From: Clostridioides sp. ES-S-0010-02
GTDB lineage: Bacteria; Bacillota; Clostridia; Peptostreptococcales; Peptostreptococcaceae
DNA: 64,000 bases
NCBI GenBank assembly: GCA_020641055.1
Contig: CP067345.1
Span: forward strand, 2,659,317-2,723,316
Reading direction: 5' to 3'
Shown: positions 1 through 64,000 of the stretch, piece by piece
Position numbering within the stretch: the stretch's first letter is position 1
Layout: the number at the start of each line of letters is the position of its first letter
The notes under the pieces: generated by a model
Told to the model about the DNA's origin: nothing
What the model saw: the letters and a program-made list of their open reading frames with translations, nothing else
The model's database searches: none
Position numbers and translations under genes: made by a program

Positions 1-250
1 ACTTATTAAAAAGTCTACTATCAGTAAATCTACTTATTAATAAAAATAATGAGGTTGTCCCAAGCCCTGAGCCAATCCATGATAGCAAACACCCAAGTAA
101 TAACCCTTGTATAGCAGCATTTGCTGTAACTATCGCCACAAGTGGTAAGGCTGGTATAAAGCTTTCTATAAATGCACTTAATAAACCAATTATTGTGGCT
201 AACACCCAATAGTTTTGAGTTAAATCAAGTAATTCTTGTATATACTGCAT
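1..250 (-). CDS. TVP38/TMEM64 (DedA-like) membrane protein, C-terminus cut by window edge
   Basis: The first 83 residues are visible, starting at an ATG at 250 with a GGGG ribosome-binding site about 10 bases upstream. They are strongly hydrophobic with the sequence FIESFIPALPLVAI followed by a glycine-rich segment (SWIGSGLGTTSLFLL). The E-x-x-x-P-x-x-P pattern and glycine-rich half-helix are typical of SNARE-associated/DedA (PF09335) proteins, which are inner-membrane proteins linked to lipid scrambling or transport. The C-terminal part lies before the window. Function beyond family is not assignable. Confidence 0.75.
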   Translation of the reverse strand, partial: MQYIQELLDLTQNYWVLATIIGLLSAFIESFIPALPLVAIVTANAAIQGLLLGCLLSWIGSGLGTTSLFLLISRFTDSRLFNK

Positions 251-400
251 ATTGCTTTTCCCCTTTTTTAACTTTAACTATTATTATATACTCTATATTG
301 CTATTACATACCAATTTCAAAAAGGAATCTAATATTCAAAAGTAAATAATTTATGTAAATTTACAGTTAAGGTATCTTTATTTTATTATATATTATAACA

Positions 401-443
401 AAAAAGTCTTAAAATATGAATCTATCATATTTCAAGACTTTTT
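401..443 (-). terminator. Rho-independent terminator downstream of fdpF
   Basis: Inverted repeat with arms at about 403-419 and 425-441 (GTCTTGAAATATGA pairing with TCATATTTTAAGAC on the minus strand) followed by a T run on the minus strand. It lies 25 bases past the fdpF stop. The A run on the other side means it could also stop plus-strand transcription. Confidence 0.8.
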
Positions 444-466
444 CTTTTTATCTAGATATATTTAAA

Positions 467-2998
467 CTATAGTATATCTGACTTCATAACATCTTCAAAA
501 TCCCCTTTTTCAGATATTAATCTTATCAATTTAACAGTGCAACTTAAATCATTTATAAGTATAGCTCCTACTAATGAACCATCTTTCATAAATAATTTTT
601 TATATACTCTTTTACCTTCATCTTTTGATGAAATTTCTTTATCAAAATCTTGTATATTACCAATACTAAATACTTTAACATTCATAGCATCTAATGAAAC
701 TGGATATACATCACTTTCAAATTTCAAACTATCTCCACTTGCATTTGCTCCTGCTATTTTTCCCATTTCTACTGAAGATGGCCATATTGCTAGACTAGTG
801 TTTCCTACTTGTGCAACATCTCCACAAGCGTATATATCTTTAACATTTGTCTGTAATGTATTATCTACAACAATACCTCTATCAATTTTTACAGATGTAT
901 CTTGAACCATCTGAGTATTTGCTCTCACTCCAATTGAAAAGACTACCATATCACAGTCAACACTATTGCCATCTTTAAATACAACTTTTTGAGCCCTTCC
1001 ATTGCCATCAATACCATCAACTGCCACACCTAATCTTACATCTATGCCTGTATCTCTTACACATTGCTCTAGTATTTTACTGCCTTCTTTATCAAGTTGT
1101 TTTGATAATATACCATCCATTGCTTCAACCACTACTACTTCTAAGCCTTTTAATTTAAATTCCCATGCTGCTTCAAGACCTAATAGTCCTCCACCAATTA
1201 CTACAACTTTCTTAGACTTTTCTAATGCTTCTTTTACATTATATAAGTCTTTTATATTTCTAAGTGTAAATACATTTTCTAAATCATGACCTTTAATTGG
1301 TGGTATGAAATTTCTACTTCCTGTGGCTATTACAAGCTTATCAAATTTAATAGCTCCATCATTTACTACAATAGTTTTATTTGCTTCATCTAATTTATCT
1401 ACATTTGTTCCTAATATTACTACTATGTTGTTTTCGTCATACCAAGCTTTATCTTCCATATAGAAATCAGAATTAAGTTCTTCATTTATACCATCAGAAA
1501 GTGCAGGTCTATAGTAAGTTAACTCTTCCTCATTAGAAATCATAGTTATCTTACAAGTCTTATTTCTTTTTCTTATAGCATCTGCTGCATAGAAACCAGC
1601 TGCACCATTTCCTACTATAACAAAATATTCGTCAGTATCTTTTCTAAAAGTAACCTCATCTTCTTCAACTTCTATAAATTGGTCCTCTTTGGCTCCACAT
1701 ACAGGGCATATACTAGGAGCACTATCTCCTTCAAATACTTCATTACAAATTACACATTTAAACTTTTTAGTCTTCTTTTTACTTCCAAAAGTAGAGTTTA
1801 ACTTATCTAAGAATTTTCCTGTATAAGCATATAATTTGTCAACTTCTTCCCCTGATGGTTTAAAATTAACAGCAAATGGTTTCACTGTTGTCATTCTAAG
1901 CTGATTGATTCTCTCCATAGCATTTTCTATACCTTCTCCACTCCATCCATATGAACCAAATACTGATGCAACTTTTCCACCATGAAGAACTGGATTTAAA
2001 GATACTAATATATCCCATATAGGTTTTAATGCATCCCCTAATATTGTTGGTGTTCCAAATAATACACCTTGCGATACTGCTATTTTATCTAGAATTTCTT
2101 CTTGCTTATGCTCTATTACATCAAATAAATTTACTTTATAATTGCTATTTTTTTCAATATATGATTTTATAGCCTCTGCCATGATTTTTGTATATCCATG
2201 TGCAGAAACATAACAAATTGTAACTTCTTTTTCTAATTTTACTTGTTCATTTACACTCCATTTATAATAAAGGTCTATAATTTTTCTAGGATTTTCAGTC
2301 AATACTGGTCCATGACCTGGGCACACTGTGTCTATATCTAAATCTTTTATCTTTTCTATAGCAGTTACCATAGATGGTTTAAATGGCCCCATTATACAAT
2401 CATAATAATATCTTAAGGCATCTAAGTAATCCTTTTCTTCATCTTCATTAAGAGTGTTTACTATCTTGTCATTACTATAATGACTTCCAAATGAATCACA
2501 TGTTACAAGAGTTTTATCTTCTTTTATATATGTGTATATAGTATCTGGCCAATGAAGCATAGGTACAGAGAAGAATTCTAAAGTCTTATCGCCTATTGAT
2601 AGCACATCTCCATCTGCAACTGCAATATATTCAAAGTCTTTGTTTACGATTTCCTTTAGATACTTAATAGCAGTTTCTGAAGCTACTACTTTTGCATTTT
2701 TTGCTAAATCTAATAGCTTTTCAACGCTTCCTGCATGGTCTGGTTCAGTATGACTTACCACAATATAGTCAATTTTTTCAAAGTCTATATTTAAATCATT
2801 TAATCTTTCAATATATTTCTCAAAATGTTTATCTTTAACTGTTTCAAATAAAACTGTTTTTTCTGTGCCTTTTAAGACATATGAATTATAAGTTGTTCCA
2901 TAAGGTGTATACATAATTATGTCAAATACTCTTAAATCAGGGTCAAGTGAACCTACCCAATATAAATTTTCTTTTATTTTCAATGATTTTAATGACAT
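467..2998 (-). CDS. fdpF: Multidomain flavodiiron protein, NADH:oxygen oxidoreductase (class F)
   Basis: This 843-residue protein joins four modules. Residues 1-250 are the metallo-beta-lactamase-like diiron core, with all ligands visible: H83, E85, D87, H149, D168 and H229. Residues about 258-400 are a flavodoxin (FMN) domain. Residues 413-440 are a short rubredoxin-like iron site with C415/C418 and C431/C434. Residues about 455-843 are an NADH:rubredoxin oxidoreductase with GxGxxG at 463-468 and a second dinucleotide fold near 600. The whole electron path from NADH to O2 is thus on one chain. The architecture matches the C. difficile FdpF protein (CD1623), which reduces oxygen to water. A strong AGGAGGAG site precedes the ATG. 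A sigma-B-like promoter lies upstream, consistent with an oxidative-stress role. It is flanked by terminators and seems monocistronic. Confidence 0.95.
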   Translation of the reverse strand: MSLKSLKIKENLYWVGSLDPDLRVFDIIMYTPYGTTYNSYVLKGTEKTVLFETVKDKHFEKYIERLNDLNIDFEKIDYIVVSHTEPDHAGSVEKLLDLAKNAKVVASETAIKYLKEIVNKDFEYIAVADGDVLSIGDKTLEFFSVPMLHWPDTIYTYIKEDKTLVTCDSFGSHYSNDKIVNTLNEDEEKDYLDALRYYYDCIMGPFKPSMVTAIEKIKDLDIDTVCPGHGPVLTENPRKIIDLYYKWSVNEQVKLEKEVTICYVSAHGYTKIMAEAIKSYIEKNSNYKVNLFDVIEHKQEEILDKIAVSQGVLFGTPTILGDALKPIWDILVSLNPVLHGGKVASVFGSYGWSGEGIENAMERINQLRMTTVKPFAVNFKPSGEEVDKLYAYTGKFLDKLNSTFGSKKKTKKFKCVICNEVFEGDSAPSICPVCGAKEDQFIEVEEDEVTFRKDTDEYFVIVGNGAAGFYAADAIRKRNKTCKITMISNEEELTYYRPALSDGINEELNSDFYMEDKAWYDENNIVVILGTNVDKLDEANKTIVVNDGAIKFDKLVIATGSRNFIPPIKGHDLENVFTLRNIKDLYNVKEALEKSKKVVVIGGGLLGLEAAWEFKLKGLEVVVVEAMDGILSKQLDKEGSKILEQCVRDTGIDVRLGVAVDGIDGNGRAQKVVFKDGNSVDCDMVVFSIGVRANTQMVQDTSVKIDRGIVVDNTLQTNVKDIYACGDVAQVGNTSLAIWPSSVEMGKIAGANASGDSLKFESDVYPVSLDAMNVKVFSIGNIQDFDKEISSKDEGKRVYKKLFMKDGSLVGAILINDLSCTVKLIRLISEKGDFEDVMKSDIL

Positions 2999-3034
2999 AC
3001 CGTACTCCTCCTAAAATAGTTATTTAACCTTTTT

Positions 3035-3059
3035 ATACCCTATTTGTTATATTTTAAAC
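3035..3059 (-). promoter_or_regulatory. Sigma-B-type promoter of fdpF
   Basis: On the minus strand GTTTAA (3054-3059) and GGGTAT (3035-3040) are separated by 13 bases, matching the classic sigma-B consensus GTTTAA-N12-14-GGGTAT. It sits about 36 bases before the fdpF start codon. No sigma-A pair of similar quality is visible here. Sigma-B control of oxygen-detoxifying genes is known in C. difficile. Confidence 0.75.
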
Positions 3060-3105
3060 AAATTTTATTCAAAAAAGAATTTATTTTAAAAGCAACTTGA
3101 AACTC

Positions 3106-3723
3106 TTAATCTTCTTTTTCTACCTCCAGTATAGTTCCTTTTTTAGAATCTACCTTTATGTCATATTCATTTTTATCTTTATCTATTCTTATTTTATAAA
3201 AAGTAACATCTAAATCTTTATCTAAACTCCATTCTTTTACTATTCCATCTTGTTCTTTCAATGCAATTTCCATAGCTTTTTGAGGTGTTATTATATCATT
3301 TAAATCTAATTTTTCTTTTCTAGCTTTACCATTTAAATCTTCTGAATCCAATTTTTCAGTTTTATCTTGCAATACATCCTTTGTATTAGCATCTATTTTC
3401 ATCTTATACTCATTATTATCATCTACACCTTCAACAGTATAAACATATTTATTTAAATCGCTTTCAAGACTTAAATCTACTATATCAGCATCCTTATATT
3501 TGTCTTTAAACATATTTATTGCATCTGTATAAGGTACTTTGAAGTCTTGTTCCATTAAACTTTCATCAATTTTGCCATCTTTTAAATCACTATTTGAAGC
3601 ATTTGCTTCTTTTTTTGTATTGCTATTTTGAGGTGCTTGTCCTGAATTTGAATTTCCACTACATGCAGTTAATAAACCTGCAATAAGTATACTTGCTACT
3701 AATAAATATAATTTTTTACACAT
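3106..3723 (-). CDS. PepSY-domain lipoprotein
   Basis: A 205-residue exported protein. The N-terminus is a signal peptide ending in a lipobox (GLLTACSG, Cys21), so it should be lipid-anchored outside the membrane. A low-complexity Asn/Ser/Lys linker follows, then two PepSY-like repeats: about residues 65-117 (DAINMFKDKY through ANTKDVLQ) and about 145-205 (KAMEIALKEQDG through KGTILEVEKED). PepSY domains are often found in proteins that inhibit or modulate secreted proteases. No substrate or partner can be named. A good AGGAGG site precedes the start. It may be read as a separate unit from fdpF, as there are 107 bases between them containing the fdpF promoter. Confidence 0.85.
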   Translation of the reverse strand: MCKKLYLLVASILIAGLLTACSGNSNSGQAPQNSNTKKEANASNSDLKDGKIDESLMEQDFKVPYTDAINMFKDKYKDADIVDLSLESDLNKYVYTVEGVDDNNEYKMKIDANTKDVLQDKTEKLDSEDLNGKARKEKLDLNDIITPQKAMEIALKEQDGIVKEWSLDKDLDVTFYKIRIDKDKNEYDIKVDSKKGTILEVEKED

Positions 3724-4286
3724 AAAAATCCTCCTTAAATAATAATTAATTTATTCTATATTATGCCCTTTAAACCCTTCATTTACCCTTTTATATTGCA
3801 TATTTTCCTTACTTTATTTTAATTATTTTCAAAGCTTTATAATCAAAAGCTAAAAATCTATTTTAATATTACTTATATGAAAATTAACCTAAATAATAAG
3901 ATATGAGTACAAATTTTTAAATTTCTAATATAATACCTGTTTATAAATCATAGTTATTCTTAAAAATAGAAATGTTGAGATAAACTGAGATGAAATTGGA
4001 TGATACACAAATATCCAAAGTTATACAACTTCTTATTATTTTAAAATACTGAGATAAGATGACTTTCTGTCTATCATAAAATAATATTTAACTATACGTG
4101 TATCGCTCAAAGATGAAATATTTTTAAAATCTATATAATATAATTTATTATACCAGAATTTTAAAATTTAAATCTATAAAATAGTAAAAATTATCATTAA
4201 TTAAATATGAAAATAAAAAATCTACATAAAATAAAAACAACTAAAAGAGATGCTTTAAATAGCATCCCCTTTATATAATTAAAAAC
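3724..4286. other. AT-rich intergenic region, 563 bp
   Basis: It lies between the PepSY lipoprotein and mscS. It holds the mscS terminator near 4241-4270 and presumably the lipoprotein promoter next to 3724. No convincing ORF, RNA structure or repeat is visible in the rest; the middle (about 3950-4120) has several ATG-poor GAGATAA-like words but no clear symmetry. Confidence 0.5.
4241..4270 (-). terminator. Terminator downstream of mscS
   Basis: GATGCT (4249-4254) pairs with AGCATC (4261-4266) with a 6-base loop, extended by an AGAG/CCCC flank and followed on the minus strand by TCTTTTAG. Located just past the mscS stop codon at 4287. Confidence 0.65.
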
Positions 4287-5171
4287 TTAAATTTTATTTA
4301 GTTCCCTAACTGTTAAATCCATTTTAGGATAAGGTATTGTAATTCCTTCTTCATCAAATCTAATTTTAACATCTTCTAATAAATCAAGGTAAATTGTCCA
4401 ATAGTCTTCTGTCTTACACCAAGCCCTAATTGCAAATTTAATGGCATTATCTCCATGTTCTACTACTCCTATAAATGGTTCTGGTTCATTTATTATTAAT
4501 TTATGTCTATTTACAATTTCTTTTAAGACTCTTCTAACATGTAATATATCATCTTCATATCCTACACTAAAAACTAAATCAACCCTTCTAGTATTTTTTG
4601 CAGAATAATTTATCAGACTATCATTTGATACAGAGCCATTTGGTATAAGTATCTGCTTATTATCTGGAGTAGCTAATTGAGTATAAAAAAGTCCTATTTG
4701 CTCAACTGTTCCTCCATGACCTGCTGCTTCTATGTAATCTCCTACTTTAAAAGGTCTAATCAAAAGTATAATAAATCCTCCAGCAAAATTTGATAAACTA
4801 CCTTGCAGCGCTAAACCTATCGCTACCCCTGCTGAAGCTATTACAGCAGCAAAACTAGATAAACTCATCCCCCAGTATTCAAGAACAACTATTATAACAG
4901 CAACTTTAAGTACACTTAAAAGAAGAGATTTCAAAAACCTTCTTAAAGTTAAATCGACATCTCTTTTGCCAAGAACTGTCATGACATGGTTTACAATTTT
5001 TTTTATTATTTTAAATCCAATTGAAAGTATGAGTAAACCTATTATAAGTTTTACTCCACTTGTAGTTGCCCATTCCAAAAGGCTTTCCATCAAACCACCC
5101 ATGTCCATTTTATTAATATCTAGATTATTTAAATCTAACTTACTTATATCATCTATTTTTGTTGTATCCAT
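4287..5171 (-). CDS. mscS: Small-conductance mechanosensitive channel (MscS family)
   Basis: A 294-residue membrane channel that opens under membrane tension to release solutes on osmotic downshock. Three hydrophobic helices occupy about residues 35-55, 80-103 and 107-145. The pore helix shows the family pattern GLALQGSLSNFAGG, followed by the beta-domain start FKVGDYIEAAG and the conserved IPNGSVSNDSLINYSA. The length matches the short MscS class. It stands alone, with its own ribosome-binding site and terminator. The N-terminal 25 residues are rich in D, L and K (DDISKLDLNNLDINKMD) with a quasi-repeat, and are not part of the usual fold. Confidence 0.92.
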   Translation of the reverse strand: MDTTKIDDISKLDLNNLDINKMDMGGLMESLLEWATTSGVKLIIGLLILSIGFKIIKKIVNHVMTVLGKRDVDLTLRRFLKSLLLSVLKVAVIIVVLEYWGMSLSSFAAVIASAGVAIGLALQGSLSNFAGGFIILLIRPFKVGDYIEAAGHGGTVEQIGLFYTQLATPDNKQILIPNGSVSNDSLINYSAKNTRRVDLVFSVGYEDDILHVRRVLKEIVNRHKLIINEPEPFIGVVEHGDNAIKFAIRAWCKTEDYWTIYLDLLEDVKIRFDEEGITIPYPKMDLTVRELNKI

Positions 5172-5355
5172 AGAAAAAACTCCTTACTTTATATTTTAGA
5201 ACCAATATTATAGTTTAAAGTTCTTATTTTTCTATTTAATATGATACAATATCATTTAATCATAGTAAACAAGATTTATATTCCAGTTAGCTCTTTTTTC
5301 TAAATCCAAACCTTCTATTATTTGTAGAACTTTATGCTAAGCCACTATGAAAATG

Positions 5356-6606
5356 CTATTGAGTTTTAAAATCATCATTTTTTACACCAATATGAGATGC
5401 TATTATAGTTATAATACTTAATACTATAAATACAATAAATCCTCTTTTATATCCATCAACTGTATTATAGAAATTTATTTGTAAAGATATAGCTATGATT
5501 AAATTAATAATACCACTTCCTATAAATTCAAAGGTATTAATAACACTAGTTGCCAATCCAGAATAAATCTCTTTATTTTTATATTTAGCATCATTAAATA
5601 CTTGTAAATGTGACATGACTATACACCCCATTATAAAAAATGCTACTGGTAAAAACATTATTGGTGGTTTTACTTTAAAAACAATTACAATTATTATCCA
5701 TATAAATAAGTCTATCATTGCACCATATTTTATTATGTTAAACTTGCTAGACTTTATTTTTGCAAACACAAAATCCATGATTATTGAACCAAATATAAAT
5801 CCATATGTAAAAAATGATACTATAAACGCAGAAAAACTCTTACTAACTCCATAAACATCCATTATGTATCTTACTCCCCAAAGACTTGTAAATGCACTTG
5901 TTAAACCTACAAAAGAAAACATTATTATTGAATTATACCATGTTGACTTATTAATTATAACGGACTTAATCCCTTCAATAATACTAATTTTTTCTGATTC
6001 TTCATAAATATCAACATTTACATTAAATCCATATTCTCTTGGTGTATCTCTAACAATAATATACATACAACATCCAATTAAAATACCTATTATACCTATT
6101 AATAAAAATGAATTTCTCCAACCAATAAATTCGGACAAAAATACTAGCGGAAAAGTAGCAAGAACTCCTCCCACATTTCCAACAAATGAGAACTTAGCTG
6201 TTGCAGAAGCAAACTCCGATTTATCAAACCATCTACCTTGAATTTTTAAGATACAGAGTAATATTACTGATGTTCCTGCTCCTACAACTATACGAGAAAG
6301 ATATGCTAATTCTATATTTTGTATTAATCCAAATAGTATCGAACCTATACTAGCCGTTATTATTCCAATACTACTAATCTTTCTTGCTCCATATTTATCA
6401 ATTAATATACCTGCTGGTATTTGCATAAGTGCATATGAGTAAAGGCAAAATGATGCTATATTTGATATTTGTATAGAATTAAACCCTAACTCTTTTGCTA
6501 AATTATCTGAGACAACAGCAGTTGACATCCTTAAAAATAAGACTAAAATAAATGAAAATGTAATTATGCCCCAAACACTCCATTTAGTCTTTGTATAACT
6601 TTTCAT
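5356..6606 (-). CDS. Major facilitator superfamily transporter
   Basis: A 416-residue protein with about 12 hydrophobic segments. The loop after helix 2 carries GILIDKYGARK, the MFS G-x-x-x-D-x-x-G-x-R/K signature. A PREYGF motif in the central loop (near residue 190) resembles anion:cation symporter and nitrate/hexose-phosphate-type carriers, but the substrate cannot be assigned. It is the sole gene between mscS and an ABC operon on the same strand, and no partner enzyme is adjacent. Confidence 0.85.
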   Translation of the reverse strand: MKSYTKTKWSVWGIITFSFILVLFLRMSTAVVSDNLAKELGFNSIQISNIASFCLYSYALMQIPAGILIDKYGARKISSIGIITASIGSILFGLIQNIELAYLSRIVVGAGTSVILLCILKIQGRWFDKSEFASATAKFSFVGNVGGVLATFPLVFLSEFIGWRNSFLLIGIIGILIGCCMYIIVRDTPREYGFNVNVDIYEESEKISIIEGIKSVIINKSTWYNSIIMFSFVGLTSAFTSLWGVRYIMDVYGVSKSFSAFIVSFFTYGFIFGSIIMDFVFAKIKSSKFNIIKYGAMIDLFIWIIIVIVFKVKPPIMFLPVAFFIMGCIVMSHLQVFNDAKYKNKEIYSGLATSVINTFEFIGSGIINLIIAISLQINFYNTVDGYKRGFIVFIVLSIITIIASHIGVKNDDFKTQ

Positions 6607-6807
6607 ATTTTCTCCCTCAAATCTATGTAATTTTAACTTTTATTACTCTGTTTGTAGACTTTCTATTTACAGTATGTGTTTATAAGAATTTTGTAATTAT
6701 TTATCAAAATTTTTAATATGCATTTCTATTATACAATACACATACACATTTAACCATATATAAGAATTTATTCCTGTTTATATAATACTTAATTAATTCT
6801 TAAAGTA

Positions 6808-6850
6808 AACAAGAGCCATCTTTTAAAGTAACTCTAAAAGATGGCTCTTT
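6808..6850 (-). terminator. Terminator of the first GntR/ABC operon
   Basis: A perfect stem AAGAGCCATCTTTT with its complement around a short loop (about 6811-6846), directly past the permease stop at 6861. The T stretch after it is weak on the minus strand, but the stem is long and GC-richer than the surroundings. Confidence 0.75.
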
Positions 6851-6860
6851 ATAAAAATAT

Positions 6861-7625
6861 CTATTCTAAATTTAAATTTCTATCTAGTATATATTTTGTA
6901 GCAATAAATAATATTACTAAAATTATAATACTACCAAGTATAGCAAACATAAAATGAGAACTTTGATATAAATGATAAATCATGTTAGTATTTTCTCCTG
7001 GTAAAAATCTTTCAATTGTACTACCAACAGTTGATATTATCATATTTATAATTATAAAAGAAACAAATGCAGATACATTTCTATGTTTATTAAACTTTGG
7101 TAATTGCCCCATTGAAATTGCTGTATATAGCAATAAAATAAATGAAGTATATGAAATAAGCATTGTTAATAATAGCAAGAACATATCTAAAAAATTTTCA
7201 AACCCCAATCTGAAAACATTATTAAAAAAATCTAAAATCTCAGCAAATGCAATTCCAGAAGCACTAAAAAACATTAGTACTGCAAATGTACCTACTGCAA
7301 CTATAAAACTAAGTACCGCATATATAAGTGCTGTTATACATTTGGATAATATAAGTGAACTAGTACTAACAGGAAGAGTAAACATTAAATAGCCTTCATC
7401 TCCCAAAAGATTTTTTCTAAATCTTTGAATTGTAACTACAATAGTTAAAACACCCAGTGCCATAAAAAGACTTGTAAGTACAAGTATTCCTATTCCTTGT
7501 ATTTGGAATATATCAATCTTCATAAATATTCCATTTAATATAGCCACTACTATTATAGCTATATATAATGGTATAAACGTTCTTCCACTTGCCTTTAACT
7601 CATATTTTAATAGTTTTCCTAACAT
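6861..7625 (-). CDS. ABC transporter permease of GntR-linked exporter
   Basis: A 254-residue membrane protein with about six hydrophobic segments, typical of ABC-2-like permeases that pair with a YtrB-type ATPase. It begins with LLKYELKASGRTFIPLY, a cytoplasmic elbow helix seen in this class. The start overlaps the ATPase stop by 7 bases, so the two are translationally coupled. The substrate is not evident; related loci respond to cell-wall-active peptides. Confidence 0.82.
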   Translation of the reverse strand: MLGKLLKYELKASGRTFIPLYIAIIVVAILNGIFMKIDIFQIQGIGILVLTSLFMALGVLTIVVTIQRFRKNLLGDEGYLMFTLPVSTSSLILSKCITALIYAVLSFIVAVGTFAVLMFFSASGIAFAEILDFFNNVFRLGFENFLDMFLLLLTMLISYTSFILLLYTAISMGQLPKFNKHRNVSAFVSFIIINMIISTVGSTIERFLPGENTNMIYHLYQSSHFMFAILGSIIILVILFIATKYILDRNLNLE

Positions 7626-8344
7626 TTGAATTCCTCCCTAAATAATGCATCTATAGATTTACCTTTTTCCTCTCTTATTGATTCAACATCTCCTTGTAGT
7701 ACTATCTCACCTTTAGATATAAATATTACTTCATCACATATATTTTCTATCTCACTTATTAAATGAGTTGCAATCAGCAAAGTACTATCCTCATAATAGT
7801 TTTTTAGTATAGTCTTAAGTATATATGACCTTGCAGCTGGGTCAACACCTCCAATAGGCTCATCTAAAATATATATATTTGCTTTTCTTGACATAACCAG
7901 AATAAGTTGTACTTTTTCTTTAGTTCCTTTAGACATTGTTTTTAATTTTTCATCTACATCAATATCTAAACTCTTAATCATTTCATTTGCCCTTCTAACA
8001 TCAAAATCACTATAAAAATCATAGAAAAATTTAAGTAAATCTGATACTTTCATCCAGTCGTTTAAATAAGTTCTTTCTGGTAGGTATGATACTATTTTCT
8101 TTGTTTCTATAGATGGCTTCATTCCATTTATCATAATTTCACCATCATCAGGTTGTAATAATCCATTCATCAATTTAATCATTGTACTTTTACCACTTCC
8201 ATTAGGACCTAACAAGCCAACTATTTTTCCTTTTGGTATATTCAACTCAACATTCTTTAAAACCTTTTTAGTTCCATAGCTTTTATTTACACCTTTAAAT
8301 TCAACTATGTCATTTTGAGAAACATCATTTATATTTTTATCCAT
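7619..8344 (-). CDS. ABC transporter ATPase (YtrB-like)
   Basis: A 241-residue nucleotide-binding subunit. Walker A is GPNGSGKST (about residues 46-54), the signature is degenerate (MSKGTKEKVQL), and Walker B is IYILDEPIGGVD. The weak signature motif is common in the YtrB/BcrA-type exporters that sit next to GntR regulators. It starts 1 base after the GntR stop, and the permease follows with a 7-base overlap: one operon of three genes. Confidence 0.9.
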   Translation of the reverse strand: MDKNINDVSQNDIVEFKGVNKSYGTKKVLKNVELNIPKGKIVGLLGPNGSGKSTMIKLMNGLLQPDDGEIMINGMKPSIETKKIVSYLPERTYLNDWMKVSDLLKFFYDFYSDFDVRRANEMIKSLDIDVDEKLKTMSKGTKEKVQLILVMSRKANIYILDEPIGGVDPAARSYILKTILKNYYEDSTLLIATHLISEIENICDEVIFISKGEIVLQGDVESIREEKGKSIDALFREEFKC

Positions 8345-8345
8345 T

Positions 8346-8720
8346 TTATAATTCTCCTTTCAAATTTTCTGTTATAAGTTTTAACATTTCATCTTCGTCA
8401 TATCCAAGTTTTACTAAAGTCTCTTTTAATGTATTTATTTCAACATTGGCTATTTCCTCTTTCATAGCTTTTATTTTTTCCTTATCATCTGTTACAAATC
8501 TTCCTTTTGTTCTTTGGCTATAAACCAATCCTTGTCTTTCCAGTTCTGTTAAAGCTTTTTGCATCGTATTTGGATTAACTTCAGCATCCTCAGCAAGTGC
8601 TCTTACTGTTTCTAATTTAGAACCTATTTTTATTTCCCCTGAAACTATTTTTAACTTTAGATGTTCTACTAATTGTATATATATAGGTTTGTTATTATCA
8701 AGTTCCCATTCCATATTCAT
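8346..8720 (-). CDS. GntR-family regulator, YtrA subfamily
   Basis: A 124-residue repressor-type protein. Residues 1-75 form the winged helix (KPIYIQLVEHLKLKIVSGEI through DAEVNPNTMQKALTELERQG). The C-terminal tail of about 45 residues is the short dimerisation helix pair typical of the YtrA subfamily, with no ligand-binding domain. It is the first gene of its operon and probably represses its own promoter through the palindrome at 8732-8781. Confidence 0.92.
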   Translation of the reverse strand: MNMEWELDNNKPIYIQLVEHLKLKIVSGEIKIGSKLETVRALAEDAEVNPNTMQKALTELERQGLVYSQRTKGRFVTDDKEKIKAMKEEIANVEINTLKETLVKLGYDEDEMLKLITENLKGEL

Positions 8721-8731
8721 GCCTCCTCATT

Positions 8732-8781
8732 GTGTTATTATATTATTGTATTAATAACCTAATACAATAATATAATAATAC
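8732..8781. promoter_or_regulatory. GntR operator palindrome overlapping the operon promoter
   Basis: Two 22-base arms (8732-8753 and 8760-8781) are reverse complements with one mismatch around a 6-base centre. The core reads GTATTA-N6-TAATAC. It covers the -10 box and spacer of the promoter, which suits repression. The same core occurs at the second GntR locus at 23004 and 23078. Confidence 0.8.
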
Positions 8782-8795
8782 AGCTCATATGTCAA
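8767..8795 (-). promoter_or_regulatory. Sigma-A promoter of the first GntR/ABC operon
   Basis: TTGACA (8790-8795) and TATTAT (8767-8772) on the minus strand with a 17-base spacer. The -10 lies inside the palindrome described at 8732-8781. Confidence 0.75.
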
Positions 8796-9106
8796 CTATT
8801 TTTAAATAAAATTATGAATATCTACAAGCTTTTTCATTTAAAGATAGTTTTTATAAAAAATAGCATTTTAAAACCTACTATTAAATCTCAAAATCTTCAA
8901 GTCTAAATAGGTATAATACAAGAAATTTCCTTAATCACTATGTTTTTTGATATTTCATTTGGTATTTATTTTTCTCTTGTCTGACTTAGAGATTTACATT
9001 CAAGGCTACCAAATTTTATATGAATCTATAAGAATATATGAAGTGAAAAAATAGAATTGTATTTTCAGGTTTCAGTAGCCTTTATTATAATTATGTTCAC
9101 ATGCTA
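8796..9106. other. Intergenic region between GntR operon promoter and DUF6194-like gene
   Basis: No ORF is supported. The only structure seen is an exact 8-base complementarity, AAGGCTAC at 9002-9009 with GTAGCCTT at 9075-9082, enclosing 65 bases. It might be the closing stem of a folded RNA or a long-loop terminator for the gene starting at 9107, but this is weak. Confidence 0.35.
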
Positions 9107-9559
9107 TTACTTTTTTATCCTTTTAGCAAATTTTTCCTTAGCAAAATCGTATGACTCTTGTATCATTACTTTTAATTCTTTAAATGTTTTTTCTGAAGGA
9201 TTTAAGACACACACCCATCCCATCCATGCATAAACAGGATGAGGCATAATTGTATCCAGTTTTGTAAAATCAAAGTCCATTTTCACAATTTGCCCAGCAT
9301 CTGGTCGTTTTGGGATATTATCAAACCTTTTAATAAATGTTTCCTTTTTCAAGCATACATTTACACGATAAACATTACTTCGGTTTAGTGATGAACTTTT
9401 GTCATTTTCACCATCTTTTTCTTTGATAGTAAGAACATATACTCCTTTCTTTAAAATACCATTAGGATTATAAAATATCCCTCTTTCCCCCCAATTTTCT
9501 GTTAAAACAACATCATCTAAATTTGATACACAGTAATTGAATATATCGTCAGCTTTCAT
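9107..9559 (-). CDS. DUF6194-like protein of unknown function
   Basis: A 150-residue soluble protein. The C-terminal half carries PHPVYAWMGWVCVLNP and KRPDAGQIVKMDFDF, which I associate with the DUF6194 family; the match is from memory. The N-terminal part (NWGERGIFYNPNGILKKGVYVLTI) resembles the MmcQ/YjbR-like fold in layout. No catalytic residues can be named. It is divergent from the WYL regulator at 9668 and the two share a 108-base intergenic region with a perfect palindrome, so the regulator may control it. Confidence 0.75.
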   Translation of the reverse strand: MKADDIFNYCVSNLDDVVLTENWGERGIFYNPNGILKKGVYVLTIKEKDGENDKSSSLNRSNVYRVNVCLKKETFIKRFDNIPKRPDAGQIVKMDFDFTKLDTIMPHPVYAWMGWVCVLNPSEKTFKELKVMIQESYDFAKEKFAKRIKK

Positions 9560-9622
9560 ATTAAATATCCATCCTTTCTATAATATTTATATTGCTTTCA
9601 ACACGATAATATCCTATCATAT

Positions 9623-9647
9623 AATAGTGACAATAATTGTCACTATT
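9623..9647. promoter_or_regulatory. Palindromic operator between DUF6194-like gene and WYL regulator
   Basis: A perfect 25-bp palindrome: arms AATAGTGACAAT (9623-9634) and ATTGTCACTATT (9636-9647) around a single central base. It lies 21 bases before the regulator start codon and 64 bases before the divergent gene. Its position and symmetry suggest the binding site of the adjacent regulator. Confidence 0.7.
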
Positions 9648-9667
9648 GTAAAAAAAGGAGTAGAAAA

Positions 9668-10627
9668 ATGTCAAAGGCTGAGCGCTTAATTGAATTGATG
9701 ATAACTATAAATGCAAAAAGAAATTTTACTCTAAGAGAATTGGCTGAAGAATTTTGTGTATCAAAACGAACAATACTTAGAGATTTACAAGCTTTAGAAA
9801 GCATGGGATTCCCTCTATATTCAAAAACAGGAGCAACAGGTGGTTATCATATGTTAAAAGAACGTATATTACCACCAATTACCTTTTCAGAAAGTGAAGC
9901 AAAAGCAATATTTTTTGCCTATCAATCGTTAGCTTTTTATCGTGATTTGCCATTTGAACAAGAGAGAGTCTCTGTATTAAAAAAGTTTTTAAATTGTCTA
10001 CCAGCAGATGTACAACATAATATTACTCAAATACAAAATAAAATTGTATTCTGGACACCAGATAGACATTGCTCTTCTCCCTTGCTAAAAGAACTATTTA
10101 ACATAATTACAAATAATTCTGCTCTTACAGTTCAATATTCATCAAATAAAAACCAAAGTATCAGAACTATTATACCTGTTGGTTTATATGCAATGAATGG
10201 TCTTTGGTACTGTCCAGCGTATTGCTTAAAGTCAAAATCTATCCGTGAATTTCGTGTAGACAGAATTGAAAAGATTGTAAGTATAGAAAATATAACAAGT
10301 TCAAAATACAGTATTCCAAATTCAATACATGAATATCTTGAAAATTTAAAAGTTGCTAAAGATTATCATATTAAAATTCAACTAACAGATATAGGAGTAA
10401 AACGCTGTGAGACAGAATTTCTATTAGCAAAAGGATTGACTGTTTTTCCTAATGGCGGTTACATAGATATGTATGTCTCAAAAACAACACTAAACTGGGT
10501 AGCTGAATACTTCTTGTCATTTGGAAAAGAGGCCACAGTACTAGAACCAATTGAGCTTAAAACATTGATAAAATCAAAAGTTCAGGAGTTATACAATCAT
10601 TACTGCAAAATAAACACTGAAGTGTAA
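9668..10627 (+). CDS. HTH-WYL transcriptional regulator (YobV/YafY-like)
   Basis: A 319-residue protein. Residues about 5-60 are an HTH_11 winged helix (NFTLRELAEEFCVSKRTILRDLQALESMG), and the rest contains a WYL-type domain (about 140-225; VGLYAMNGLWYCPAYC with FRVDRIEKI) and a C-terminal WCX-like extension. WYL regulators sense small ligands or nucleic acids and often control a divergent gene. AAAAAAGGAG upstream is a good ribosome-binding site. The promoter region contains the 25-bp palindrome, suggesting autoregulation. Confidence 0.88.
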   Translation: MSKAERLIELMITINAKRNFTLRELAEEFCVSKRTILRDLQALESMGFPLYSKTGATGGYHMLKERILPPITFSESEAKAIFFAYQSLAFYRDLPFEQERVSVLKKFLNCLPADVQHNITQIQNKIVFWTPDRHCSSPLLKELFNIITNNSALTVQYSSNKNQSIRTIIPVGLYAMNGLWYCPAYCLKSKSIREFRVDRIEKIVSIENITSSKYSIPNSIHEYLENLKVAKDYHIKIQLTDIGVKRCETEFLLAKGLTVFPNGGYIDMYVSKTTLNWVAEYFLSFGKEATVLEPIELKTLIKSKVQELYNHYCKINTEV

Positions 10628-10752
10628 TGTCAATGGATGCTATCAATATATACTACATTCTAGTGTTTTGTCTAATCTATATGAGATAAGACTATATTTA
10701 TATTTGTTAATGTTTACATATTTTAATAAATAGATGTATAAAAATCCACATA

Positions 10753-10787
10753 AAAAAATGAACACTAGCTTAGAGTTCATTTTTAAT
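10753..10787 (-). terminator. Terminator downstream of the phase-variable phosphodiesterase gene
   Basis: AAAATGAACTC-type stem with TGTTCATTTTTTT on the minus strand (arms about 10754-10762 and 10774-10784). It lies about 33 bases beyond the stop at 10820 and its symmetric A/T flanks mean it may also close the converging WYL gene. Confidence 0.65.
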
Positions 10788-10819
10788 ATAACTTATTCAT
10801 TTTTTATAAAGTAAACTGA

Positions 10820-12364
10820 TTATTCTTTTGCTGAAGTGTATGCAATCAATTTTTCAAATTCTTCAATTGGCATTGGTTTTCCAAATAGATATCCTTGTGC
10901 CATATCACATTTGACTTCCTTCAATAGTTTAAACTGTGCTTCTGTCTCTACACCTTCAGATATTACTTTCATCCCCAATTCCTTTGCCATCTCTACAACT
11001 TTAGTAACAATTATTTTACTTCTCTTACTATTATATGTTTCCATGATAAATTTTTGGTCAAGTTTTAAAATATCCATAGGAATTTCTTTTAACATATTTA
11101 ATGATGAATACCCTGAACCAAAATCATCCATAGATATTAAAAAACCTATCTCTTTTAAACTATTCATTATATCAATTAAAATATCAAAATTATCAAATAT
11201 AATACTCTCAGTTAATTCAAGTTCTATATATTTTGCAGGTATATTGTACTTGTCAATTATATTTTTATAGGTTTCTATAAAATTATTACAATATAAATGT
11301 ATTCTTGATACATTAACTGAAATAGTTAATGGGTTTATACCTGTGTCAATCCATTTTCTAAGTTGTATACAAACTTCTTCTAGTACATATAAATCTAAAT
11401 TTATTATAAAACCATTTTTCTCAAAAAATGGTATAAACTCATTTGGAGGAATTAATCCCTTATCACGACTTTTCCATCGTACAAGTGCTTCCGAACCTTG
11501 TATTTCTCCTGTATTTAGTTCTATTTTAGGTTGCAAGTATACTATGAACTCTTTATTTTCTAAGCTTGAGAACATTGTATTTTCCATCTCTTTTTCTTTT
11601 ATTTCTTGATCATGAATCTTGTTGTCATAAAATGCATATGAACTTTTATGTCCTCCCTTTGCCATTTTATGAGGTATATTAGCTCTATCTATTATTGGGT
11701 TGATATCTTTATCTTCTGGAAGTATAAAGTATATTCCACAACTTAAAACTAATTTATATTTTTCTTCCTGATTATTATTAAATAAATCCAATTCTTTAAA
11801 TATACATTCTAATCTATTTATTATATCTTCTTCTTCTCTATATTTCATGATTATTGTGAAATTATCAGCAGATATCCTTGCAAATATTTCTTCTTCAAAT
11901 ATATTATGTTTAATAATATTTGTTAAACTACATAAAATTTTATTTCCCACTTCATATCCAAACAAATCATTTATATACTTAAATTTATCAATATCTATAT
12001 ATAATAACGCATATTTCTCTTGAGCGTTTTTGCTTAATATTTTTTTAGCATCAATTACAAATTTATCCATAGTACTTGCTCCTGTAAGACCATCTGTATA
12101 TACTATCTTTTGCAATTTAACTCTTAAACTTAATTTATCATATATTATATAAAAAATAAGTACTAGACATATTATCGTCATAATAAATATTATCTGCAAT
12201 GCATAGTAGCTAATAAATTGTTTATTAAATAATCTGAATTCAAGGTTATTTATGGAGTTATTTTTATAAAGCTTATGTAAAGAATAGACTGGTGTTGTAT
12301 ATTTAACTTGTAAAATTATACAAATAAATAAAAAAACCATTAATTTTTTTTGTAATTTCCTCAT
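10820..12364 (-). CDS. pdcC: Membrane c-di-GMP phosphodiesterase with degenerate GGDEF and intact EAL domain
   Basis: A 514-residue protein. Two hydrophobic stretches (about 8-22 and 50-75) anchor it in the membrane. Residues about 90-245 are a GGDEF domain whose signature is SADNF (165-169), so it should not make c-di-GMP. Residues about 265-510 are an EAL domain with the catalytic set present: E292-A-L, the D413-D-F-G motif, K434 in the KLD segment, and E470/E473 (SEGVETE). Hydrolysis of c-di-GMP to pGpG is predicted, which would favour motility and oppose biofilm traits. The gene lies directly behind an invertible promoter. Two phase-variable phosphodiesterases, pdcB and pdcC, are known in C. 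difficile; I believe this locus (CD1616 type) is pdcC, but the symbol is tentative. It is followed by its own terminator. Confidence 0.85.
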   Translation of the reverse strand: MRKLQKKLMVFLFICIILQVKYTTPVYSLHKLYKNNSINNLEFRLFNKQFISYYALQIIFIMTIICLVLIFYIIYDKLSLRVKLQKIVYTDGLTGASTMDKFVIDAKKILSKNAQEKYALLYIDIDKFKYINDLFGYEVGNKILCSLTNIIKHNIFEEEIFARISADNFTIIMKYREEEDIINRLECIFKELDLFNNNQEEKYKLVLSCGIYFILPEDKDINPIIDRANIPHKMAKGGHKSSYAFYDNKIHDQEIKEKEMENTMFSSLENKEFIVYLQPKIELNTGEIQGSEALVRWKSRDKGLIPPNEFIPFFEKNGFIINLDLYVLEEVCIQLRKWIDTGINPLTISVNVSRIHLYCNNFIETYKNIIDKYNIPAKYIELELTESIIFDNFDILIDIMNSLKEIGFLISMDDFGSGYSSLNMLKEIPMDILKLDQKFIMETYNSKRSKIIVTKVVEMAKELGMKVISEGVETEAQFKLLKEVKCDMAQGYLFGKPMPIEEFEKLIAYTSAKE

Positions 12365-12437
12365 AAAAATTTCCTCCCATTAAAGCACCTCTATTTGATT
12401 ATAAATCACTAGCAAACAAACACATTCCAAAAGTTTC

Positions 12438-12461
12438 CATTTCTTGTAAAATGGATAGTTT
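12438..12461 (+). repeat. Left inverted repeat of the invertible promoter element
   Basis: 24 bases beginning CATTTCTTGTAAAATGGATA; the exact reverse complement is at 12677-12700. Weaker symmetry (AAAAGT) continues three bases further out on both sides. Perfect arms of this length separated by 215 bp upstream of a single gene are typical of tyrosine-recombinase inversion sites. Confidence 0.9.
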
Positions 12462-12574
12462 TTATTAAAAATTAATATAATTATAATATAAAAATAAAAT
12501 TTTTCAGAAAATTCATAGAAAGATATAGGCTTTTCATCAATAATTATATGCCAAAATAATCCAATTTATTTTCT

Positions 12575-12603
12575 ATTATACCGATATGAAATGTATAAAT
12601 CAA
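12575..12603 (-). promoter_or_regulatory. Sigma-A promoter inside the invertible element
   Basis: TTGATT (12598-12603) and TATAAT (12575-12580) on the minus strand with an exact 17-base spacer. Transcription would start near 12568, giving a leader of about 200 bases that includes one copy of the inverted repeat before the phosphodiesterase start codon at 12364. Confidence 0.75.
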
Positions 12604-12676
12604 TAGGAAAGACAACTAATATAACATATTCTATATATATAGTATAGCAAAATTTTACAAATTTTAAAATAAATAT

Positions 12677-12700
12677 AAACTATCCATTTTACAAGAAATG
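12677..12700 (-). repeat. Right inverted repeat of the invertible promoter element
   Basis: Exact reverse complement of 12438-12461, ending TTTTACAAGAAATG on the plus strand. See the left arm. Confidence 0.9.
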
Positions 12701-12884
12701 ACTACTTTTTATTAAAACACAGTATTTCCAATACATTCACCTTTAAAATTTCATTATGTTTTTCTTCTTCTATTCATTTCGACAAATCAACACTTAATTT
12801 TTATAATTAACTAAATTGAATAATATTTAATATAAATTTTTTAATATGCCATTTTTACCTAATTTTTTAAAGTCATTTTTTAGA

Positions 12885-12952
12885 TATAAACTCTTTATAA
12901 ATTCATTTATATAATTAAAATATTATATAAATGAATTTATAAAGAGTTTATA
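12885..12952. repeat. Perfect 31-bp inverted repeat with 6-bp centre
   Basis: Arms 12885-12915 and 12922-12952 are exact reverse complements around TAAAAT. The outer part reads TATAAACTCTTTATAAATTC. It is almost entirely A/T and lacks a T tract, so it is not an ordinary terminator. It lies between the inversion switch and the NatB-like gene's terminator. Role unknown: cruciform, mobile remnant or protein site are all possible. Confidence 0.85.
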
Positions 12953-12967
12953 TAATGAATAAATAAA

Positions 12968-13030
12968 TAAAATAACACTAAAGTATATATAAATAAAGCA
13001 ATACTTATATATTTTAGTGTTATTTATTAT
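12968..13030 (-). terminator. Terminator of the NatA/NatB-CPBP operon
   Basis: Inverted repeat AATAACACTAAA (about 12971-12982) with TTTAGTGTTATT (about 13013-13024), with further A/T pairing toward the loop, about 30 bases after the stop at 13056. The minus strand continues with TTATTTATT. Confidence 0.7.
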
Positions 13031-13055
13031 CTCAATATATTTAAGAAATTTATAT

Positions 13056-15128
13056 TTAATTTTTTAAATCTTTTCTGTATAAAAGTCTCATCCCTAATAT
13101 AACTAATATAAAGCTTATTACAAGAACTAAAGCAAATTTAAATATATTTAAATTTGAAAAATCAACCTCAATAAACTTATATAAGTTAGCTATATTTCCT
13201 GTTGCATAATGGCTTACTATAACCGCTACACTATTATTTAAGAAATGTAATAACATTGATACAAATATAGAGCCAGACTTATATACACTGTATGCAAATA
13301 TGATTCCTAATATTGATGTTGGAATTATTCTTATAAAATCCATATGCATAATACCAAACAATACTCCACTACATATTATTGCTAACTTTACAGACTTAAC
13401 TCCATTTTTGGATTTACTAAATGCAGAAAATATAAAACCTCTAAAAAATATTTCTTCACATATAGCTGGCAATAATCCTATTATCAATAAATTCAATAAA
13501 AATTTATCCTTCATAAAAAAAGATTTATTTAAACTCTCAGCCACTTCCATATTTTGAGGAAATAAAAATAAAATTAACTGAGTTATAATCATAATAATTA
13601 TGTATCCTCCAACCCAAAGAACAACGCCTCCTAAGAGATGTTTTAATGTTGGAATCTTTATACTAAATACTTCTCTAAAATCAGCTTTGATATAATATGC
13701 AAATATTAGTGGTAAAGCAATTATCATAACTTGTGTCATTACAATACCTGCTGTTCCAAATTTAATTTGAACCAAAGAACCAACATAAATTAAAAGAACT
13801 AATCCTACTGCATACAAAATAATACCATCACTCACAGTTGGTATAGACCCTTTTTTTATATTGCATCTTTTCTCCAAGAAAGAAAAACTCTTACTATTTC
13901 CAAAAAGTATTTCTTCAGAATTAAACATTTTAGACAGAAGTATAATTGCCAATATTACAAAAGCTATATTTGATGTTAAAACTAGTGCTATCAGATTTAA
14001 ATCACTTTTAAAAGACAATACACTTTTTATAAGTAATGATATATTTACCACAGGTATTACAGCTGTTACTCTATCCAATACTATATTGGGTATCATAGAA
14101 ACATAAGATGGTATCATAATAACCAACATAAGAGGAGTTATATAGTTTTGAGCATCTTTAAAACTTTTTGCTAGTGAACATACACACATACTTATTGCTG
14201 CAACTACCATTGAAAACAGACATACACATATTAAAGTAGTAATAACTGGTAAAACTAAATCTCCATAATTAAAATTTCCAAAACCAAACTGGCTACTAAG
14301 ACCACCACTAACTAAAATAAATGCCATCGTTAATCCCATAGATAAAATATTTAAAATTGCTGTTACTATTGCACTAAGGGAAACAGCCATATATTTTCCC
14401 ATTACTAATTCTAAATTCGATATTGGGAGTGTAAATAAAGTTTCTAGTGTACCTCTTTCCTTTTCTCCAGCCATAACATCTATTGCTGGATATATTGAAC
14501 CAAGCAAAACTCCTATTATTAATATAAATGGTAATATCTGACCTAAAAAGTAACCTGCTACTTCTTCTGTTTTTGCAACATCTATAGTACTGTATGTTAT
14601 AGGTTCTAATGTACTCTGTGCATCTAATCCTTTTTCAGCTAAAGTATTTTCTACAGTAAGTCTCTTGTATTTATCTAAAACAGTTTCAATTCTTTTTACA
14701 GAATTAGAAGAATTTTCCTGAGATGAATTCATATATATTTTATAACTTGTAGCTGATTGCTTTTCTTCTATTTTTATGTAGGCATCAATTTTATTTTCTT
14801 CTAAAGACTTCTTATAATTATCAACACTTAATATTTTTATCTTGCCTTTATCATTTGTAGTATCTTTATTGTTCCCAGTGTCTCCCTCTAAATTATTCTC
14901 CTTTTCAATCATTGATACAAGCACTTTATTGGGTGTACTATCAAAAGCTATATTAATATCTTTACTATTCATACTATTTGCGGACATATTCATTACCTGA
15001 ATCATCAACAACATAAGCAAAGGATATAAAAGAAGTGGTATAACAATCATCATAAATAAAGTCTTTTTGTCTCTTAGTATGTCTAACATTTCTTTTTTGA
15101 ATATGTATTTTACAATTTTACTTCTCAT
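13056..15128 (-). CDS. NatB-like ABC permease fused to a CPBP intramembrane protease domain
   Basis: A 690-residue membrane protein. The N-terminal about 410 residues look like an ABC-2/NatB permease: one helix near 22-42, a large extracytoplasmic loop (about 45-190) and then about five helices including GEKERGTLETLFTLPIS. The C-terminal part (about 480-650) is a CPBP/Abi-type domain with the catalytic-type motif E558-E-I-F-F-R563-G, H595 in FGIMHM, and H628-x-x-N-N in LLHFLNNS. CPBP proteins include Rce1-like proteases and bacteriocin-immunity proteins. The fusion is known for NatB-type proteins of Clostridia and Bacilli. The start abuts the ATPase stop with no gap, so they form one transporter. 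Substrate unknown; Na+ or a peptide are both possible. Confidence 0.88.
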   Translation of the reverse strand: MRSKIVKYIFKKEMLDILRDKKTLFMMIVIPLLLYPLLMLLMIQVMNMSANSMNSKDINIAFDSTPNKVLVSMIEKENNLEGDTGNNKDTTNDKGKIKILSVDNYKKSLEENKIDAYIKIEEKQSATSYKIYMNSSQENSSNSVKRIETVLDKYKRLTVENTLAEKGLDAQSTLEPITYSTIDVAKTEEVAGYFLGQILPFILIIGVLLGSIYPAIDVMAGEKERGTLETLFTLPISNLELVMGKYMAVSLSAIVTAILNILSMGLTMAFILVSGGLSSQFGFGNFNYGDLVLPVITTLICVCLFSMVVAAISMCVCSLAKSFKDAQNYITPLMLVIMIPSYVSMIPNIVLDRVTAVIPVVNISLLIKSVLSFKSDLNLIALVLTSNIAFVILAIILLSKMFNSEEILFGNSKSFSFLEKRCNIKKGSIPTVSDGIILYAVGLVLLIYVGSLVQIKFGTAGIVMTQVMIIALPLIFAYYIKADFREVFSIKIPTLKHLLGGVVLWVGGYIIIMIITQLILFLFPQNMEVAESLNKSFFMKDKFLLNLLIIGLLPAICEEIFFRGFIFSAFSKSKNGVKSVKLAIICSGVLFGIMHMDFIRIIPTSILGIIFAYSVYKSGSIFVSMLLHFLNNSVAVIVSHYATGNIANLYKFIEVDFSNLNIFKFALVLVISFILVILGMRLLYRKDLKN

Positions 15129-15923
15129 CTAAACCTCCTCCATTCTAGCAAGATTTATAAACACATCTCTCAAGTTATTTACTCCTGATTCTTCTTTTAA
15201 ACTTTCTGGAGTCCCTGATGCAATTATTTTTCCATTATGAATCATTAAAATCTTATCACATAAAATTTCTGCTTCTTCCATATAATGAGTTGAATAAAGT
15301 ACAGTTTTTCCTATTAACTTTTCATTTTTCATAAAGTCTATTATAGATGCACTACTCAAAACATCAAGACCTAATGTCGGCTCATCAAAAATATATACTT
15401 TTGGGGAATGTATTAAGCAACGAGCTATAGATGTTCGCTGCGTCTGACCAGTTGATAGATTTTCAATTCTGTTGTCTATAAACTCATTCATATCCATTAC
15501 TTTTACAACATTTTTAATTGATTCTTCTATTTCTTCTTTTGTCATTTCATATAAACTTCCAAAAGTTGTTAAAAGTTCTCTAGGAGAAAGTCTCCCATAC
15601 AGCTTTGTATTTCCAGATAGATATCCTATTTCTTTTTTTGCTGAATTTCTATCTATTGAATAATCATATCCAGAAACACTTATATTTCCTGATGTTGGTG
15701 TTAATATTCCTCCTAACATTCTAAGTAATGTTGTTTTTCCAGCACCATTGGGTCCTAATATTCCAACTATCTCACCTTCTTCAACACTAAAAGAAACATT
15801 ATTTACAGCAAGAAAGTCTTCTTTTTTAGTTTTAATCTTCTTTAATTTTTTTATCGAGCTTTTATTTTTATCATCTTTTACAACCCTTGTAAAAGATTTA
15901 CATAATTTATCTACCTCTATCAT
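15129..15923 (-). CDS. NatA-like ABC transporter ATPase
   Basis: A 264-residue ATPase with Walker A GPNGAGKTT, signature LSTGQTQRTSIARC and Walker B VYIFDEPTLGLDV. A lysine-rich insert (DDKNKSSIKKLKKIKTKKEDF, about residues 17-37) splits the first beta strand region and is unusual compared with typical NatA. It is cotranscribed with the permease/CPBP gene, which starts one base after this stop codon. First gene of a two-gene operon. Confidence 0.9.
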   Translation of the reverse strand: MIEVDKLCKSFTRVVKDDKNKSSIKKLKKIKTKKEDFLAVNNVSFSVEEGEIVGILGPNGAGKTTLLRMLGGILTPTSGNISVSGYDYSIDRNSAKKEIGYLSGNTKLYGRLSPRELLTTFGSLYEMTKEEIEESIKNVVKVMDMNEFIDNRIENLSTGQTQRTSIARCLIHSPKVYIFDEPTLGLDVLSSASIIDFMKNEKLIGKTVLYSTHYMEEAEILCDKILMIHNGKIIASGTPESLKEESGVNNLRDVFINLARMEEV

Positions 15924-16136
15924 TTACCAACTTGCTCCTTTCTTATTTATAGATATATTTATATAAATATAACATATAAACCTTTTTTATATACTGTTTT
16001 TTATTTTAAAATATATTATTTATAAAAACATATATATTTACATGACAAATTATTACTTTTTATTCTTTTATAATATATATTAACTAATGGATATAAAATA
16101 ACATATGAATTTTTAAAGTATTAATAAATATCATCA
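15924..16136. other. AT-rich intergenic region before NatA-like gene
   Basis: Presumably holds the promoter of the exporter operon; several TATAAT-like words occur but no pair with a clear -35 was convincing. No ORF or RNA structure seen. Confidence 0.4.
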
Positions 16137-16138
16137 AA

Positions 16139-16187
16139 AAAAAGTGTCTCTAATCTTTTAAACATTCTTTCAGACACTTTTTTCTAA
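16139..16187 (-). terminator. Terminator downstream of the amidohydrolase gene
   Basis: AAAAGTGTCT pairs with AGACACTTTT around an internal A/T-rich loop, followed by a run of T on the minus strand. It is 17 bases after the stop at 16204. Confidence 0.75.
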
Positions 16188-16203
16188 TTTCTATTTTATT
16201 TTA

Positions 16204-17385
16204 TTATCTAACTTTTTTGCCAAGTTTAAATACTGATAAAACATCTGACATTACATCTATATTATCTATAGGATTTCCATTTACCACTATCACATCTGCT
16301 TTCTTTCCTTTTTCTAGAGTTCCATAATTTTTATCAATTCTTAAAAGTTCGGATGCAGTTTTTGTAGCTGCTACTATTACATCCATGTTATCCATACCAT
16401 AATCTGACATTAATTTCATTTCATAATACGTCTTTCCATGTTCATTATAAGAAGTTCCTGCGTCAGAACCAACTGCAATTTTAATTCCTTTTTTATACGC
16501 TTTTAAGAATGATTCCTTATGAGGAATAGCAACAATTTCGCACTTTCTAAGAGTAGCCTCAGTTATTCCACTTTCTTTTCCTGCATTTAAAATAAAATAT
16601 GGTGCAGCAACTGTTGGAACTAGATATGTTCCTTTTTCAAGCATCAAATCAATTATTTCATCATCTAAATAAACACCATGCTCTATAGAAGTAATACCTG
16701 CAAGAACTGCATTTTTTATACCATTTCTTCCTTGTGCATGTGTAGCAGTTATTTTACCTGCTTTTATAGCTTCATCTACAGCAGCCTTCATTTCCTCTAA
16801 AGTCAACTGTGGTGAACCTGGCTCAACACCATCAGTTGTTACACCTCCAGTAGCCATTATCTTTACACAATCTACTCCATTTTTTAAAACTGTTCTAGCT
16901 GATTTTCTACATTCATCTACTCCATCACTTTCAATACCAAAATAGTATCCATGTCCTCCTGTCATACATATAACTGGACCTGAAGTAACTATACCAGGAC
17001 CATCTATAGATCCTTTGTCTATAAGATTTTTAAGTTGTACATCCACATATTTCGGACAACCTAGACTTCTAATATATGTTACTCCTGAATCTAAATATGC
17101 ATCAAGTTGTTTTATTGTATTTACTACAAGCTCTACATCAGATACATTCTCATAATAAACTTTTGGATTTCCTACTGGTTCCATTGTCAAATGCACATGA
17201 CAATTCATAATTCCTGGCATAACAGTTTTATCTAGGTAATCATACACCTCATATCCACTTAAATCTTCTCTTATATCTTCAATTTCAAGTATAGTATCTC
17301 CATCAATAATTATACCTTTATTCTCCATAATACTATTTCCTGTTCCATCAATTAAATTTCCTGCTTTTATATACTTTTTACTCAT
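16204..17385 (-). CDS. Metal-dependent amidohydrolase (imidazolonepropionase/prolidase-like)
   Basis: A 393-residue TIM-barrel hydrolase of the amidohydrolase superfamily. Visible metal-site elements are the HxH pair in NCHVHLT, a bridging Lys in VDCVKIMATGG, His in ATHAQG and SIEHG, and the catalytic Asp in VGSDAGTSYNEHG. The small N- and C-terminal beta domain is intact (KKADVIVVNGNPIDN). Relatives hydrolyse cyclic amides or Xaa-Pro/Xaa-Arg dipeptides; the substrate here cannot be told. It stands alone with its own terminator. No signal peptide, so cytoplasmic. Confidence 0.88.
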   Translation of the reverse strand: MSKKYIKAGNLIDGTGNSIMENKGIIIDGDTILEIEDIREDLSGYEVYDYLDKTVMPGIMNCHVHLTMEPVGNPKVYYENVSDVELVVNTIKQLDAYLDSGVTYIRSLGCPKYVDVQLKNLIDKGSIDGPGIVTSGPVICMTGGHGYYFGIESDGVDECRKSARTVLKNGVDCVKIMATGGVTTDGVEPGSPQLTLEEMKAAVDEAIKAGKITATHAQGRNGIKNAVLAGITSIEHGVYLDDEIIDLMLEKGTYLVPTVAAPYFILNAGKESGITEATLRKCEIVAIPHKESFLKAYKKGIKIAVGSDAGTSYNEHGKTYYEMKLMSDYGMDNMDVIVAATKTASELLRIDKNYGTLEKGKKADVIVVNGNPIDNIDVMSDVLSVFKLGKKVR

Positions 17386-17702
17386 TTTTAAATTATCCCC
17401 CTCTTCAAGTATAATGTATTATTTATTTATTATTTTTAATATTCTAATAATTAATTCTACCACTATATTACTATCATTTCAAATTTAAGTGAATTAAATA
17501 TCAGATTAAACTAGAATATATTATAATATTAGAATATTTATAATATGTAAAAGATATTAATCAAATTGCTTTTATATCAATGCTAAAATAAGACAAGATA
17601 ATCAAAATGTATATAATTATCTTGTTTTATTTTTATCTATTCATTTTTATATTTTACATGAAAAAATATCTAAATTTAAAGTTATTTGATTAATACTATT
17701 AT
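17386..17702. other. Intergenic region, 317 bp
   Basis: Contains the terminator at 17590-17628 and presumably the amidohydrolase promoter next to 17400. Otherwise A/T-rich with nothing supported. Confidence 0.5.
17590..17628 (-). terminator. Terminator of the second GntR/ABC operon
   Basis: ACAAGATAAT (about 17592-17601) pairs with ATTATCTTGT (about 17616-17625), with T-rich sequence on both sides. It is about 75 bases past the stop at 17703. Confidence 0.6.
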
Positions 17703-18971
17703 TTAATTTGCTACAAAGAATAACTTGTCTTGTAAACTTACATCTCCATTTATCAATTCAGCTTCATATACTGTTTTTTTAAGATTAATATCAAATACTT
17801 GAAATTTTATTGGCTTGGTTCCAACTATATCAGAAGTAACTCCACTTCCTTTTTTCTCTCCTGAAATAGTTTCCTTTACACTTGAAATAGAGTATATTTT
17901 ATCGTCTAATAACTTAACTTTCCTAACACCAGATAGTGCTTCATCATAATCTACTTTTAAATTAAGCTTTTCATAATCTTCTAGTTTAATTTCATTAGAA
18001 TCAACACTATAAACAAGATTAATTATAAAACGACTCTTATCTGTAACTATAATATTTAGTTTGTTATCTTTAACGATATAGTCTAACTTTGTTTTACTCA
18101 ATAAGCCCATTTCCCCTTGGTCAGCATTTTTTTCTTTATTTAAATTATCCATAAACTTGTTACTTTTATCGAAAGAATTCTCTTCTATATCATACACAAT
18201 GAAATCTGAATAATTATCATGCCCTTCAATGTCACCATTTATCTCTTTGTTGTTTAACCTCTCTAAATAAAGTTTACTTCCAATAGAAAATTTAATCTCA
18301 TTAATATTTTGTTGGTATTTACTTTGTGAGTCTAAATTAAATCTATTTAATAATTTATAGGATTTATTTTTTATATCTACCTTTAATATACAAATATTAT
18401 TGACTGTAACACCTGAAACATTTGTTTCACTAATCACCATATATAAATTTCCTCTATATATTTTGTTAAAAATAGTTTGCCAACTATTTTCTTTAAAATC
18501 AGATTTTTTTAAATCAATATCAAAATTTTCTTCTAAGCCACTTTTCAAATTTTTATTTGAAACTTTTATATAATCATTTAAATTGTTTCTTTCCTGTACT
18601 GAATTAGACTTAGTAGAAGTATATGCTACCCCTATATTCAAATCATCTTTATATATAAATTCGATTCCTTTACCATCAATAAAATCGCTGTATTTCTTAT
18701 CAATATGCAAATAATCATTTCCAATTTTAGTTTTAGGATTTATATCATTTCTTGTCCCATTTTTACTTATGGTTACTTCTTCATAAGTATATCTACTTAT
18801 ATTCGGTGTATATACTAAACTAACTCTTCCTATATCCTTTAGATTACCATTTAAAGTTCTTATAGATAATTTATTTTTACTAAGACAACTCAATATCAAA
18901 GTCATAATAATCATTGATAAACATACTGTTATAAAACATATTGTATATTTTCCTAATTTCTTTTCTCTCAT
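17703..18971 (-). CDS. Membrane-anchored extracytoplasmic protein of ABC operon (paralogue of the 19804 gene)
   Basis: A 422-residue protein with one N-terminal hydrophobic anchor (about residues 10-30), the rest being extracytoplasmic. I do not recognise a named domain. Just after the anchor is LSIRTLNGNLKDIGRV, which matches LSIKTIKGDQDELGYI in the protein at 19804-21015, so the two are paralogues. Alternating short beta-strand-like segments suggest a beta-propeller-type fold, but this is a guess. It is the last gene of a six-gene operon with two permeases, one ATPase and a GntR regulator, and probably works with the permease encoded 11 bases upstream. Confidence 0.8.
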   Translation of the reverse strand: MREKKLGKYTICFITVCLSMIIMTLILSCLSKNKLSIRTLNGNLKDIGRVSLVYTPNISRYTYEEVTISKNGTRNDINPKTKIGNDYLHIDKKYSDFIDGKGIEFIYKDDLNIGVAYTSTKSNSVQERNNLNDYIKVSNKNLKSGLEENFDIDLKKSDFKENSWQTIFNKIYRGNLYMVISETNVSGVTVNNICILKVDIKNKSYKLLNRFNLDSQSKYQQNINEIKFSIGSKLYLERLNNKEINGDIEGHDNYSDFIVYDIEENSFDKSNKFMDNLNKEKNADQGEMGLLSKTKLDYIVKDNKLNIIVTDKSRFIINLVYSVDSNEIKLEDYEKLNLKVDYDEALSGVRKVKLLDDKIYSISSVKETISGEKKGSGVTSDIVGTKPIKFQVFDINLKKTVYEAELINGDVSLQDKLFFVAN

Positions 18972-18982
18972 ATAGACACCTC

Positions 18983-19798
18983 CTAAAAGTCAATTTTATT
19001 ATTTAAAAGTTTATTAGACATAAAACTACATACAAATATGCTCACACTTGAATATACTACAGTAAATACATTACTATATTCATAAGGTATAATAAACTCT
19101 ACAAGAATTATAAATATTAGAATTTCTATAACTAAAAATAGAAAACTCATTAAAGCTCTCATCTTATACACAGATTTATTTATAAGAATTGATGTGAATA
19201 CTACACATATAACTCCTATTAGTAAAAATACATATTCTACTAATAAGTTCTCAAAGCTGTATGGAAGTAAAATATTTAATTTATATATTGTTTCTTGTAC
19301 AAAATTATAGTTTGCAATACTACCAAGCATATAATTAGGTAGTATTTTACTTGCAATAAATAAAGTTATTGTAAATAATATAGTGTAGCTATACACTAGA
19401 AACAATACATTTAATAATTTAGATATATAAATATTAATTTTATTCTTAGGAAGCATCACAAGTGTATATATGGATTTGCTTTTCATGTCAAAATCTCTAT
19501 ACCAAATAAAAAAAGCATAACAAATACACACAAATATCCCAAATAAAAAACATGATTGTATAGAACCCATTATGTTTCCAAAACTTGAAAATCCCATGAC
19601 ACTTGCTGTTTCTATTGTCTTTCCTACTTTTGATAACTGCTCAGTTTTTACTGCATTTTCTATTATATAGTTATAATCATTTAAATTTTTCAATAGATTT
19701 AAAAATACAATAGAACAAAAACAACTTATTATAAATATATAATTTTTTATGTTTCTTTTTAAATCAAACTCAAATAACTTCATTAAATCCCTCATCAA
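18983..19798 (-). CDS. ABC transporter permease, second copy in operon
   Basis: A 271-residue protein with about six hydrophobic segments. The motif RDFDMKSKSIYTLVMLP-x-NK (near residues 98-116) closely matches RDFFSKNQSIYTLMMLP-x-NK in the permease at 21026, showing a duplication. The pair may form a heterodimer with the single ATPase at 21843. It lies between two exported-protein genes, 5 bases after one and 11 bases before the other. Confidence 0.85.
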   Translation of the reverse strand: MMRDLMKLFEFDLKRNIKNYIFIISCFCSIVFLNLLKNLNDYNYIIENAVKTEQLSKVGKTIETASVMGFSSFGNIMGSIQSCFLFGIFVCICYAFFIWYRDFDMKSKSIYTLVMLPKNKINIYISKLLNVLFLVYSYTILFTITLFIASKILPNYMLGSIANYNFVQETIYKLNILLPYSFENLLVEYVFLLIGVICVVFTSILINKSVYKMRALMSFLFLVIEILIFIILVEFIIPYEYSNVFTVVYSSVSIFVCSFMSNKLLNNKIDF

Positions 19799-19803
19799 TT
19801 CAC

Positions 19804-21015
19804 CTACTTTATTTCAAATTCTAAACTGCTATTTGAACTATTAAACTGTAATTCTCCCTTATACACTATTTCTTTCGAATTTTTATTTATTATATATAGA
19901 ATAGTCTTATTGTCCCAGGGTAGTACGGAATTTGTTTTTGATGTACATACAATGATTTTATTTGAATCAATTTCAATGTTTCTGATGCTTCTTTCTTCTT
20001 TTTCATCCAAAACATATTTATCTTCAACTAAACTGCCATCTAGTATGTTATAAGTTATTAAATTTACCTCTTTACTTTTATTGGAATTATCTCTTTCTGA
20101 CATTATCATATATAATTTACTATCTTTTAGCTTTGCTTTTTCCAAAGACATTCTATTATAACTTTTTAATTCTATTATTTTCTCTTTATTCTCTTTAACA
20201 TTATACTCAAGTAAATTGAGCTTAGAATCAACATCATCCCATGTATTTGCATTTATCGCTTCTATCAAAATATACATTTTATCTCCATCTTTACTAGAAT
20301 AACTTACATCAATACTCTGTATGTTGTTGTATTTTTCAAAAAGATACTTGCTTATATTTATACTTTTTATCGTCTCTATTTTTTTACTTTTAGTATTAAT
20401 CTTTATTATATCTATAGTATTCAAATCTTTTTCATTTTTTTCTGATGACTCATTTGGAGCATAAAGCACAGACACATATAAATCTTTTTTGTATCTTTTT
20501 GATGATAGCACTTTTACATGATACTCATCGATATCTTTATCTACTTTATATTTAGTTCTTATAAAATTATCCATATCTAGTTTTTCATATTCAACTTTTT
20601 TATCACTTCCTTCTGAAATAAATACACCTTTTTCTAGGTCTTCTTTTTTCTCATCTATAACAAAATTTATCCCTTTTGAACTAGATTTAGAATCATCACT
20701 TATTTCAAAACCAACATGAGCTATTGAATCCAAACCACTAGAGACATCGATTAGGTTATTCGTGTTCTCACTCTCTTTTATTGATTTTAATAATTCTGTT
20801 TTTTTAGTTTTATTGCTTCCATTTATTATATATCTTGAATTTATATATCCATTAAAATCATATCCAAAATATATGTTTATATAACCCAATTCATCTTGGT
20901 CACCTTTTATCGTTTTTATACTTAAATTGTTTTCATTGTTCAATAGGTCTATACTAAAATATATTGCCACTGCTAAAAATATAATAAGTATAGATATTTT
21001 AGATTTTAATTTCAT
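19804..21015 (-). CDS. Membrane-anchored extracytoplasmic protein of ABC operon (first copy)
   Basis: A 403-residue protein with a single N-terminal hydrophobic segment (about residues 8-25) and a long extracytoplasmic region rich in Lys, Ser and Asp. No family is recognised. It shares the post-anchor motif and overall layout with the protein at 17703. It follows the first permease by 10 bases and precedes the second by 5, giving the repeated order permease, exported protein, permease, exported protein. It could be a sensor or accessory binding subunit. Confidence 0.8.
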   Translation of the reverse strand: MKLKSKISILIIFLAVAIYFSIDLLNNENNLSIKTIKGDQDELGYINIYFGYDFNGYINSRYIINGSNKTKKTELLKSIKESENTNNLIDVSSGLDSIAHVGFEISDDSKSSSKGINFVIDEKKEDLEKGVFISEGSDKKVEYEKLDMDNFIRTKYKVDKDIDEYHVKVLSSKRYKKDLYVSVLYAPNESSEKNEKDLNTIDIIKINTKSKKIETIKSINISKYLFEKYNNIQSIDVSYSSKDGDKMYILIEAINANTWDDVDSKLNLLEYNVKENKEKIIELKSYNRMSLEKAKLKDSKLYMIMSERDNSNKSKEVNLITYNILDGSLVEDKYVLDEKEERSIRNIEIDSNKIIVCTSKTNSVLPWDNKTILYIINKNSKEIVYKGELQFNSSNSSLEFEIK

Positions 21016-21025
21016 GTCACACCTC

Positions 21026-21850
21026 CTAAATAGACAATTTCTTATTTATTAAGAAATAAGAGATTCCATTTAAAATAAACATTATAACTATAAAACTTAA
21101 TACATAGTTACCTAAGGAATTAAGTTGTGTTCCAACAAATCCATAATACTTTCTAAACAAACTAATTATATTTATATATACTGTTGAAAAATATAACCCT
21201 GCCAAAATTATCAAGGTAATTAAAATCACATAAAATTTACCTCTGTAAGAAAATGTGAATAATATACAACTATTCAAAAAAGAAATAGCTACAAACAGTA
21301 AAAATACATAAATTGTTATGAAAGAAATAAAATCGATTGGAATACTTTTTAAATTTAAATAATATAAATCCTGAGCAAAGGACATATTAACTATTGGAAC
21401 ATTTCTAAAAACAAAATTAAATATGTGTTTACATATAAATAATGTTGCTATCTGACTTATCAAAAAACCATATACCATTGTTATCAAAGTGATTGACTTA
21501 GATATACAAAGTTTAAATTTATTCTGAGGTAACATCATTAAAGTATAAATACTTTGATTTTTAGAAAAGAAATCTCTTTTCCACATAAAAATATAGTATG
21601 TAAACATTCCCAATATTCCATACAGCAAAATTGTTTGGATACATCTAAGATTGCCAATGATACCTATTCCATAAAATACACCTCCAAAATCCTCTATTGC
21701 TAAGTTTATAATAAATTTAGAGTTCTTAAATTTAATAATTTCAAATAAATTTAAGCCCAATGTAATTAAAGATAAAAAAGATATATAGGCTATATAAAAC
21801 CTCTTATTTCTCCTTAAATCTACATTTATTAGACATAGAAGCTTATTCAT
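21026..21850 (-). CDS. ABC transporter permease, first copy in operon
   Basis: A 274-residue integral membrane protein with about six helices and the motif SIYTLMMLPQNKFKLCISK (about residues 100-118), also found in the second permease. The start overlaps the ATPase stop by 8 bases, so they are translationally coupled. Confidence 0.87.
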   Translation of the reverse strand: MNKLLCLINVDLRRNKRFYIAYISFLSLITLGLNLFEIIKFKNSKFIINLAIEDFGGVFYGIGIIGNLRCIQTILLYGILGMFTYYIFMWKRDFFSKNQSIYTLMMLPQNKFKLCISKSITLITMVYGFLISQIATLFICKHIFNFVFRNVPIVNMSFAQDLYYLNLKSIPIDFISFITIYVFLLFVAISFLNSCILFTFSYRGKFYVILITLIILAGLYFSTVYINIISLFRKYYGFVGTQLNSLGNYVLSFIVIMFILNGISYFLINKKLSI

Positions 21851-22574
21851 TCTTATATACCTCCCTCATTTTATCTAATATAGACTTACCTTCTCTTTCT
21901 CTCAAATCTTCTGCATTAAATGATGTTATTACTTTACCTTCATCAAGAATTATAACTTCATCAACTAGACTTTCTATTTCTACTATCTCATGAGTGGTTA
22001 TAATAATAGCTTGATTTTCTTTCATATACTGTGCTATCACTCCTATAAATTCTTCTCTTTTAAACAAGTCAATCCCTGTGAATGGTTCATCAAGTAATAT
22101 ATAGTCTGGGTCTTGACAAAATCCAAGAATTAATTTTACTCTTGCAATATTTCCTTTAGATAAATTGTCAATTAATTCATTTTCATTCAGTTTAAATATA
22201 TCCATCATTTCTTTTGATTTTTCTTTATTCCATCTTGGATAAAAAATTTCCATAAATTCAAATGACTCTTTTATTGTTGTATTACTAAAGTGAGATTCTA
22301 CATCTGGAACAAATGCAAGTTTATTATATATGTTTTTATTCATTTTTTCTCCATCTATTAAAATCTCTCCACTATCAATTTTTATAAGCCCTGCTATTGC
22401 TTTTAAAATTGTTGACTTACCAACACCATTTATCCCAAGTAAAGCTGTTATTTTTCCTTTTTCAATACTAAAGCTTACATTCTTTAAAGCATCTATTTTC
22501 TTTACTTTTAGTCCTTGCATTCTTTTATATGTTTTGCTTACATTTTTAATTTCTATCATATTAGTATCCTCCAT
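21843..22574 (-). CDS. ABC transporter ATPase of duplicated-permease operon
   Basis: A 243-residue ATPase. Walker A is LGINGVGKST, the signature is the weak LSKGNIARVKL, and Walker B is YILLDEPFTGID. This is the YtrB-like type, as in the operon at 7619. It is the only ATPase for two permeases, implying a shared engine. It follows the GntR gene by 57 bases. An upstream in-frame ATG pair exists; the start at 22574 is preceded by sequence with only a modest ribosome-binding site, so the start could instead be the Met five codons in. Confidence 0.9.
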   Translation of the reverse strand: MEDTNMIEIKNVSKTYKRMQGLKVKKIDALKNVSFSIEKGKITALLGINGVGKSTILKAIAGLIKIDSGEILIDGEKMNKNIYNKLAFVPDVESHFSNTTIKESFEFMEIFYPRWNKEKSKEMMDIFKLNENELIDNLSKGNIARVKLILGFCQDPDYILLDEPFTGIDLFKREEFIGVIAQYMKENQAIIITTHEIVEIESLVDEVIILDEGKVITSFNAEDLREREGKSILDKMREVYKNE

Positions 22575-22631
22575 ATTTAATATGCTTGTACAATTAACCT
22601 TATAAGTTAAGTGTTTATATTTATTAAAAAA

Positions 22632-22988
22632 CTAATATCTATCTTCTATTATCTTTAAAACTTCTTCTTTAGTAACATTTATTGCCTTCATATCTTCTAT
22701 AAATACAACTAAAGATTCATTTATTAACTCTAGTTTTAAATTTTTTAATATATTTTCATCAACTGTCACGCTACTCTGATAGTTTTTAAAAGTATTTATT
22801 ATATTCATATCACCCATCTCCTTATATGCCCTTTGAACAGTATTTAAATTTACTTTTAAATTAAGTGCCATTTCTCTTCTTGATGGTATTGTTTCTCCTG
22901 GTTTTAATTCTCCTGTTACTATTTGTCTCTTTATATGCTTTATTATTTGCAAATAAATTGGAGATGTATTATCTAATTCAAAATTCAT
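22632..22988 (-). CDS. GntR-family regulator, YtrA subfamily (second locus)
   Basis: A 118-residue protein with an N-terminal winged helix (SPIYLQIIKHIKRQIVTGEL through LKVNLNTVQRAYKEMGDM) and a short C-terminal dimerisation tail. It is the first gene of the operon running to 17703. Two identical-arm operators lie upstream at 23004 and 23078, one covering the promoter, so autorepression is likely. The class typically responds to cell-envelope stress or to metabolites bound directly. Confidence 0.92.
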   Translation of the reverse strand: MNFELDNTSPIYLQIIKHIKRQIVTGELKPGETIPSRREMALNLKVNLNTVQRAYKEMGDMNIINTFKNYQSSVTVDENILKNLKLELINESLVVFIEDMKAINVTKEEVLKIIEDRY

Positions 22989-23003
22989 ACTTCCTCCTAT
23001 TCT

Positions 23004-23027
23004 AGTGTATTAATACGATAATACACT
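23004..23027. promoter_or_regulatory. GntR operator, downstream copy
   Basis: AGTGTATTA and TAATACACT around a 6-base centre, 15 bases before the GntR start codon. Same arms as the copy at 23078, 74 bases apart (about seven helical turns). Confidence 0.82.
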
Positions 23028-23077
23028 TTTTCTAAAAAAATACACTTCTACTTTAAATTTTATTTTATATTTCGTTA

Positions 23078-23101
23078 AGTGTATTATACGATTAATACAC
23101 T
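23078..23101. promoter_or_regulatory. GntR operator, upstream copy over the -10 region
   Basis: AGTGTATTA-N6-TAATACACT, identical arms to 23004-23027. It overlaps the -10 box and spacer of the operon promoter. Confidence 0.82.
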
Positions 23102-23112
23102 TAATTTGTAAA
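23083..23112 (-). promoter_or_regulatory. Sigma-A promoter of the second GntR/ABC operon
   Basis: TTTACA (23107-23112) and TATAAT (23083-23088) on the minus strand with an 18-base spacer, with the operator lying across it. Confidence 0.7.
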
Positions 23113-23294
23113 TACTTTTTAATAAATTATTTGATTTTAATTTATTAAATCATTGAAATCAAAATTCAAATAATAAGTTTACAAAATTGAGCATCAAATG
23201 AGAGGATATATATTTTATGTTATGTTAGACTTGAAAACAAACAAGGTAAGGTTATATCATCAATGAATCAAAAATCTTATATTGTACTAATACT

Positions 23295-23316
23295 TAATGG
23301 GTTAATTAAACCATTA
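23295..23316 (+). promoter_or_regulatory. Near-palindrome upstream of the GyrI-like gene
   Basis: TAATGG-N10-CCATTA with TTAATTAA in the centre, ending 25 bases before the start codon at 23342. The position suits an operator in the promoter of the plus-strand operon, followed by an AAGGAGG ribosome-binding site. No clear -35/-10 pair was found. Confidence 0.5.
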
Positions 23317-23341
23317 TAAACATACCTAAGGAGGAAAACAA

Positions 23342-23800
23342 ATGAATTATAAAATTGAAATTAAAAACATCGAATCAGTCACAGCAGCTACTATGAGTTA
23401 CAATGGACCCATGACTGAAGCAACAAAATATTTTCCAAATGTATTTAAATCTATAAAAGGAAAATCAAATGGTGCACCATTCTTTTGCTACCATAATGTT
23501 GACCAAGAAACTGGCATAGGAAAAATGGAGTTATGTGTACCAACTTCTGAAACTCCAAATCGTATGGGTGTAACAATAAAAGAGTTTCCTAAAACAAAAG
23601 CTTTGTTTTTTACCCACATTGGTTCATATAACAATTTGCCGAAAACATATGAAATGATATTTAAATATATTCATGAAAATAATCTAACAATAAAAACTCC
23701 TTGGAGAGAAGTATTTATTAAAGGACCAGGTATGCTAATAAAAGGTAATCCAGATAAATATATTACAGAAATCATATTTCCACTTAAAGAGGAGGAATAA
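23342..23800 (+). CDS. GyrI-like / effector-binding domain protein
   Basis: A 152-residue stand-alone effector-binding domain of the kind found at the C-terminus of AraC- and MerR-type multidrug regulators and in GyrI/SbmC. Recognisable features are the opening IEIKNIESVTAATMSYNGPM, the central ELCVPTSE and KEFPKTKALFFTHIGSYNNL, and the C-terminal YITEIIFPL. No DNA-binding part is present. It is the first gene of an operon with a drug-type ABC exporter (3 bases to the next gene), so it may bind and sequester the same compounds. Confidence 0.82.
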   Translation: MNYKIEIKNIESVTAATMSYNGPMTEATKYFPNVFKSIKGKSNGAPFFCYHNVDQETGIGKMELCVPTSETPNRMGVTIKEFPKTKALFFTHIGSYNNLPKTYEMIFKYIHENNLTIKTPWREVFIKGPGMLIKGNPDKYITEIIFPLKEEE

Positions 23801-23803
23801 TAC

Positions 23804-24766
23804 ATGTTGGCAATCGAAATCAACAATTTAGTAAAACAATATAAAAATGGTGTAAGAGCTTTAAATGGTCTAAGTTTTAGTGTAAAGACTGGAGAAATAT
23901 TTTCTTTACTTGGTCCAAATGGTGCTGGTAAATCTTCGCTTATCAATATTTTGACCACTTTTTATAAGCCTACAGCGGGTAATGTAACGATGCTTGGAAA
24001 AGACTTAATAAATAATCCATCTTGGATACGCACTCAAATTGCTTGTGTAGCACAACAAGTATCTATTGATGAACACCTGTCTCTCATGGAAAACATGATA
24101 TTCCAAAGCAAAATGTATAAAGTGGAACCACAAGTTGCAAAAGAAAGAATAAACTCTTTAATTGAAAAATTTGAGTTAACTAGTTACTTAAAGTATCCTA
24201 CTTCATCTTATTCTGGTGGAGTAAAACGTAGATTAGATATAGCTATGAATATGGTGTCGTCTCCTAAGATTCTGTTTTTAGATGAACCTACTGTTGGTAT
24301 GGATGTAGATTCAAGAAAAGCTATGTGGGATATGCTACTAAAAATTAGAGATGAATATGGTACAACTATTTTTCTAACTACTCATTATCTTGAAGAAGCT
24401 GAACAGCTAAGTGATAATATCTGTATTATGAAAAATGGAAAAGATTTGGCACAAGGAACACCATCTAGTTTACGTAATTATATTAAGCAAAATATACTTC
24501 GTATCGCATTTCATGATATTGAAGATATAAAAAAATATAAGAATGATATTAAAAATGCTTGCTTAGTTAAATTTATGAATATACATGAAAATTCTCTTTT
24601 CATAAGTGTAGAAGAAAGTAGAACTTCACTTACTTTAATAAATAAATTTCTTTTAGAGCATAAAATAAAGTTTGATGCGATAGAAATTGTAGAGCCAAGT
24701 CTTGAAGATGTTTTTTTAGCATTAACAAGTTCTAAGAAAGATTTAAAGGAGGAATGGAAATGTTAA
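23804..24766 (+). CDS. Drug-type ABC transporter ATPase (DrrA-like)
   Basis: A 320-residue ATPase. Walker A is GPNGAGKSS, the signature SYSGGVKRRLDIA, Walker B ILFLDEPTVGMDVDSR. The C-terminal about 80 residues form the extra domain (DUF4162-like) seen in daunorubicin-type exporters. It starts 3 bases after the GyrI-like gene, and the permease start overlaps its end by 13 bases. The three genes should be one transcript for export of a hydrophobic compound. Confidence 0.92.
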   Translation: MLAIEINNLVKQYKNGVRALNGLSFSVKTGEIFSLLGPNGAGKSSLINILTTFYKPTAGNVTMLGKDLINNPSWIRTQIACVAQQVSIDEHLSLMENMIFQSKMYKVEPQVAKERINSLIEKFELTSYLKYPTSSYSGGVKRRLDIAMNMVSSPKILFLDEPTVGMDVDSRKAMWDMLLKIRDEYGTTIFLTTHYLEEAEQLSDNICIMKNGKDLAQGTPSSLRNYIKQNILRIAFHDIEDIKKYKNDIKNACLVKFMNIHENSLFISVEESRTSLTLINKFLLEHKIKFDAIEIVEPSLEDVFLALTSSKKDLKEEWKC

Positions 24767-25509
24767 ATATCTTATGGCGTAATATGAAATGGCGTTTTAA
24801 AAATCCAATTTCATTTGTAGTTACTATATTACAACCTCTTCTTTGGCTTGTACTTTATAGCTCTGTTGCAAACCAAACTATGAGTGATATGAATGTCGAT
24901 AATTATACAGCTTTTATACTTCCAGGTATAATTGTATTGGTTATCTTTTCATCATGTAGTAGTGGTGGTATCATCAATTTTATAATGAAAAATAGCGGGA
25001 GTTTTTATAGAGTTTTAATTGCACCTATTAGTCGATATTCCATTGTCTTTGGTCAGTTACTAGAAGCTATCCTAGTGTCTTTTATTGAAGTAGCAATTTT
25101 ATGCATAGTAAGCATATTCTTTTCAGTAAAAATAGCATCTGGTATTGGTGGAATTGCTATAATGATAGTATTGATATTTATGACAGCCTTTTTTTTATCA
25201 AGCCTAGCTTATGCTATAAGTCTATTATTACCAAATGAAATAATTTATGAAACAATTATGACTGCCATTGTACTTCCTATTTTCTTTTTAAGCTCTGCTC
25301 TCTTCCCTGTTGAAGATTTATCTGGAGGATTAAAAATAGCAGTTATGCTCAATCCATTTACCCATGTTATTAATACTTTACGTAGTCTAATATTTGGTGA
25401 AACCATTCTAGTTGGAGATATACTACCTGTTATAGTGTTATTTTTAATATTGTGTTGTGGAAGTTTCGCACTTGCTATGTGGAGACTGAAAAAAGAAATG
25501 GTAAGTTAA
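24754..25509 (+). CDS. ABC-2 type permease (DrrB-like)
   Basis: A 251-residue permease with six hydrophobic segments and the ABC-2 features NIMDNG-like region replaced here by FIMKNSGSFYRVLIAPISR, and PIFFLSSALFPVEDL before the last helices. Overlaps the ATPase by 13 bases. Exports the drug or peptide together with that ATPase. A strong terminator follows at 25580. Confidence 0.9.
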   Translation: MEMLNILWRNMKWRFKNPISFVVTILQPLLWLVLYSSVANQTMSDMNVDNYTAFILPGIIVLVIFSSCSSGGIINFIMKNSGSFYRVLIAPISRYSIVFGQLLEAILVSFIEVAILCIVSIFFSVKIASGIGGIAIMIVLIFMTAFFLSSLAYAISLLLPNEIIYETIMTAIVLPIFFLSSALFPVEDLSGGLKIAVMLNPFTHVINTLRSLIFGETILVGDILPVIVLFLILCCGSFALAMWRLKKEMVS

Positions 25510-25579
25510 TTTTTGAAGATAATGTGTGTAGATTTGTAAAAAACTAATCTATTATATATACACTAATATATATACACTA

Positions 25580-25632
25580 AAAAAGTGGTGTTCCAAAATG
25601 ATTAATTAAAATCATTTTGAGACACCACCTTT
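25580..25632 (+). terminator. Terminator after the DrrAB-like operon
   Basis: A long stem: AAAGTGGTGT...AAAATGATT pairs with AATCATTTT...ACACCACCTTT with one internal loop. It ends the plus-strand operon and probably also the minus-strand PTS operon ending at 25707. Confidence 0.8.
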
Positions 25633-25706
25633 ATAATTCATGCTACTTAAGTGTATATTTATAAATTTATACAAGAAACTATAAACTAAAGTACTTATAT
25701 GTATAA

Positions 25707-26762
25707 TTACTTATTAAACTTCTTACTACCTAACTTCATGTGGAACTTAGTATCTTTTGGAATACTTGGGTTTATACCTCTTAATGTAGGTATTTCTCCA
25801 CATATCAATTGTATAGGTACTATGAAGTTAAACGTTTGATAGTAAGGATTATCTATAATATCTGCCTTTAAATTTTTATCTTCTTCTGCAACATCTCTAC
25901 CTATGACAAATACATTGTCTGTCCATCCAGAAAGTACTTCAACCATCTTAGTTACTCTAGGTTCTCTTCCTGTATCTAGTATAAATATAGTAGAATCACT
26001 ATTTATAGCATTGTATACACCATGTATGAACTCTTCAAACTCATATCCAGTTACAGGAATTCTCATTGTCTCTAATAATTTTAATGCTGACTCTAATGTA
26101 TCTCCATATATATCAGAGTGACCTACTACTCTTATTTCTTTAGCGTTAACTAACTTTTCTTTGTTTCTTTCAATCCATTGCTCAGATGATTTATATACTG
26201 ATTCAAATCTATCTATTGCATCCAATATCTTATTTATCTCTTCATTGTACTTTTCACTAGATATTATTCCCTTTTCTCTAGCTATTTGAAGACCTAATAA
26301 CATTAAATTTAACTTTGTACAATAAAAGCCTTTTGTTTTAGCACCAGATTTTTCTTCACCACAATTCACTGTTAATATATAGTCAGAAATCTCATCTATT
26401 AGAGCATTTTTACAGCCTGCCATAGATGCTATTTTACAACCCTTGTCTTCAGCTAACTTCATAGCATTATATGCAGAATAACTACTTCCACCTTGAGATA
26501 TTCCCACCACTAAAGTATTTTTATTATCAAATTTAAATGTATCTTCAGTTATCATAAATGGATACTTTTCTACAACATCTATGTCTAATAAATTTTGCAA
26601 ATATGGTTGTACTTGCAATCCTGAGTGATAACTAGTACCTGAACCTGTTATTATAATCTTTTTTATATCTTCTTTCTTAATTTCATTAAATAAATTATCT
26701 GCATTAGATATCATTTCTCTCATTTTTGCTGGTGTTTCTAACATATAATCTTGTATTCTCAT
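25707..26762 (-). CDS. SIS-domain sugar-phosphate deglycase/isomerase (GlmS/FrlB-like)
   Basis: A 351-residue protein with two SIS (sugar isomerase) domains: residues about 35-150 with GSGTSYHSG and VGISQGGSSYS, and about 195-330 with VGHSDIYGDTLES and GYEFEEFIHGVYN. No glutaminase domain is present. Such enzymes act on 6-phosphorylated amino sugars or Amadori compounds. It is the last gene of a mannose-family PTS operon with a LevR-type activator. The layout is like the glucoselysine/fructoselysine (gfr) operons of enteric bacteria, so an Amadori-product deglycase is a reasonable guess. Substrate is not proven by sequence. Confidence 0.82.
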   Translation of the reverse strand: MRIQDYMLETPAKMREMISNADNLFNEIKKEDIKKIIITGSGTSYHSGLQVQPYLQNLLDIDVVEKYPFMITEDTFKFDNKNTLVVGISQGGSSYSAYNAMKLAEDKGCKIASMAGCKNALIDEISDYILTVNCGEEKSGAKTKGFYCTKLNLMLLGLQIAREKGIISSEKYNEEINKILDAIDRFESVYKSSEQWIERNKEKLVNAKEIRVVGHSDIYGDTLESALKLLETMRIPVTGYEFEEFIHGVYNAINSDSTIFILDTGREPRVTKMVEVLSGWTDNVFVIGRDVAEEDKNLKADIIDNPYYQTFNFIVPIQLICGEIPTLRGINPSIPKDTKFHMKLGSKKFNK

Positions 26763-26810
26763 TTTGTATGCCTTCCTTATTCATATATTTAATAAATTAT
26801 AATTTTCTTT

Positions 26811-27617
26811 CTATAATAACCCTATTGCATGTAAAGCAATTCCTCCCACTATAATGCCTAGAGTTAACTTTGTTACACTTACCTTTCGCTTTAACATGTA
26901 ATATATTACAAATGCAAAAGCTAAAGGTAACATGTTAGGTATTATTTTATCTAATATATCTTGTAAAACCACTTCTGCACCATTTAAATTAAATTTTAGT
27001 GGAGTAGTTATACTCAACATTGTTGCAACCATTCCTCCTACAACGAATAAACCAACAGTTGTAGCCATAGACATTATTTTCTCCATAAGCCCTTCTCTTT
27101 GTATTCTTTCAAGTGAATTTACTCCGACTTTATATCCATATTTAAGTCCAAGTATTCTTAGAGCAAATGCTGGGATATTGTACAACAGTAAGAATAATAG
27201 CGGGCCAAATATATTTCCTTCTTTTGCAAGTGATACTCCTATTCCAGCAGCTATAATTCTAAATGTTCCCCAAAATAGTGAATCCCCAATTCCTGCAAGA
27301 GGACCCATAAGAGCTGTTTTAACAGCACTGATTGAGTTTTCATCAAATTCTGAATTATTAGCATTCTCCTCTTCCATAGCTGCTGTTATACCTAATATAG
27401 CAGGAACTACTACTGTGGTTGTATTAAAAATTTCTAAGTGTCTTTCTATCGCTTTTGCTTGATTTTCTTTTTTATTATATAACTTCTTTATTGCAGGTAA
27501 CATTGCATAACAATAACCTAAGTTTTGCATTCTTTCATAATTGAATGCACCTTGAAGAGCAAATGAACGCCAAAACATACTTCTTAATTCTTTTTTTGTT
27601 AGTTTATTCAAAGTCAA
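26811..27617 (-). CDS. PTS mannose-family EIID component
   Basis: A 268-residue membrane subunit of a mannose-class sugar phosphotransferase. Typical start LTKKELRSMFWRSFALQGAFNYERMQ, the GPLAGIGDSLFWGT signature in the middle, and C-terminal helices. Its start overlaps the EIIC stop by 14 bases. Works with EIIC in the membrane to move the sugar while EIIB phosphorylates it. Confidence 0.95.
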   Translation of the reverse strand: MTLNKLTKKELRSMFWRSFALQGAFNYERMQNLGYCYAMLPAIKKLYNKKENQAKAIERHLEIFNTTTVVVPAILGITAAMEEENANNSEFDENSISAVKTALMGPLAGIGDSLFWGTFRIIAAGIGVSLAKEGNIFGPLLFLLLYNIPAFALRILGLKYGYKVGVNSLERIQREGLMEKIMSMATTVGLFVVGGMVATMLSITTPLKFNLNGAEVVLQDILDKIIPNMLPLAFAFVIYYMLKRKVSVTKLTLGIIVGGIALHAIGLL

Positions 27618-28395
27618 TCTCTCCTTCCGTTAAAATATTAGTTGCTACTTGAGGATTTTGACTATTTTCTTTGCTGTTAATATAAAAGTTTAATATAACT
27701 GCTACACAGACTCCAAACAACGCTATTGCAGTTATATCTAGTCCAACATAAGATGCTAAGAGGAATCCTATAAAGAAAAATACAGACATCTTTTTTGAAA
27801 GTAGCATATCCATAAGTAGTGCAAATCCTACTGCTGGTAACAATGTTCCTGCAACACCTAATCCATCTAATATAACTTTAGGTATTGCATTTATTAACGT
27901 TGTAACTTTATCAGCACCAATCATAATTGCTAAAAATGTTGGAACTGATGTACTTAAAAAGAATAATACTACTGGAATCCACATCATTATAGTAACCTTT
28001 TTAAAGTCAGCTTGTTTAGCATAAAAAACTGCCTTTTGAGAAAAATATGAGTTTACTATTCTAACCAATACTCCAAGAGATTGTGCTAAAACTGCTACTG
28101 GCACTGCTACAGCTAGAGCAACTTCTGCACCATTTCCTGATAATATAGCAAACGCTGTACCTAATACACCACCTGTTACTACATCTGGAGGAGTAGCTGC
28201 ACCTATTCCTGCAATTCCCATCCAAATTAATTCAAGTTGTGCACCAATCATAATTCCTGACTTTATATCTCCTAAAACTAATCCTACTAATGCCCCTGTA
28301 ACTATTGGTCTATCAAACATAGACTGACCAAATATACGTCCATCTAATATACCAAAGCCTGCTATAATAGCTAACATAATAGCTTGTACTAACAT
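27604..28395 (-). CDS. PTS mannose-family EIIC component
   Basis: A 263-residue membrane protein with about seven hydrophobic segments. FDRPIVTGALVGLVLGDIKSG and IGAQLELIWMGIAGIGAATPPD are family hallmarks. Third gene of the PTS operon (EIIB, EIIA, EIIC, EIID, SIS enzyme), overlapping EIID. Confidence 0.95.
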   Translation of the reverse strand: MLVQAIMLAIIAGFGILDGRIFGQSMFDRPIVTGALVGLVLGDIKSGIMIGAQLELIWMGIAGIGAATPPDVVTGGVLGTAFAILSGNGAEVALAVAVPVAVLAQSLGVLVRIVNSYFSQKAVFYAKQADFKKVTIMMWIPVVLFFLSTSVPTFLAIMIGADKVTTLINAIPKVILDGLGVAGTLLPAVGFALLMDMLLSKKMSVFFFIGFLLASYVGLDITAIALFGVCVAVILNFYINSKENSQNPQVATNILTEGEIDFE

Positions 28396-28423
28396 AGTGA
28401 ACCTCCCTCTTAATTTACATTAA

Positions 28424-28846
28424 TTACATCACACTTTTGATTTCATTTTTATTTTCTAATAGTTCATTTACATGAACTATTCCATTTCTCGCTTCCTCTA
28501 AACCTGATTTAGCTAATAGCTTTGCATCCTCTTCTGTTGATAAAAGAATAGCCAAAAGCATTGGTAAATTTACTCCTGTCAATAACTCAAATTTAAACCC
28601 TTGTAAGAGTAAATTAGTACATATGTTTGCTACACTTCCACCAAATATATCTGTTAGTATGATAAGTTCTCCATTATTTTTGTTATTTGATAATATACTT
28701 ATCATTTCTTTCTCAGCATCGTCTGCTGATTTATCTTTTGTCATACAAAAGTACTCAACATTACTTAATGAACCAATTATTAATTTACTTGTCTCAACAA
28801 GCTCCTTAGATAATTCTCCATGTGTTGCAATTAAAAAATTTTTCAT
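28424..28846 (-). CDS. PTS mannose-family EIIA component
   Basis: A 140-residue cytoplasmic protein. His9 in IATHGELSKE is the expected phosphorylation site, and LTDIFGGSVANIC is the conserved second motif. It passes phosphate from HPr to the EIIB encoded 15 bases upstream. Separate A and B genes, unlike the fused ManX. Confidence 0.94.
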   Translation of the reverse strand: MKNFLIATHGELSKELVETSKLIIGSLSNVEYFCMTKDKSADDAEKEMISILSNNKNNGELIILTDIFGGSVANICTNLLLQGFKFELLTGVNLPMLLAILLSTEEDAKLLAKSGLEEARNGIVHVNELLENKNEIKSVM

Positions 28847-28861
28847 TTTCTTTCTCCCAAA

Positions 28862-29359
28862 TTATTTTATTAAGTCTGATAATTTTTTCTTTTTGTCTCT
28901 AGGTAACATTCTAAATTCTATATCAATTCCTAAATCAGTTATTTCTTTAAAATTGTTTATATCATTATCATCAACAGCAACTAAGTCTGTCAGCTTCTTC
29001 TTTCCTTCCTCGTATCTTAATCCACCTACATTTATTTCTTTTAAAACTCCTCCTGAGTTTTTAGCTACATCTAAAGCATCTTTTGTATTTTTTACTAATA
29101 CTAATACATTACTTTTCTTTGAAGAAGCAAATTTTTCTACTATTTCTCCAGATTCCTCTACCCCCCTTATATATAAAGTTACATTGCTAGGCTTAGCTAA
29201 ATTTAATGACATGGCTTTCATTTGATCGTTTTTTGCTTCATCATTTGCAACTAATATTACATTTATACCTAATGATGTTGTCCATCCATATGCTACCTGA
29301 CCATGTATTAGTCTGTCATCAATCCTCATTAAAGATATCATTTTCCTCAAATCCTCCAT
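28862..29359 (-). CDS. PTS mannose-family EIIB component
   Basis: A 165-residue cytoplasmic protein with the active-site His in RIDDRLIHGQVAYGW (near residue 19) and family motif VANDEAKND. First gene of the operon, 34 bases after the predicted start of a sigma-54 promoter. An alternative start four codons downstream (MISLMRIDD, Met8) would give the more usual length. Confidence 0.93.
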   Translation of the reverse strand: MEDLRKMISLMRIDDRLIHGQVAYGWTTSLGINVILVANDEAKNDQMKAMSLNLAKPSNVTLYIRGVEESGEIVEKFASSKKSNVLVLVKNTKDALDVAKNSGGVLKEINVGGLRYEEGKKKLTDLVAVDDNDINNFKEITDLGIDIEFRMLPRDKKKKLSDLIK

Positions 29360-29404
29360 TATATATTAAAATTTTTATTTTTTATCCTCTTGTTTATTTA
29401 TAAA

Positions 29405-29421
29405 AGCAAAAAGCATGCCAA
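29405..29421 (-). promoter_or_regulatory. Sigma-54 (-24/-12) promoter of the PTS operon
   Basis: On the minus strand TTGGCATGCTTTTTGCT has GG and GC elements with 10 bases between, matching the -24/-12 pattern. It lies about 46 bases before the EIIB start and directly downstream of the LevR-type activator gene, as in other levanase/mannose operons. Confidence 0.8.
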
Positions 29422-29436
29422 CTAGTGGCATACTTT
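29411..29436 (-). terminator. Terminator of the LevR-like gene, overlapping the sigma-54 promoter
   Basis: GTATGCCA pairs with TGGCATGC around a short CTAGT loop and is followed on the minus strand by TTTTTGCTTTT. The right arm and T run are the same bases that form the -24/-12 promoter. Confidence 0.6.
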
Positions 29437-29474
29437 TTTTTCAATTTTATTTATTTATTTTTTAATACTGTATT

Positions 29475-32237
29475 TTACTGAAGTGGACCATAAATAATAT
29501 TATAGATATATCCGATTTCTGAAATAGATATTTGCACACTATAACTCTTTTCTAGCACACTAAATGCATTTTTTATTAGTTTAACTTCACTGTGATGGTT
29601 TTTAATTAATAAATTCATATCAGTATATTCTTCAATCTCAGCTTGTCTAACCAATCTTTCAATCATACAACTTAAGTGAACATATAAAGCAATTTTTTTA
29701 TCATTAGGAAGTTTTTTCTTTTGATTATTTTCTATAGCATTGATTCCTTCTTCTATTCTCTCTATTATTTTTTTTGAGTCTAAAATAGTCAGACTATCTA
29801 TTACTCTAATCAAAGAAAAATTCTTTATGATAGAATCATTTATGTTTTTGATTTTTTCACTTTCTACTACTTTACTAAATATTCTAAAGACATCATCTTC
29901 TCCTTTTCCTGATATTATATCCTCTAGTAGTATGAAATCTACTCCATTTACATTTGGATTAGCAGTTCCTACTATGGCCAATACATCATACATTTTAAAA
30001 AGTGGATCTTTATCTCCCATAGAAACAAGACTCTCATAATCGTGTGGTATTATCTTAACATCAACTATCCCCATTAAGCTTTCTGAAAGTAGATGTTGGA
30101 TTTTTATAGCAGTACCTATCCCAGTAAAACAAGAAGATACTATAGCATACTCTTTATTTTTTTGAGGATAATACAATTGTATGTTGGGTTTAATTTCTTC
30201 ATCCATAATTTCTGCTATATCTTCAATGTTTTTACCTTGCATTAATAAATTACCTACCTCTAGTGCAAAAATAGTGGATATTTGGTCTATAAACAACATT
30301 GGACTACTTATTTTACTTTTTAAATCTTCATATATCAGATTAAGAGAGCCCATATCAAATAACACAACTAGTCCATTTTTTATCCTATCTCCTTCCAAGT
30401 ATCTAGACATTTGATTTGATACATCAGCAATTGTCGCATCTATAGGCATATCTATAGCTGTAAATACATTTTTACCCAACATACGATTACATACATTTGC
30501 CATACTACTAGCAGTAGCATACCCATGTGCTATAATCATTGCATTAACTTTATTAGACTTCATTCTTATAACTGTCGACTTAATAAATATAATCATTATA
30601 ATTATATCTACATTATTAAGATACATATCCAATCTATTTGCTATTAATGTCGATACTTTATTTACTATAGAGTATTCTTTGTAATTTTCTTTCTTTAAAT
30701 ATGTTAGTAATTTACTTTGTAAGATTTTACATTCATCAGACAATTGATAAGACTCATCCTTCAAATAAAGATACGAAGAAAATGCTAATACATTATTTCC
30801 ATCATATTTTATATTGTTGTTAACTTCTAAATTTCTAAATATATCCTGCATTATAGATATTATAAGCTCCATAAGTACATTTTTATTTTCATCATTATTT
30901 GAAAAAACTAGGTTATCCATTAACCTAATCATTAAGTTTGAGCTCTTTTCACTAAATATCTCTTTTGTTATTTCTTTTTTTTCTAGTCTATCAAAATAAT
31001 CTAAACACTTTGTAAGACTTTGATATATTATATTTCTTTTATTTCCTTCATCTGATGTCTCAATATTAAATTGTTTAGGAGAAAACACAATACTTTTGCT
31101 TTTAGCACTTTGGAACTGAAATATATCTACATTTTCTATATAAATATTTCTAGGAAGGTCTTGAAGTGTAACAAAAATATTTCCATTTCTTTTTTGGTTT
31201 TTTGCATATGCCCTTCCACATGCATATTTTATTACATTTTTACATTCACCTATATTACCTTTGAATTTTATCTTTAAAATCGTATTTAATGTAATTTGAG
31301 TTATCTCTATAGGTAAACCAAGCACCTTACTTTCCTCATATATAAAATGTTCTATAATCTTCCTTTTTTCAATAGTTCCTCTTTCCTCTATATTAGGAAC
31401 ATAAATATTTATAGGTATTCTTCTTAAAAAAGTCTGCAAAAACTCAGATAAGCTTTCTGTTGTAGCAAATACTAGCCTTACCTTAGCACTTCTATTTACT
31501 CCATTCTCTCCAATTCTAGAAAATGTACCTGTATCCATAAATGTAAATAACTTTTCCTGACCTTCACTGTTTAATCTATGTACCTCATCTAAAAATAATA
31601 TACCACCATCAGATTTCTCTATTAACCCAGCTCTAGATTCATTTGCTCCAGTATAAGCCCCCTTGACATGTCCAAATAGTATACTTGATAATAACTCTGG
31701 ATTATTATAGTACTGTGCACAGTTTAGTACATTATATGGAGCATTTTTTTCTAATATATTACTACTTACACTATACTTATATATTACCTTCGCTAAAAAA
31801 GTTTTACCTACACCACTTTCACCTGTTAGCATTATTGTAAGTCCATCATTTGGATAAAGTACAGCGGTTTTTATTTGCTCTATTGCCTCTTTTAGGCTAC
31901 TTTCATGACCTATAATACTGTTAAATACAATCTCCTGCTTTAATAATTTACACTCATTACTAAGTTCATCAACACTTTCATAAATACTTTTTTTCGTAGG
32001 ACCTATTGCATCATTTATCTTATTTTTTGGTAGAAAGATAACAGGTCTACTATTTATCTTTATAAGATTATCAGACTTTACCAAATCATTTAATAATCTG
32101 CTTGATTGAGTTCTACTTAAATTAAACTTTTTTACTATATCTTCTGTTACTATACCACTTTGTTTTTTAAGTTCATCAAAATTGTCAAATAATACCTTTT
32201 CATTTATAAAACGTAAAATTTCATTCTTCATAATCAA
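29475..32237 (-). CDS. LevR-type sigma-54-dependent PTS activator
   Basis: A 920-residue regulator. Order of domains: N-terminal winged-helix (about 1-60, KFNLSRTQSSRLLNDL), AAA+ domain (about 105-340) with Walker A GESGVGKT and Walker B GGILFLDEVHR, the sigma-54 contact loop reading GAYTGA in place of GAFTGA, then a PRD domain (about 430-545), an EIIA-mannose-like domain (about 560-690, MIIAHGYATASSMANVCN) and a second PRD (about 800-920). Phosphorylation by HPr and the EIIB tunes it. It should activate the adjacent PTS operon through the promoter at 29405. The ATG at 32237 has a Met three codons in as an alternative. Confidence 0.94.
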   Translation of the reverse strand: MIMKNEILRFINEKVLFDNFDELKKQSGIVTEDIVKKFNLSRTQSSRLLNDLVKSDNLIKINSRPVIFLPKNKINDAIGPTKKSIYESVDELSNECKLLKQEIVFNSIIGHESSLKEAIEQIKTAVLYPNDGLTIMLTGESGVGKTFLAKVIYKYSVSSNILEKNAPYNVLNCAQYYNNPELLSSILFGHVKGAYTGANESRAGLIEKSDGGILFLDEVHRLNSEGQEKLFTFMDTGTFSRIGENGVNRSAKVRLVFATTESLSEFLQTFLRRIPINIYVPNIEERGTIEKRKIIEHFIYEESKVLGLPIEITQITLNTILKIKFKGNIGECKNVIKYACGRAYAKNQKRNGNIFVTLQDLPRNIYIENVDIFQFQSAKSKSIVFSPKQFNIETSDEGNKRNIIYQSLTKCLDYFDRLEKKEITKEIFSEKSSNLMIRLMDNLVFSNNDENKNVLMELIISIMQDIFRNLEVNNNIKYDGNNVLAFSSYLYLKDESYQLSDECKILQSKLLTYLKKENYKEYSIVNKVSTLIANRLDMYLNNVDIIIMIIFIKSTVIRMKSNKVNAMIIAHGYATASSMANVCNRMLGKNVFTAIDMPIDATIADVSNQMSRYLEGDRIKNGLVVLFDMGSLNLIYEDLKSKISSPMLFIDQISTIFALEVGNLLMQGKNIEDIAEIMDEEIKPNIQLYYPQKNKEYAIVSSCFTGIGTAIKIQHLLSESLMGIVDVKIIPHDYESLVSMGDKDPLFKMYDVLAIVGTANPNVNGVDFILLEDIISGKGEDDVFRIFSKVVESEKIKNINDSIIKNFSLIRVIDSLTILDSKKIIERIEEGINAIENNQKKKLPNDKKIALYVHLSCMIERLVRQAEIEEYTDMNLLIKNHHSEVKLIKNAFSVLEKSYSVQISISEIGYIYNIIYGPLQ

Positions 32238-32657
32238 CCTCCAATATAAATGTCAATGATACCAGTATATCCTTTATATATTAGTGAAAAAATAAATTAT
32301 ATTCTTTTATTCTAATAAATAGTACTGCACTAATCTCATACAATCAAATCCAATTATTACCATATAAATTGATAAACGAGTAAATAGAAGTGTATTTTGA
32401 ATAGATTAAAATCTAAATGGATAAGTATATAATCAGTGCAAATTTAGGAATAATTTACATATAGAAACAACTCTACCTTATATTCTCCTTTATTAATTTT
32501 TTTCTAGAAATAATTTTTTTCTAAGTTAATTATATATTAAGAGTCTATGAAGATGAACAATTTAAATCAGCCTTGTTGAAAATAAAAAAATTTGAAAAAG
32601 AACTATAAAATATAAAAAGTGAACTCTATATCATAGAGTTCACTATCAGTGATTAAT
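32238..32657. other. Intergenic region before the LevR-like gene, 420 bp
   Basis: Contains the terminator of the orphan EIIB gene at its far end (32617-32645). The rest must hold the promoter of the LevR-like gene. No ORF, palindrome or RNA motif stands out. Confidence 0.5.
32617..32645 (-). terminator. Terminator of the orphan EIIB gene
   Basis: Perfect 10-bp stem GTGAACTCTA (32619-32628) with TAGAGTTCAC (32634-32643) and a TTTTTA tail on the minus strand, 14 bases past the stop. Confidence 0.85.
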
Positions 32658-32960
32658 TTAATTTAGTATTTCTAGTACTGCATTTAATACAGCATGACCA
32701 TTACAAGTACCATAGTTTACCATATCTATTATAGCTACTGGAGCTTTATCTCCAACTATAGATTTTACATCATCAAACATAAATCTAAGCTGTGGCCCAA
32801 GAAGTAAAATATCAAAATTACCAAGTTCTGATTTTATATTTCCCTCTCCAACTGCCCATATTTTACAGTCTATATCTCTTTTCTTTGCATCTTTCTCCAT
32901 TTTATTTACCAATAAAGTAGAAGACATACCGCCAACACACACTAATAATATCCTAATCAT
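32658..32960 (-). CDS. PTS lactose/cellobiose-family EIIB component (orphan)
   Basis: A 100-residue protein with phosphocysteine motif LLVCVGGMSSTLL (Cys8) and the later LLGPQLRFMFDDV, both typical of the lac/cellobiose EIIB fold. No matching EIIA or EIIC is next to it. It lies upstream of the LevR-like gene with its own terminator, so it may be a regulatory phospho-carrier for the PRDs of that activator or serve a PTS elsewhere. The second possibility cannot be excluded from sequence. Confidence 0.9.
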   Translation of the reverse strand: MIRILLVCVGGMSSTLLVNKMEKDAKKRDIDCKIWAVGEGNIKSELGNFDILLLGPQLRFMFDDVKSIVGDKAPVAIIDMVNYGTCNGHAVLNAVLEILN

Positions 32961-33096
32961 TAATATCTCCTTTTAATCAAATCTACATATATTTTGATTA
33001 AAAAGTATATGTAGAAAAGTTTACATTTATAACTTCCTATATTTTACTTTTAAATTATATCAAATTTTTCCAATTTTTTCACTACCATAACTCATT

Positions 33097-33729
33097 TTAT
33101 ATTTTTAATGTCCACTTTTCTACTTCTTCAGAAATATTTTCAGATTTTAATACAGCAGATATTATAGCATATCCATCACTATTTAAGCACTTAAGTTTAT
33201 CTACATTATCTAGTTTTATACCACCAATCAATACAAATGGTATATCTATCTTTTCTTTAATTTCTTTGACAGTTTCAAATGATGCGGATTTAGCATCCAG
33301 TTTGGTAGATGTTGTAAATATAGACCCTATACCTAAATAGTCTGCACCATCATTTTTTGCACAGATAGCTTCTTCTAAAGTTCTTGCTGATACACCTAGT
33401 ATTTTATCTTTCCCTATAAGCTTTCTAACTTCCTTTGCATCAATGTCACTCTGTCCTACATGCACTCCATCTGCATCACAAATAATTGCTATATCTACTC
33501 TATCATTTATTATAAACTTAACACCATGTTTTCTAGTTATTTCCCTTAGCTTCATAGCCTTTTTTAAAAATTCTTTTCCAGAAGCATTTTTTTCTCTGAG
33601 TTGCACCGTTGTTATTCCAGAAACAATTGCATCTTCAATACATTTATAAAAATCTCTACCTTCTAGCATTTCAGAATCAGTCACTAAATATAACTTTAAG
33701 TCTTTTTTTAAACATTCTTTATCTATCAT
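33097..33729 (-). CDS. thiE: Thiamine-phosphate synthase
   Basis: A 210-residue TIM barrel that joins hydroxymethylpyrimidine diphosphate and thiazole phosphate to give thiamine phosphate. Recognised by TTVQLREKNASGKEF, FIINDRVDIAIICDADGVHVGQSD, GVSARTLEEA and the phosphate-binding DYLGIGSIFTTSTK and IGGIK segments. Third gene of the thiD-thiM-thiE salvage operon, 21 bases after thiM. Confidence 0.96.
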   Translation of the reverse strand: MIDKECLKKDLKLYLVTDSEMLEGRDFYKCIEDAIVSGITTVQLREKNASGKEFLKKAMKLREITRKHGVKFIINDRVDIAIICDADGVHVGQSDIDAKEVRKLIGKDKILGVSARTLEEAICAKNDGADYLGIGSIFTTSTKLDAKSASFETVKEIKEKIDIPFVLIGGIKLDNVDKLKCLNSDGYAIISAVLKSENISEEVEKWTLKI

Positions 33730-33750
33730 TTACAGCCTCCTGTTGACCAT

Positions 33751-34542
33751 TTATTCATTTAAAAATTCAATATTAGAGTTTTTACTTATAATCTCTTCAT
33801 CCATTTGATAAATAGAATTCATTAGCTTTTCTTTAAATGTACCTATTGGTGGATTATTTAAATTAGCCAGCTCCCCACTTAACGACATTGTAAGTACACC
33901 CATTGTAGCTGCTTCTAATTTATTTTTAGTCACAGCCATAAAACTTGCAATCAAGCTAGCAGTCATACACCCTGTGCCTGTAATACCTTTTAATTTATCA
34001 GTTCCATTATTTATTTTATATGTATTCTTACTATCAGTTATTATATCTATTTTTCCAGTTGCTGCAACTATACATTCAAGCTTTTCAGAAACTTTTTTTA
34101 TTATATCAGTAGAATCTTCTTCATCATCAAAGGAATCTACACCTTTACCCATTACATCAAAGCCACCTATAAATTTTATTTCTGCTATATTCCCTTTAAC
34201 CACATCAAATTTAACTTCATTTAAAAGCTTATTTGTAAGTTCTGCTCTGGCTTTACTTGCAAAGACTCCCACTGGGTCTAAGATAACAGGTTTATTGTAT
34301 TTATTTGCCGCCTTTCCAGCCAATAAAAACAAATCTAATATATTTGAATTCATAGTTCCTATATTTATAACTACAGCATTTGCTATACTTACCATTTCTT
34401 CTACTTCCTCATATGAAAAACTCATAAGAGGGCTTGCACCTATAGCTAAAGTTACATTAGCACAATCATTTATTGTTACATTATTAGTATAGTGAATTAC
34501 TAATGGGTTTACTTTCTTTACTTCTTCAATTAAATTATACAT
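33751..34542 (-). CDS. thiM: Hydroxyethylthiazole kinase
   Basis: A 263-residue ribokinase-like enzyme that phosphorylates the thiazole alcohol in thiamine salvage. Family motifs: HYTNNVTINDCANVTLAIGASPLMS, the PVILDPVGV segment and GTGCMTASLIA with the catalytic Cys. Middle gene of the thiDME operon, 22 bases after thiD. Confidence 0.96.
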   Translation of the reverse strand: MYNLIEEVKKVNPLVIHYTNNVTINDCANVTLAIGASPLMSFSYEEVEEMVSIANAVVINIGTMNSNILDLFLLAGKAANKYNKPVILDPVGVFASKARAELTNKLLNEVKFDVVKGNIAEIKFIGGFDVMGKGVDSFDDEEDSTDIIKKVSEKLECIVAATGKIDIITDSKNTYKINNGTDKLKGITGTGCMTASLIASFMAVTKNKLEAATMGVLTMSLSGELANLNNPPIGTFKEKLMNSIYQMDEEIISKNSNIEFLNE

Positions 34543-34564
34543 ATTCTACCTCCATAAAATTTTA

Positions 34565-35359
34565 TTATTCAAACTTATAAAAATGATGTACTGGGCCTAC
34601 TCCATGACCTATATCAAAACTATTTTTTATTGCTTCTGTTATATAAATTTTACTTAATTTTACTGCTTCTTTTATTTCATAACCTAATGCAAGGTAAGAT
34701 GTTATTGCAGAAGATAATGTACATCCTGTTCCATGTGTATTTTTTTTATCAATTCTTTCACTTTTATACACTTCAAATATATTTTTACCAACTAAAATAT
34801 CCACTGCTTCTCCATCTAAATGTCCACCTTTCATAAGAACAAATTTAGGTCCAAGCTCTAATATTTTCTTTCCTACTCTATTCATATCATCTACATTATG
34901 TATTTTTATTCCTGTAATTTCTTCTGCTTCTGGAATATTTGGTGTAATTATATATGCAAGTGGTATTAAATACTTAATTAGATTTTCCTTTGCTTCTGGT
35001 TTTAATAAATAATATCCACTTTTAGATATCATTACAGGGTCTACTATTAAATATTCTGGATTATATTTTTTTAAATTTTCAACTATTTCAAGTATAATTT
35101 CTGGGCTTGAAACCATTCCTATTTTTACTGCTCTTGGAGGTATATCATCAAATACTGCCTCTATTTGTTTTTTTATTATACTTTGGCTTAAATCTTCTAC
35201 AGCAAAAACTCCTTGAGTATTTTGTGCCGTTATAGCTGTTATTACGCTCATTCCATATGTGCCAATTGCACTAAAAGTTTTCAAATCAGCTTGGATTCCA
35301 GCTCCTCCAGATGAATCTGAACCAGCTATTGTAAGTGTTGGTATTTTGTAGTTACTCAT
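34565..35359 (-). CDS. thiD: Hydroxymethylpyrimidine kinase / phosphomethylpyrimidine kinase
   Basis: A 264-residue enzyme that phosphorylates HMP and HMP-P. Typical motifs are [20 protein letters not shown] at the N-terminus, [10 protein letters not shown], and [13 protein letters not shown] near the C-terminus. First gene of the operon, about 45 bases after a terminator and TPP riboswitch. With thiM and thiE this is a salvage set; de novo thiC and thiG are not in the window. Confidence 0.96.
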
Positions 35360-35398
35360 TTATACCCTCCTAAAAATTTAATTTAAATAGATTAACTA

Positions 35399-35430
35399 AA
35401 AAAGCTATACCTACAATAGGTATAGCTTAG
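35399..35430 (-). terminator. Expression-platform terminator of the TPP riboswitch
   Basis: AGCTATACCTA (35403-35413) and TAGGTATAGCT (35417-35427) form a perfect stem with a 3-base loop and a T tail on the minus strand. TPP binding is expected to favour this stem and stop transcription before thiD. Confidence 0.88.
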
Positions 35431-35478
35431 AAATTCGCATATATCACAAATAATACATACTTAAGTTTTATACTAAGC

Positions 35479-35552
35479 TTTCCTACGCTGGCATTATCCA
35501 GTTCAGGTGTAAGGGTCGGTATTCCTCTCAGCTCTTGGCTCCCCTAGCTATT
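35479..35552 (-). promoter_or_regulatory. TPP riboswitch (thi box)
   Basis: The minus strand contains the conserved elements in order: GGGGAGCC, GCTGAGAGG, ACCCTTACACCTGAACTGG and ATAATGCCAGCGTAGG. All the strongly conserved thi-box bases are present. It controls the thiD-thiM-thiE operon. Confidence 0.97.
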
Positions 35553-35648
35553 TTAATTTATTATATTTATAACTTCATTATATTACAATAGTATTTATTG
35601 TCAAGTTTTTACACTGTATACACTTATTTACAATATAATTAAAGACAC

Positions 35649-35960
35649 TTACTTCAGTTCTTTTATCTCTTCTCCAATAATATAATTTTCTTTATTGTCA
35701 ATTGAATCTATAAGTATATTGGGATTTTTTATTATAGATAATTTTTTATCCCTAGTTAACTTTTTTATATAGTATTCTAATTTCATTGCATTACTTTTTG
35801 TATTTGTTACAAAATAAACCTCTAACTTTTTAAATCCCCTTGCTCTTATATACTTTGAATTAATTCCTGACTTATGCTCATTCATTCTTCTTTCTATATT
35901 GCTAGTATATCCAGTATATAGAGAATCATCTTTGCACCTTATAATATATGTAAAATACAT
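35649..35960 (-). CDS. GIY-YIG nuclease-domain protein (UPF0213/YazA-like)
   Basis: A 103-residue single-domain protein. FTYIIRCKDDSLYTGYTSNIERRMNEHKSG has the GIY-YIG core (YIIR, YTGYT), the conserved Arg and the His; the Glu of the active site is expected near residue 55 (KKLEVYFV). The family is the compact bacterial type, proposed to act on DNA structures; biological role poorly known. Stands alone, with ribosome-binding site AGGATGTG. Confidence 0.9.
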   Translation of the reverse strand: MYFTYIIRCKDDSLYTGYTSNIERRMNEHKSGINSKYIRARGFKKLEVYFVTNTKSNAMKLEYYIKKLTRDKKLSIIKNPNILIDSIDNKENYIIGEEIKELK

Positions 35961-36200
35961 CTTAATTCACATCCTTAAATTAAATATATAAACATTATAT
36001 TATAAAATAAAAAAAACTGCTGTAAATTTTATATATTGGTGAGCTATAACAATAACTCAAATGTAAATTCGTAAAGTAGATTCTAAAAGTATTTGACGCT
36101 AAATTTTGACATATTAATAACATATTTATTCTTCTAACAAAAAATTCACAAATATAAAAAATAAAATTTTCAAAAAAATTATAATTTTCAAAAAAATAAA

Positions 36201-36225
36201 TTGACATATATAAAAAAATTATGAT
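36201..36225 (+). promoter_or_regulatory. Possible promoter of the ATLF-like protease gene
   Basis: TTGACA at 36201-36206 is a perfect -35. The -10 is poor (TAACCT or ATAACC at 17-18 bases). Two copies of AATTTTCAAAAAAAT-like sequence precede it (about 36166-36197). Confidence 0.4.
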
Positions 36226-36251
36226 AACCTAATAAAAAGGGGGCAATGATT

Positions 36252-37505
36252 ATGGAAAACAATTTAATTATAGCTAAAAGCAATAATATTGAATTATCAC
36301 AAAAGAACTTATTTAAAGTCAATTTGCAGATAGGTGTAGACTTTACACTTTTGTCAAAATCACTTAAAGCCTTTTATAAAAAAGAAGAAGATTTTTATTG
36401 CATTGCTCTTGCACCATGCAATGTATCTGATGAAAAAGCAAGCAAGAAGATAAATATTCCTGAGATGATAAAAGAAATTAATACTTTAATTGAAAGTGTG
36501 ACTGATAAAAGTGAACTTTTAAGTGAAGAAATATTTACAAACAATCTATCAGAATTTTTCGACGAATCTTTAGATAACATTTATATAGAGTTAAGACAAG
36601 CATATCTATATCTTAAGAAGAATACAAACAATCTTGATATAGAAAACTCCATTGAATATGTATTCGATGTCAGTATAAGTAATAAAACAAAAATGAAAGA
36701 AAATCCACTAATTAACTTTAATTCACTTTCTTTAGTGGTATGGAGTGGTGAAACAAAAAATATTTTACATCAAATGAACATTTTAGATTTAGACAATATT
36801 CACTCCTCTTTTTCAGAAAACGATGCAAATATGACTTTTTATCGAGATGATAGCCTCAAATATGAAGTTAACAAAAACAGTAAAAATATAAGAGAAAGTA
36901 ATATAGATATAATTGAACAAATGATTATACTTCCGGATAATTCAGACTATGATAAAGATGAAGTTGAAAACATGAAAAACAGACTTTCAAACATAAATGG
37001 AAAATATCTACAAACACTTAAAGAAAAAGATATAATTATAAAATTAATAAATTCAAATTTAACTGATGAACCAGAATTTAGTGATTTAAAACACCAATTA
37101 CCTCCATGCTGGGTAAGATCAGGTAAAACTTGGAAAGATGTACCTGGGGTATATAGAAACAACTCTATTGTGGCTAAAATAGGTTATAGTAACCCTAGTT
37201 ATGCAAATGTTCATTCAGCTAAAAATTTGGAATTACATGAAACTGCACATGCTATAGATAAAAATGTATTAGACAAAAAATCAAATTCAGAAGAATTTAT
37301 GGAAGTGTTTATTCAAGAAAGGTATAAACTTTATGACCCTAAACAAGTTGCACATGCATATATTAGTAAATTCCCAGAAGAATTTTTTGCGGAATCATTT
37401 GTGCATTATTATCTTGATGAAGACTCAAAAAATATATTGAAAGAAAATTGTCCTTTAACATATAATTTTCTTGAAGAATTAGAACTAAGCTATGAAACAC
37501 ATTAA
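36252..37505 (+). CDS. Anthrax lethal factor-like (ATLF) zinc metalloprotease, cytoplasmic
   Basis: A protein of 417 residues from the ATG at 36252; the in-frame ATG at 36246 leaves only 2 bases after the GGGGG ribosome-binding site, so the later start is favoured. Residues about 250-417 form an ATLF-like domain: the zinc motif HETAHAID (His near residue 329), with downstream EEFFAESFVHYYLDE giving the third ligand (Glu or nearby). The same fold is in PPEP-1 (Zmp1) of C. difficile, but this protein has no signal peptide. The first 240 residues match nothing I recognise. It stands between a GIY-YIG gene and methionine aminopeptidase and has no obvious partner. Likely an intracellular protease with unknown target, or one released by non-classical means. 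Confidence 0.82.
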   Translation: MENNLIIAKSNNIELSQKNLFKVNLQIGVDFTLLSKSLKAFYKKEEDFYCIALAPCNVSDEKASKKINIPEMIKEINTLIESVTDKSELLSEEIFTNNLSEFFDESLDNIYIELRQAYLYLKKNTNNLDIENSIEYVFDVSISNKTKMKENPLINFNSLSLVVWSGETKNILHQMNILDLDNIHSSFSENDANMTFYRDDSLKYEVNKNSKNIRESNIDIIEQMIILPDNSDYDKDEVENMKNRLSNINGKYLQTLKEKDIIIKLINSNLTDEPEFSDLKHQLPPCWVRSGKTWKDVPGVYRNNSIVAKIGYSNPSYANVHSAKNLELHETAHAIDKNVLDKKSNSEEFMEVFIQERYKLYDPKQVAHAYISKFPEEFFAESFVHYYLDEDSKNILKENCPLTYNFLEELELSYETH

Positions 37506-37648
37506 TACTTAATAATATATTTCTATTTAATAAAGTACTCTTTATAAAAGACTTTTTGATATTTATGTTATAATATTTCTAATGGTTATATTTTAAAATA
37601 GTTTATGTAGCCCATAATTTAAATAAATAATAAAAAGGATGAAGAGTT

Positions 37649-38518
37649 ATGAAATTAAACAGAAACGATGCTTGTTGGTGTGGAAGTACTAAAAAATATA
37701 AAAAATGTCATATGGATATAGATAATAAAATAAATTCATTTGCTCAGCTAGGTCATATTGTACCTACTCATGACATCATAAAAAATGCAACACAAATTGA
37801 AGAAATTAAAAAAAGTGCTGTAATAAACACAAAGATTTTAGATTATATTTCGGATAAAATTAAAGTTGGAATGTCTACAGAAGATATAAATGAATTAGTC
37901 CATAACTTTACATTAGAAAATGGAGCTATTCCTGCACCACTAGATTATAATGGTTTTCCTAAAAGTGTATGTACATCAATAAACAATGAAGTTTGTCATG
38001 GTATCCCAAGTAAAGACATCCTATTAAAGGATGGAGATATTATAAATATAGATGTGTCTACTATTTTTAATGGATATTACTCAGATGCTTCAAGAATGTT
38101 TATGGTAGGAAATGTTAAAGAAAATGCAAAAAAACTGGTTCAAGTTACTAAAGAATGCATTCAAAAAGGTCTTGAAGCTGCTAAACCATGGGGATTCTTG
38201 GGTGATATAGGTGATGCTATTAATTCTTATGCAAAAGAAAATGGATATTCTGTTGTTAGAGAAATTGGTGGGCATGGAGTTGGACTAAGTTTTCATGAAG
38301 ACCCATTTGTAAGTTATGTTTCTAAAAAAGGAACCGAAATGTTATTGGTTCCTGGAATGATATTTACTATAGAACCTATGGTAAATGAAGGAACTCATGA
38401 GATTTTTGTTGATGAAGAAAATGATTGGACTATCTACACAAAAGATGGTAAATTATCTGCTCAATGGGAGTGCATGGTTTTAGTTACAGAAACAGGAATT
38501 GAAATTTTAACTCAATAA
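37649..38518 (+). CDS. map: Methionine aminopeptidase with N-terminal SEC-C motif
   Basis: A 289-residue type I methionine aminopeptidase that removes the initiator Met. The N-terminus carries a zinc-binding SEC-C motif (RNDACWCGSTKKYKKCH, residues 4-20), which is thought to contact the ribosome or SecA. The catalytic domain (about 45-289) has metal ligands visible in IDVSTIFNGYYSDASR (two Asp), IGGHGVGLSFHE (His), IFTIEPMV (Glu) and the final WECMV (Glu). It is the second MAP-type form found in Clostridia. Own promoter region; terminator at 38524. Confidence 0.94.
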   Translation: MKLNRNDACWCGSTKKYKKCHMDIDNKINSFAQLGHIVPTHDIIKNATQIEEIKKSAVINTKILDYISDKIKVGMSTEDINELVHNFTLENGAIPAPLDYNGFPKSVCTSINNEVCHGIPSKDILLKDGDIINIDVSTIFNGYYSDASRMFMVGNVKENAKKLVQVTKECIQKGLEAAKPWGFLGDIGDAINSYAKENGYSVVREIGGHGVGLSFHEDPFVSYVSKKGTEMLLVPGMIFTIEPMVNEGTHEIFVDEENDWTIYTKDGKLSAQWECMVLVTETGIEILTQ

Positions 38519-38522
38519 AATA

Positions 38523-38565
38523 TAAAAGCCTATAAAGATTGAGCTTTCAATCTTCATAGGCTTTT
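38523..38565. terminator. Bidirectional terminator between map and ferredoxin gene
   Basis: AAAGCCTAT-x-AAGATTG pairs with CAATCTT-x-ATAGGCTTT, with A and T runs on both sides. It serves the plus-strand map gene and the minus-strand ferredoxin gene. Confidence 0.85.
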
Positions 38566-38571
38566 CTTTTG

Positions 38572-38760
38572 TTAATGCACATCTATTGCATCAACTGGAC
38601 AGCTTTCTCTAGCTTCTTTTGCTGATTCTTCAGCATCACTTGGTATTTCATCAACTATAACATGTGATTTTCCATCATCAGCCATGTCAAATACTTCTGG
38701 GCATATTGATGGACATAATCCACAACCTATACAAGTATCTTGATTAACATTTGCTTTCAT
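38572..38760 (-). CDS. Ferredoxin, single [4Fe-4S] cluster
   Basis: A 62-residue ferredoxin of the monocluster type: CIGCGLCPSICPEVFDM supplies three Cys plus one, and ESCPVDAIDV the last Cys-Pro. Small acidic electron carrier in the cytosol. The two-cluster clostridial type is not matched. A strong AGGAGG site precedes the start. Partner enzymes are not adjacent; cysE is about 160 bases upstream on the same strand, in a separate unit. Confidence 0.95.
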   Translation of the reverse strand: MKANVNQDTCIGCGLCPSICPEVFDMADDGKSHVIVDEIPSDAEESAKEARESCPVDAIDVH

Positions 38761-38921
38761 AATAAAATCCTCCTAGATGTTACAAATTTAAAATTTTTGT
38801 TTACCAACGATTGGCGAACTAAAACTTTGACCTTCAGTTCTTTTTTATTATGTCCTCAAATTTGAAAATAATACCTTTTCAAAATAAATTTTATAAAATT
38901 TATTTTATAGTTGTGTTATGA

Positions 38922-39521
38922 CTATATATAATATACATTGTCTAACTCTTCGTATTCGTAGGATACTTCTCTTTTATTCTTTTTTACAGGTTCTAGATTT
39001 CTTATTTTCACTATTTTTGCTGGTATACCAACAACTGTGGCTCCATTAGGTACATCTTTAACAACAACTGAATTTGCACCTATTTTTGAATTAGAACCGA
39101 TATTTAAAGCTCCTAGTATTTTTGTTCCAGCTCCAATTAATACATCATCGCCAACAGTTGGATGTCTCTTGCCAGTATCCTTTCCTGTAGCACCTAAAGT
39201 AGCTCCTTGATATATTGTTACTCTATTTCCCACTTCAGCTGTTTCGCCAATTACAACACCCATTCCATGGTCTATCAAAATACCTTCTCCCATTTTAGCT
39301 CCAGGATGTATTTCTATACCAGTCATAAATCTGGATATCTGGGATATTAATCTAGCTGAAAAAAGCATCTTCTTCTTATAAAGAAAATGAGCTATTCTAT
39401 GCATTATCATTGCATGCACTGATGGATATAGTAAAAAAACTTCTATCTTAGATCTAGCTGCTGGATCATTCTTCATTATATATTCAATATCTTTATTTAT
39501 TTTTTTAAACAAAGTATTCAC
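38922..39521 (-). CDS. cysE: Serine O-acetyltransferase
   Basis: A 199-residue enzyme that makes O-acetylserine. It shows left-handed beta-helix hexapeptide repeats (residues about 75-175), with the catalytic area [16 protein letters not shown] and [28 protein letters not shown]. It is the shorter form lacking the full N-terminal helical domain of enteric CysE, as in Bacilli and Clostridia. Follows cysK by 17 bases, so both are cotranscribed. Confidence 0.95.
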
Positions 39522-39538
39522 TCCCTCAAATAAAATTA

Positions 39539-40447
39539 TTAAAATATTCCCATGGACATATATTTATCTACTCCATCTGGAGCTACTGTTACTATTTTTT
39601 TATTTGGATATTTTTTCGCCATTTCCATAGCTCCAAATATATTTGCTCCAGAAGATATACCTACCAAAATCCCTTCCTTTGATGCAAGTAATTTAACTGT
39701 ATCAAAAGCATCTTCATCATCAACTAATATTACTTCATCAACTACACTAGAATCATAATTTTCAGGAACAAAGTTAGCTCCTATTCCTTGTATTTTATGA
39801 GGTCCAGTTTTATTTTCTGATATAGCTGGAGATTTTTTTGGCTCAAGTGCAACTACTTTTATATTTGGATTTTGCTCTTTTAAATATCTTGCAGTCCCTA
39901 TTAAAGTACCACCTGTTCCAACTCCACATACAAATATATCTAAATCTCTAACATCATTCATAATTTCAACTGCTGTTGTTTTATAATGTGCATTTGGATT
40001 GTCTTTATTTTCAAATTGTTTCAAACTTTTATAGTTTGGATTTTCTCTCAATAGTTCATTTGCTTTTTCTATAGAGCCTGACATTCCAGCTTTTCCATCT
40101 GTAAGTACTAAATTTGCTCCATAAGCCTTCATTAAATCTCGTCTCTCGATACTCATAGTCTCTGGCATTACTATTACTACTTCATATCCTTTTAATCTTC
40201 CTATCATGGATAATGCAATACCAGTGTTGCCACTAGTTGCTTCTACTAGTACATCACCCTTTTTTAATTCTCCTCTTTTTTCTAATCCTTCTAGCATTTC
40301 ATAAACTGCTCTATCTTTTATACTTCCTGCTGGATTTACTTTTTCTAATTTTACATATATGTTAGAACACCCGTTAGTACATCCTAAATTATTCAACCTT
40401 ACTACAGGTGTGTTTCCTATCAACTCTAATGCGTTATTATATAACAT
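39539..40447 (-). CDS. cysK: Cysteine synthase (O-acetylserine sulfhydrylase)
   Basis: A 302-residue PLP enzyme of the CysK family. The PLP lysine is in [13 protein letters not shown], the substrate loop is [10 protein letters not shown], the phosphate-binding segment is [13 protein letters not shown]. Makes cysteine from O-acetylserine and sulfide. First gene of the cysK-cysE operon, preceded by a promoter overlapped by operator dyads. Confidence 0.96.
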
Positions 40448-40475
40448 ACTACTTCCTCCTATATGTCCAATTCTA

Positions 40476-40490
40476 TTATCAAATTGATAA
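40476..40490. promoter_or_regulatory. Downstream operator dyad before cysK
   Basis: TTATCA-N3-TGATAA, between the -10 box and the cysK start codon. Identical half-sites to the copy at 40510, with centres 34 bases apart. Confidence 0.75.
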
Positions 40491-40500
40491 CGATAAATAT

Positions 40501-40529
40501 ATTATAGTATTATCATTTTGATAATGCAA
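40501..40529 (-). promoter_or_regulatory. Sigma-A promoter of cysK-cysE
   Basis: TTGCAT (40524-40529) and TATAAT (40501-40506) on the minus strand with a 17-base spacer that contains one operator dyad. Confidence 0.8.
40510..40524. promoter_or_regulatory. Upstream operator dyad inside the cysK promoter spacer
   Basis: TTATCA-N3-TGATAA located between -35 and -10. The arrangement is a classic repressor site; Rrf2-type regulators of cysteine metabolism such as CymR are candidates, but the word does not match the Bacillus CymR consensus I know. Confidence 0.75.
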
Positions 40530-40591
40530 CCTTTTTTTGGATTTTATCCTTTCAATTGTTTTATTTCTAATATTAGTAATATTCAAACAAA

Positions 40592-40625
40592 AAAAGTGAA
40601 AATCATTATCGATTTTCACTCTTCA
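40592..40625 (-). terminator. Terminator of the kdp operon
   Basis: AGTGAAAATC (40595-40604) pairs with GATTTTCACT (40611-40620) and a T run follows on the minus strand, 60 bases after kdpC. Confidence 0.88.
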
Positions 40626-40684
40626 AACTTCAAGCTTTATGCTAAGTCATACACAATACTTCACTACAAAAATTCTACGAAATA

Positions 40685-41326
40685 CTATATAAGACCTAAT
40701 ATTTTTGCAACCTCTACATTAACCTTTAACACATTAACTCTATCTTCACCTAAAACTCCGAAAAGTTTTTTTGAAGTATTATCATCTACAATTTTTTGTA
40801 ATTTACTCTCTGATATTCCTGATACTTTTGCTATAGCAGGTATCTGAACCTTTGCAGAAGCGGGACTTATATTAGGGTCAAGTCCTGAACCTGATGCTGT
40901 AAGCAAATCTGTTGGTATATCTTCTTTTTTTACACCTGGATTATCCTTCAAAAACTGTTCAATGTCTTTTTGAACTCTATCATGAAGCTCTGGATTAGTT
41001 GCCCCATAATTAAAAGAACCCGATGAAACACCGCCATAAACTGTATTTCCATCCTTATCTGGTATTAAATCTTCTTTTGTATAAGTATTATAGTTTACTG
41101 ATGAAACTCTTCCCTTAAAAAATCTTGTATCTGTAAAACTTTGACCAATAAGCTCTGAACCAACCTTTACGCCATTTACTTCTATCATACTTCCATTAGC
41201 TTTATCTTTAAATGCAACTTGACTTACGCCTGTTAAAACAAGTGGATATACAAGTCCGCAAACAAATAACAATACAAGACTTACAAGCAATGCTGGTTTT
41301 AATGTTTTCATTTTTATATCCTCCAT
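40685..41326 (-). CDS. kdpC: Potassium-transporting ATPase subunit C
   Basis: A 213-residue protein with one N-terminal membrane helix (about 8-30, LKPALLVSLVLLFVCGLVYPLVLTG) and an extracytoplasmic domain with GSELIGQSFTDTRFFKGR, SGSGLDPNISPASA and NVLKVNVEVAKIL. Stabilises the KdpFABC complex. Starts 3 bases after kdpB. Confidence 0.96.
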   Translation of the reverse strand: MEDIKMKTLKPALLVSLVLLFVCGLVYPLVLTGVSQVAFKDKANGSMIEVNGVKVGSELIGQSFTDTRFFKGRVSSVNYNTYTKEDLIPDKDGNTVYGGVSSGSFNYGATNPELHDRVQKDIEQFLKDNPGVKKEDIPTDLLTASGSGLDPNISPASAKVQIPAIAKVSGISESKLQKIVDDNTSKKLFGVLGEDRVNVLKVNVEVAKILGLI

Positions 41327-41329
41327 TTA

Positions 41330-43387
41330 TTAACCTAAATTAAGAACCATTACTAAAGGTGTAATTAATAAATCAATTACTTTTATTCCTAAAAATGGTA
41401 CTATAACCCCACCAAGACCAAAAATAAGCATATTTCTCATTAGCATAGCTTGCGATTTCATAGGTCTATATTTTACCCCTTTCATAGCAAGAGGTATTAA
41501 ACATGGGATAATTATAGCATTAAATATTAAAGCTGATAATATCGCACTAAATGATGTAGAAAGCTTCATTATATTTAATATCTCCATTTGAGGTATTGCA
41601 AGGGTAAATATAGCTGGTATAATTGCAAAGTATTTTGCAATATCATTTGCTATACTGAATGTTGTTAAAGCACCACGTGTTATTAAAAGCTGTTTTCCTA
41701 TTTCAACCACTTCTAATATTTTAGTTGGGTCTGAATCTAAATCTACCATGTTTGCTGCTTCCTTTGCAGATGTTGTACCACTATTCATAGCAAGACCCAC
41801 ATCTGCTTGAGCAAGTGCAGGAGCATCATTTGTTCCATCCCCTGTCATAGCAACTATTTTACCTTCAGATTGTTCTTTTTTTATTGCCTCTATCTTATCT
41901 TCTGGTTTACATTCTGCAATAAATCCATCTACTCCAGCCTCTCTTGCAATTGTGGCTGCTGTTAAAGGATTATCTCCTGTACACATGATTGTCTTTATTC
42001 CTATCTCACGAAGTCTAGCAAATCTTTCTACAAGACCTGATTTTACTGTATCCTTTAAGTAGATAATACCGTATATCTCATTATCGACACACACTACTAG
42101 AGGTGTACCACCTAATTTTGCTACTCTATTCACACTTTCTTCTAAATCGTCTGGTACTAATCCACCAGAAGATTTTACTCGATTTATTATACTGTCATAA
42201 GCCCCTTTTCTAATAGCTGTTCCATCAGATAAATTTATACCACTCATTCTAGTTTGTGCAGAGAATTCTACAAACTCAGCTTCTTCGGCCTCTTTTGTTT
42301 TTCCTGTTGAACCTAATTTTATCCCTAAATCAACTATAGACTTTCCTTCTGGTGTGTCATCTTTTAATGAGCACATAACAGCATAGTTTATTAAATTTTT
42401 TGAATCTGCATTTCCAACTGCTATAAATTCTGATGCAAGTCTATTTCCATAAGTAATAGTACCTGTCTTATCCAAAATCATAGTATCAACATCACCACAA
42501 GCTTCTACTGCTTTTCCTGACATTGCAATAACATTGAATCTAGTTACTCTATCCATACCTGCAATACCAATAGCTGACAATAATCCACCTATAGTAGTTG
42601 GTATTAAACACACCAAAAGTGCTATCATAGTAGAAATTGGAATCTTTACACCTGCATAATTTGCCATTGGATAAAGAGAGATTAAAACAACCATAAATAT
42701 AAGTGTTAATCCCACCAATAAAGTATTTAAAGCAATTTCATTTGGTGTTTTTTGTCTTGAAGCTCCTTCTACAAGAGCTATCATTTTATCTAAGAAGGAT
42801 TCTCCTGGTTTTGTTGTTATTTTTATTTTTAGCCAGTCACTTACAACTGTAGTTCCTCCTGTAACAGAAGCGAAATCTCCTCCAGATTCTCTCATAACAG
42901 GTGCAGATTCTCCAGTTATTGCTGACTCATCCACAGAAGCTATACCTTCTATTACTTCTCCATCATTTGGAATAACTTCTCCTGCATTGACTAAAACAAT
43001 ATCTCCCAGTTTTAGCTCGCTTGCACTTATCATTTTTTCATTTCCTAATTTATCTAAAACTCTTGCAACTGTATCTTTTCTAGTTTTCTTTAATGTATCT
43101 GCTTGTGCTTTTCCTCTACCTTCAGCTACAGCTTCAGCAAAATTTGCAAAAAGAACAGTTATAAATAGTATTATTGTTACAATCCCATTATAAGCTCTTA
43201 AGTTATTACCTTCATCTCCAAACAAACTAGGTACTATTGTAAGTATCAAAGTTACTATAAATCCAATCTCTACAACAAACATAACTGGATTTTTCATCAT
43301 ATATTTAGGATTTAATTTTTTAAAAGCTTCTATAATGGAAGTTTTGAAAATATCTTTTGTAATAAACTTTGTTTTTTTAGTTTCCAT
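41330..43387 (-). CDS. kdpB: Potassium-transporting P-type ATPase, subunit B
   Basis: A 685-residue P-type ATPase. Phosphorylation site [11 protein letters not shown], actuator motif ITGESAPV, hinge [12 protein letters not shown]. Drives high-affinity K+ uptake through KdpA. Gene order A-B-C with 24 bases between A and B. Confidence 0.97.
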
Positions 43388-43411
43388 AAAATTTTACTCC
43401 CTCCCAATTTT

Positions 43412-45088
43412 TTAGTGCCATAATACTAGATGCTCTGAAATAGGTCCAAGCGCTAAGGCTGGGAAAAATGTTAAAGCACCAACAATTAAAACAACCAATA
43501 CTAAAATTATTGTAAATGTGAAATTATCAGTTCTAAGTGTTCCTATGCTTTCATTTACAGAGTTCTTAGATGCTAATAAACTTGATATTGCAAGTAATAT
43601 TATAATAGACACATATCTTCCAAAAAACATAACTATACCTGTTGTTATATTCCAGAACATAGTATTATCTCCTAAACCTTCAAATCCTGAGCCATTATTA
43701 GCTGCTGAAGATGCAAACTCATATAAAACCTGTGATAATCCATGGAATCCAGGATTTGAAATTCCCTCAAGACCTGCTGGTAGTGCTACTGCAAGTCCAG
43801 AGAACATAAGTATCAAAAGTGGATGTAATATAATAAGTAAAGCTATAAGCTTCATTTCTTTTCCTTCAATTTTCTTAGTTAAGAATTCTGGTGTTCTTCC
43901 TACCATTAATCCACATAAAAATACTGCTATTATAGCGTACATTAGCATATTCATAAGGCCTACACCTTTACCACCAAATACGACATTTAACATCATATTT
44001 AAAAGTGGTACTAATCCTCCTAGAGGAGTTAAGGTATCATGCATATTGTTAACTGTACCAGTTGTAAAGGAAGTCGTCACTGTCGTAAACAATGCTGATT
44101 GAGCTATACCAAATCTAACTTCTTTACCTTCCATACTTCCCATGCTTTGATTAAGTCCTAATTGTGATAAGATAGGATTTCCTGCACTTTCTGCTCTAAA
44201 ACAAACTATTAAACCTATTAAAAATATGATTGACATTGCACCAAATACAACCCAACCTTGTTTTTTATTCTTTATCATATGTCCAAATGCAACAACACAA
44301 GCTCCTGGTAATATCATCATAGATAACATCTCTACTATATTTGATATTATTGTTGGATTTTCAAATGGATGTGATGAATTTGAACCAAAAAATCCTCCTC
44401 CATTTGTTCCTAAGTGTTTTATTGATTCAAGTGCTGCCACAGGACCTTTAGCTATATCTTGAAGTTTTCCTTCTATAGTAGTTACTGTTTCTGTACCAGC
44501 AAAAGTTTGTGGTACTCCTTGTGTAACTAATATAATACCAACAATTAAAGCCCCTGGTAAAAGTACTCTTGTTGTTATTCTAATTAAATCTACATAAAAG
44601 TTGCCTAATGTTTTCTTTTTGCCTACTAACCCTCTTACAAATGCCATGGCCGCTGCATATCCTGTTGCTGCTGATGTAAACATCATGTATATTATCACTG
44701 TCATTTGACTAAGATATGAAAGCCCTGTTTCACCTGAGTAATGTTGAAGATTCGTGTTTGTCATAAAACTTATTATTGTATTAAATGATAAACTTTGTTC
44801 CATACCTTTAATTCCATTAGGATTAAAAATATGCATGCTCTGAGTTCTAAGTATTACATATCCTATAAACACCATGACTGCATTTGTAACTAATAAAGCT
44901 AAAGCATATTGCTTCCAATTCATTTCTTTTTTCTTATCTATGCTACATACCTTATATATGCCATTGTCTATTTTATCAAACACTTTATCTCCAAATGTTT
45001 TTTGGTTAGTGGATATATGATATAAATATTTACCCATAGGTATTACTAAAACCATAAATATCGCCAATACTATTACTATCTGTACCAT
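43412..45088 (-). CDS. kdpA: Potassium-transporting ATPase subunit A
   Basis: A 558-residue channel-like membrane subunit with about ten helices. Selectivity-filter-like segments NTNLQHYSG, NGGGFFGSNSSHPFENP, TVTTSFTTGTVNNM and NNGSGFEGLG are all present. First large gene of the operon, preceded by kdpF and another small ORF. The KdpD/KdpE sensor system is not in the window, so regulation is by genes elsewhere or a different mechanism. Confidence 0.97.
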   Translation of the reverse strand: MVQIVIVLAIFMVLVIPMGKYLYHISTNQKTFGDKVFDKIDNGIYKVCSIDKKKEMNWKQYALALLVTNAVMVFIGYVILRTQSMHIFNPNGIKGMEQSLSFNTIISFMTNTNLQHYSGETGLSYLSQMTVIIYMMFTSAATGYAAAMAFVRGLVGKKKTLGNFYVDLIRITTRVLLPGALIVGIILVTQGVPQTFAGTETVTTIEGKLQDIAKGPVAALESIKHLGTNGGGFFGSNSSHPFENPTIISNIVEMLSMMILPGACVVAFGHMIKNKKQGWVVFGAMSIIFLIGLIVCFRAESAGNPILSQLGLNQSMGSMEGKEVRFGIAQSALFTTVTTSFTTGTVNNMHDTLTPLGGLVPLLNMMLNVVFGGKGVGLMNMLMYAIIAVFLCGLMVGRTPEFLTKKIEGKEMKLIALLIILHPLLILMFSGLAVALPAGLEGISNPGFHGLSQVLYEFASSAANNGSGFEGLGDNTMFWNITTGIVMFFGRYVSIIILLAISSLLASKNSVNESIGTLRTDNFTFTIILVLVVLIVGALTFFPALALGPISEHLVLWH

Positions 45089-45133
45089 AAAAATTTTCCC
45101 CCCAATTCAACTTGCTTATTACCTCTATACTAT

Positions 45134-45211
45134 TTAGAATTTTTCAGGATTAATAAGCGCATACACCAAATATACTATCAACATTACAATTACAACTGCC
45201 AGAAACCACAT
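45134..45211 (-). CDS. kdpF: KdpF small membrane subunit
   Basis: A 25-residue single-helix peptide, MWFLAVVIVMLIV followed by YLVYALINPEKF. The final NPEKF is the KdpF hallmark. GGAGG stands 8 bases before the ATG. It lies 45 bases upstream of kdpA and stabilises the complex in other bacteria. Too short to be found by length-based gene calling. Confidence 0.9.
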   Translation of the reverse strand: MWFLAVVIVMLIVYLVYALINPEKF

Positions 45212-45329
45212 AGGTAATACCTCCATACATTACATTATTTTTTTTCAGTTTGTTTCCCACACCAGCCAGCAAGCAACTTCATGGAAATAAATCCTATAGC
45301 CAGTGACGCTATCATCACTATATCTAACA
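45150..45329 (-). CDS. Small membrane ORF at the head of the kdp operon
   Basis: Starts at an ATG at 45329 with a perfect GGAGGAG site 5 bases upstream. The first 30 residues, MLDIVMIASLAIGFISMKLL then AGWCGKQTEK, are a membrane helix with a basic tail, similar to small proteins I recall before kdpF in other Firmicute operons. As read, the frame continues past a run of seven A (45238-45244) to give 59 residues, with an odd Cys/Asn-rich tail that overlaps kdpF. One extra A would give a stop right after the basic tail, for a 31-residue peptide. The true product may be the short one, through sequence variation or slippage. Confidence 0.65.
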
Positions 45330-45492
45330 TTTCGACTCCTCCATTTACTTTAGTTTCTTTGATACGTTTTGGTTTCATATTGCTACTTCATTTATCTTAT
45401 CATTTTAGGTATAAAGATAGGGTTAAGATACATCTATTATTGATTAGTATTGCATAAATATAAAATTAGCTCTTCTCTACTTAATTTAGACA

Positions 45493-45524
45493 TAAAAAAA
45501 GGAGGCAAGTTTGCCACCTTTCAA
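45493..45524 (-). terminator. Terminator of the YitT-like gene
   Basis: AAAGGTGGCAA pairs with TTGCCTCCTTT and a run of T follows on the minus strand, 25 bases past the stop at 45547 and before the kdp leader. Confidence 0.88.
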
Positions 45525-45546
45525 AAATACTGTTATTTAGTTTATA

Positions 45547-46179
45547 TTAACATTCTGGAACTATTTCATTACTCATATCCATATCTAAATTTTTACCATG
45601 ATAGTAAATAAAATCAATTACTTTACCACTAATCGTAACAGCAATTAAAGAATAAAAAATATCAAATGCGGATAGGTAAACTAATGATAACAACAATACA
45701 ATAACATCTGTTGCTAGATAAACTTGCCCTATGTTCAAAGATGTAGTCTTAGAAATTACTAATGCTAAAGCATCGTCTCCTCCCGATGCACAACCTGCTT
45801 TTACTATTATCCCTACTCCTACTCCTACAGTTATACCTGCCAAAATAGTTGATAAAAGCATATTTTGTGATTGTGGTACAAGAGGTCCTATAGCTTCAAA
45901 TAAATCATATAATACTGAAAAACTTATAGAAGCTACTATTGAATATATTAGGAATTTTTTACCGAAAAATTTATATCCTACTAAAAGTAGTAAACCATCA
46001 ATTACAATATTTGCTATTGCTGGTTGTATGTTGAATAAATTTTTTAACAGTAGTAAAATACCTAACACTCCACCTTCTGTTATGTTGTTTAGATAGTAAA
46101 AATTATAAACTCCAAATGCTAATATTGCTGAACCTAATAATATAAGTCCAATTCTTTCTAAAAATAACCGCCTGGCCAT
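45547..46179 (-). CDS. YitT/DUF161-family membrane protein
   Basis: A 210-residue membrane protein with about five helices. GLILLGSAILAFGVYNFYYLNNITEGG and GVGIIVKAGCASGGDDALALVISK are the two hallmark repeats of the YitT family. The C-terminal DUF2179 domain seen in many members is missing, so this is the short form. Function in the family is unclear. A separate unit with its own terminator. Confidence 0.9.
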   Translation of the reverse strand: MARRLFLERIGLILLGSAILAFGVYNFYYLNNITEGGVLGILLLLKNLFNIQPAIANIVIDGLLLLVGYKFFGKKFLIYSIVASISFSVLYDLFEAIGPLVPQSQNMLLSTILAGITVGVGVGIIVKAGCASGGDDALALVISKTTSLNIGQVYLATDVIVLLLSLVYLSAFDIFYSLIAVTISGKVIDFIYYHGKNLDMDMSNEIVPEC

Positions 46180-46485
46180 ACATATCCCTTCCTTTTTCTT
46201 AATTTATATATATTATATACAAAAGAATTGGCTTTGTATACCACACTTTTTAAAACTTTAATTATACAAAATTTTTTTATTTTTTTCAATAGTTTTTTTA
46301 TGTTTTTTTATGTTTTTTTAATAATTCTTTTGAACCTTAGTATTTTCAATACTTTAAATGTTTTCTCATTTTACATAAGTTTATATTAATTTGACTTATA
46401 ATTTAGTATAAATAAGTCTTTGTTTATATTAATTTTTTATTTGTTTAGAAATACTATCCAATAACTTATTACTAGGTTGGATTTA

Positions 46486-46530
46486 AAGAGAGAGTTACTT
46501 TAGAAACTATATAAAGTAACTCTCTCAATT
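46486..46530 (-). terminator. Terminator of the sugar ABC operon
   Basis: GAGAGAGTTACTTT (46488-46501) pairs with AAAGTAACTCTCTC (46513-46526), 18 bases past the binding-protein gene. The T tail is short. Confidence 0.82.
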
Positions 46531-46547
46531 TTAATGTATGTAATATC

Positions 46548-47510
46548 TTACCATTCACCCTTAAATTCTGAAATATTATCCTTGTTGACTTCAACTTGTT
46601 TAATTTGTGTAACAGGTTCAACTTTTTCGCCTTTAAGGAAATTAGATGCCTTTTCTATAACTAATGCACCTTCTTCAATAGCAGACATATAAGTTGTACC
46701 ATCTATTAACCCATCAGTTACAGCTTTTAATCCGTCTTTACTTCCACCTAAACCTATAACTTTAACTTTATCTTTAAGACCAGCATCTTTTAAAGCTTGT
46801 CCTGCTCCTGTAGCAGAGTTATCATCTTGACATATTATAACATTAAAATCAGTTTTCTTTTGAATTAAATCTTCTGTTACCTTTAAGGCTTGCTCTTTCT
46901 CCCAATTTGAAGTTTGGTTATAAACTATTTGTATGTTACTATCTTTTAACTCTTTTTCAAGACCTTTTTTTCTTAATACTTGTGGAGTAGTTCCTGGAAC
47001 ACCTTCTATTAATACAGCTTTTCCACCAGCTTCTCCTAATAAGTTTTTAGCAATTTTACCTGTTAATGCTCCTGTTTCTTCCTCATTTTGCCCTATATAG
47101 GTAACTAAGCCTTTAAATTCTCCAGTTGAGTTACTTCCTATAGAATTTGTAAATGCTATTATAGGAACTTCTGAATCATTAGCAGCCTTAACTATTCTCT
47201 CGCTTACAGCAGAATCAACTCCACATAATGCAATCATATCTACTCCTTTAGCCATAAAATCTTCAGCTTGTGATAATTGTTTACTAGCATCCCATTGAGC
47301 ATCTGCATATTCTACATTTACACCTAATTCTTTAGATTTTGCATCTATACCTTGTTTAGTTGCTACAAAATAACCTGTTGAACCTGGCAACAATACTGCT
47401 ATCTTTTTTTCTCCATCTTTTCCTTTTCCACTATCATTTGAGCATCCAACTAAACTGAATATCATAACAAGTGATAGTAACAATGCTAAATGTTTCATTA
47501 ATTTTCTCAT
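46548..47510 (-). CDS. Sugar ABC transporter substrate-binding lipoprotein (RbsB-like)
   Basis: A 320-residue lipoprotein. The signal peptide ends in a lipobox (FSLVGCSN, Cys23). The body is a type I periplasmic-binding fold (KKIAVLLPGSTGYFVATKQGIDAKSKELG) with the ligand-hinge segments VIICQDDNSATGAGQALKD and VIGLGGSKDGLKAV. Closest to the ribose/galactose/AI-2 class; the actual sugar is unknown. Last gene of the operon that starts with the ROK regulator. Confidence 0.93.
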   Translation of the reverse strand: MRKLMKHLALLLSLVMIFSLVGCSNDSGKGKDGEKKIAVLLPGSTGYFVATKQGIDAKSKELGVNVEYADAQWDASKQLSQAEDFMAKGVDMIALCGVDSAVSERIVKAANDSEVPIIAFTNSIGSNSTGEFKGLVTYIGQNEEETGALTGKIAKNLLGEAGGKAVLIEGVPGTTPQVLRKKGLEKELKDSNIQIVYNQTSNWEKEQALKVTEDLIQKKTDFNVIICQDDNSATGAGQALKDAGLKDKVKVIGLGGSKDGLKAVTDGLIDGTTYMSAIEEGALVIEKASNFLKGEKVEPVTQIKQVEVNKDNISEFKGEW

Positions 47511-47533
47511 AAAAAATTTCCCCCTCTTATTTT

Positions 47534-48484
47534 TTATCTTGAAGCAAGCTTTTTCTTGCTATAAGAATCAAATCCAACTGCTGCTAAAATTATTAAACCT
47601 TTAAATATGTATTGGAAATATACATCTATTCCAAGAAGATTAAAACTGTTGTTTATAACACTCATAAGTAACACACCTATAACAGTTTTAAGTACAGAGC
47701 CAGAGCCTCCTGCTACTGATGTCCCTCCGATTACAACAGATGCAATAGCATCCATATCATAGCCTTCACCTGCAATCGCAGTTGCCGTTCCAAGTCTTCC
47801 AGTTAGTACAATCCCAGCTATTCCTGCAAGTACAGCATTAATAATAAATACTTTTATTTTATGGGAATCCACATTTATACCATTGAGTTTACTTGCTTCT
47901 TGATTACCTCCTACAGAATAAACATATCTACCAAACTTAGTTTTATTTAGTACAATAAATGCAACTAGTACTACTATAAAGAAAATTACTACTGGTATTG
48001 GTATATTAAATAAATATCCATTTCCAATATAATCGAGTATTGGTATATTTTCAGTAATTGGATATCCTCCTGTAAGCATCAAAAGCAATCCTCTTACAAT
48101 AGTAACCATAGCCATAGTAGCTATTAGCGATGGTACATTTATCTTTGCAACTACTATCCCATTTATTAGTCCTATTACTGCACAAATTGCTATACCTAAA
48201 AGCATAGATACAAATAAATTGGTTCCACCAGTCGCAAATTTCATCGTTATAGCACCTGCAAGAGCTGCTACTGCCCCAACTGATATATCAAAGTTTCCAG
48301 ATATTATAACAAAAGTCATACCTGCCGAAATTATTCCAATTATAGAAGATTGTCGCAAAAGATTAAGTATATTTTGTTTACCTAAAAATGATGGAGTTGC
48401 AACACTTATCGCTATACATAAAGCCAAAAAACCTAGTAATACTCCATAATCTCTTAAATTCAATTTCTCAAAAGCTTTTTTCAT
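47534..48484 (-). CDS. Sugar ABC transporter permease (RbsC-like)
   Basis: A 316-residue permease with about eight helices. GMTFVIISGNFDISVGAVAALAG, the EAA-like loop NQEASKLNGINVDSHKI and SVVIGGTSVAGGSGSVL identify the BPD_transp_2 family. Pairs with the ATPase encoded 24 bases upstream and the binding protein 23 bases downstream. Confidence 0.94.
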   Translation of the reverse strand: MKKAFEKLNLRDYGVLLGFLALCIAISVATPSFLGKQNILNLLRQSSIIGIISAGMTFVIISGNFDISVGAVAALAGAITMKFATGGTNLFVSMLLGIAICAVIGLINGIVVAKINVPSLIATMAMVTIVRGLLLMLTGGYPITENIPILDYIGNGYLFNIPIPVVIFFIVVLVAFIVLNKTKFGRYVYSVGGNQEASKLNGINVDSHKIKVFIINAVLAGIAGIVLTGRLGTATAIAGEGYDMDAIASVVIGGTSVAGGSGSVLKTVIGVLLMSVINNSFNLLGIDVYFQYIFKGLIILAAVGFDSYSKKKLASR

Positions 48485-48508
48485 CTCAGTCCTCCATTTT
48501 CATTTCTT

Positions 48509-50005
48509 TTATACATTAAATATACTGTTCATTATATCTTGAACTTTTATATTCTCATTTTTTAAATCATCCACAATAGAACCTTCTCTTGTCACTAAAA
48601 TTCTATCACTTACTCTTATTACTTCTTCCAAATCAGAAGATATAAAGATTACTCCTATCCCTTTACTTGAAAATTCTTTTATTGTATTAAAAATATCTTC
48701 TTTTGCAGCAATATCTATTCCCTTTGTTGGTTCGTCATATATTATTAAATCTAAGTCTTTGTCTAACCATTTAGAGACTACTACTTTTTGTTGATTTCCA
48801 CCACTAAGTTCTTTTACTTCTTGTTTTACATCACTAACTTTTATTCCTAGTTCCTTGACACCCTTTTTAGAAAACTCAATTTCTCTATTTTTATCTATAA
48901 ACAAGAATTTCTTAAATTTATCAATTTGTACTGATGCCGAATTAGTATATATAGCTTGTTCCAAAATTAGCCCAAGATTTTTTCTATCTTCAGGGATTAA
49001 CCCTATTTTATTTTTTATAGCAACTTTAGGAGAAGTTATATCTACATTTTTACCATTAATAAATATATCTCCACTATCTTTATTATCTATCCCAAATATT
49101 AAATTTATAATTTCAGTTCTTCTTGAACCCACAAGACCTGCAAGACCTACAACTTCACCTCTATAAACTTTAAATGAAACATTTTTTATTTTATTAGACC
49201 AACTTACATTCTTAACATCTAATACAGGAGCTTCTTCATATTTTGCAAATGTATAATCCTTCTTCTCAATAAGTTTGTGATTATCATTTCCTGTCATAAG
49301 TTGAGTTATTTTTAATTTAGTTAAATCTTTTACATCATAAGTTCCAATCATAGTTCCATTTTTCATTATACTTGCACTATCACATATTTTAAAAACTTCC
49401 TCTAGTATATGAGAAATGTAAACTATAGTCTTACCTTTAGATTTCAATCTGTTTATTATTTTAAATAATCCTTCTTTTTCATTATTAGTAAGTGATGTTG
49501 TAGGTTCATCCATTATGATGATTTCAGAATTACATGAAACTGCTTTCATTATCTCAACCATTTGTTGATTTGCTACACTCAAATTAGACACTACTACATG
49601 TGGGTCTATATTAAAGTCAAAATCTTCACAAATTTTCATGTATTCTTCTAGCATATCTTTCTTATTTAAAAACACAATTCCTTTTAAAGTCTCTCTACCT
49701 AAAAAAATATTTTCAATAACTGTAAGAGTTGGTATTAAACTTAATTCTTGATAAATTATACTAATACCATTTTCTTTAGAATGATGTGGGTTTTTAAACA
49801 TTATTTCATTGCCAGCTAAAATCACTTTACCTTTAGTTTGAGAATGGACTCCTCCTAGAATCTTAATAAGTGTAGATTTTCCTGCTCCATTAGCTCCTAA
49901 AAGGGCTCTTACTTCTCCTTTTTCTAGTTCAAAATCTATACCATTTAAAACGTCTACCTTTCCAAAACTTTTGTATATTTGTTGCATTTTTAGTATCTTA
50001 CTCAC
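48509..50005 (-). CDS. Sugar ABC transporter double ATPase (RbsA-like)
   Basis: A 498-residue ATPase with two nucleotide-binding halves. The first has Walker A GANGAGKSTLI and signature LSVANQQMVEIMKA; the second has a degenerate Walker A (GLVGSRRTEII) and signature LSGGNQQKVVVSKW. The asymmetric pattern is normal for RbsA/MglA. Engine for the RbsC/RbsB-like proteins of this operon. Confidence 0.95.
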   Translation of the reverse strand: MSKILKMQQIYKSFGKVDVLNGIDFELEKGEVRALLGANGAGKSTLIKILGGVHSQTKGKVILAGNEIMFKNPHHSKENGISIIYQELSLIPTLTVIENIFLGRETLKGIVFLNKKDMLEEYMKICEDFDFNIDPHVVVSNLSVANQQMVEIMKAVSCNSEIIIMDEPTTSLTNNEKEGLFKIINRLKSKGKTIVYISHILEEVFKICDSASIMKNGTMIGTYDVKDLTKLKITQLMTGNDNHKLIEKKDYTFAKYEEAPVLDVKNVSWSNKIKNVSFKVYRGEVVGLAGLVGSRRTEIINLIFGIDNKDSGDIFINGKNVDITSPKVAIKNKIGLIPEDRKNLGLILEQAIYTNSASVQIDKFKKFLFIDKNREIEFSKKGVKELGIKVSDVKQEVKELSGGNQQKVVVSKWLDKDLDLIIYDEPTKGIDIAAKEDIFNTIKEFSSKGIGVIFISSDLEEVIRVSDRILVTREGSIVDDLKNENIKVQDIMNSIFNV

Positions 50006-50017
50006 TATATCACCTCA

Positions 50018-51202
50018 CTAATTCCTAAACCAATTTATAACTTCATCAATATTTTCTTTTGGTGCTGATAACAAATCCCAAGATAGTACATACCCTTTTA
50101 CTGTTGTCTTATTTATGTTTGAAATATTTTCACTTATATATTTAGGTGTAACAGGAGCTATAATTTCTTTTTTATTTATTTCAATACCTACATATATATC
50201 TTTGATAAGATTTTTTGTTATAAAATCGATTTCCTCTAGCACAAATTTTATAGGATATATATCTCCTTCATACTCTCTAATTCCTAAAATATCTAATAAA
50301 TTTCTTTTTGCAATCTCTTTATTTTCATGTACTGATTCATCAATTAATCTTTCAAATTCAAATGGCAAACCTGCTGGAGCTTTAGTAATTCTATACATCA
50401 TTGGTTTTATAAAATCTGCTACTTCTTGTAATTTTTCTAAATCTTGACCTACAAAGTAAGAGATAAAAGGGGAAAAAGTGTCTATCCCTATTTTCAATCC
50501 TTTACTTTTAAAATAACTACTTATATCCACTAGTGCGTTATATATATTTTGACTTTTCATTTCAAAAAAATCTTCCCATATTTTATTTTTAAATTTGTAT
50601 TTTCCATTAATGTATTCTGTTATACCAAATGGAGTATCTTCACTAACTATAACTTCATTAGATACATTATCCATTTCTATCATTAATGACCTTTTATCAA
50701 TATTATCTTTTTCATATATATCTAAACAATCTTTACAAAAACAATTAAAAACACCATTTAATTTATTAGAAAAAGAGCCATACCTTATCTTATCTAAAAA
50801 AATTCCATCAAACTCAATTTCACTAAAATAAGTACTATATATTTTCTTTATGTTTTCTATATTTCCCTTATTATTTGGACAATAAAATTCAAAGTTTTCA
50901 TCTTCTTGTAATGCATATCCTTTAACTTCTTTTCCAGTATAATCAACTAATAGATTACTTTTTTCAAGTAATCCTACTTCCGAAAAACATGGGAACCAAA
51001 GATATAATTCAACATTATATTTTTTTAAAAGTTTTTTAGTTTTTACATATAGTTCTTTGTCTACACTCCAACCCATAATGACTTTTTCTACATCAATACA
51101 TTCCATTAATTCTAATAGCTTACATTTTATATCATTAAATTTTATTTCTTTATTTTTGAATCCACCTGTAAAGATTTGTACAACTATTTTTTTCCTATCC
51201 AT
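50018..51202 (-). CDS. Putative cytoplasmic glycoside-hydrolase-like TIM-barrel protein
   Basis: A 394-residue soluble protein without signal peptide. The segments VELYLWFPCFSEVG, FDGIFLDKIRYGSFSN, LKIGIDTFSPFISYFVGQDL and IKPMMYRIT are laid out like the (beta/alpha)8 glycoside hydrolases of the DUF4015/GHL type, with a possible catalytic Asp/Glu in FDGIFLDKIR. A Cys pair (CFCKDC) sits near residue 150. I do not recognise the exact family. It lies between the sugar kinase and the ABC transporter genes, overlapping the kinase by 8 bases, so it probably cleaves an imported oligosaccharide or glycoside. Confidence 0.72.
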   Translation of the reverse strand: MDRKKIVVQIFTGGFKNKEIKFNDIKCKLLELMECIDVEKVIMGWSVDKELYVKTKKLLKKYNVELYLWFPCFSEVGLLEKSNLLVDYTGKEVKGYALQEDENFEFYCPNNKGNIENIKKIYSTYFSEIEFDGIFLDKIRYGSFSNKLNGVFNCFCKDCLDIYEKDNIDKRSLMIEMDNVSNEVIVSEDTPFGITEYINGKYKFKNKIWEDFFEMKSQNIYNALVDISSYFKSKGLKIGIDTFSPFISYFVGQDLEKLQEVADFIKPMMYRITKAPAGLPFEFERLIDESVHENKEIAKRNLLDILGIREYEGDIYPIKFVLEEIDFITKNLIKDIYVGIEINKKEIIAPVTPKYISENISNINKTTVKGYVLSWDLLSAPKENIDEVINWFRN

Positions 51203-52145
51203 GTTTGACCCTCCTATTAGCTAACGCCATAGCAAGTCTTATCCCTCCATATACTGGCTGATTTTCTTGAAGTATAAATTTTAACTTTTTATCTGTATTT
51301 TCTTCCCTTAAGTTGTCCATTAACATTTGAGCATATATAGTTTTGTTTAATGTACCACCAGATAAAACTATATCTATTTCACTTTTATTGTTTTTCATTG
51401 AATTAAATATTTTACTTAATATTACTTGAGCTAATTTGGACAGTTCAATCGATGACTCTCTCAGTATTTCAATAGCTAATTTATCACCTCGTTTAGCACA
51501 ATCAATCACTAATGAAGCTAAGTTTGCTATTTCAACATTGTTATTTATTTCAGTAATCATATATGTAAGTTTCTTAAAGCTATCTGCATTAAAGAAATCT
51601 AAAACACAATCAAATAAATCACTATATTCATGGCACTCATCACAATAAAGTAAAACTTTCTTTAGTACTTTTCTTCCTATATCATATCCAGAACCCAAAT
51701 CGCTAAAATTATATCCCCATCCACCAACTCTATATATGTCTCCATCTTCCCTAATTCCTAATACAATTGAACCTGTACCAGCTACAATTACTAAGCCAGG
51801 AGCATCAGTTTGCGCATAAAAGGCTAAAACTGCATCATTTACTAAATATATTTTTTCTTTGTTAAACCCAACTTTTAATATTTCATCCATTATAATATTA
51901 TAATCATTTGGAGAATCACATCCAGATATACCAAATACAGTGTACTCAATATCGTTATAGTCAATATGTAAATCTTTTAATATTTTCTCAAATCCATTAT
52001 TAATATTTTCATATGTTTTTTGAACTCCAACTGACTTATAATTAGTTGAACCAGTAGTATGTTCTTTAAGTATATTTCCATCTAAATCACTTACACAAAA
52101 TTTTGTTTTTGTTCCCCCTCCATCTATTGAAATCAAATATTTCAC
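51195..52145 (-). CDS. N-acetylglucosamine kinase-like sugar kinase (BadF/BadG family)
   Basis: A 316-residue ASKHA-fold kinase. SIDGGGTKTKFCV is the phosphate-1 motif, YTVFGISGCDSP and VNDAVLAFYAQTDAPGLVIVAGTGSIVLG are typical of the BadF/GlcNAc kinase family, and GGWGYNFSDLGSGYDIGRK completes the active site. Phosphorylates a hexosamine or related sugar taken up by this operon. Starts 1 base before the ROK stop and overlaps the glycosidase-like gene by 8 bases. Confidence 0.88.
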   Translation of the reverse strand: MKYLISIDGGGTKTKFCVSDLDGNILKEHTTGSTNYKSVGVQKTYENINNGFEKILKDLHIDYNDIEYTVFGISGCDSPNDYNIIMDEILKVGFNKEKIYLVNDAVLAFYAQTDAPGLVIVAGTGSIVLGIREDGDIYRVGGWGYNFSDLGSGYDIGRKVLKKVLLYCDECHEYSDLFDCVLDFFNADSFKKLTYMITEINNNVEIANLASLVIDCAKRGDKLAIEILRESSIELSKLAQVILSKIFNSMKNNKSEIDIVLSGGTLNKTIYAQMLMDNLREENTDKKLKFILQENQPVYGGIRLAMALANRRVKHG

Positions 52146-52146
52146 A

Positions 52147-53250
52147 TTAATATCCTCCTTTTTTATTAGATAGGGAATATTGGTAGTCAGTTTCTTTTAA
52201 ACACATACTAATTACCCCATTTATACTTCCCTCTCTCAATGACTCCACTTTTATTAGTCTAGGGAAATTTTCTCCTCCAACACTTTTATTTACATCTTCT
52301 TCTATAAATTCCATGTCACTTTTAGTTAATATATTGCATTGTATAATCATAGCTTCTGGATTTAAAACACAAACAAGAGTCCTTACAAAATTTGATATTA
52401 TAGATAAAATTTCTTTCTTAAATTTATTATCTTTGCTCTTTAAATATCTTTTTCTTAAACTCATAATGTAATCTTCAATATTTAAGTTATCATAGTTATA
52501 CTTGCTAAACTCTATATTTAGATAGCTTAGTTCACCAGCAAAATTTGTAGAACCTAGATATAATTCACCATTTATAACTATACCTGAGCCAATACCATCA
52601 TCTAAATACATAAGTGCCATATTTTTATATTCGTCTTTGTACTGTTTTTGATAAATTCCAATAGTGGTAATATTTGTATCATTTTCTATAAATACTTTAG
52701 TGTTATATTTACTCTTTATTAAATTTTCTAAATCTATACCTTCCCAACTTTTTATTGTTGGAATGTTTTTGACTACACCTTTTTTTACAACTCCTGGAAC
52801 ACCAATTCCAATCGCTCTTATATTGTTTCCCCTTACTTTTTCAATCAAAGTATCTATAACAAAAAAAGTATCCTGGTTAACGTTTTCATATGTATCCATT
52901 CTTATATTGAACTCTTCTTGATAAGTTATTTCACCTAATAAATTTGCAACTACTCCTATACAGCTGTTTCTATAATAATACAAGGCTATTATATGTTCTA
53001 AGTCTGCATTTATTTCAAATAGTTGAGCTCTTCTTCCTCCAGTAGATTCATTTAATCCACTTACTTTCACTTCATTTTTCAAAGCTAATTGTTCTACAAT
53101 TTTATTAACTGTTGCTAAACTCAATTCAGTAATGCTTGAAATTTCTGGCTTTGTTATAGGTCCATCATTTTTTATAATATTTTTTATTAAGTCTTCATTT
53201 ACTTTTTTTATCGTTTGTGGCTTTCCAACTATATTTTTCATAAACAACAC
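52147..53250 (-). CDS. ROK-family transcriptional regulator (NagC/XylR-like)
   Basis: A 367-residue regulator, first gene of the operon. Residues about 10-65 are a winged helix (KNDGPITKPEISSITELSLATVNKIVEQL). The rest is a ROK sugar-kinase-like domain (IRAIGIGVPGVVKKGVV, DDGIGSGIVINGELYLGSTNFAGELSYL). The zinc-binding motif CxCGxxGC usual in this family is missing; the stretch reads IEFSKYNYDNLNIEDYIM. Likely binds the dyad at 53260 and is released by the sugar or its phosphate. Confidence 0.88.
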   Translation of the reverse strand: MLFMKNIVGKPQTIKKVNEDLIKNIIKNDGPITKPEISSITELSLATVNKIVEQLALKNEVKVSGLNESTGGRRAQLFEINADLEHIIALYYYRNSCIGVVANLLGEITYQEEFNIRMDTYENVNQDTFFVIDTLIEKVRGNNIRAIGIGVPGVVKKGVVKNIPTIKSWEGIDLENLIKSKYNTKVFIENDTNITTIGIYQKQYKDEYKNMALMYLDDGIGSGIVINGELYLGSTNFAGELSYLNIEFSKYNYDNLNIEDYIMSLRKRYLKSKDNKFKKEILSIISNFVRTLVCVLNPEAMIIQCNILTKSDMEFIEEDVNKSVGGENFPRLIKVESLREGSINGVISMCLKETDYQYSLSNKKGGY

Positions 53251-53259
53251 CTTACTTTA

Positions 53260-53281
53260 TAAACTTTATTTATTAAGTTTA
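53260..53281. promoter_or_regulatory. Operator dyad of the ROK-controlled sugar operon
   Basis: TAAACTT-N8-AAGTTTA, ten bases before the start codon of the ROK gene and touching the -10 box. Size and position fit a ROK repressor site. Confidence 0.65.
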
Positions 53282-53310
53282 GTATAATAGTTACAGGTTA
53301 AATTTGTCAA
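53281..53310 (-). promoter_or_regulatory. Sigma-A promoter of the ROK/sugar operon
   Basis: TTGACA (53305-53310) and TATACT (53281-53286) on the minus strand with an 18-base spacer; the operator dyad begins at the -10. Confidence 0.75.
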
Positions 53311-53323
53311 TATTATTCCAATA

Positions 53324-53372
53324 AAAAAGAAATAAATTTAAAATAGGTTATTTCTAAATTTATTTCTTTTAA
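53324..53372 (-). terminator. Terminator downstream of hisD
   Basis: AAAGAAATAAATTTA (53326-53340) pairs with TAAATTTATTTCTTT (53355-53369) around a 14-base loop. It lies about 90 bases after the hisD stop. Confidence 0.75.
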
Positions 53373-53459
53373 ATTCTCAACTATAATATAAATAATTGTT
53401 TCTAAAATTTTATTTTTTATTGCAGTATACATTTTTATAACAATTAAAACTCTCTTTAT

Positions 53460-54725
53460 CTACTTCTTAAATCTAACTTCTGCTGCCTTTGCATGTGCAT
53501 ATAATCCCTCTTCTTTTGCTAGCTTCTCTGCAACAGGGGCTAACACTTTTATAGCTTTTTCATTTAATATTTGCTTTGTACAAGTTTTTATAAAAGTACC
53601 AACCCAAACACCACCAGTATATCTTGATGCTTTTAATGTTGGTAGTGTATGATTTGTACCTGAAACATAATCACCAAATACCTCAGCAGATAAGTTTCCA
53701 ATAAACAATGAGCCATAGTTAGTTAATTTATCACAAATTTCTTCATATTTATTTACTGCTATTTCTAAGTGTTCTGGTGCATAAAAATTACTTATTTTTA
53801 TTGCTTCATCTATATCATCAACCAGTATTATTTCACCATTATTTTTCCATGAATTATATGCAATATCTTTTGTTGGTAAATCTTCTAACATGATTTTCAT
53901 ATTTTTTTCAACCTCTTGTGCTATTTCTAAACTATCAGTTAATAATATACCTCTTGCATTTAAATCATGCTCACATTGTGCCAACAAGTCAGCTGCAATA
54001 TAGACTGGATTTGAAGTTTCATCAGCTATTATAAGAACTTCACTTGGACCAGCTACAAAATCAATTCCGACTTGCCCATAACATTGTCTTTTAGCTTCTG
54101 TTACAAACTTATTTCCTGGTCCTACAATTATATCAACAGGTTTAACCTTTTCTGTACCATATGTAAATGCTGCTATAGCTTGAACTCCTCCAGTTGCATA
54201 TATTTCATCAGCTCCTGCTATATCCATAGCTACTAATGTTTTAGGATTTATATTTTTAGTGTTTTTCATAGTTGGTGAACATGCCACTATTCTTTTTACT
54301 CCTGCAATTTTTGCAGGTATTATAAGCATAAGAGCTGTTGAAAATAAAGGATATTGTCCACCTGGAACATATGCAAGGCATGACTCTATAGGAATATTAG
54401 TTTGACCTAAAATAACGCCTGGATAGATTTCCTTTTCAAAAGAATTTTCGAAACTAGCCTTTTGGGCTTTTGCAAATTCGCTTATATTTTTAGCAGCAAT
54501 TTTCAAATTGTTTATAAACTCCTCATCTACATGTTTATAGGCTTCTTTTATTTCTTCTTCAGTAACTCTGAATTCATCTCTTGTGTTTTTATCAAACATT
54601 TCATTATATTTTTTCAACGCAGTCTCTTTATTATTTCTTATATCTTCTATTATAGAACTTACTTGTTCTCTTAGTATTTTTTCATCTACCTTTTCTTTTA
54701 TATTTGATTTTTTTATAATCTTCAT
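53460..54725 (-). CDS. hisD: Histidinol dehydrogenase
   Basis: A 421-residue enzyme for the last two steps of histidine synthesis (histidinol to histidine, NAD). Motifs: AYVPGGQYPLFSTALMLIIPAKIAG, VGPGNKFVTEAKRQCYGQVGID, the Zn and catalytic region QCEHDLNARGILLTDS, and APEHLEI. No other his gene is present, so this is a detached single-gene unit. It is preceded by a 208-base leader with a promoter, a hairpin and a terminator-like stem that overlaps a short reading frame. Confidence 0.95.
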   Translation of the reverse strand: MKIIKKSNIKEKVDEKILREQVSSIIEDIRNNKETALKKYNEMFDKNTRDEFRVTEEEIKEAYKHVDEEFINNLKIAAKNISEFAKAQKASFENSFEKEIYPGVILGQTNIPIESCLAYVPGGQYPLFSTALMLIIPAKIAGVKRIVACSPTMKNTKNINPKTLVAMDIAGADEIYATGGVQAIAAFTYGTEKVKPVDIIVGPGNKFVTEAKRQCYGQVGIDFVAGPSEVLIIADETSNPVYIAADLLAQCEHDLNARGILLTDSLEIAQEVEKNMKIMLEDLPTKDIAYNSWKNNGEIILVDDIDEAIKISNFYAPEHLEIAVNKYEEICDKLTNYGSLFIGNLSAEVFGDYVSGTNHTLPTLKASRYTGGVWVGTFIKTCTKQILNEKAIKVLAPVAEKLAKEEGLYAHAKAAEVRFKK

Positions 54726-54770
54726 CTTTTCCCTCCTAGTTTTATAATGTTATCATTCTAGCAATAAATA

Positions 54771-54811
54771 AAAACTCCCACCCTCTATCAATAACTAGAG
54801 GATAGGAGTTT
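54771..54811 (-). terminator. Attenuator-type terminator in the hisD leader
   Basis: On the minus strand AAACTCCTATCCTCTAG pairs with the following CTAGAGG-like arm GATAGAGGGTGGGAGTTT, then TTTATTTATT. It lies 45 bases before the hisD start and 115 bases after the promoter, so it would stop transcription before hisD unless prevented. Confidence 0.75.
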
Positions 54812-54817
54812 AATCAT
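54788..54817 (-). CDS. Possible hisD leader peptide, 9 residues
   Basis: ATG at 54817 with GAGGTGAG 6 bases upstream; reads MIKLLSSSY then TGA. It has no His codon, unlike classical his leaders. Its codons cover the 5' arm of the terminator and the stop codon is in the loop. The ribosome-binding site is partly inside a hairpin (54821-54844: GTGCTCA with TGAGTAC). It could be a translated attenuator, or chance. Low confidence. Confidence 0.35.
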   Translation of the reverse strand: MIKLLSSSY

Positions 54818-54910
54818 ATTGTACTCACCTCACTGACTGAGCACTATTTGTCTAATAACTATACTATATTTCAGTTAATCTTTCTGAATTTTCTCTTTAT
54901 TATACATAAT

Positions 54911-54939
54911 ATGATATATTTTAACTATTAATTTGTCAA
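54911..54939 (-). promoter_or_regulatory. Sigma-A promoter of hisD
   Basis: TTGACA (54934-54939) and TATCAT (54911-54916) on the minus strand, 17-base spacer. It starts within 10 bases of the cdeM stop codon, so hisD is transcribed separately. Confidence 0.75.
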
Positions 54940-54948
54940 TGAAATTTT

Positions 54949-55629
54949 TTATCTTCTACAGCAATTGCAATTACATCTATCACATTTGCATTTGTTGCAT
55001 TTGTCACATTTGCATCTGTCACAATTACACTTATGACATCTACATCTATCACAATCATGGTTATTATGGTTGTTTCCATTTCTTCTAGCTTCACATTCCA
55101 TACCTTCGTCAAAGAATCTTCTAGACTCTTCTAGAGATTCTATACCTTGATAATTATAAGCTGAGTGTTCATTCCAAGATTTTTCTGCTTTTTCCCACAT
55201 TTTTCTAGCTTCATTTTCAAATTTTCTTGCTTCTCTTCCTCTTTCTTCAGCTTCACAGAATGCTTCTCTTGCTTCTCTTTCTCTTTTTTCTGCTTCTCTT
55301 CTAAATCTATCACAATTTCTATTTCTATCTCTATCTCTATCTCTATCTCTATCTCTGTCTCTATCTCTGTCACAATCTCTGTCTCTGTCTCTGTCACAAT
55401 CTCTGTCTCTGTCTCTGTCACAATCTCTGTCTCTGTCACAATCTCTGTCACAATCTCTATCTCTGTCTCTATCTCTGTCACAATCTCTATCTCTGTCTCT
55501 ATCTCTGTCACAATCTCTATCTCTGTCTCTATCTCTGTCTCTATCCCATGAATTATTATCATCTTGGAACCATCTTGATGTAGAATAACTTCTTCTATAC
55601 CAATCTCCTGAACATTTATTATTTCCCAT
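54949..55629 (-). CDS. cdeM: Cysteine-rich Asp-Arg-repeat exosporium protein
   Basis: A 226-residue protein in three parts. Residues 29-106 are an Asp-Arg repeat of variable blocks that each end in Cys (DRDRDRDC-like, eight Cys in all). Residues about 107-175 are a charged alpha-helical segment rich in Glu, Arg and Ala with likely coiled-coil character. The C-terminal 40 residues are extremely Cys-rich (RCHKCNCDRCKCDKC and similar; about 25 Cys in the protein in total). No signal peptide, as expected for a mother-cell-made spore coat protein. Position between hisD and hom fits the C. difficile exosporium gene CdeM (CD1581), which shapes the outer spore layer. Copy number of the repeat varies. 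Confidence 0.85.
   Translation of the reverse strand: MGNNKCSGDWYRRSYSTSRWFQDDNNSWDRDRDRDRDRDCDRDRDRDRDCDRDRDRDRDCDRDCDRDRDCDRDRDRDCDRDRDRDCDRDRDRDRDRDRDRDRNRNCDRFRREAEKREREAREAFCEAEERGREARKFENEARKMWEKAEKSWNEHSAYNYQGIESLEESRRFFDEGMECEARRNGNNHNNHDCDRCRCHKCNCDRCKCDKCNKCKCDRCNCNCCRR
55312..55545 (-). repeat. Imperfect hexanucleotide repeat in cdeM
   Basis: Tandem GATAGA/GACAGA units interrupted by TGT codons, encoding the Asp-Arg blocks and Cys. All three frames of both strands stay open over much of it, which creates long shadow ORFs. Confidence 0.9.
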
Positions 55630-55658
55630 ATAGCATATCTCCTTTTAATTTTAATTTT

Positions 55659-55682
55659 TTATGAGATGTTTTGTTTCATCTC
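55659..55682 (-). promoter_or_regulatory. Hairpin in the cdeM leader
   Basis: ATGAGATG and CATCTCAT form a perfect 8-bp stem with an 8-base loop, 30 bases before the start codon and just ahead of the AAAAGGAG ribosome-binding site. No T run follows, so it is not a terminator for hom. Possibly mRNA-stabilising. A CATATTTT element further upstream (about 55708-55715) could be a mother-cell sigma -10, weakly. Confidence 0.4.
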
Positions 55683-55742
55683 ATACTATATAGTATTAAA
55701 ATTTCCAAAATATGTTACATAGAAACCTATATTCTTTTCTTT

Positions 55743-56960
55743 TTAGCTTATTTTCAACATTTTATTCATTTTTTCACAATATCCTTTGTCTTTTATTAGA
55801 CATAAACTGTTATTTATTTCATACTCAGAGTCAGCATAAACCATAATAGCAAGCTCATCATCATCATTTAAAATATCATAGTTTACTAAGCAATTTCCAA
55901 CTATATTCAATATTTCATCTTTATTACATTTTTTAAATCTAAGAAGTGCTCCACATTTTTCTCTAACTATTTTATTTACTTGTATTCTATCTTTAGTAAA
56001 AGAATCTATACTAGAAACTCTGTTATCTATTATATCAATAACATCTGAGTAAACTGCACTTCCTGTTGCTAGACTTCCAGCTCCCTTACCTACAAAAGAA
56101 ACTTCTCCTACTGAATCTCCATTTACTATGACAGCATTAAACTCATTGTCTATTCTAGCAAGTATGTTATCTTTTTCCACTAAAACAGGTCTAACAAATG
56201 CACTTACTTTATCATTTTCATATTTACTTTGCCCAATTAATTTTATTTTACAATTTAGTTTTTTAGCATATTCTATGTCTTTTTCATCTATATCTGTAAT
56301 TCCTTCTAGATACACATCTTTCCAGTATACTCTATTATCATAAGCTAGAGTTGACAATATTGATAGCTTTCTAGCAGCATCATATCCTAATACATCTGAC
56401 TCTGGGTTTGCTTCAGCAAAACCTAATTCTTGAGCTTGTTTTAATGCCATGTCATAAGACAAATCCTCATCATACATTTTAGATAATATAAAGTTAGTAG
56501 TTCCATTTAAAATAGCATTTATGCTGTCTATATTATTTCCTTCTAATGATTCTATTATTGGCTTTAATACTGGTATCCCTCCAGCAACTGAAGCTTCAAA
56601 TTTAATACTTACTTTATTTTCACTAGCTAATTTTGCAAGTTCATCTCCACATTCAGCTAGTAAATCTTTATTTGCTGTAACAACATGAATTTTATTATTT
56701 AATGCTTTTTTTATATAAGATAGTGTTGGTTCTAAACCACCCATAACTTCAACTAATATATCTATATCTTTCTCAAATATGTCATCTATATTATTAGTTA
56801 TTATATTAGAGTATTTTTTTTCTTTATGCTTTTCTAAATTATTAACTAATATTCCAACTATTTCTATATTTCTTTTCTCTTTATTATTATCTATTATATC
56901 TATAAGTCCACTTCCTACAGTTCCATATCCTAGTACTCCAATTTTCACTTTATTTTGCAT
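55743..56960 (-). CDS. hom: Homoserine dehydrogenase
   Basis: A 405-residue enzyme reducing aspartate semialdehyde to homoserine, the branch toward threonine and methionine. NAD(P) site GVLGYGTVGSGLIDII, catalytic region VTANKDLLAECG, and signature GTTNFILSKM plus GFAEANPESDVLGYDAARK. The C-terminal tail (about 320-405) is a short regulatory-type region (EKCGALLRFKK onward) that may be an ACT domain. Controlled by two tandem T-boxes upstream. Confidence 0.95.
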   Translation of the reverse strand: MQNKVKIGVLGYGTVGSGLIDIIDNNKEKRNIEIVGILVNNLEKHKEKKYSNIITNNIDDIFEKDIDILVEVMGGLEPTLSYIKKALNNKIHVVTANKDLLAECGDELAKLASENKVSIKFEASVAGGIPVLKPIIESLEGNNIDSINAILNGTTNFILSKMYDEDLSYDMALKQAQELGFAEANPESDVLGYDAARKLSILSTLAYDNRVYWKDVYLEGITDIDEKDIEYAKKLNCKIKLIGQSKYENDKVSAFVRPVLVEKDNILARIDNEFNAVIVNGDSVGEVSFVGKGAGSLATGSAVYSDVIDIIDNRVSSIDSFTKDRIQVNKIVREKCGALLRFKKCNKDEILNIVGNCLVNYDILNDDDELAIMVYADSEYEINNSLCLIKDKGYCEKMNKMLKIS

Positions 56961-57024
56961 TTTATTTTCCTCCTAAATTTATAATTTTCCGATTTTTTTT
57001 AATTTTCAATCTTTTATTGTAATA

Positions 57025-57285
57025 AAAATAGACCCATCCCTATATAAAGGGACGAGTCTATACTCGCGGTTCCACCCAATTTGATTTTTGTCAATTATTG
57101 ACAAAATCCACTTTGTACTTTAACGCAGTTAACGGTTAATCTTACTAAAACTCTTTTTAGAGTAACTTCAGATAACAGCTCCTAGGTAGTTTTCAATCCC
57201 TCTAATTTAAAAAGTCTTTCAGCCAATGGACTTTTCTCTCTGATAATCGAATTAGATTTACTCTTCCTATTCATCGCTTTTATAA
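57025..57285 (-). promoter_or_regulatory. T-box riboswitch, hom-proximal copy
   Basis: On the minus strand: stem I from GCGATGAATAGG, AGAGAGAAAAGTCCATTGG, the specifier loop GATTGAAAACTACC, the antiterminator TGGGTGGAACCGCGAG, and the terminator stem TAGACTCGTCCC with GGGATGGGTCTA and T run (57025-57062). In the specifier loop ACT (Thr) followed by A is the best codon. It ends 65 bases before the hom start. Confidence 0.95.
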
Positions 57286-57330
57286 TTTTTTATAATTCCT
57301 TTTTATACTTTCAAATAATATTTTAAATAA

Positions 57331-57592
57331 CAAAAAACTCCCATCCTTATAATATAAGGACGAGAGTATAATTCCCGCGGTTCCACCTAATTTAGTTTTC
57401 ATTTTTTATGAAAACCCACTTTAAACTTTAACGTAGTTAACGACTATTCTTACTAAAATCTATTAATATAGATAACTTCAGAAAGTAGCTCCTAGGTAGT
57501 TTTCAATCTCTCTAATTTAAAAAGTCTTTCAGCCAATGGACTTTTCTCTCTGATAATCGAATTAGATTTACTCTTCCTATTCATCGCTTTTT
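57331..57592 (-). promoter_or_regulatory. T-box riboswitch, hom-distal copy
   Basis: Same elements as the proximal copy: stem I from AAGCGATGAATAGGAAGAG, AGAGAGAAAAGTCC, GATTGAAAACTACC (Thr-type specifier ACT), antiterminator AGGTGGAACCGCGGG and a terminator stem ACTCTCGTCC...GGATGGGAGT with T run (57331-57369). About 110 bases of the 5' part are almost identical to the proximal copy, implying a tandem duplication. Both must read through for hom to be made. Confidence 0.95.
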
Positions 57593-57673
57593 TATTTATT
57601 ATATTGTAATTTATTTTAAACCCTTACAAATAAATTGTCAATAGTTTTTTTAATTTTATTTTTTATACTTAAT

Positions 57674-59527
57674 CTATAAATCCGAAAATTCTATTTCTAA
57701 TTTTTTACTTAGCTCACTACTGAGCTCTCTTTTATAATTGCATTTTTCACTATTATTGCTTCTAACTGGCAACGAGACAATAAATTCACTTCCAACACCA
57801 AGTTGACTTTTTAAAGATATACTACCATCATGTAATTCAACTAAAGATTTCACTAATGAAAGCCCAATTCCACTGCCTTTAACTCTATAAGAAAGTTCAT
57901 TGTCAATTTGTTCAAACCTATTAAATATTTTATCTATTTTTTCTTTTGGTATACCTATACCACTATCAGATATTTTCATTTCAAACATATTATCTTTCAC
58001 ATATAAAAATATATTTATTTTCCCATTTTCTTTGTTGTACTTAATTCCATTAGAAAGTAAATTCAATATTATTCTTTCCAATTTTTCTGAATCAAATAAC
58101 ATTGAAAATTCCTCTATTTCTGTATCAAATGTAAGTTGTATATTATTTTGACTTGCAAAATCAGCTACAGACATACATATCTCTTCCACAAATGATATTA
58201 TATCAGACTCTTTTGGCTTAAAATCCAAATATCCCGACTGCATTTTTGTAAAATCTATAACATTATTTACTAATCTCAATATTCTATTTCCATTTTGTTT
58301 TACTATACCTAGATTTCTTTTTAGAGTATCATTTGATTCTATTAAGTCTGCCTCTTTCTTTTCTATTACTTGTAATGAAGATGATATTAAATTTATAGGA
58401 GTTCTAAGTTCATGAGATAGATTTGCAAAAAACTCCATTCTATTTTTATCCATCTCTTCTTCTAGTTTTTTTCTTCTACTTATATCTCTTGCTGTACCAA
58501 TTATTCCAATGACACTACCATAACTATCAAAATATGGTCTTTTTGTAATCTCAATACATTTATTTTCGTTATGTATAGTCATATTTGATTCAAATGTAAC
58601 AATCTTTTTATTTTCAACTACATCCTTATCACTTTTACATATCTTGTCTATAAGAGATTCTTCTGTTGATAATTTATGACTATTCTTACCTAGTAATTCT
58701 TCTTTATTCATACATGCTAGATTCAAAAATCCTGAATTAAATCCAATATAATTTCCATATACATCTTTATAAAACATATTCTCTGGTATTGAATGTTCAA
58801 TCATCTTCATTAAGTTTTTTGAATCATAGTTTTTATTATTATATCCACTGTATATTATATTATCTATTATTCCTATAGTACCTAAAAGTTCACTTTCATC
58901 ATATAAGAAATATTTTTCAACCATAAAAAATGTTTCTTCGTATTCAAATAGTTTTTGTAAAAATCTTTTTTTACTAGATATTCCTTCTAAATAGTCATCT
59001 CTAAATAATTTTCCAGTTCGTTCTCCCCATACTTCTATATCGTTTTTTCCAAATATATCTTTTGTAGTTTTAATTTTGTTATTTAATATTGATATTAAAT
59101 TTTCACTACAATCTATATATATTCCTTCTTCATCTTTAACATAAGCTAATTTTTCTTTTTTATCAAATGAATCGATTATCTGTCTATAATCGAATACTAT
59201 TTTACTAAAATACAAAACTACGTACGAATCTCCAACTATTTGTTTTCTTATGTTTATCCAATTTTTAAGTGCTGGAATATATCTTTTTATACAATCTATA
59301 TTATCTGAGAACAACTCTTTAGAATATTTTTTTGCTCTAAATATAGGTAATACATCTAATATATCTTTATCACAAATTCCCTCTTCTAGTTTCAATACTT
59401 GACTCATACCTTTACTTATATATTCCACTCTATATTCTATATCTTCATGTTCTCTTATAATCTTACAGTATAAAAAAGGCACAGGTATATTTTTTATAAA
59501 ATTCACATATTTATTATGGATATCCAT
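57674..59527 (-). CDS. ptpC: Orphan PAS-containing sensor histidine kinase (sporulation-associated)
   Basis: A 617-residue kinase without membrane helices. Residues about 1-100, 120-215 and 235-350 are PAS-like segments (the last ends YGSVIGIIGTARDISRRKKLEEEM). The HisKA domain has phospho-acceptor H372 in FFANLSHELRTPINLISSS, and the HATPase domain has N box LLSNGIKYNKENG, ISDSGIGIPKEKIDKIFNRFEQ and GSGIGLSLVKSLVELHDG. No response regulator is adjacent. Position next to hom and cdeM matches CD1579 (PtpC) of C. difficile, one of the orphan kinases reported to act on Spo0A. The symbol depends on that match. Confidence 0.88.
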   Translation of the reverse strand: MDIHNKYVNFIKNIPVPFLYCKIIREHEDIEYRVEYISKGMSQVLKLEEGICDKDILDVLPIFRAKKYSKELFSDNIDCIKRYIPALKNWINIRKQIVGDSYVVLYFSKIVFDYRQIIDSFDKKEKLAYVKDEEGIYIDCSENLISILNNKIKTTKDIFGKNDIEVWGERTGKLFRDDYLEGISSKKRFLQKLFEYEETFFMVEKYFLYDESELLGTIGIIDNIIYSGYNNKNYDSKNLMKMIEHSIPENMFYKDVYGNYIGFNSGFLNLACMNKEELLGKNSHKLSTEESLIDKICKSDKDVVENKKIVTFESNMTIHNENKCIEITKRPYFDSYGSVIGIIGTARDISRRKKLEEEMDKNRMEFFANLSHELRTPINLISSSLQVIEKKEADLIESNDTLKRNLGIVKQNGNRILRLVNNVIDFTKMQSGYLDFKPKESDIISFVEEICMSVADFASQNNIQLTFDTEIEEFSMLFDSEKLERIILNLLSNGIKYNKENGKINIFLYVKDNMFEMKISDSGIGIPKEKIDKIFNRFEQIDNELSYRVKGSGIGLSLVKSLVELHDGSISLKSQLGVGSEFIVSLPVRSNNSEKCNYKRELSSELSKKLEIEFSDL

Positions 59528-59654
59528 ATCCTAACCACGACCTCTCAATGTTATTTATAATAATACTTCTTAAGTAATTATATGACATTTTTCTATTAAT
59601 TATAACATATTTCATAACAAATATTTTCAAATAAATTTAATTTTATGTAATTTA

Positions 59655-60590
59655 TTATTTGTTTATAATTATTTGTGTCGCTTTTTTTTCATCGGTAATG
59701 ACATGTGTTATGTATCCAGTCTTCAGTGCACCTGTTATTGAATCTATACTAGAATCTGAACATATAGCTATTACTTTTTTTGCCTTTTTTAATTTTTCAA
59801 GAGGTATTTGTATGACATAATCACTATCACTTTTAATTATTTCTCCATCTTTATTAAAATAATAAGATAAAAAGGAACCTATTGCTTTTTCTTTTGTAAG
59901 CTTCTTTCCAAATCTAATCGCAGTAGCTTGGTCTGGAACCTGAGGATAATTATCAACAGATAAAATTATTGTATCTATATTATCCCATTTTTTCTCCATA
60001 CTCTGATAATTTTCAGTTTTCAAATAGATATTTCGCTCTTCACTACTAGTTGGAAATGCAGGCGCATATAAAAATACAGGACTAAATCCTGTACTATTTG
60101 AAAATACAGATATTAATTCATTAGGGTGATATCCTTTATTTGGTATGTTAGCCATTCCAACCAATGGATATACTTCTCCTTTAAAAGTAAAAGTATCCTC
60201 ACTCTTTTGTATTTCTTCTATTATATTACCTATAGTATATCCCCATCCTATACCGACATTACTAACCTTAGGTAATTCTTCTTTTATATATTTTATTCCA
60301 TGACTTAGTATAGTTTGTTGAGTTATATATTCGGTTTTAGCTTCTGGTACTATTAGTCCACCTCTAATGTTAAATATCTCTTTCATCTGATTCATCAGCA
60401 AATCATTACTAGAAAATAGTTCCCTAATCTCTATCTTTACTATTCCAATTTCTTTTGCTTTATTTAACATTTTACTTATCAATGGTCTTGATACTCCTAA
60501 AATTTTTGCAATCTCTGCTTGAGTTTTATTATCTTCATAATACATTTTTGATACTTCTACTAATTTCAACATTTCGTTTTCAATAGTCAT
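59655..60590 (-). CDS. SorC-family sugar-sensing regulator
   Basis: A 311-residue protein. Residues about 12-55 are the helix-turn-helix (YYEDNKTQAEIAKILGVSRPLISKMLNKA). The remainder is a sugar-binding domain of the SorC/CggR type, related to the ribose-5-phosphate isomerase/NagB fold (NVGIGWGYTIGNIIE, VYPLVGMA, AICSDSSIDSITGALKTGYITHVITDE). Probably senses a phosphorylated product of the dha/aldolase genes upstream and controls them. Last of a minus-strand gene group but with its own promoter at about 60624-60651. Confidence 0.9.
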   Translation of the reverse strand: MTIENEMLKLVEVSKMYYEDNKTQAEIAKILGVSRPLISKMLNKAKEIGIVKIEIRELFSSNDLLMNQMKEIFNIRGGLIVPEAKTEYITQQTILSHGIKYIKEELPKVSNVGIGWGYTIGNIIEEIQKSEDTFTFKGEVYPLVGMANIPNKGYHPNELISVFSNSTGFSPVFLYAPAFPTSSEERNIYLKTENYQSMEKKWDNIDTIILSVDNYPQVPDQATAIRFGKKLTKEKAIGSFLSYYFNKDGEIIKSDSDYVIQIPLEKLKKAKKVIAICSDSSIDSITGALKTGYITHVITDEKKATQIIINK

Positions 60591-60622
60591 ATTTTCATCC
60601 TTTCAAAGCTAATTCTAAGATA

Positions 60623-60651
60623 AAATTATCTCATTAGATAAAATTTGTCAA
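60623..60651 (-). promoter_or_regulatory. Promoter of the SorC-type regulator gene
   Basis: TTGACA (60646-60651) with TAATTT at a 17-base spacer on the minus strand. The palindromic word AGATAAAATTATCT (about 60618-60631) overlaps the -10 and could be an operator. Confidence 0.6.
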
Positions 60652-60667
60652 GTTGTATAAAAAATTT

Positions 60668-60700
60668 AAAAAGCCCAGAAAAATTCTGGGCTTTTTAGCT
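60668..60700 (-). terminator. Terminator after the dha/aldolase operon
   Basis: AAAAAGCCCAGAA pairs with TTCTGGGCTTTTT, a very strong stem with a T tail, 7 bases past the VOC-like gene stop and before the SorC gene. Confidence 0.92.
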
Positions 60701-60706
60701 TAATTA

Positions 60707-61018
60707 TTAACATTCTTGCATTAATTCAATTATAAAACCACCATTAATTATAAATGCACATTTTAAGTTATCTCCTACTTTAAAAGGTTCTACAATTACT
60801 TCATTCTCACTCAGATATTTGTCCATATTTTTTACTTTATATGCAACATGAGGATTTTTTTGCATTATTTCTGGAAGTGGACTTCCTTCAACAAATCTTA
60901 AATATTCATATTTGAAATCTGTGTATTTTGGGTCTGTTATATACACCTTCAATTCTTCATTAAACTCTTCATGCTCTTGTGGCTTATCTGTTATAACACC
61001 TATATGTACAAATTCCAT
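60707..61018 (-). CDS. VOC-superfamily (glyoxalase-like) small protein
   Basis: A 103-residue protein with one beta-alpha-beta-beta-beta module pair: FVHIGVITDKPQ at the start, the middle LRFVEGSPLPEIMQKNPHVAYKVKN and the end GGFIIELMQEC. The His near residue 5 and Glu near residue 99 are at metal-ligand positions of the VOC fold. Last gene of the dhaL-dhaK-aldolase operon (44 bases after the aldolase), so it may be an epimerase or isomerase acting on the pathway sugar. Confidence 0.8.
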   Translation of the reverse strand: MEFVHIGVITDKPQEHEEFNEELKVYITDPKYTDFKYEYLRFVEGSPLPEIMQKNPHVAYKVKNMDKYLSENEVIVEPFKVGDNLKCAFIINGGFIIELMQEC

Positions 61019-61062
61019 AAATTCCCCTCCAATTATATTAAAACCTATATATTAAACTTATA

Positions 61063-61947
61063 CTACTTATACTCTTCTTTTAATTCTTCAAATAACTTGT
61101 ATGCTTGTTCTGGAGTATTGTTTTCATGAACTACAGCCTTTATTGCCTTTATCATAGCTTTTGGATTTTCTGATTGGAATACATTTCTTCCCATATCAAC
61201 TCCTGCTGCTCCTTCATTTATAGCTCTATAAGCCATTTCTAACGCTTCTTTTTCTGGAACTTTTTTCCCTCCTGCTATAACTATTGGAACTGGACAAGCA
61301 GATGTTATTTTCTCAAAATCCTCACAATAATAAGTCTTTACTATACTTGCTCCAAATTCAGCTAACATCCTAGTGGCTAATAGAAAATATTTTGCAGTTC
61401 TTTCCATCTCTTTACCTACTGCAACGACACCCAAAACTGGTATTGAATATCTATTTCCCATATCTATTGTTTTGACTAAATTTTCTATAGCCTTACACTC
61501 ACCTTCAGCCCCCATAAACGTCTGTATAGCTAGGCATGATGCATTCATTCTTATAGCATCTTCTATATCAACTCCTATAACCTCCCTACTCATATCCTCT
61601 CTGAGTACGGAACTACCAGCCGAACATCTAAGTGCTATAGCTTTATCTTGAGTGGGATTTATACACGTTCTTAAAGCTCCCCTTGTAGCCATAAGACAAT
61701 CTGCATCTTCTATAAGTTCAGGTATTGAAAGGTCTAATCTTTCTAATCCTTGAGTAGGACCCATTATATATCCATGGTCAAAAGCTAACATCAATGATTT
61801 TCCTGTTTTAGGATTAAATATCTTTGATAATCTATTTTTCATTCCCCAATCTACATTGTCCATTCCTTTTAAATAAAAACTTTGTTGAGGTGGTTTTATC
61901 CCTATTCCATAATCTTTTGGTAATATTATTCCATCTTTATCTGCCAT
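61063..61947 (-). CDS. Class I aldolase, LsrF/FbaB (DeoC-like) family
   Basis: A 294-residue TIM-barrel aldolase/thiolase. SLMLAFDHGYIMGPTQGLE is the N-terminal phosphate-site signature and ASIVKTYYCEDFEKI carries the Schiff-base Lys; IVIAGGKKVPEKEAL and GAAGVDMGRNVFQS close the barrel. Relatives are LsrF (AI-2 degradation) and FbaB. The substrate is likely a phosphorylated ketose made by the kinase subunits upstream. Follows dhaK by 23 bases. Confidence 0.88.
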   Translation of the reverse strand: MADKDGIILPKDYGIGIKPPQQSFYLKGMDNVDWGMKNRLSKIFNPKTGKSLMLAFDHGYIMGPTQGLERLDLSIPELIEDADCLMATRGALRTCINPTQDKAIALRCSAGSSVLREDMSREVIGVDIEDAIRMNASCLAIQTFMGAEGECKAIENLVKTIDMGNRYSIPVLGVVAVGKEMERTAKYFLLATRMLAEFGASIVKTYYCEDFEKITSACPVPIVIAGGKKVPEKEALEMAYRAINEGAAGVDMGRNVFQSENPKAMIKAIKAVVHENNTPEQAYKLFEELKEEYK

Positions 61948-61970
61948 TTTTTATCTCCCTTTAATTTAGT

Positions 61971-62972
61971 CTAATTTTTTTTAAAGTAAGGCGTATTACA
62001 TGGTGAATTGAAGTATCTCAATAATTCATCATCCATTCTAGCTATAAATAGTTGGAATCCAGCTGTTTCTTGAGTAGTCAAAAGTTCTCCAACACAATTT
62101 GAAACTATTTCTATATTTTTTTCTTGTAATATTCTATGGCACTTTCTATAAACTATTAACATTTCCATTAAAGTAGTAGCTCCTGAACCATTAACTACTA
62201 ACATTACTTTTTCACCATCTTCGATATTCAAATCCTTTATTAAAGCTTGTGTCATTATTCCAGCAGTTTCATCAGCAGACTTCATTTCCATACGTCCACC
62301 TCCACCTTCTCCATGTTGCCCCATTCCTATTTCCATCTCATTTTCTCCAAGTTCAGAAATTACCATACCTGTAGATGGATGAGTTGCTCCTTTACATGCA
62401 ACAGCTATAGTTGCCATATTATCAGCAAATTTTTGTGCTATTTCTGCAACTTCATCTAAAGATTTTCCTTCTTTAGCAGCCCCTGCAGCTATTTTATATA
62501 AAGGTATACATCCAACCAATCCTCTTCTATCATCACTATTTTCTCTCGGTGCATTTGCTATATCTTCTTGAGTAACAACTTTTCTAACATTTAATCCTTC
62601 TTTTTTAACTTGTTTCATAACAAGGTTTCCTGTCAACATATCTCCTGCATGATTAAGAACTACAAATAATACACCTTTCCCTTTGTCTGCCATCTTTATA
62701 GCCTCTAAACAAGAATTTGGTCCTGGAGCGGCAAATACATCTCCGACTACAGCTATATCAACCATTCCATCTCCAACAAATCCACTCAAAGCTGGTTCAT
62801 GACCTGCTCCTCCTAAAGTAACTATTGTTACTCTGTCTTCTTCTTCCAACTTTTTGTTTATTACTAAATTTGAATCTGTAACTCTTAGTAACTCCGAATT
62901 TGAAAGTTCTAAACCTTCTAAAACTTCTCTAGTTAAATCTTCTGGTTGGTTAATAAATTTTTTCATTGACAT
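61971..62972 (-). CDS. dhaK: Dihydroxyacetone kinase subunit DhaK-like
   Basis: A 333-residue substrate-binding subunit. GGAGHEPALSGFVGDGM and VGDVFAAPG are conserved and MGQHGEGG carries the His that binds the ketose covalently. Follows dhaL by 55 bases. A DhaM phosphoryl donor subunit is not in the window, and the aldolase next door suggests a ketose other than dihydroxyacetone may be the substrate. Confidence 0.92.
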   Translation of the reverse strand: MSMKKFINQPEDLTREVLEGLELSNSELLRVTDSNLVINKKLEEEDRVTIVTLGGAGHEPALSGFVGDGMVDIAVVGDVFAAPGPNSCLEAIKMADKGKGVLFVVLNHAGDMLTGNLVMKQVKKEGLNVRKVVTQEDIANAPRENSDDRRGLVGCIPLYKIAAGAAKEGKSLDEVAEIAQKFADNMATIAVACKGATHPSTGMVISELGENEMEIGMGQHGEGGGGRMEMKSADETAGIMTQALIKDLNIEDGEKVMLVVNGSGATTLMEMLIVYRKCHRILQEKNIEIVSNCVGELLTTQETAGFQLFIARMDDELLRYFNSPCNTPYFKKN

Positions 62973-63027
62973 GATAAATTCCCCCTATTAAATTTGTTAT
63001 ATTGATTAATTGCTGTGTTAATCTCTT

Positions 63028-63648
63028 TTATAATGCGTCATATAAACCTTTAAACATTAATGATATAGAAACAGCGCCTGGGTCCATATGCCCTAAACTT
63101 CTTTCCCCTATACTTTTTGCTCGTCCAAATTTTGCTATGTAAGTTTTAGTGCTTTCTGCGCCTTCTACTGCTTTCTCATAACCCACTTTAAAAACATCTT
63201 TTATGTTGTCACTTTCAATAGTATGCATAGCATCTATTGCTGGGTATAATGCATCTACTAGTGTTTTTTGACCTACTTTAGCAGTAGAAATAAGAGATAA
63301 ATTTTCTCTTGCTTCAATAAACATATCTTTTACTTCTTCTATTTTAAGTTCTTTTTTATCTTCTATTCCTTCAGCCATTCCCTCAAATATAGTTCCCCAT
63401 AAAGGTCCTGCTGACCCTCCATTTACATTCATACATAAAGTACTCAAATCTTCATTAATTGATTTTATACTATCATCATCATGCTCTTCTAGAGCCCTTT
63501 TTCTCATACAATCAGCTATTCTGTCTATAGTAACTCCATGGTCACCATCTCCAACTATACCATCTAATTCACATAAATATATCTTATTTTCTTTTAATAT
63601 TTCTGCTGCACTTATTAGCATTTTTCTCCATGTAACTGTTGACAACAT
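63028..63648 (-). CDS. dhaL: Dihydroxyacetone kinase subunit DhaL-like
   Basis: A 206-residue nucleotide-binding subunit. GIVGDGDHGVTI is the ADP/metal-binding motif, and NGGSAGPLWGTIFEG and AKFGRAKSIGERSLGHMDPGAVS are family signatures. First gene of the operon, with a promoter at 63680 and a cre-like site upstream. Confidence 0.93.
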   Translation of the reverse strand: MLSTVTWRKMLISAAEILKENKIYLCELDGIVGDGDHGVTIDRIADCMRKRALEEHDDDSIKSINEDLSTLCMNVNGGSAGPLWGTIFEGMAEGIEDKKELKIEEVKDMFIEARENLSLISTAKVGQKTLVDALYPAIDAMHTIESDNIKDVFKVGYEKAVEGAESTKTYIAKFGRAKSIGERSLGHMDPGAVSISLMFKGLYDAL

Positions 63649-63679
63649 TGAATCATCTCCTTACCAATATCTTAACTCA

Positions 63680-63708
63680 ATATTATCATATGTAATAACA
63701 AATGTAAA
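63680..63708 (-). promoter_or_regulatory. Sigma-A promoter of the dhaL operon
   Basis: TTTACA (63703-63708) and TAATAT (63680-63685) on the minus strand, 17-base spacer, 31 bases before dhaL. Confidence 0.65.
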
Positions 63709-63745
63709 TTATTTTTAGAAAGCGTTTTTACAAAATTTACATTTG
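63699..63745. promoter_or_regulatory. Inverted repeat enclosing a cre-like site upstream of dhaL
   Basis: CAAATGTAAATT (63699-63710) and AATTTACATTTG (63734-63745) are exact complements. Between them AGAAAGCGTTTTTA (about 63717-63730) resembles a CcpA cre site. The left arm covers the -35 box. Likely site for the SorC-type regulator, with carbon-catabolite control superimposed. Confidence 0.6.
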
Positions 63746-63777
63746 CAATATCAAATACCAATTTTTATTTTAATATT

Positions 63778-64000
63778 TTACTTTAACATTTCATTTCTTA
63801 TCTTTCTAAAATACAATCTTGAATTTAATTCATAACCTACAACAATAACCCAACTACTAAAATATATCCATGTCATAAGTACAATTATTTCAGCTATGCT
63901 TCCATAGATTACTTCATAGTTAGCATAATAGTTTGTATAATAAGAATAGAAAAATGATACTACAAACCAAGCAAACGTAGCAAAAATAGCACCTGGAGCA
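63778..64000 (-). CDS. YihY/BrkB-family membrane protein, N-terminus cut by window edge
   Basis: The last 74 residues of a minus-strand protein that starts beyond the window. PGAIFATFAWFVVSFFYSYY, NYEVIYGSIAEIIVLMTWIY and GYELNSRL are the typical C-terminal helices of the YihY/UPF0761 family (once misnamed RNase BN). Integral membrane protein, function unknown. Confidence 0.88.
   Translation of the reverse strand, partial: APGAIFATFAWFVVSFFYSYYTNYYANYEVIYGSIAEIIVLMTWIYFSSWVIVVGYELNSRLYFRKIRNEMLK

Follow-up and report, generated by a model that had tools for sequence, protein, structure and literature searches.

The invertible promoter of the phosphodiesterase gene pdcC across Clostridioides genomes and its probable kinship with the cmr switch

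Introduction

Seven invertible sites of 154–230 bp are described in PMC5903667, where RecV is reported to act in trans on several of the switches. One of them, Cdi3, belongs to pdcC (CDR20291_1514; PMC9286219). The published orientation of the pdcC element is assigned as OFF and its inverse as ON; reporter activity and a start by 5' RACE were obtained in the ON orientation only (PMC9286219). In strain R20291 the inverse (ON) orientation accounts for 51.4% at Cdi3 and 4.3% at Cdi6 (PMC5903667).

Two further switches bear directly on the locus examined here. The pdcB switch (Cdi2), as published, likewise places an invertible promoter before a gene for an EAL phosphodiesterase; it measures 174 bp, has imperfect 19-bp repeats and lies 840 bp before a gene encoding a PAS-GGDEF-EAL protein. 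The cmr switch (Cdi6), unlike that of pdcC, precedes a response-regulator operon (cmrRST) with a c-di-GMP riboswitch, and for the ON orientation a cmr transcription start, TSS2, was mapped to a position 336 nt upstream of cmrR (PMC8844915). The repeats of these sites are stated in PMC5903667 to be unrelated apart from those of Cdi2 and Cdi5.

Results and discussion

Perfect inverted repeats (24 of 24 bp) were found at 12438–12461 and 12677–12700 of the window, by which we mean the whole 64-kb stretch of DNA that was analysed. The element comprises a gene-side arm (12438–12461, plus strand), an invertible core of 215 bp (12462–12676) and an upstream-side arm (12677–12700, minus strand). With its arms it measures 263 bp and occupies the intergenic region before pdcC, leaving a gap of 73 bp between the gene-side arm and the pdcC ATG. 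An earlier note made from the letters of this DNA had described perfect 24-bp repeats around 215 bp, and every coordinate was reproduced by the repeat scan. A scan of the 64 kb with a minimum perfect arm of 14 bp and spacers of 100–400 bp returned this pair as the single match. When the window was shuffled 100 times with its dinucleotide content preserved, the longest inverted repeat was 18 bp, so that none of the 100 reached 19 bp, and 65 were without any repeat of at least 14 bp.

The gene downstream of the element (10820–12364, minus strand, ATG at 12364) encodes a 514-aa GGDEF-EAL protein with Pfam matches to EAL (6e-66) and GGDEF (9.4e-22), and a PAS domain gave no match in the Pfam scan of the product. 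EALVRW, ELTES, DDFGSGYSS, EGVE, QGYLFGKP and GGDEF are the motifs that count for catalysis in proteins of this kind. In the translation the GGDEF motif is degenerate and reads SADNF, and the others are all present. Further along the minus strand, at 6861–8720, lie genes for a GntR-type regulator identified by family matches (clnR, 8346–8720) and for an ABC ATPase-like protein (clnA, 7619–8344) and a membrane protein (clnB, 6861–7625), the latter two read from sequence and gene order. CD630_16160 precedes clnR in the published gene order, in which clnR, clnA and clnB (GntR regulator, ATP-binding component and permease) are CD630_16170, CD630_16180 and CD630_16190 (PMC6117091). CD1616 is the orthologue of CDR20291_1514 (PMC3754575), and the position near clnRAB therefore identifies the gene as CD630_16160 and thus as pdcC.

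In 6 of 8 Clostridioides species genomes compared, pdcC stands directly beside clnR, whereas in the window's own genome (G000) and in G005 two extra genes lie between them, a difference from the published locus. These are a WYL/HTH regulator gene and a 150-aa open reading frame (9107–10627), absent at this place from the other six. Two genomes, G002 and G004, carry near an amidohydrolase-like gene (positions ~1–500 of loci L131 and L133) a piece resembling the end of a transposon protein, which we take to be of the TnpB type.

The element shares with the pdcC switch of C. difficile its gene, by synteny and domains, its place directly upstream, the promoter inside it and the ON state when that promoter faces the gene. 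It differs in that the window assembly is in the ON orientation and the published R20291 reference is OFF. We hold it as almost certain, for the explanation developed here as a whole, that the element is the pdcC switch (Cdi3), an identification made by synteny, domains and published description. The repeats, the two orientations described below and the EAL domain uphold the earlier reading that the promoter of a c-di-GMP phosphodiesterase gene is invertible here. That reading was also correct that phase-variable phosphodiesterases are known in C. difficile, but the element is itself the published one and no fresh example. What is added here is its conservation in both orientations throughout the genus and an ancestry shared with the cmr switch.

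The chance that the element is instead the switch of pdcB is close to nil. The pdcB gene, too, is preceded by a switch and encodes an EAL domain, yet the published sizes, repeat type, leader and domain content set out above differ from the 215-bp core, perfect 24-bp arms, 73-bp arm-to-ATG distance, absent PAS match and clnRAB neighbourhood in the window; by published description, size, repeat length, leader and gene architecture all set the two switches apart. On these grounds the gene was rejected as pdcB. In a search for pdcB itself near the 21 other EAL genes of the genome, perfect repeats of 13–14 bp with spacers of 90–350 bp occurred in 8 of 21 stretches of ~8 kb, and repeats matching at 17 or more of 20 positions lay no more than 1.5 kb before the gene at 3 of 21 loci. 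Neither repeat scan yielded a fitting pdcB candidate among these 21 loci, the perfect-repeat scan being blind to imperfect switches, as shown by its empty result for the control L164, the locus of the imperfect cmr switch. One locus, L155, was dropped as pdcB, as its repeats lie 386–209 bp before the start compared with the ~840 bp expected.

Promoter and orientation of the element

A promoter of the form TTGATT-N17-TATAAT was located within the core on the minus strand, facing the GGDEF-EAL gene at 10820–12364. The −35 hexamer (12598–12603) recurs in every one of the eight species genomes and in 12 copies of the cmr-type and third switches described below; the −10 hexamer (12575–12580) is conserved among the species and has a homologue in the cmr switch. 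Hexamers, spacing and direction agree with the earlier note. By itself the pattern is weak, with 13 matches in 801 bp compared with a shuffle mean of 10.0 (sd 3.0). The promoter is nevertheless credible because it is conserved across species and homologous to the promoter of the cmr switch, for which a start has been mapped. Six of the eight species genomes have all 29 promoter positions in common (29/29), against 28/29 in G007 and 27/29 in G001. Converted to the orientation of L002, and assuming equal lengths in R20291, the cmr start TSS2 falls at 1641, which is 6 nt past the −10 at 1652–1647.

By analogy with cmr TSS2, pdcC transcription in the ON orientation would be expected to start near 12569 on the minus strand. 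The predicted 5' leader, delimited by promoter and ATG, spans about 205 nt (12365–12569, minus strand) and would cross the gene-side arm; GGGAGG at 12373–12378 of the same strand, 8 nt from the ATG, reads as the likely ribosome-binding site. The element in this assembly thus appears to be ON, a state inferred for the strain and agreeing with the published assignment for pdcC, in which the promoter facing the gene is ON. The ON call of the earlier note is borne out to this extent.

An inverting switch might also exert its control through RNA after transcription initiation or through a promoter outside the element. Both have precedents in PMC9286219, in which the cwpV and flg switches are published as acting after initiation and pdcB has an additional promoter upstream of its own switch. 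At the present locus, a simple pattern scan for intrinsic terminators on both strands of 12200–13000 returned 0 sites, and accordingly no cwpV-type terminator formed in one orientation was found there. Across the eight species genomes the promoter is moreover conserved throughout, against a core identity of only ~84–96%, and the published pdcC reporter and 5' RACE results place the start in the active orientation only (PMC9286219). We therefore regard control after initiation, or from an outside promoter, as very unlikely, and initiation at the promoter within the core is preferred.

Inversion across Clostridioides genomes

The element was compared among eight Clostridioides species genomes (G000–G007), the window's own genome G000 being counted among the eight, and was present in 8 of 8. 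Relative to the flanks, the core is oriented as in the window in G000, G005 and G003 (3/8), opposite to both flanks in G001, G004, G006 and G007 (4/8) and found both ways in G002, counts that compare genomes of different species with one assembly per genome, the window strain being represented by a single assembly in one orientation. The earlier note had proposed that other assemblies be compared for both orientations, and both were found. In the draft assembly of G002, one contig end reads as the window does, and the other end and the next contig are opposite. A run of N (a scaffold gap) lies near the first copy, and an assembly effect could contribute to this picture; the G002 result supports inversion but is suggestive only.

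The bases bordering the arms were followed in nine two-armed copies. Outside the arm on the pdcC side AAAGTTTC is found in 9 of 9, whatever the core orientation, and outside the arm on the upstream side all eight copies that extend so far have AAAGTAGT, the ninth (contig C60 of G004) being cut off there. The bases immediately inside the arms swap ends with the core orientation. Fixed outer bases together with swapped inner bases are the mark of site-specific inversion within the 24 bp.

A reading of the repeats as relics, left by an element that once inverted and has become fixed in the window strain, would fit the single G000 assembly, which displays one orientation only. The arms, however, are perfect (24/24) in 8 of 8 genomes despite a core identity of only ~84–96%. 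The gene-side arm is the same in seven of the eight, and in G003 one arm base departs from the other species with the identical change in both of its own arms. Perfect arms over a diverged core and the paired change in G003 suggest continued recombination or selection on it, and we would give a fixed relic a slightly smaller chance still than control after initiation. Perfect arms in all eight genomes, taken with the occurrence of both orientations, suggest that PdcC has long been phase-variable in the genus, and not in epidemic strains alone.

Among more distant relatives, 1.2 kb upstream was scanned for perfect repeats, a search that imperfect switches would escape, in 23 of 80 related loci. 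A 24-bp repeat was found only in L006 and L007, both Clostridioides pdcC orthologues, while 4 of the remaining regions had 11-bp repeats and 17 had none of at least 11 bp. The scan left out L008 and L009, pdcC orthologues with 160–340 bases upstream, and 55 further loci.

Mechanism and recombinase

In the mechanism that we favour, a recombinase acting in trans would recombine the two 24-bp sites and flip the 215-bp core, a role that on published evidence would fall at least in part to RecV. With the core lying as it does here, its promoter would drive transcription across the gene-side repeat and into pdcC (ON); after inversion, transcription from that promoter would run away from pdcC (OFF). 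Cells in the ON state would be expected to have lowered c-di-GMP. Loss of recV impaired inversion of Cdi3, and overexpression of recV left Cdi3 proportions unchanged (PMC5903667), a result that counts against the RecV part of this explanation.

Within the 64-kb window no recombinase gene was found, as the earlier note had observed; the genome has 10 tyrosine-recombinase profile matches, one of them under the family cut-off, and 6 serine-recombinase matches, all outside the window. This absence is normal since RecV acts in trans. The nearest tyrosine- and serine-recombinase matches lie about 283 kb and 196 kb from the window ends, and none of the 10 tyrosine-recombinase matches was identified as RecV. 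Recombinase genes adjoin fimS in Escherichia coli, in contrast to the pdcC switch, which has none nearby. Inversion of a promoter between inverted repeats is otherwise common to both, a likeness in mode of working (fimS is cited in PMC8844915).

Relationship to the cmr switch and to a third element

The pdcC element aligns with the cmr switch (Cdi6) of the same genome (G000:578565–578782), the two being ~71% identical over 184–217 bp. The local alignment score was 114 compared with a mean of 30.5 (sd 4.5, maximum 57) in 500 shuffles, and with the arms removed the core still scored 86 against a shuffle maximum of 50. The switches are homologous, and their promoters and recombination sites align without any change of relative orientation; they differ in that the cmr arms are imperfect and those of pdcC perfect. 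Judged by this alignment, the published statement of unrelated repeats does not hold for Cdi3 and Cdi6 in G000. No mention of the pdcC-cmr homology was found in the literature searched, which was available in part and makes this a weak negative. The kinship provides aligned recombination sites for asking which of their features the recombinase recognises, an issue that PMC5386303 leaves open.

A third element was found before response-regulator genes in G005, G001, G002 and G006 (~4360–5330 of L136, L137, L142 and L141, respectively). Its copy in G005 scored 109 with the pdcC switch and 211 with the cmr switch, the shuffle maxima being 50 and 44 (500 shuffles each), and the arms of the G005 and G001 copies resemble those of pdcC and cmr. 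It is apparently an undescribed invertible promoter, present in four species and homologous to both the cmr and the pdcC switch.

Thirteen loci were checked for the promoter, which was present in 12 (8 cmr-type and 4 third-switch) and absent in L189. Relative to the nearby response-regulator gene, it points away at 9 of these 12 loci and towards at 1 (L185, at a contig start), no such gene being recognised near L184 and L187 (2/12). The pdcC promoter in the eight species genomes points towards its gene in 3, away in 4 and is mixed in 1. The ON proportions of Cdi6 and Cdi3 in R20291 agree in direction with this split between cmr-type and pdcC switches. A mostly-OFF cmr switch is no rule because Clade 5 strains, as published, can be 70–96% cmr-ON.

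One site plan, AAAGT-N2-CC-N-TTT-N-TTG-N-AAAA-N-GG, is matched in full by one arm of the pdcC switch and one of the cmr switch, and at all but one position by the other arm of each; agreement is poorer for the third switch. The central arm bases agree within one switch and differ between the pdcC, cmr and third switches. On these comparisons the three switches probably share a single ancestral invertible promoter module, copies of which came to stand before several signalling genes and have kept one site plan; each site would then pair only with its own partner. If true, this would be the start of the core consensus for RecV-type sites hoped for in PMC5386303.

Consequences for c-di-GMP and phenotype

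The earlier note had concluded from the switch that c-di-GMP levels are bistable in the population, a step too far for one gene of about 22. The genome gave 23 EAL matches, one of them a fragment with stops, that is, ~22 EAL genes including pdcC. Deletion of pdcC in R20291 raised biofilm ~2-fold and left swimming and surface motility unchanged, and the differences in c-di-GMP reported in PMC9286219 were measured in pdcB-locked strains. The pdcC and flg switches flipped during mutant construction in the same study (PMC9286219).

An agr-mutant study (PMC3754575) reported pdcB, pdcC and CDR20291_3126–3128 (cmrRST), all of them phase-variable, as underexpressed; pdcA, which is not known as phase-variable, was likewise among the underexpressed genes. 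The phase state of the clone may explain part of the agr-mutant expression changes, and differences in pdcB, pdcC and cmr expression between single clones in such work may reflect phase states instead of regulation.

Other features of the window

An Rfam scan of the window returned 3 matches, none near the pdcC switch, namely two tandem T-box leaders (57045–57593) and a TPP riboswitch (35463–35555, minus strand). Between the switch and an ABC operon, at 12884–12953, lies a hairpin whose 32-bp stem is perfect and whose loop has 6 nt (z −9.4). A T-run is absent downstream on both strands and the hairpin is thus not a plain terminator. Elsewhere in the genome only weak partial matches to it were found. 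No perfect stem of at least 10 bp is present in G007 and G001, G003 is mostly without the hairpin, G006 has 15 bp only and G005 keeps 28 bp. In G002 and G004 the arm sequences are changed yet complementary, over 28 and 27 bp, respectively.
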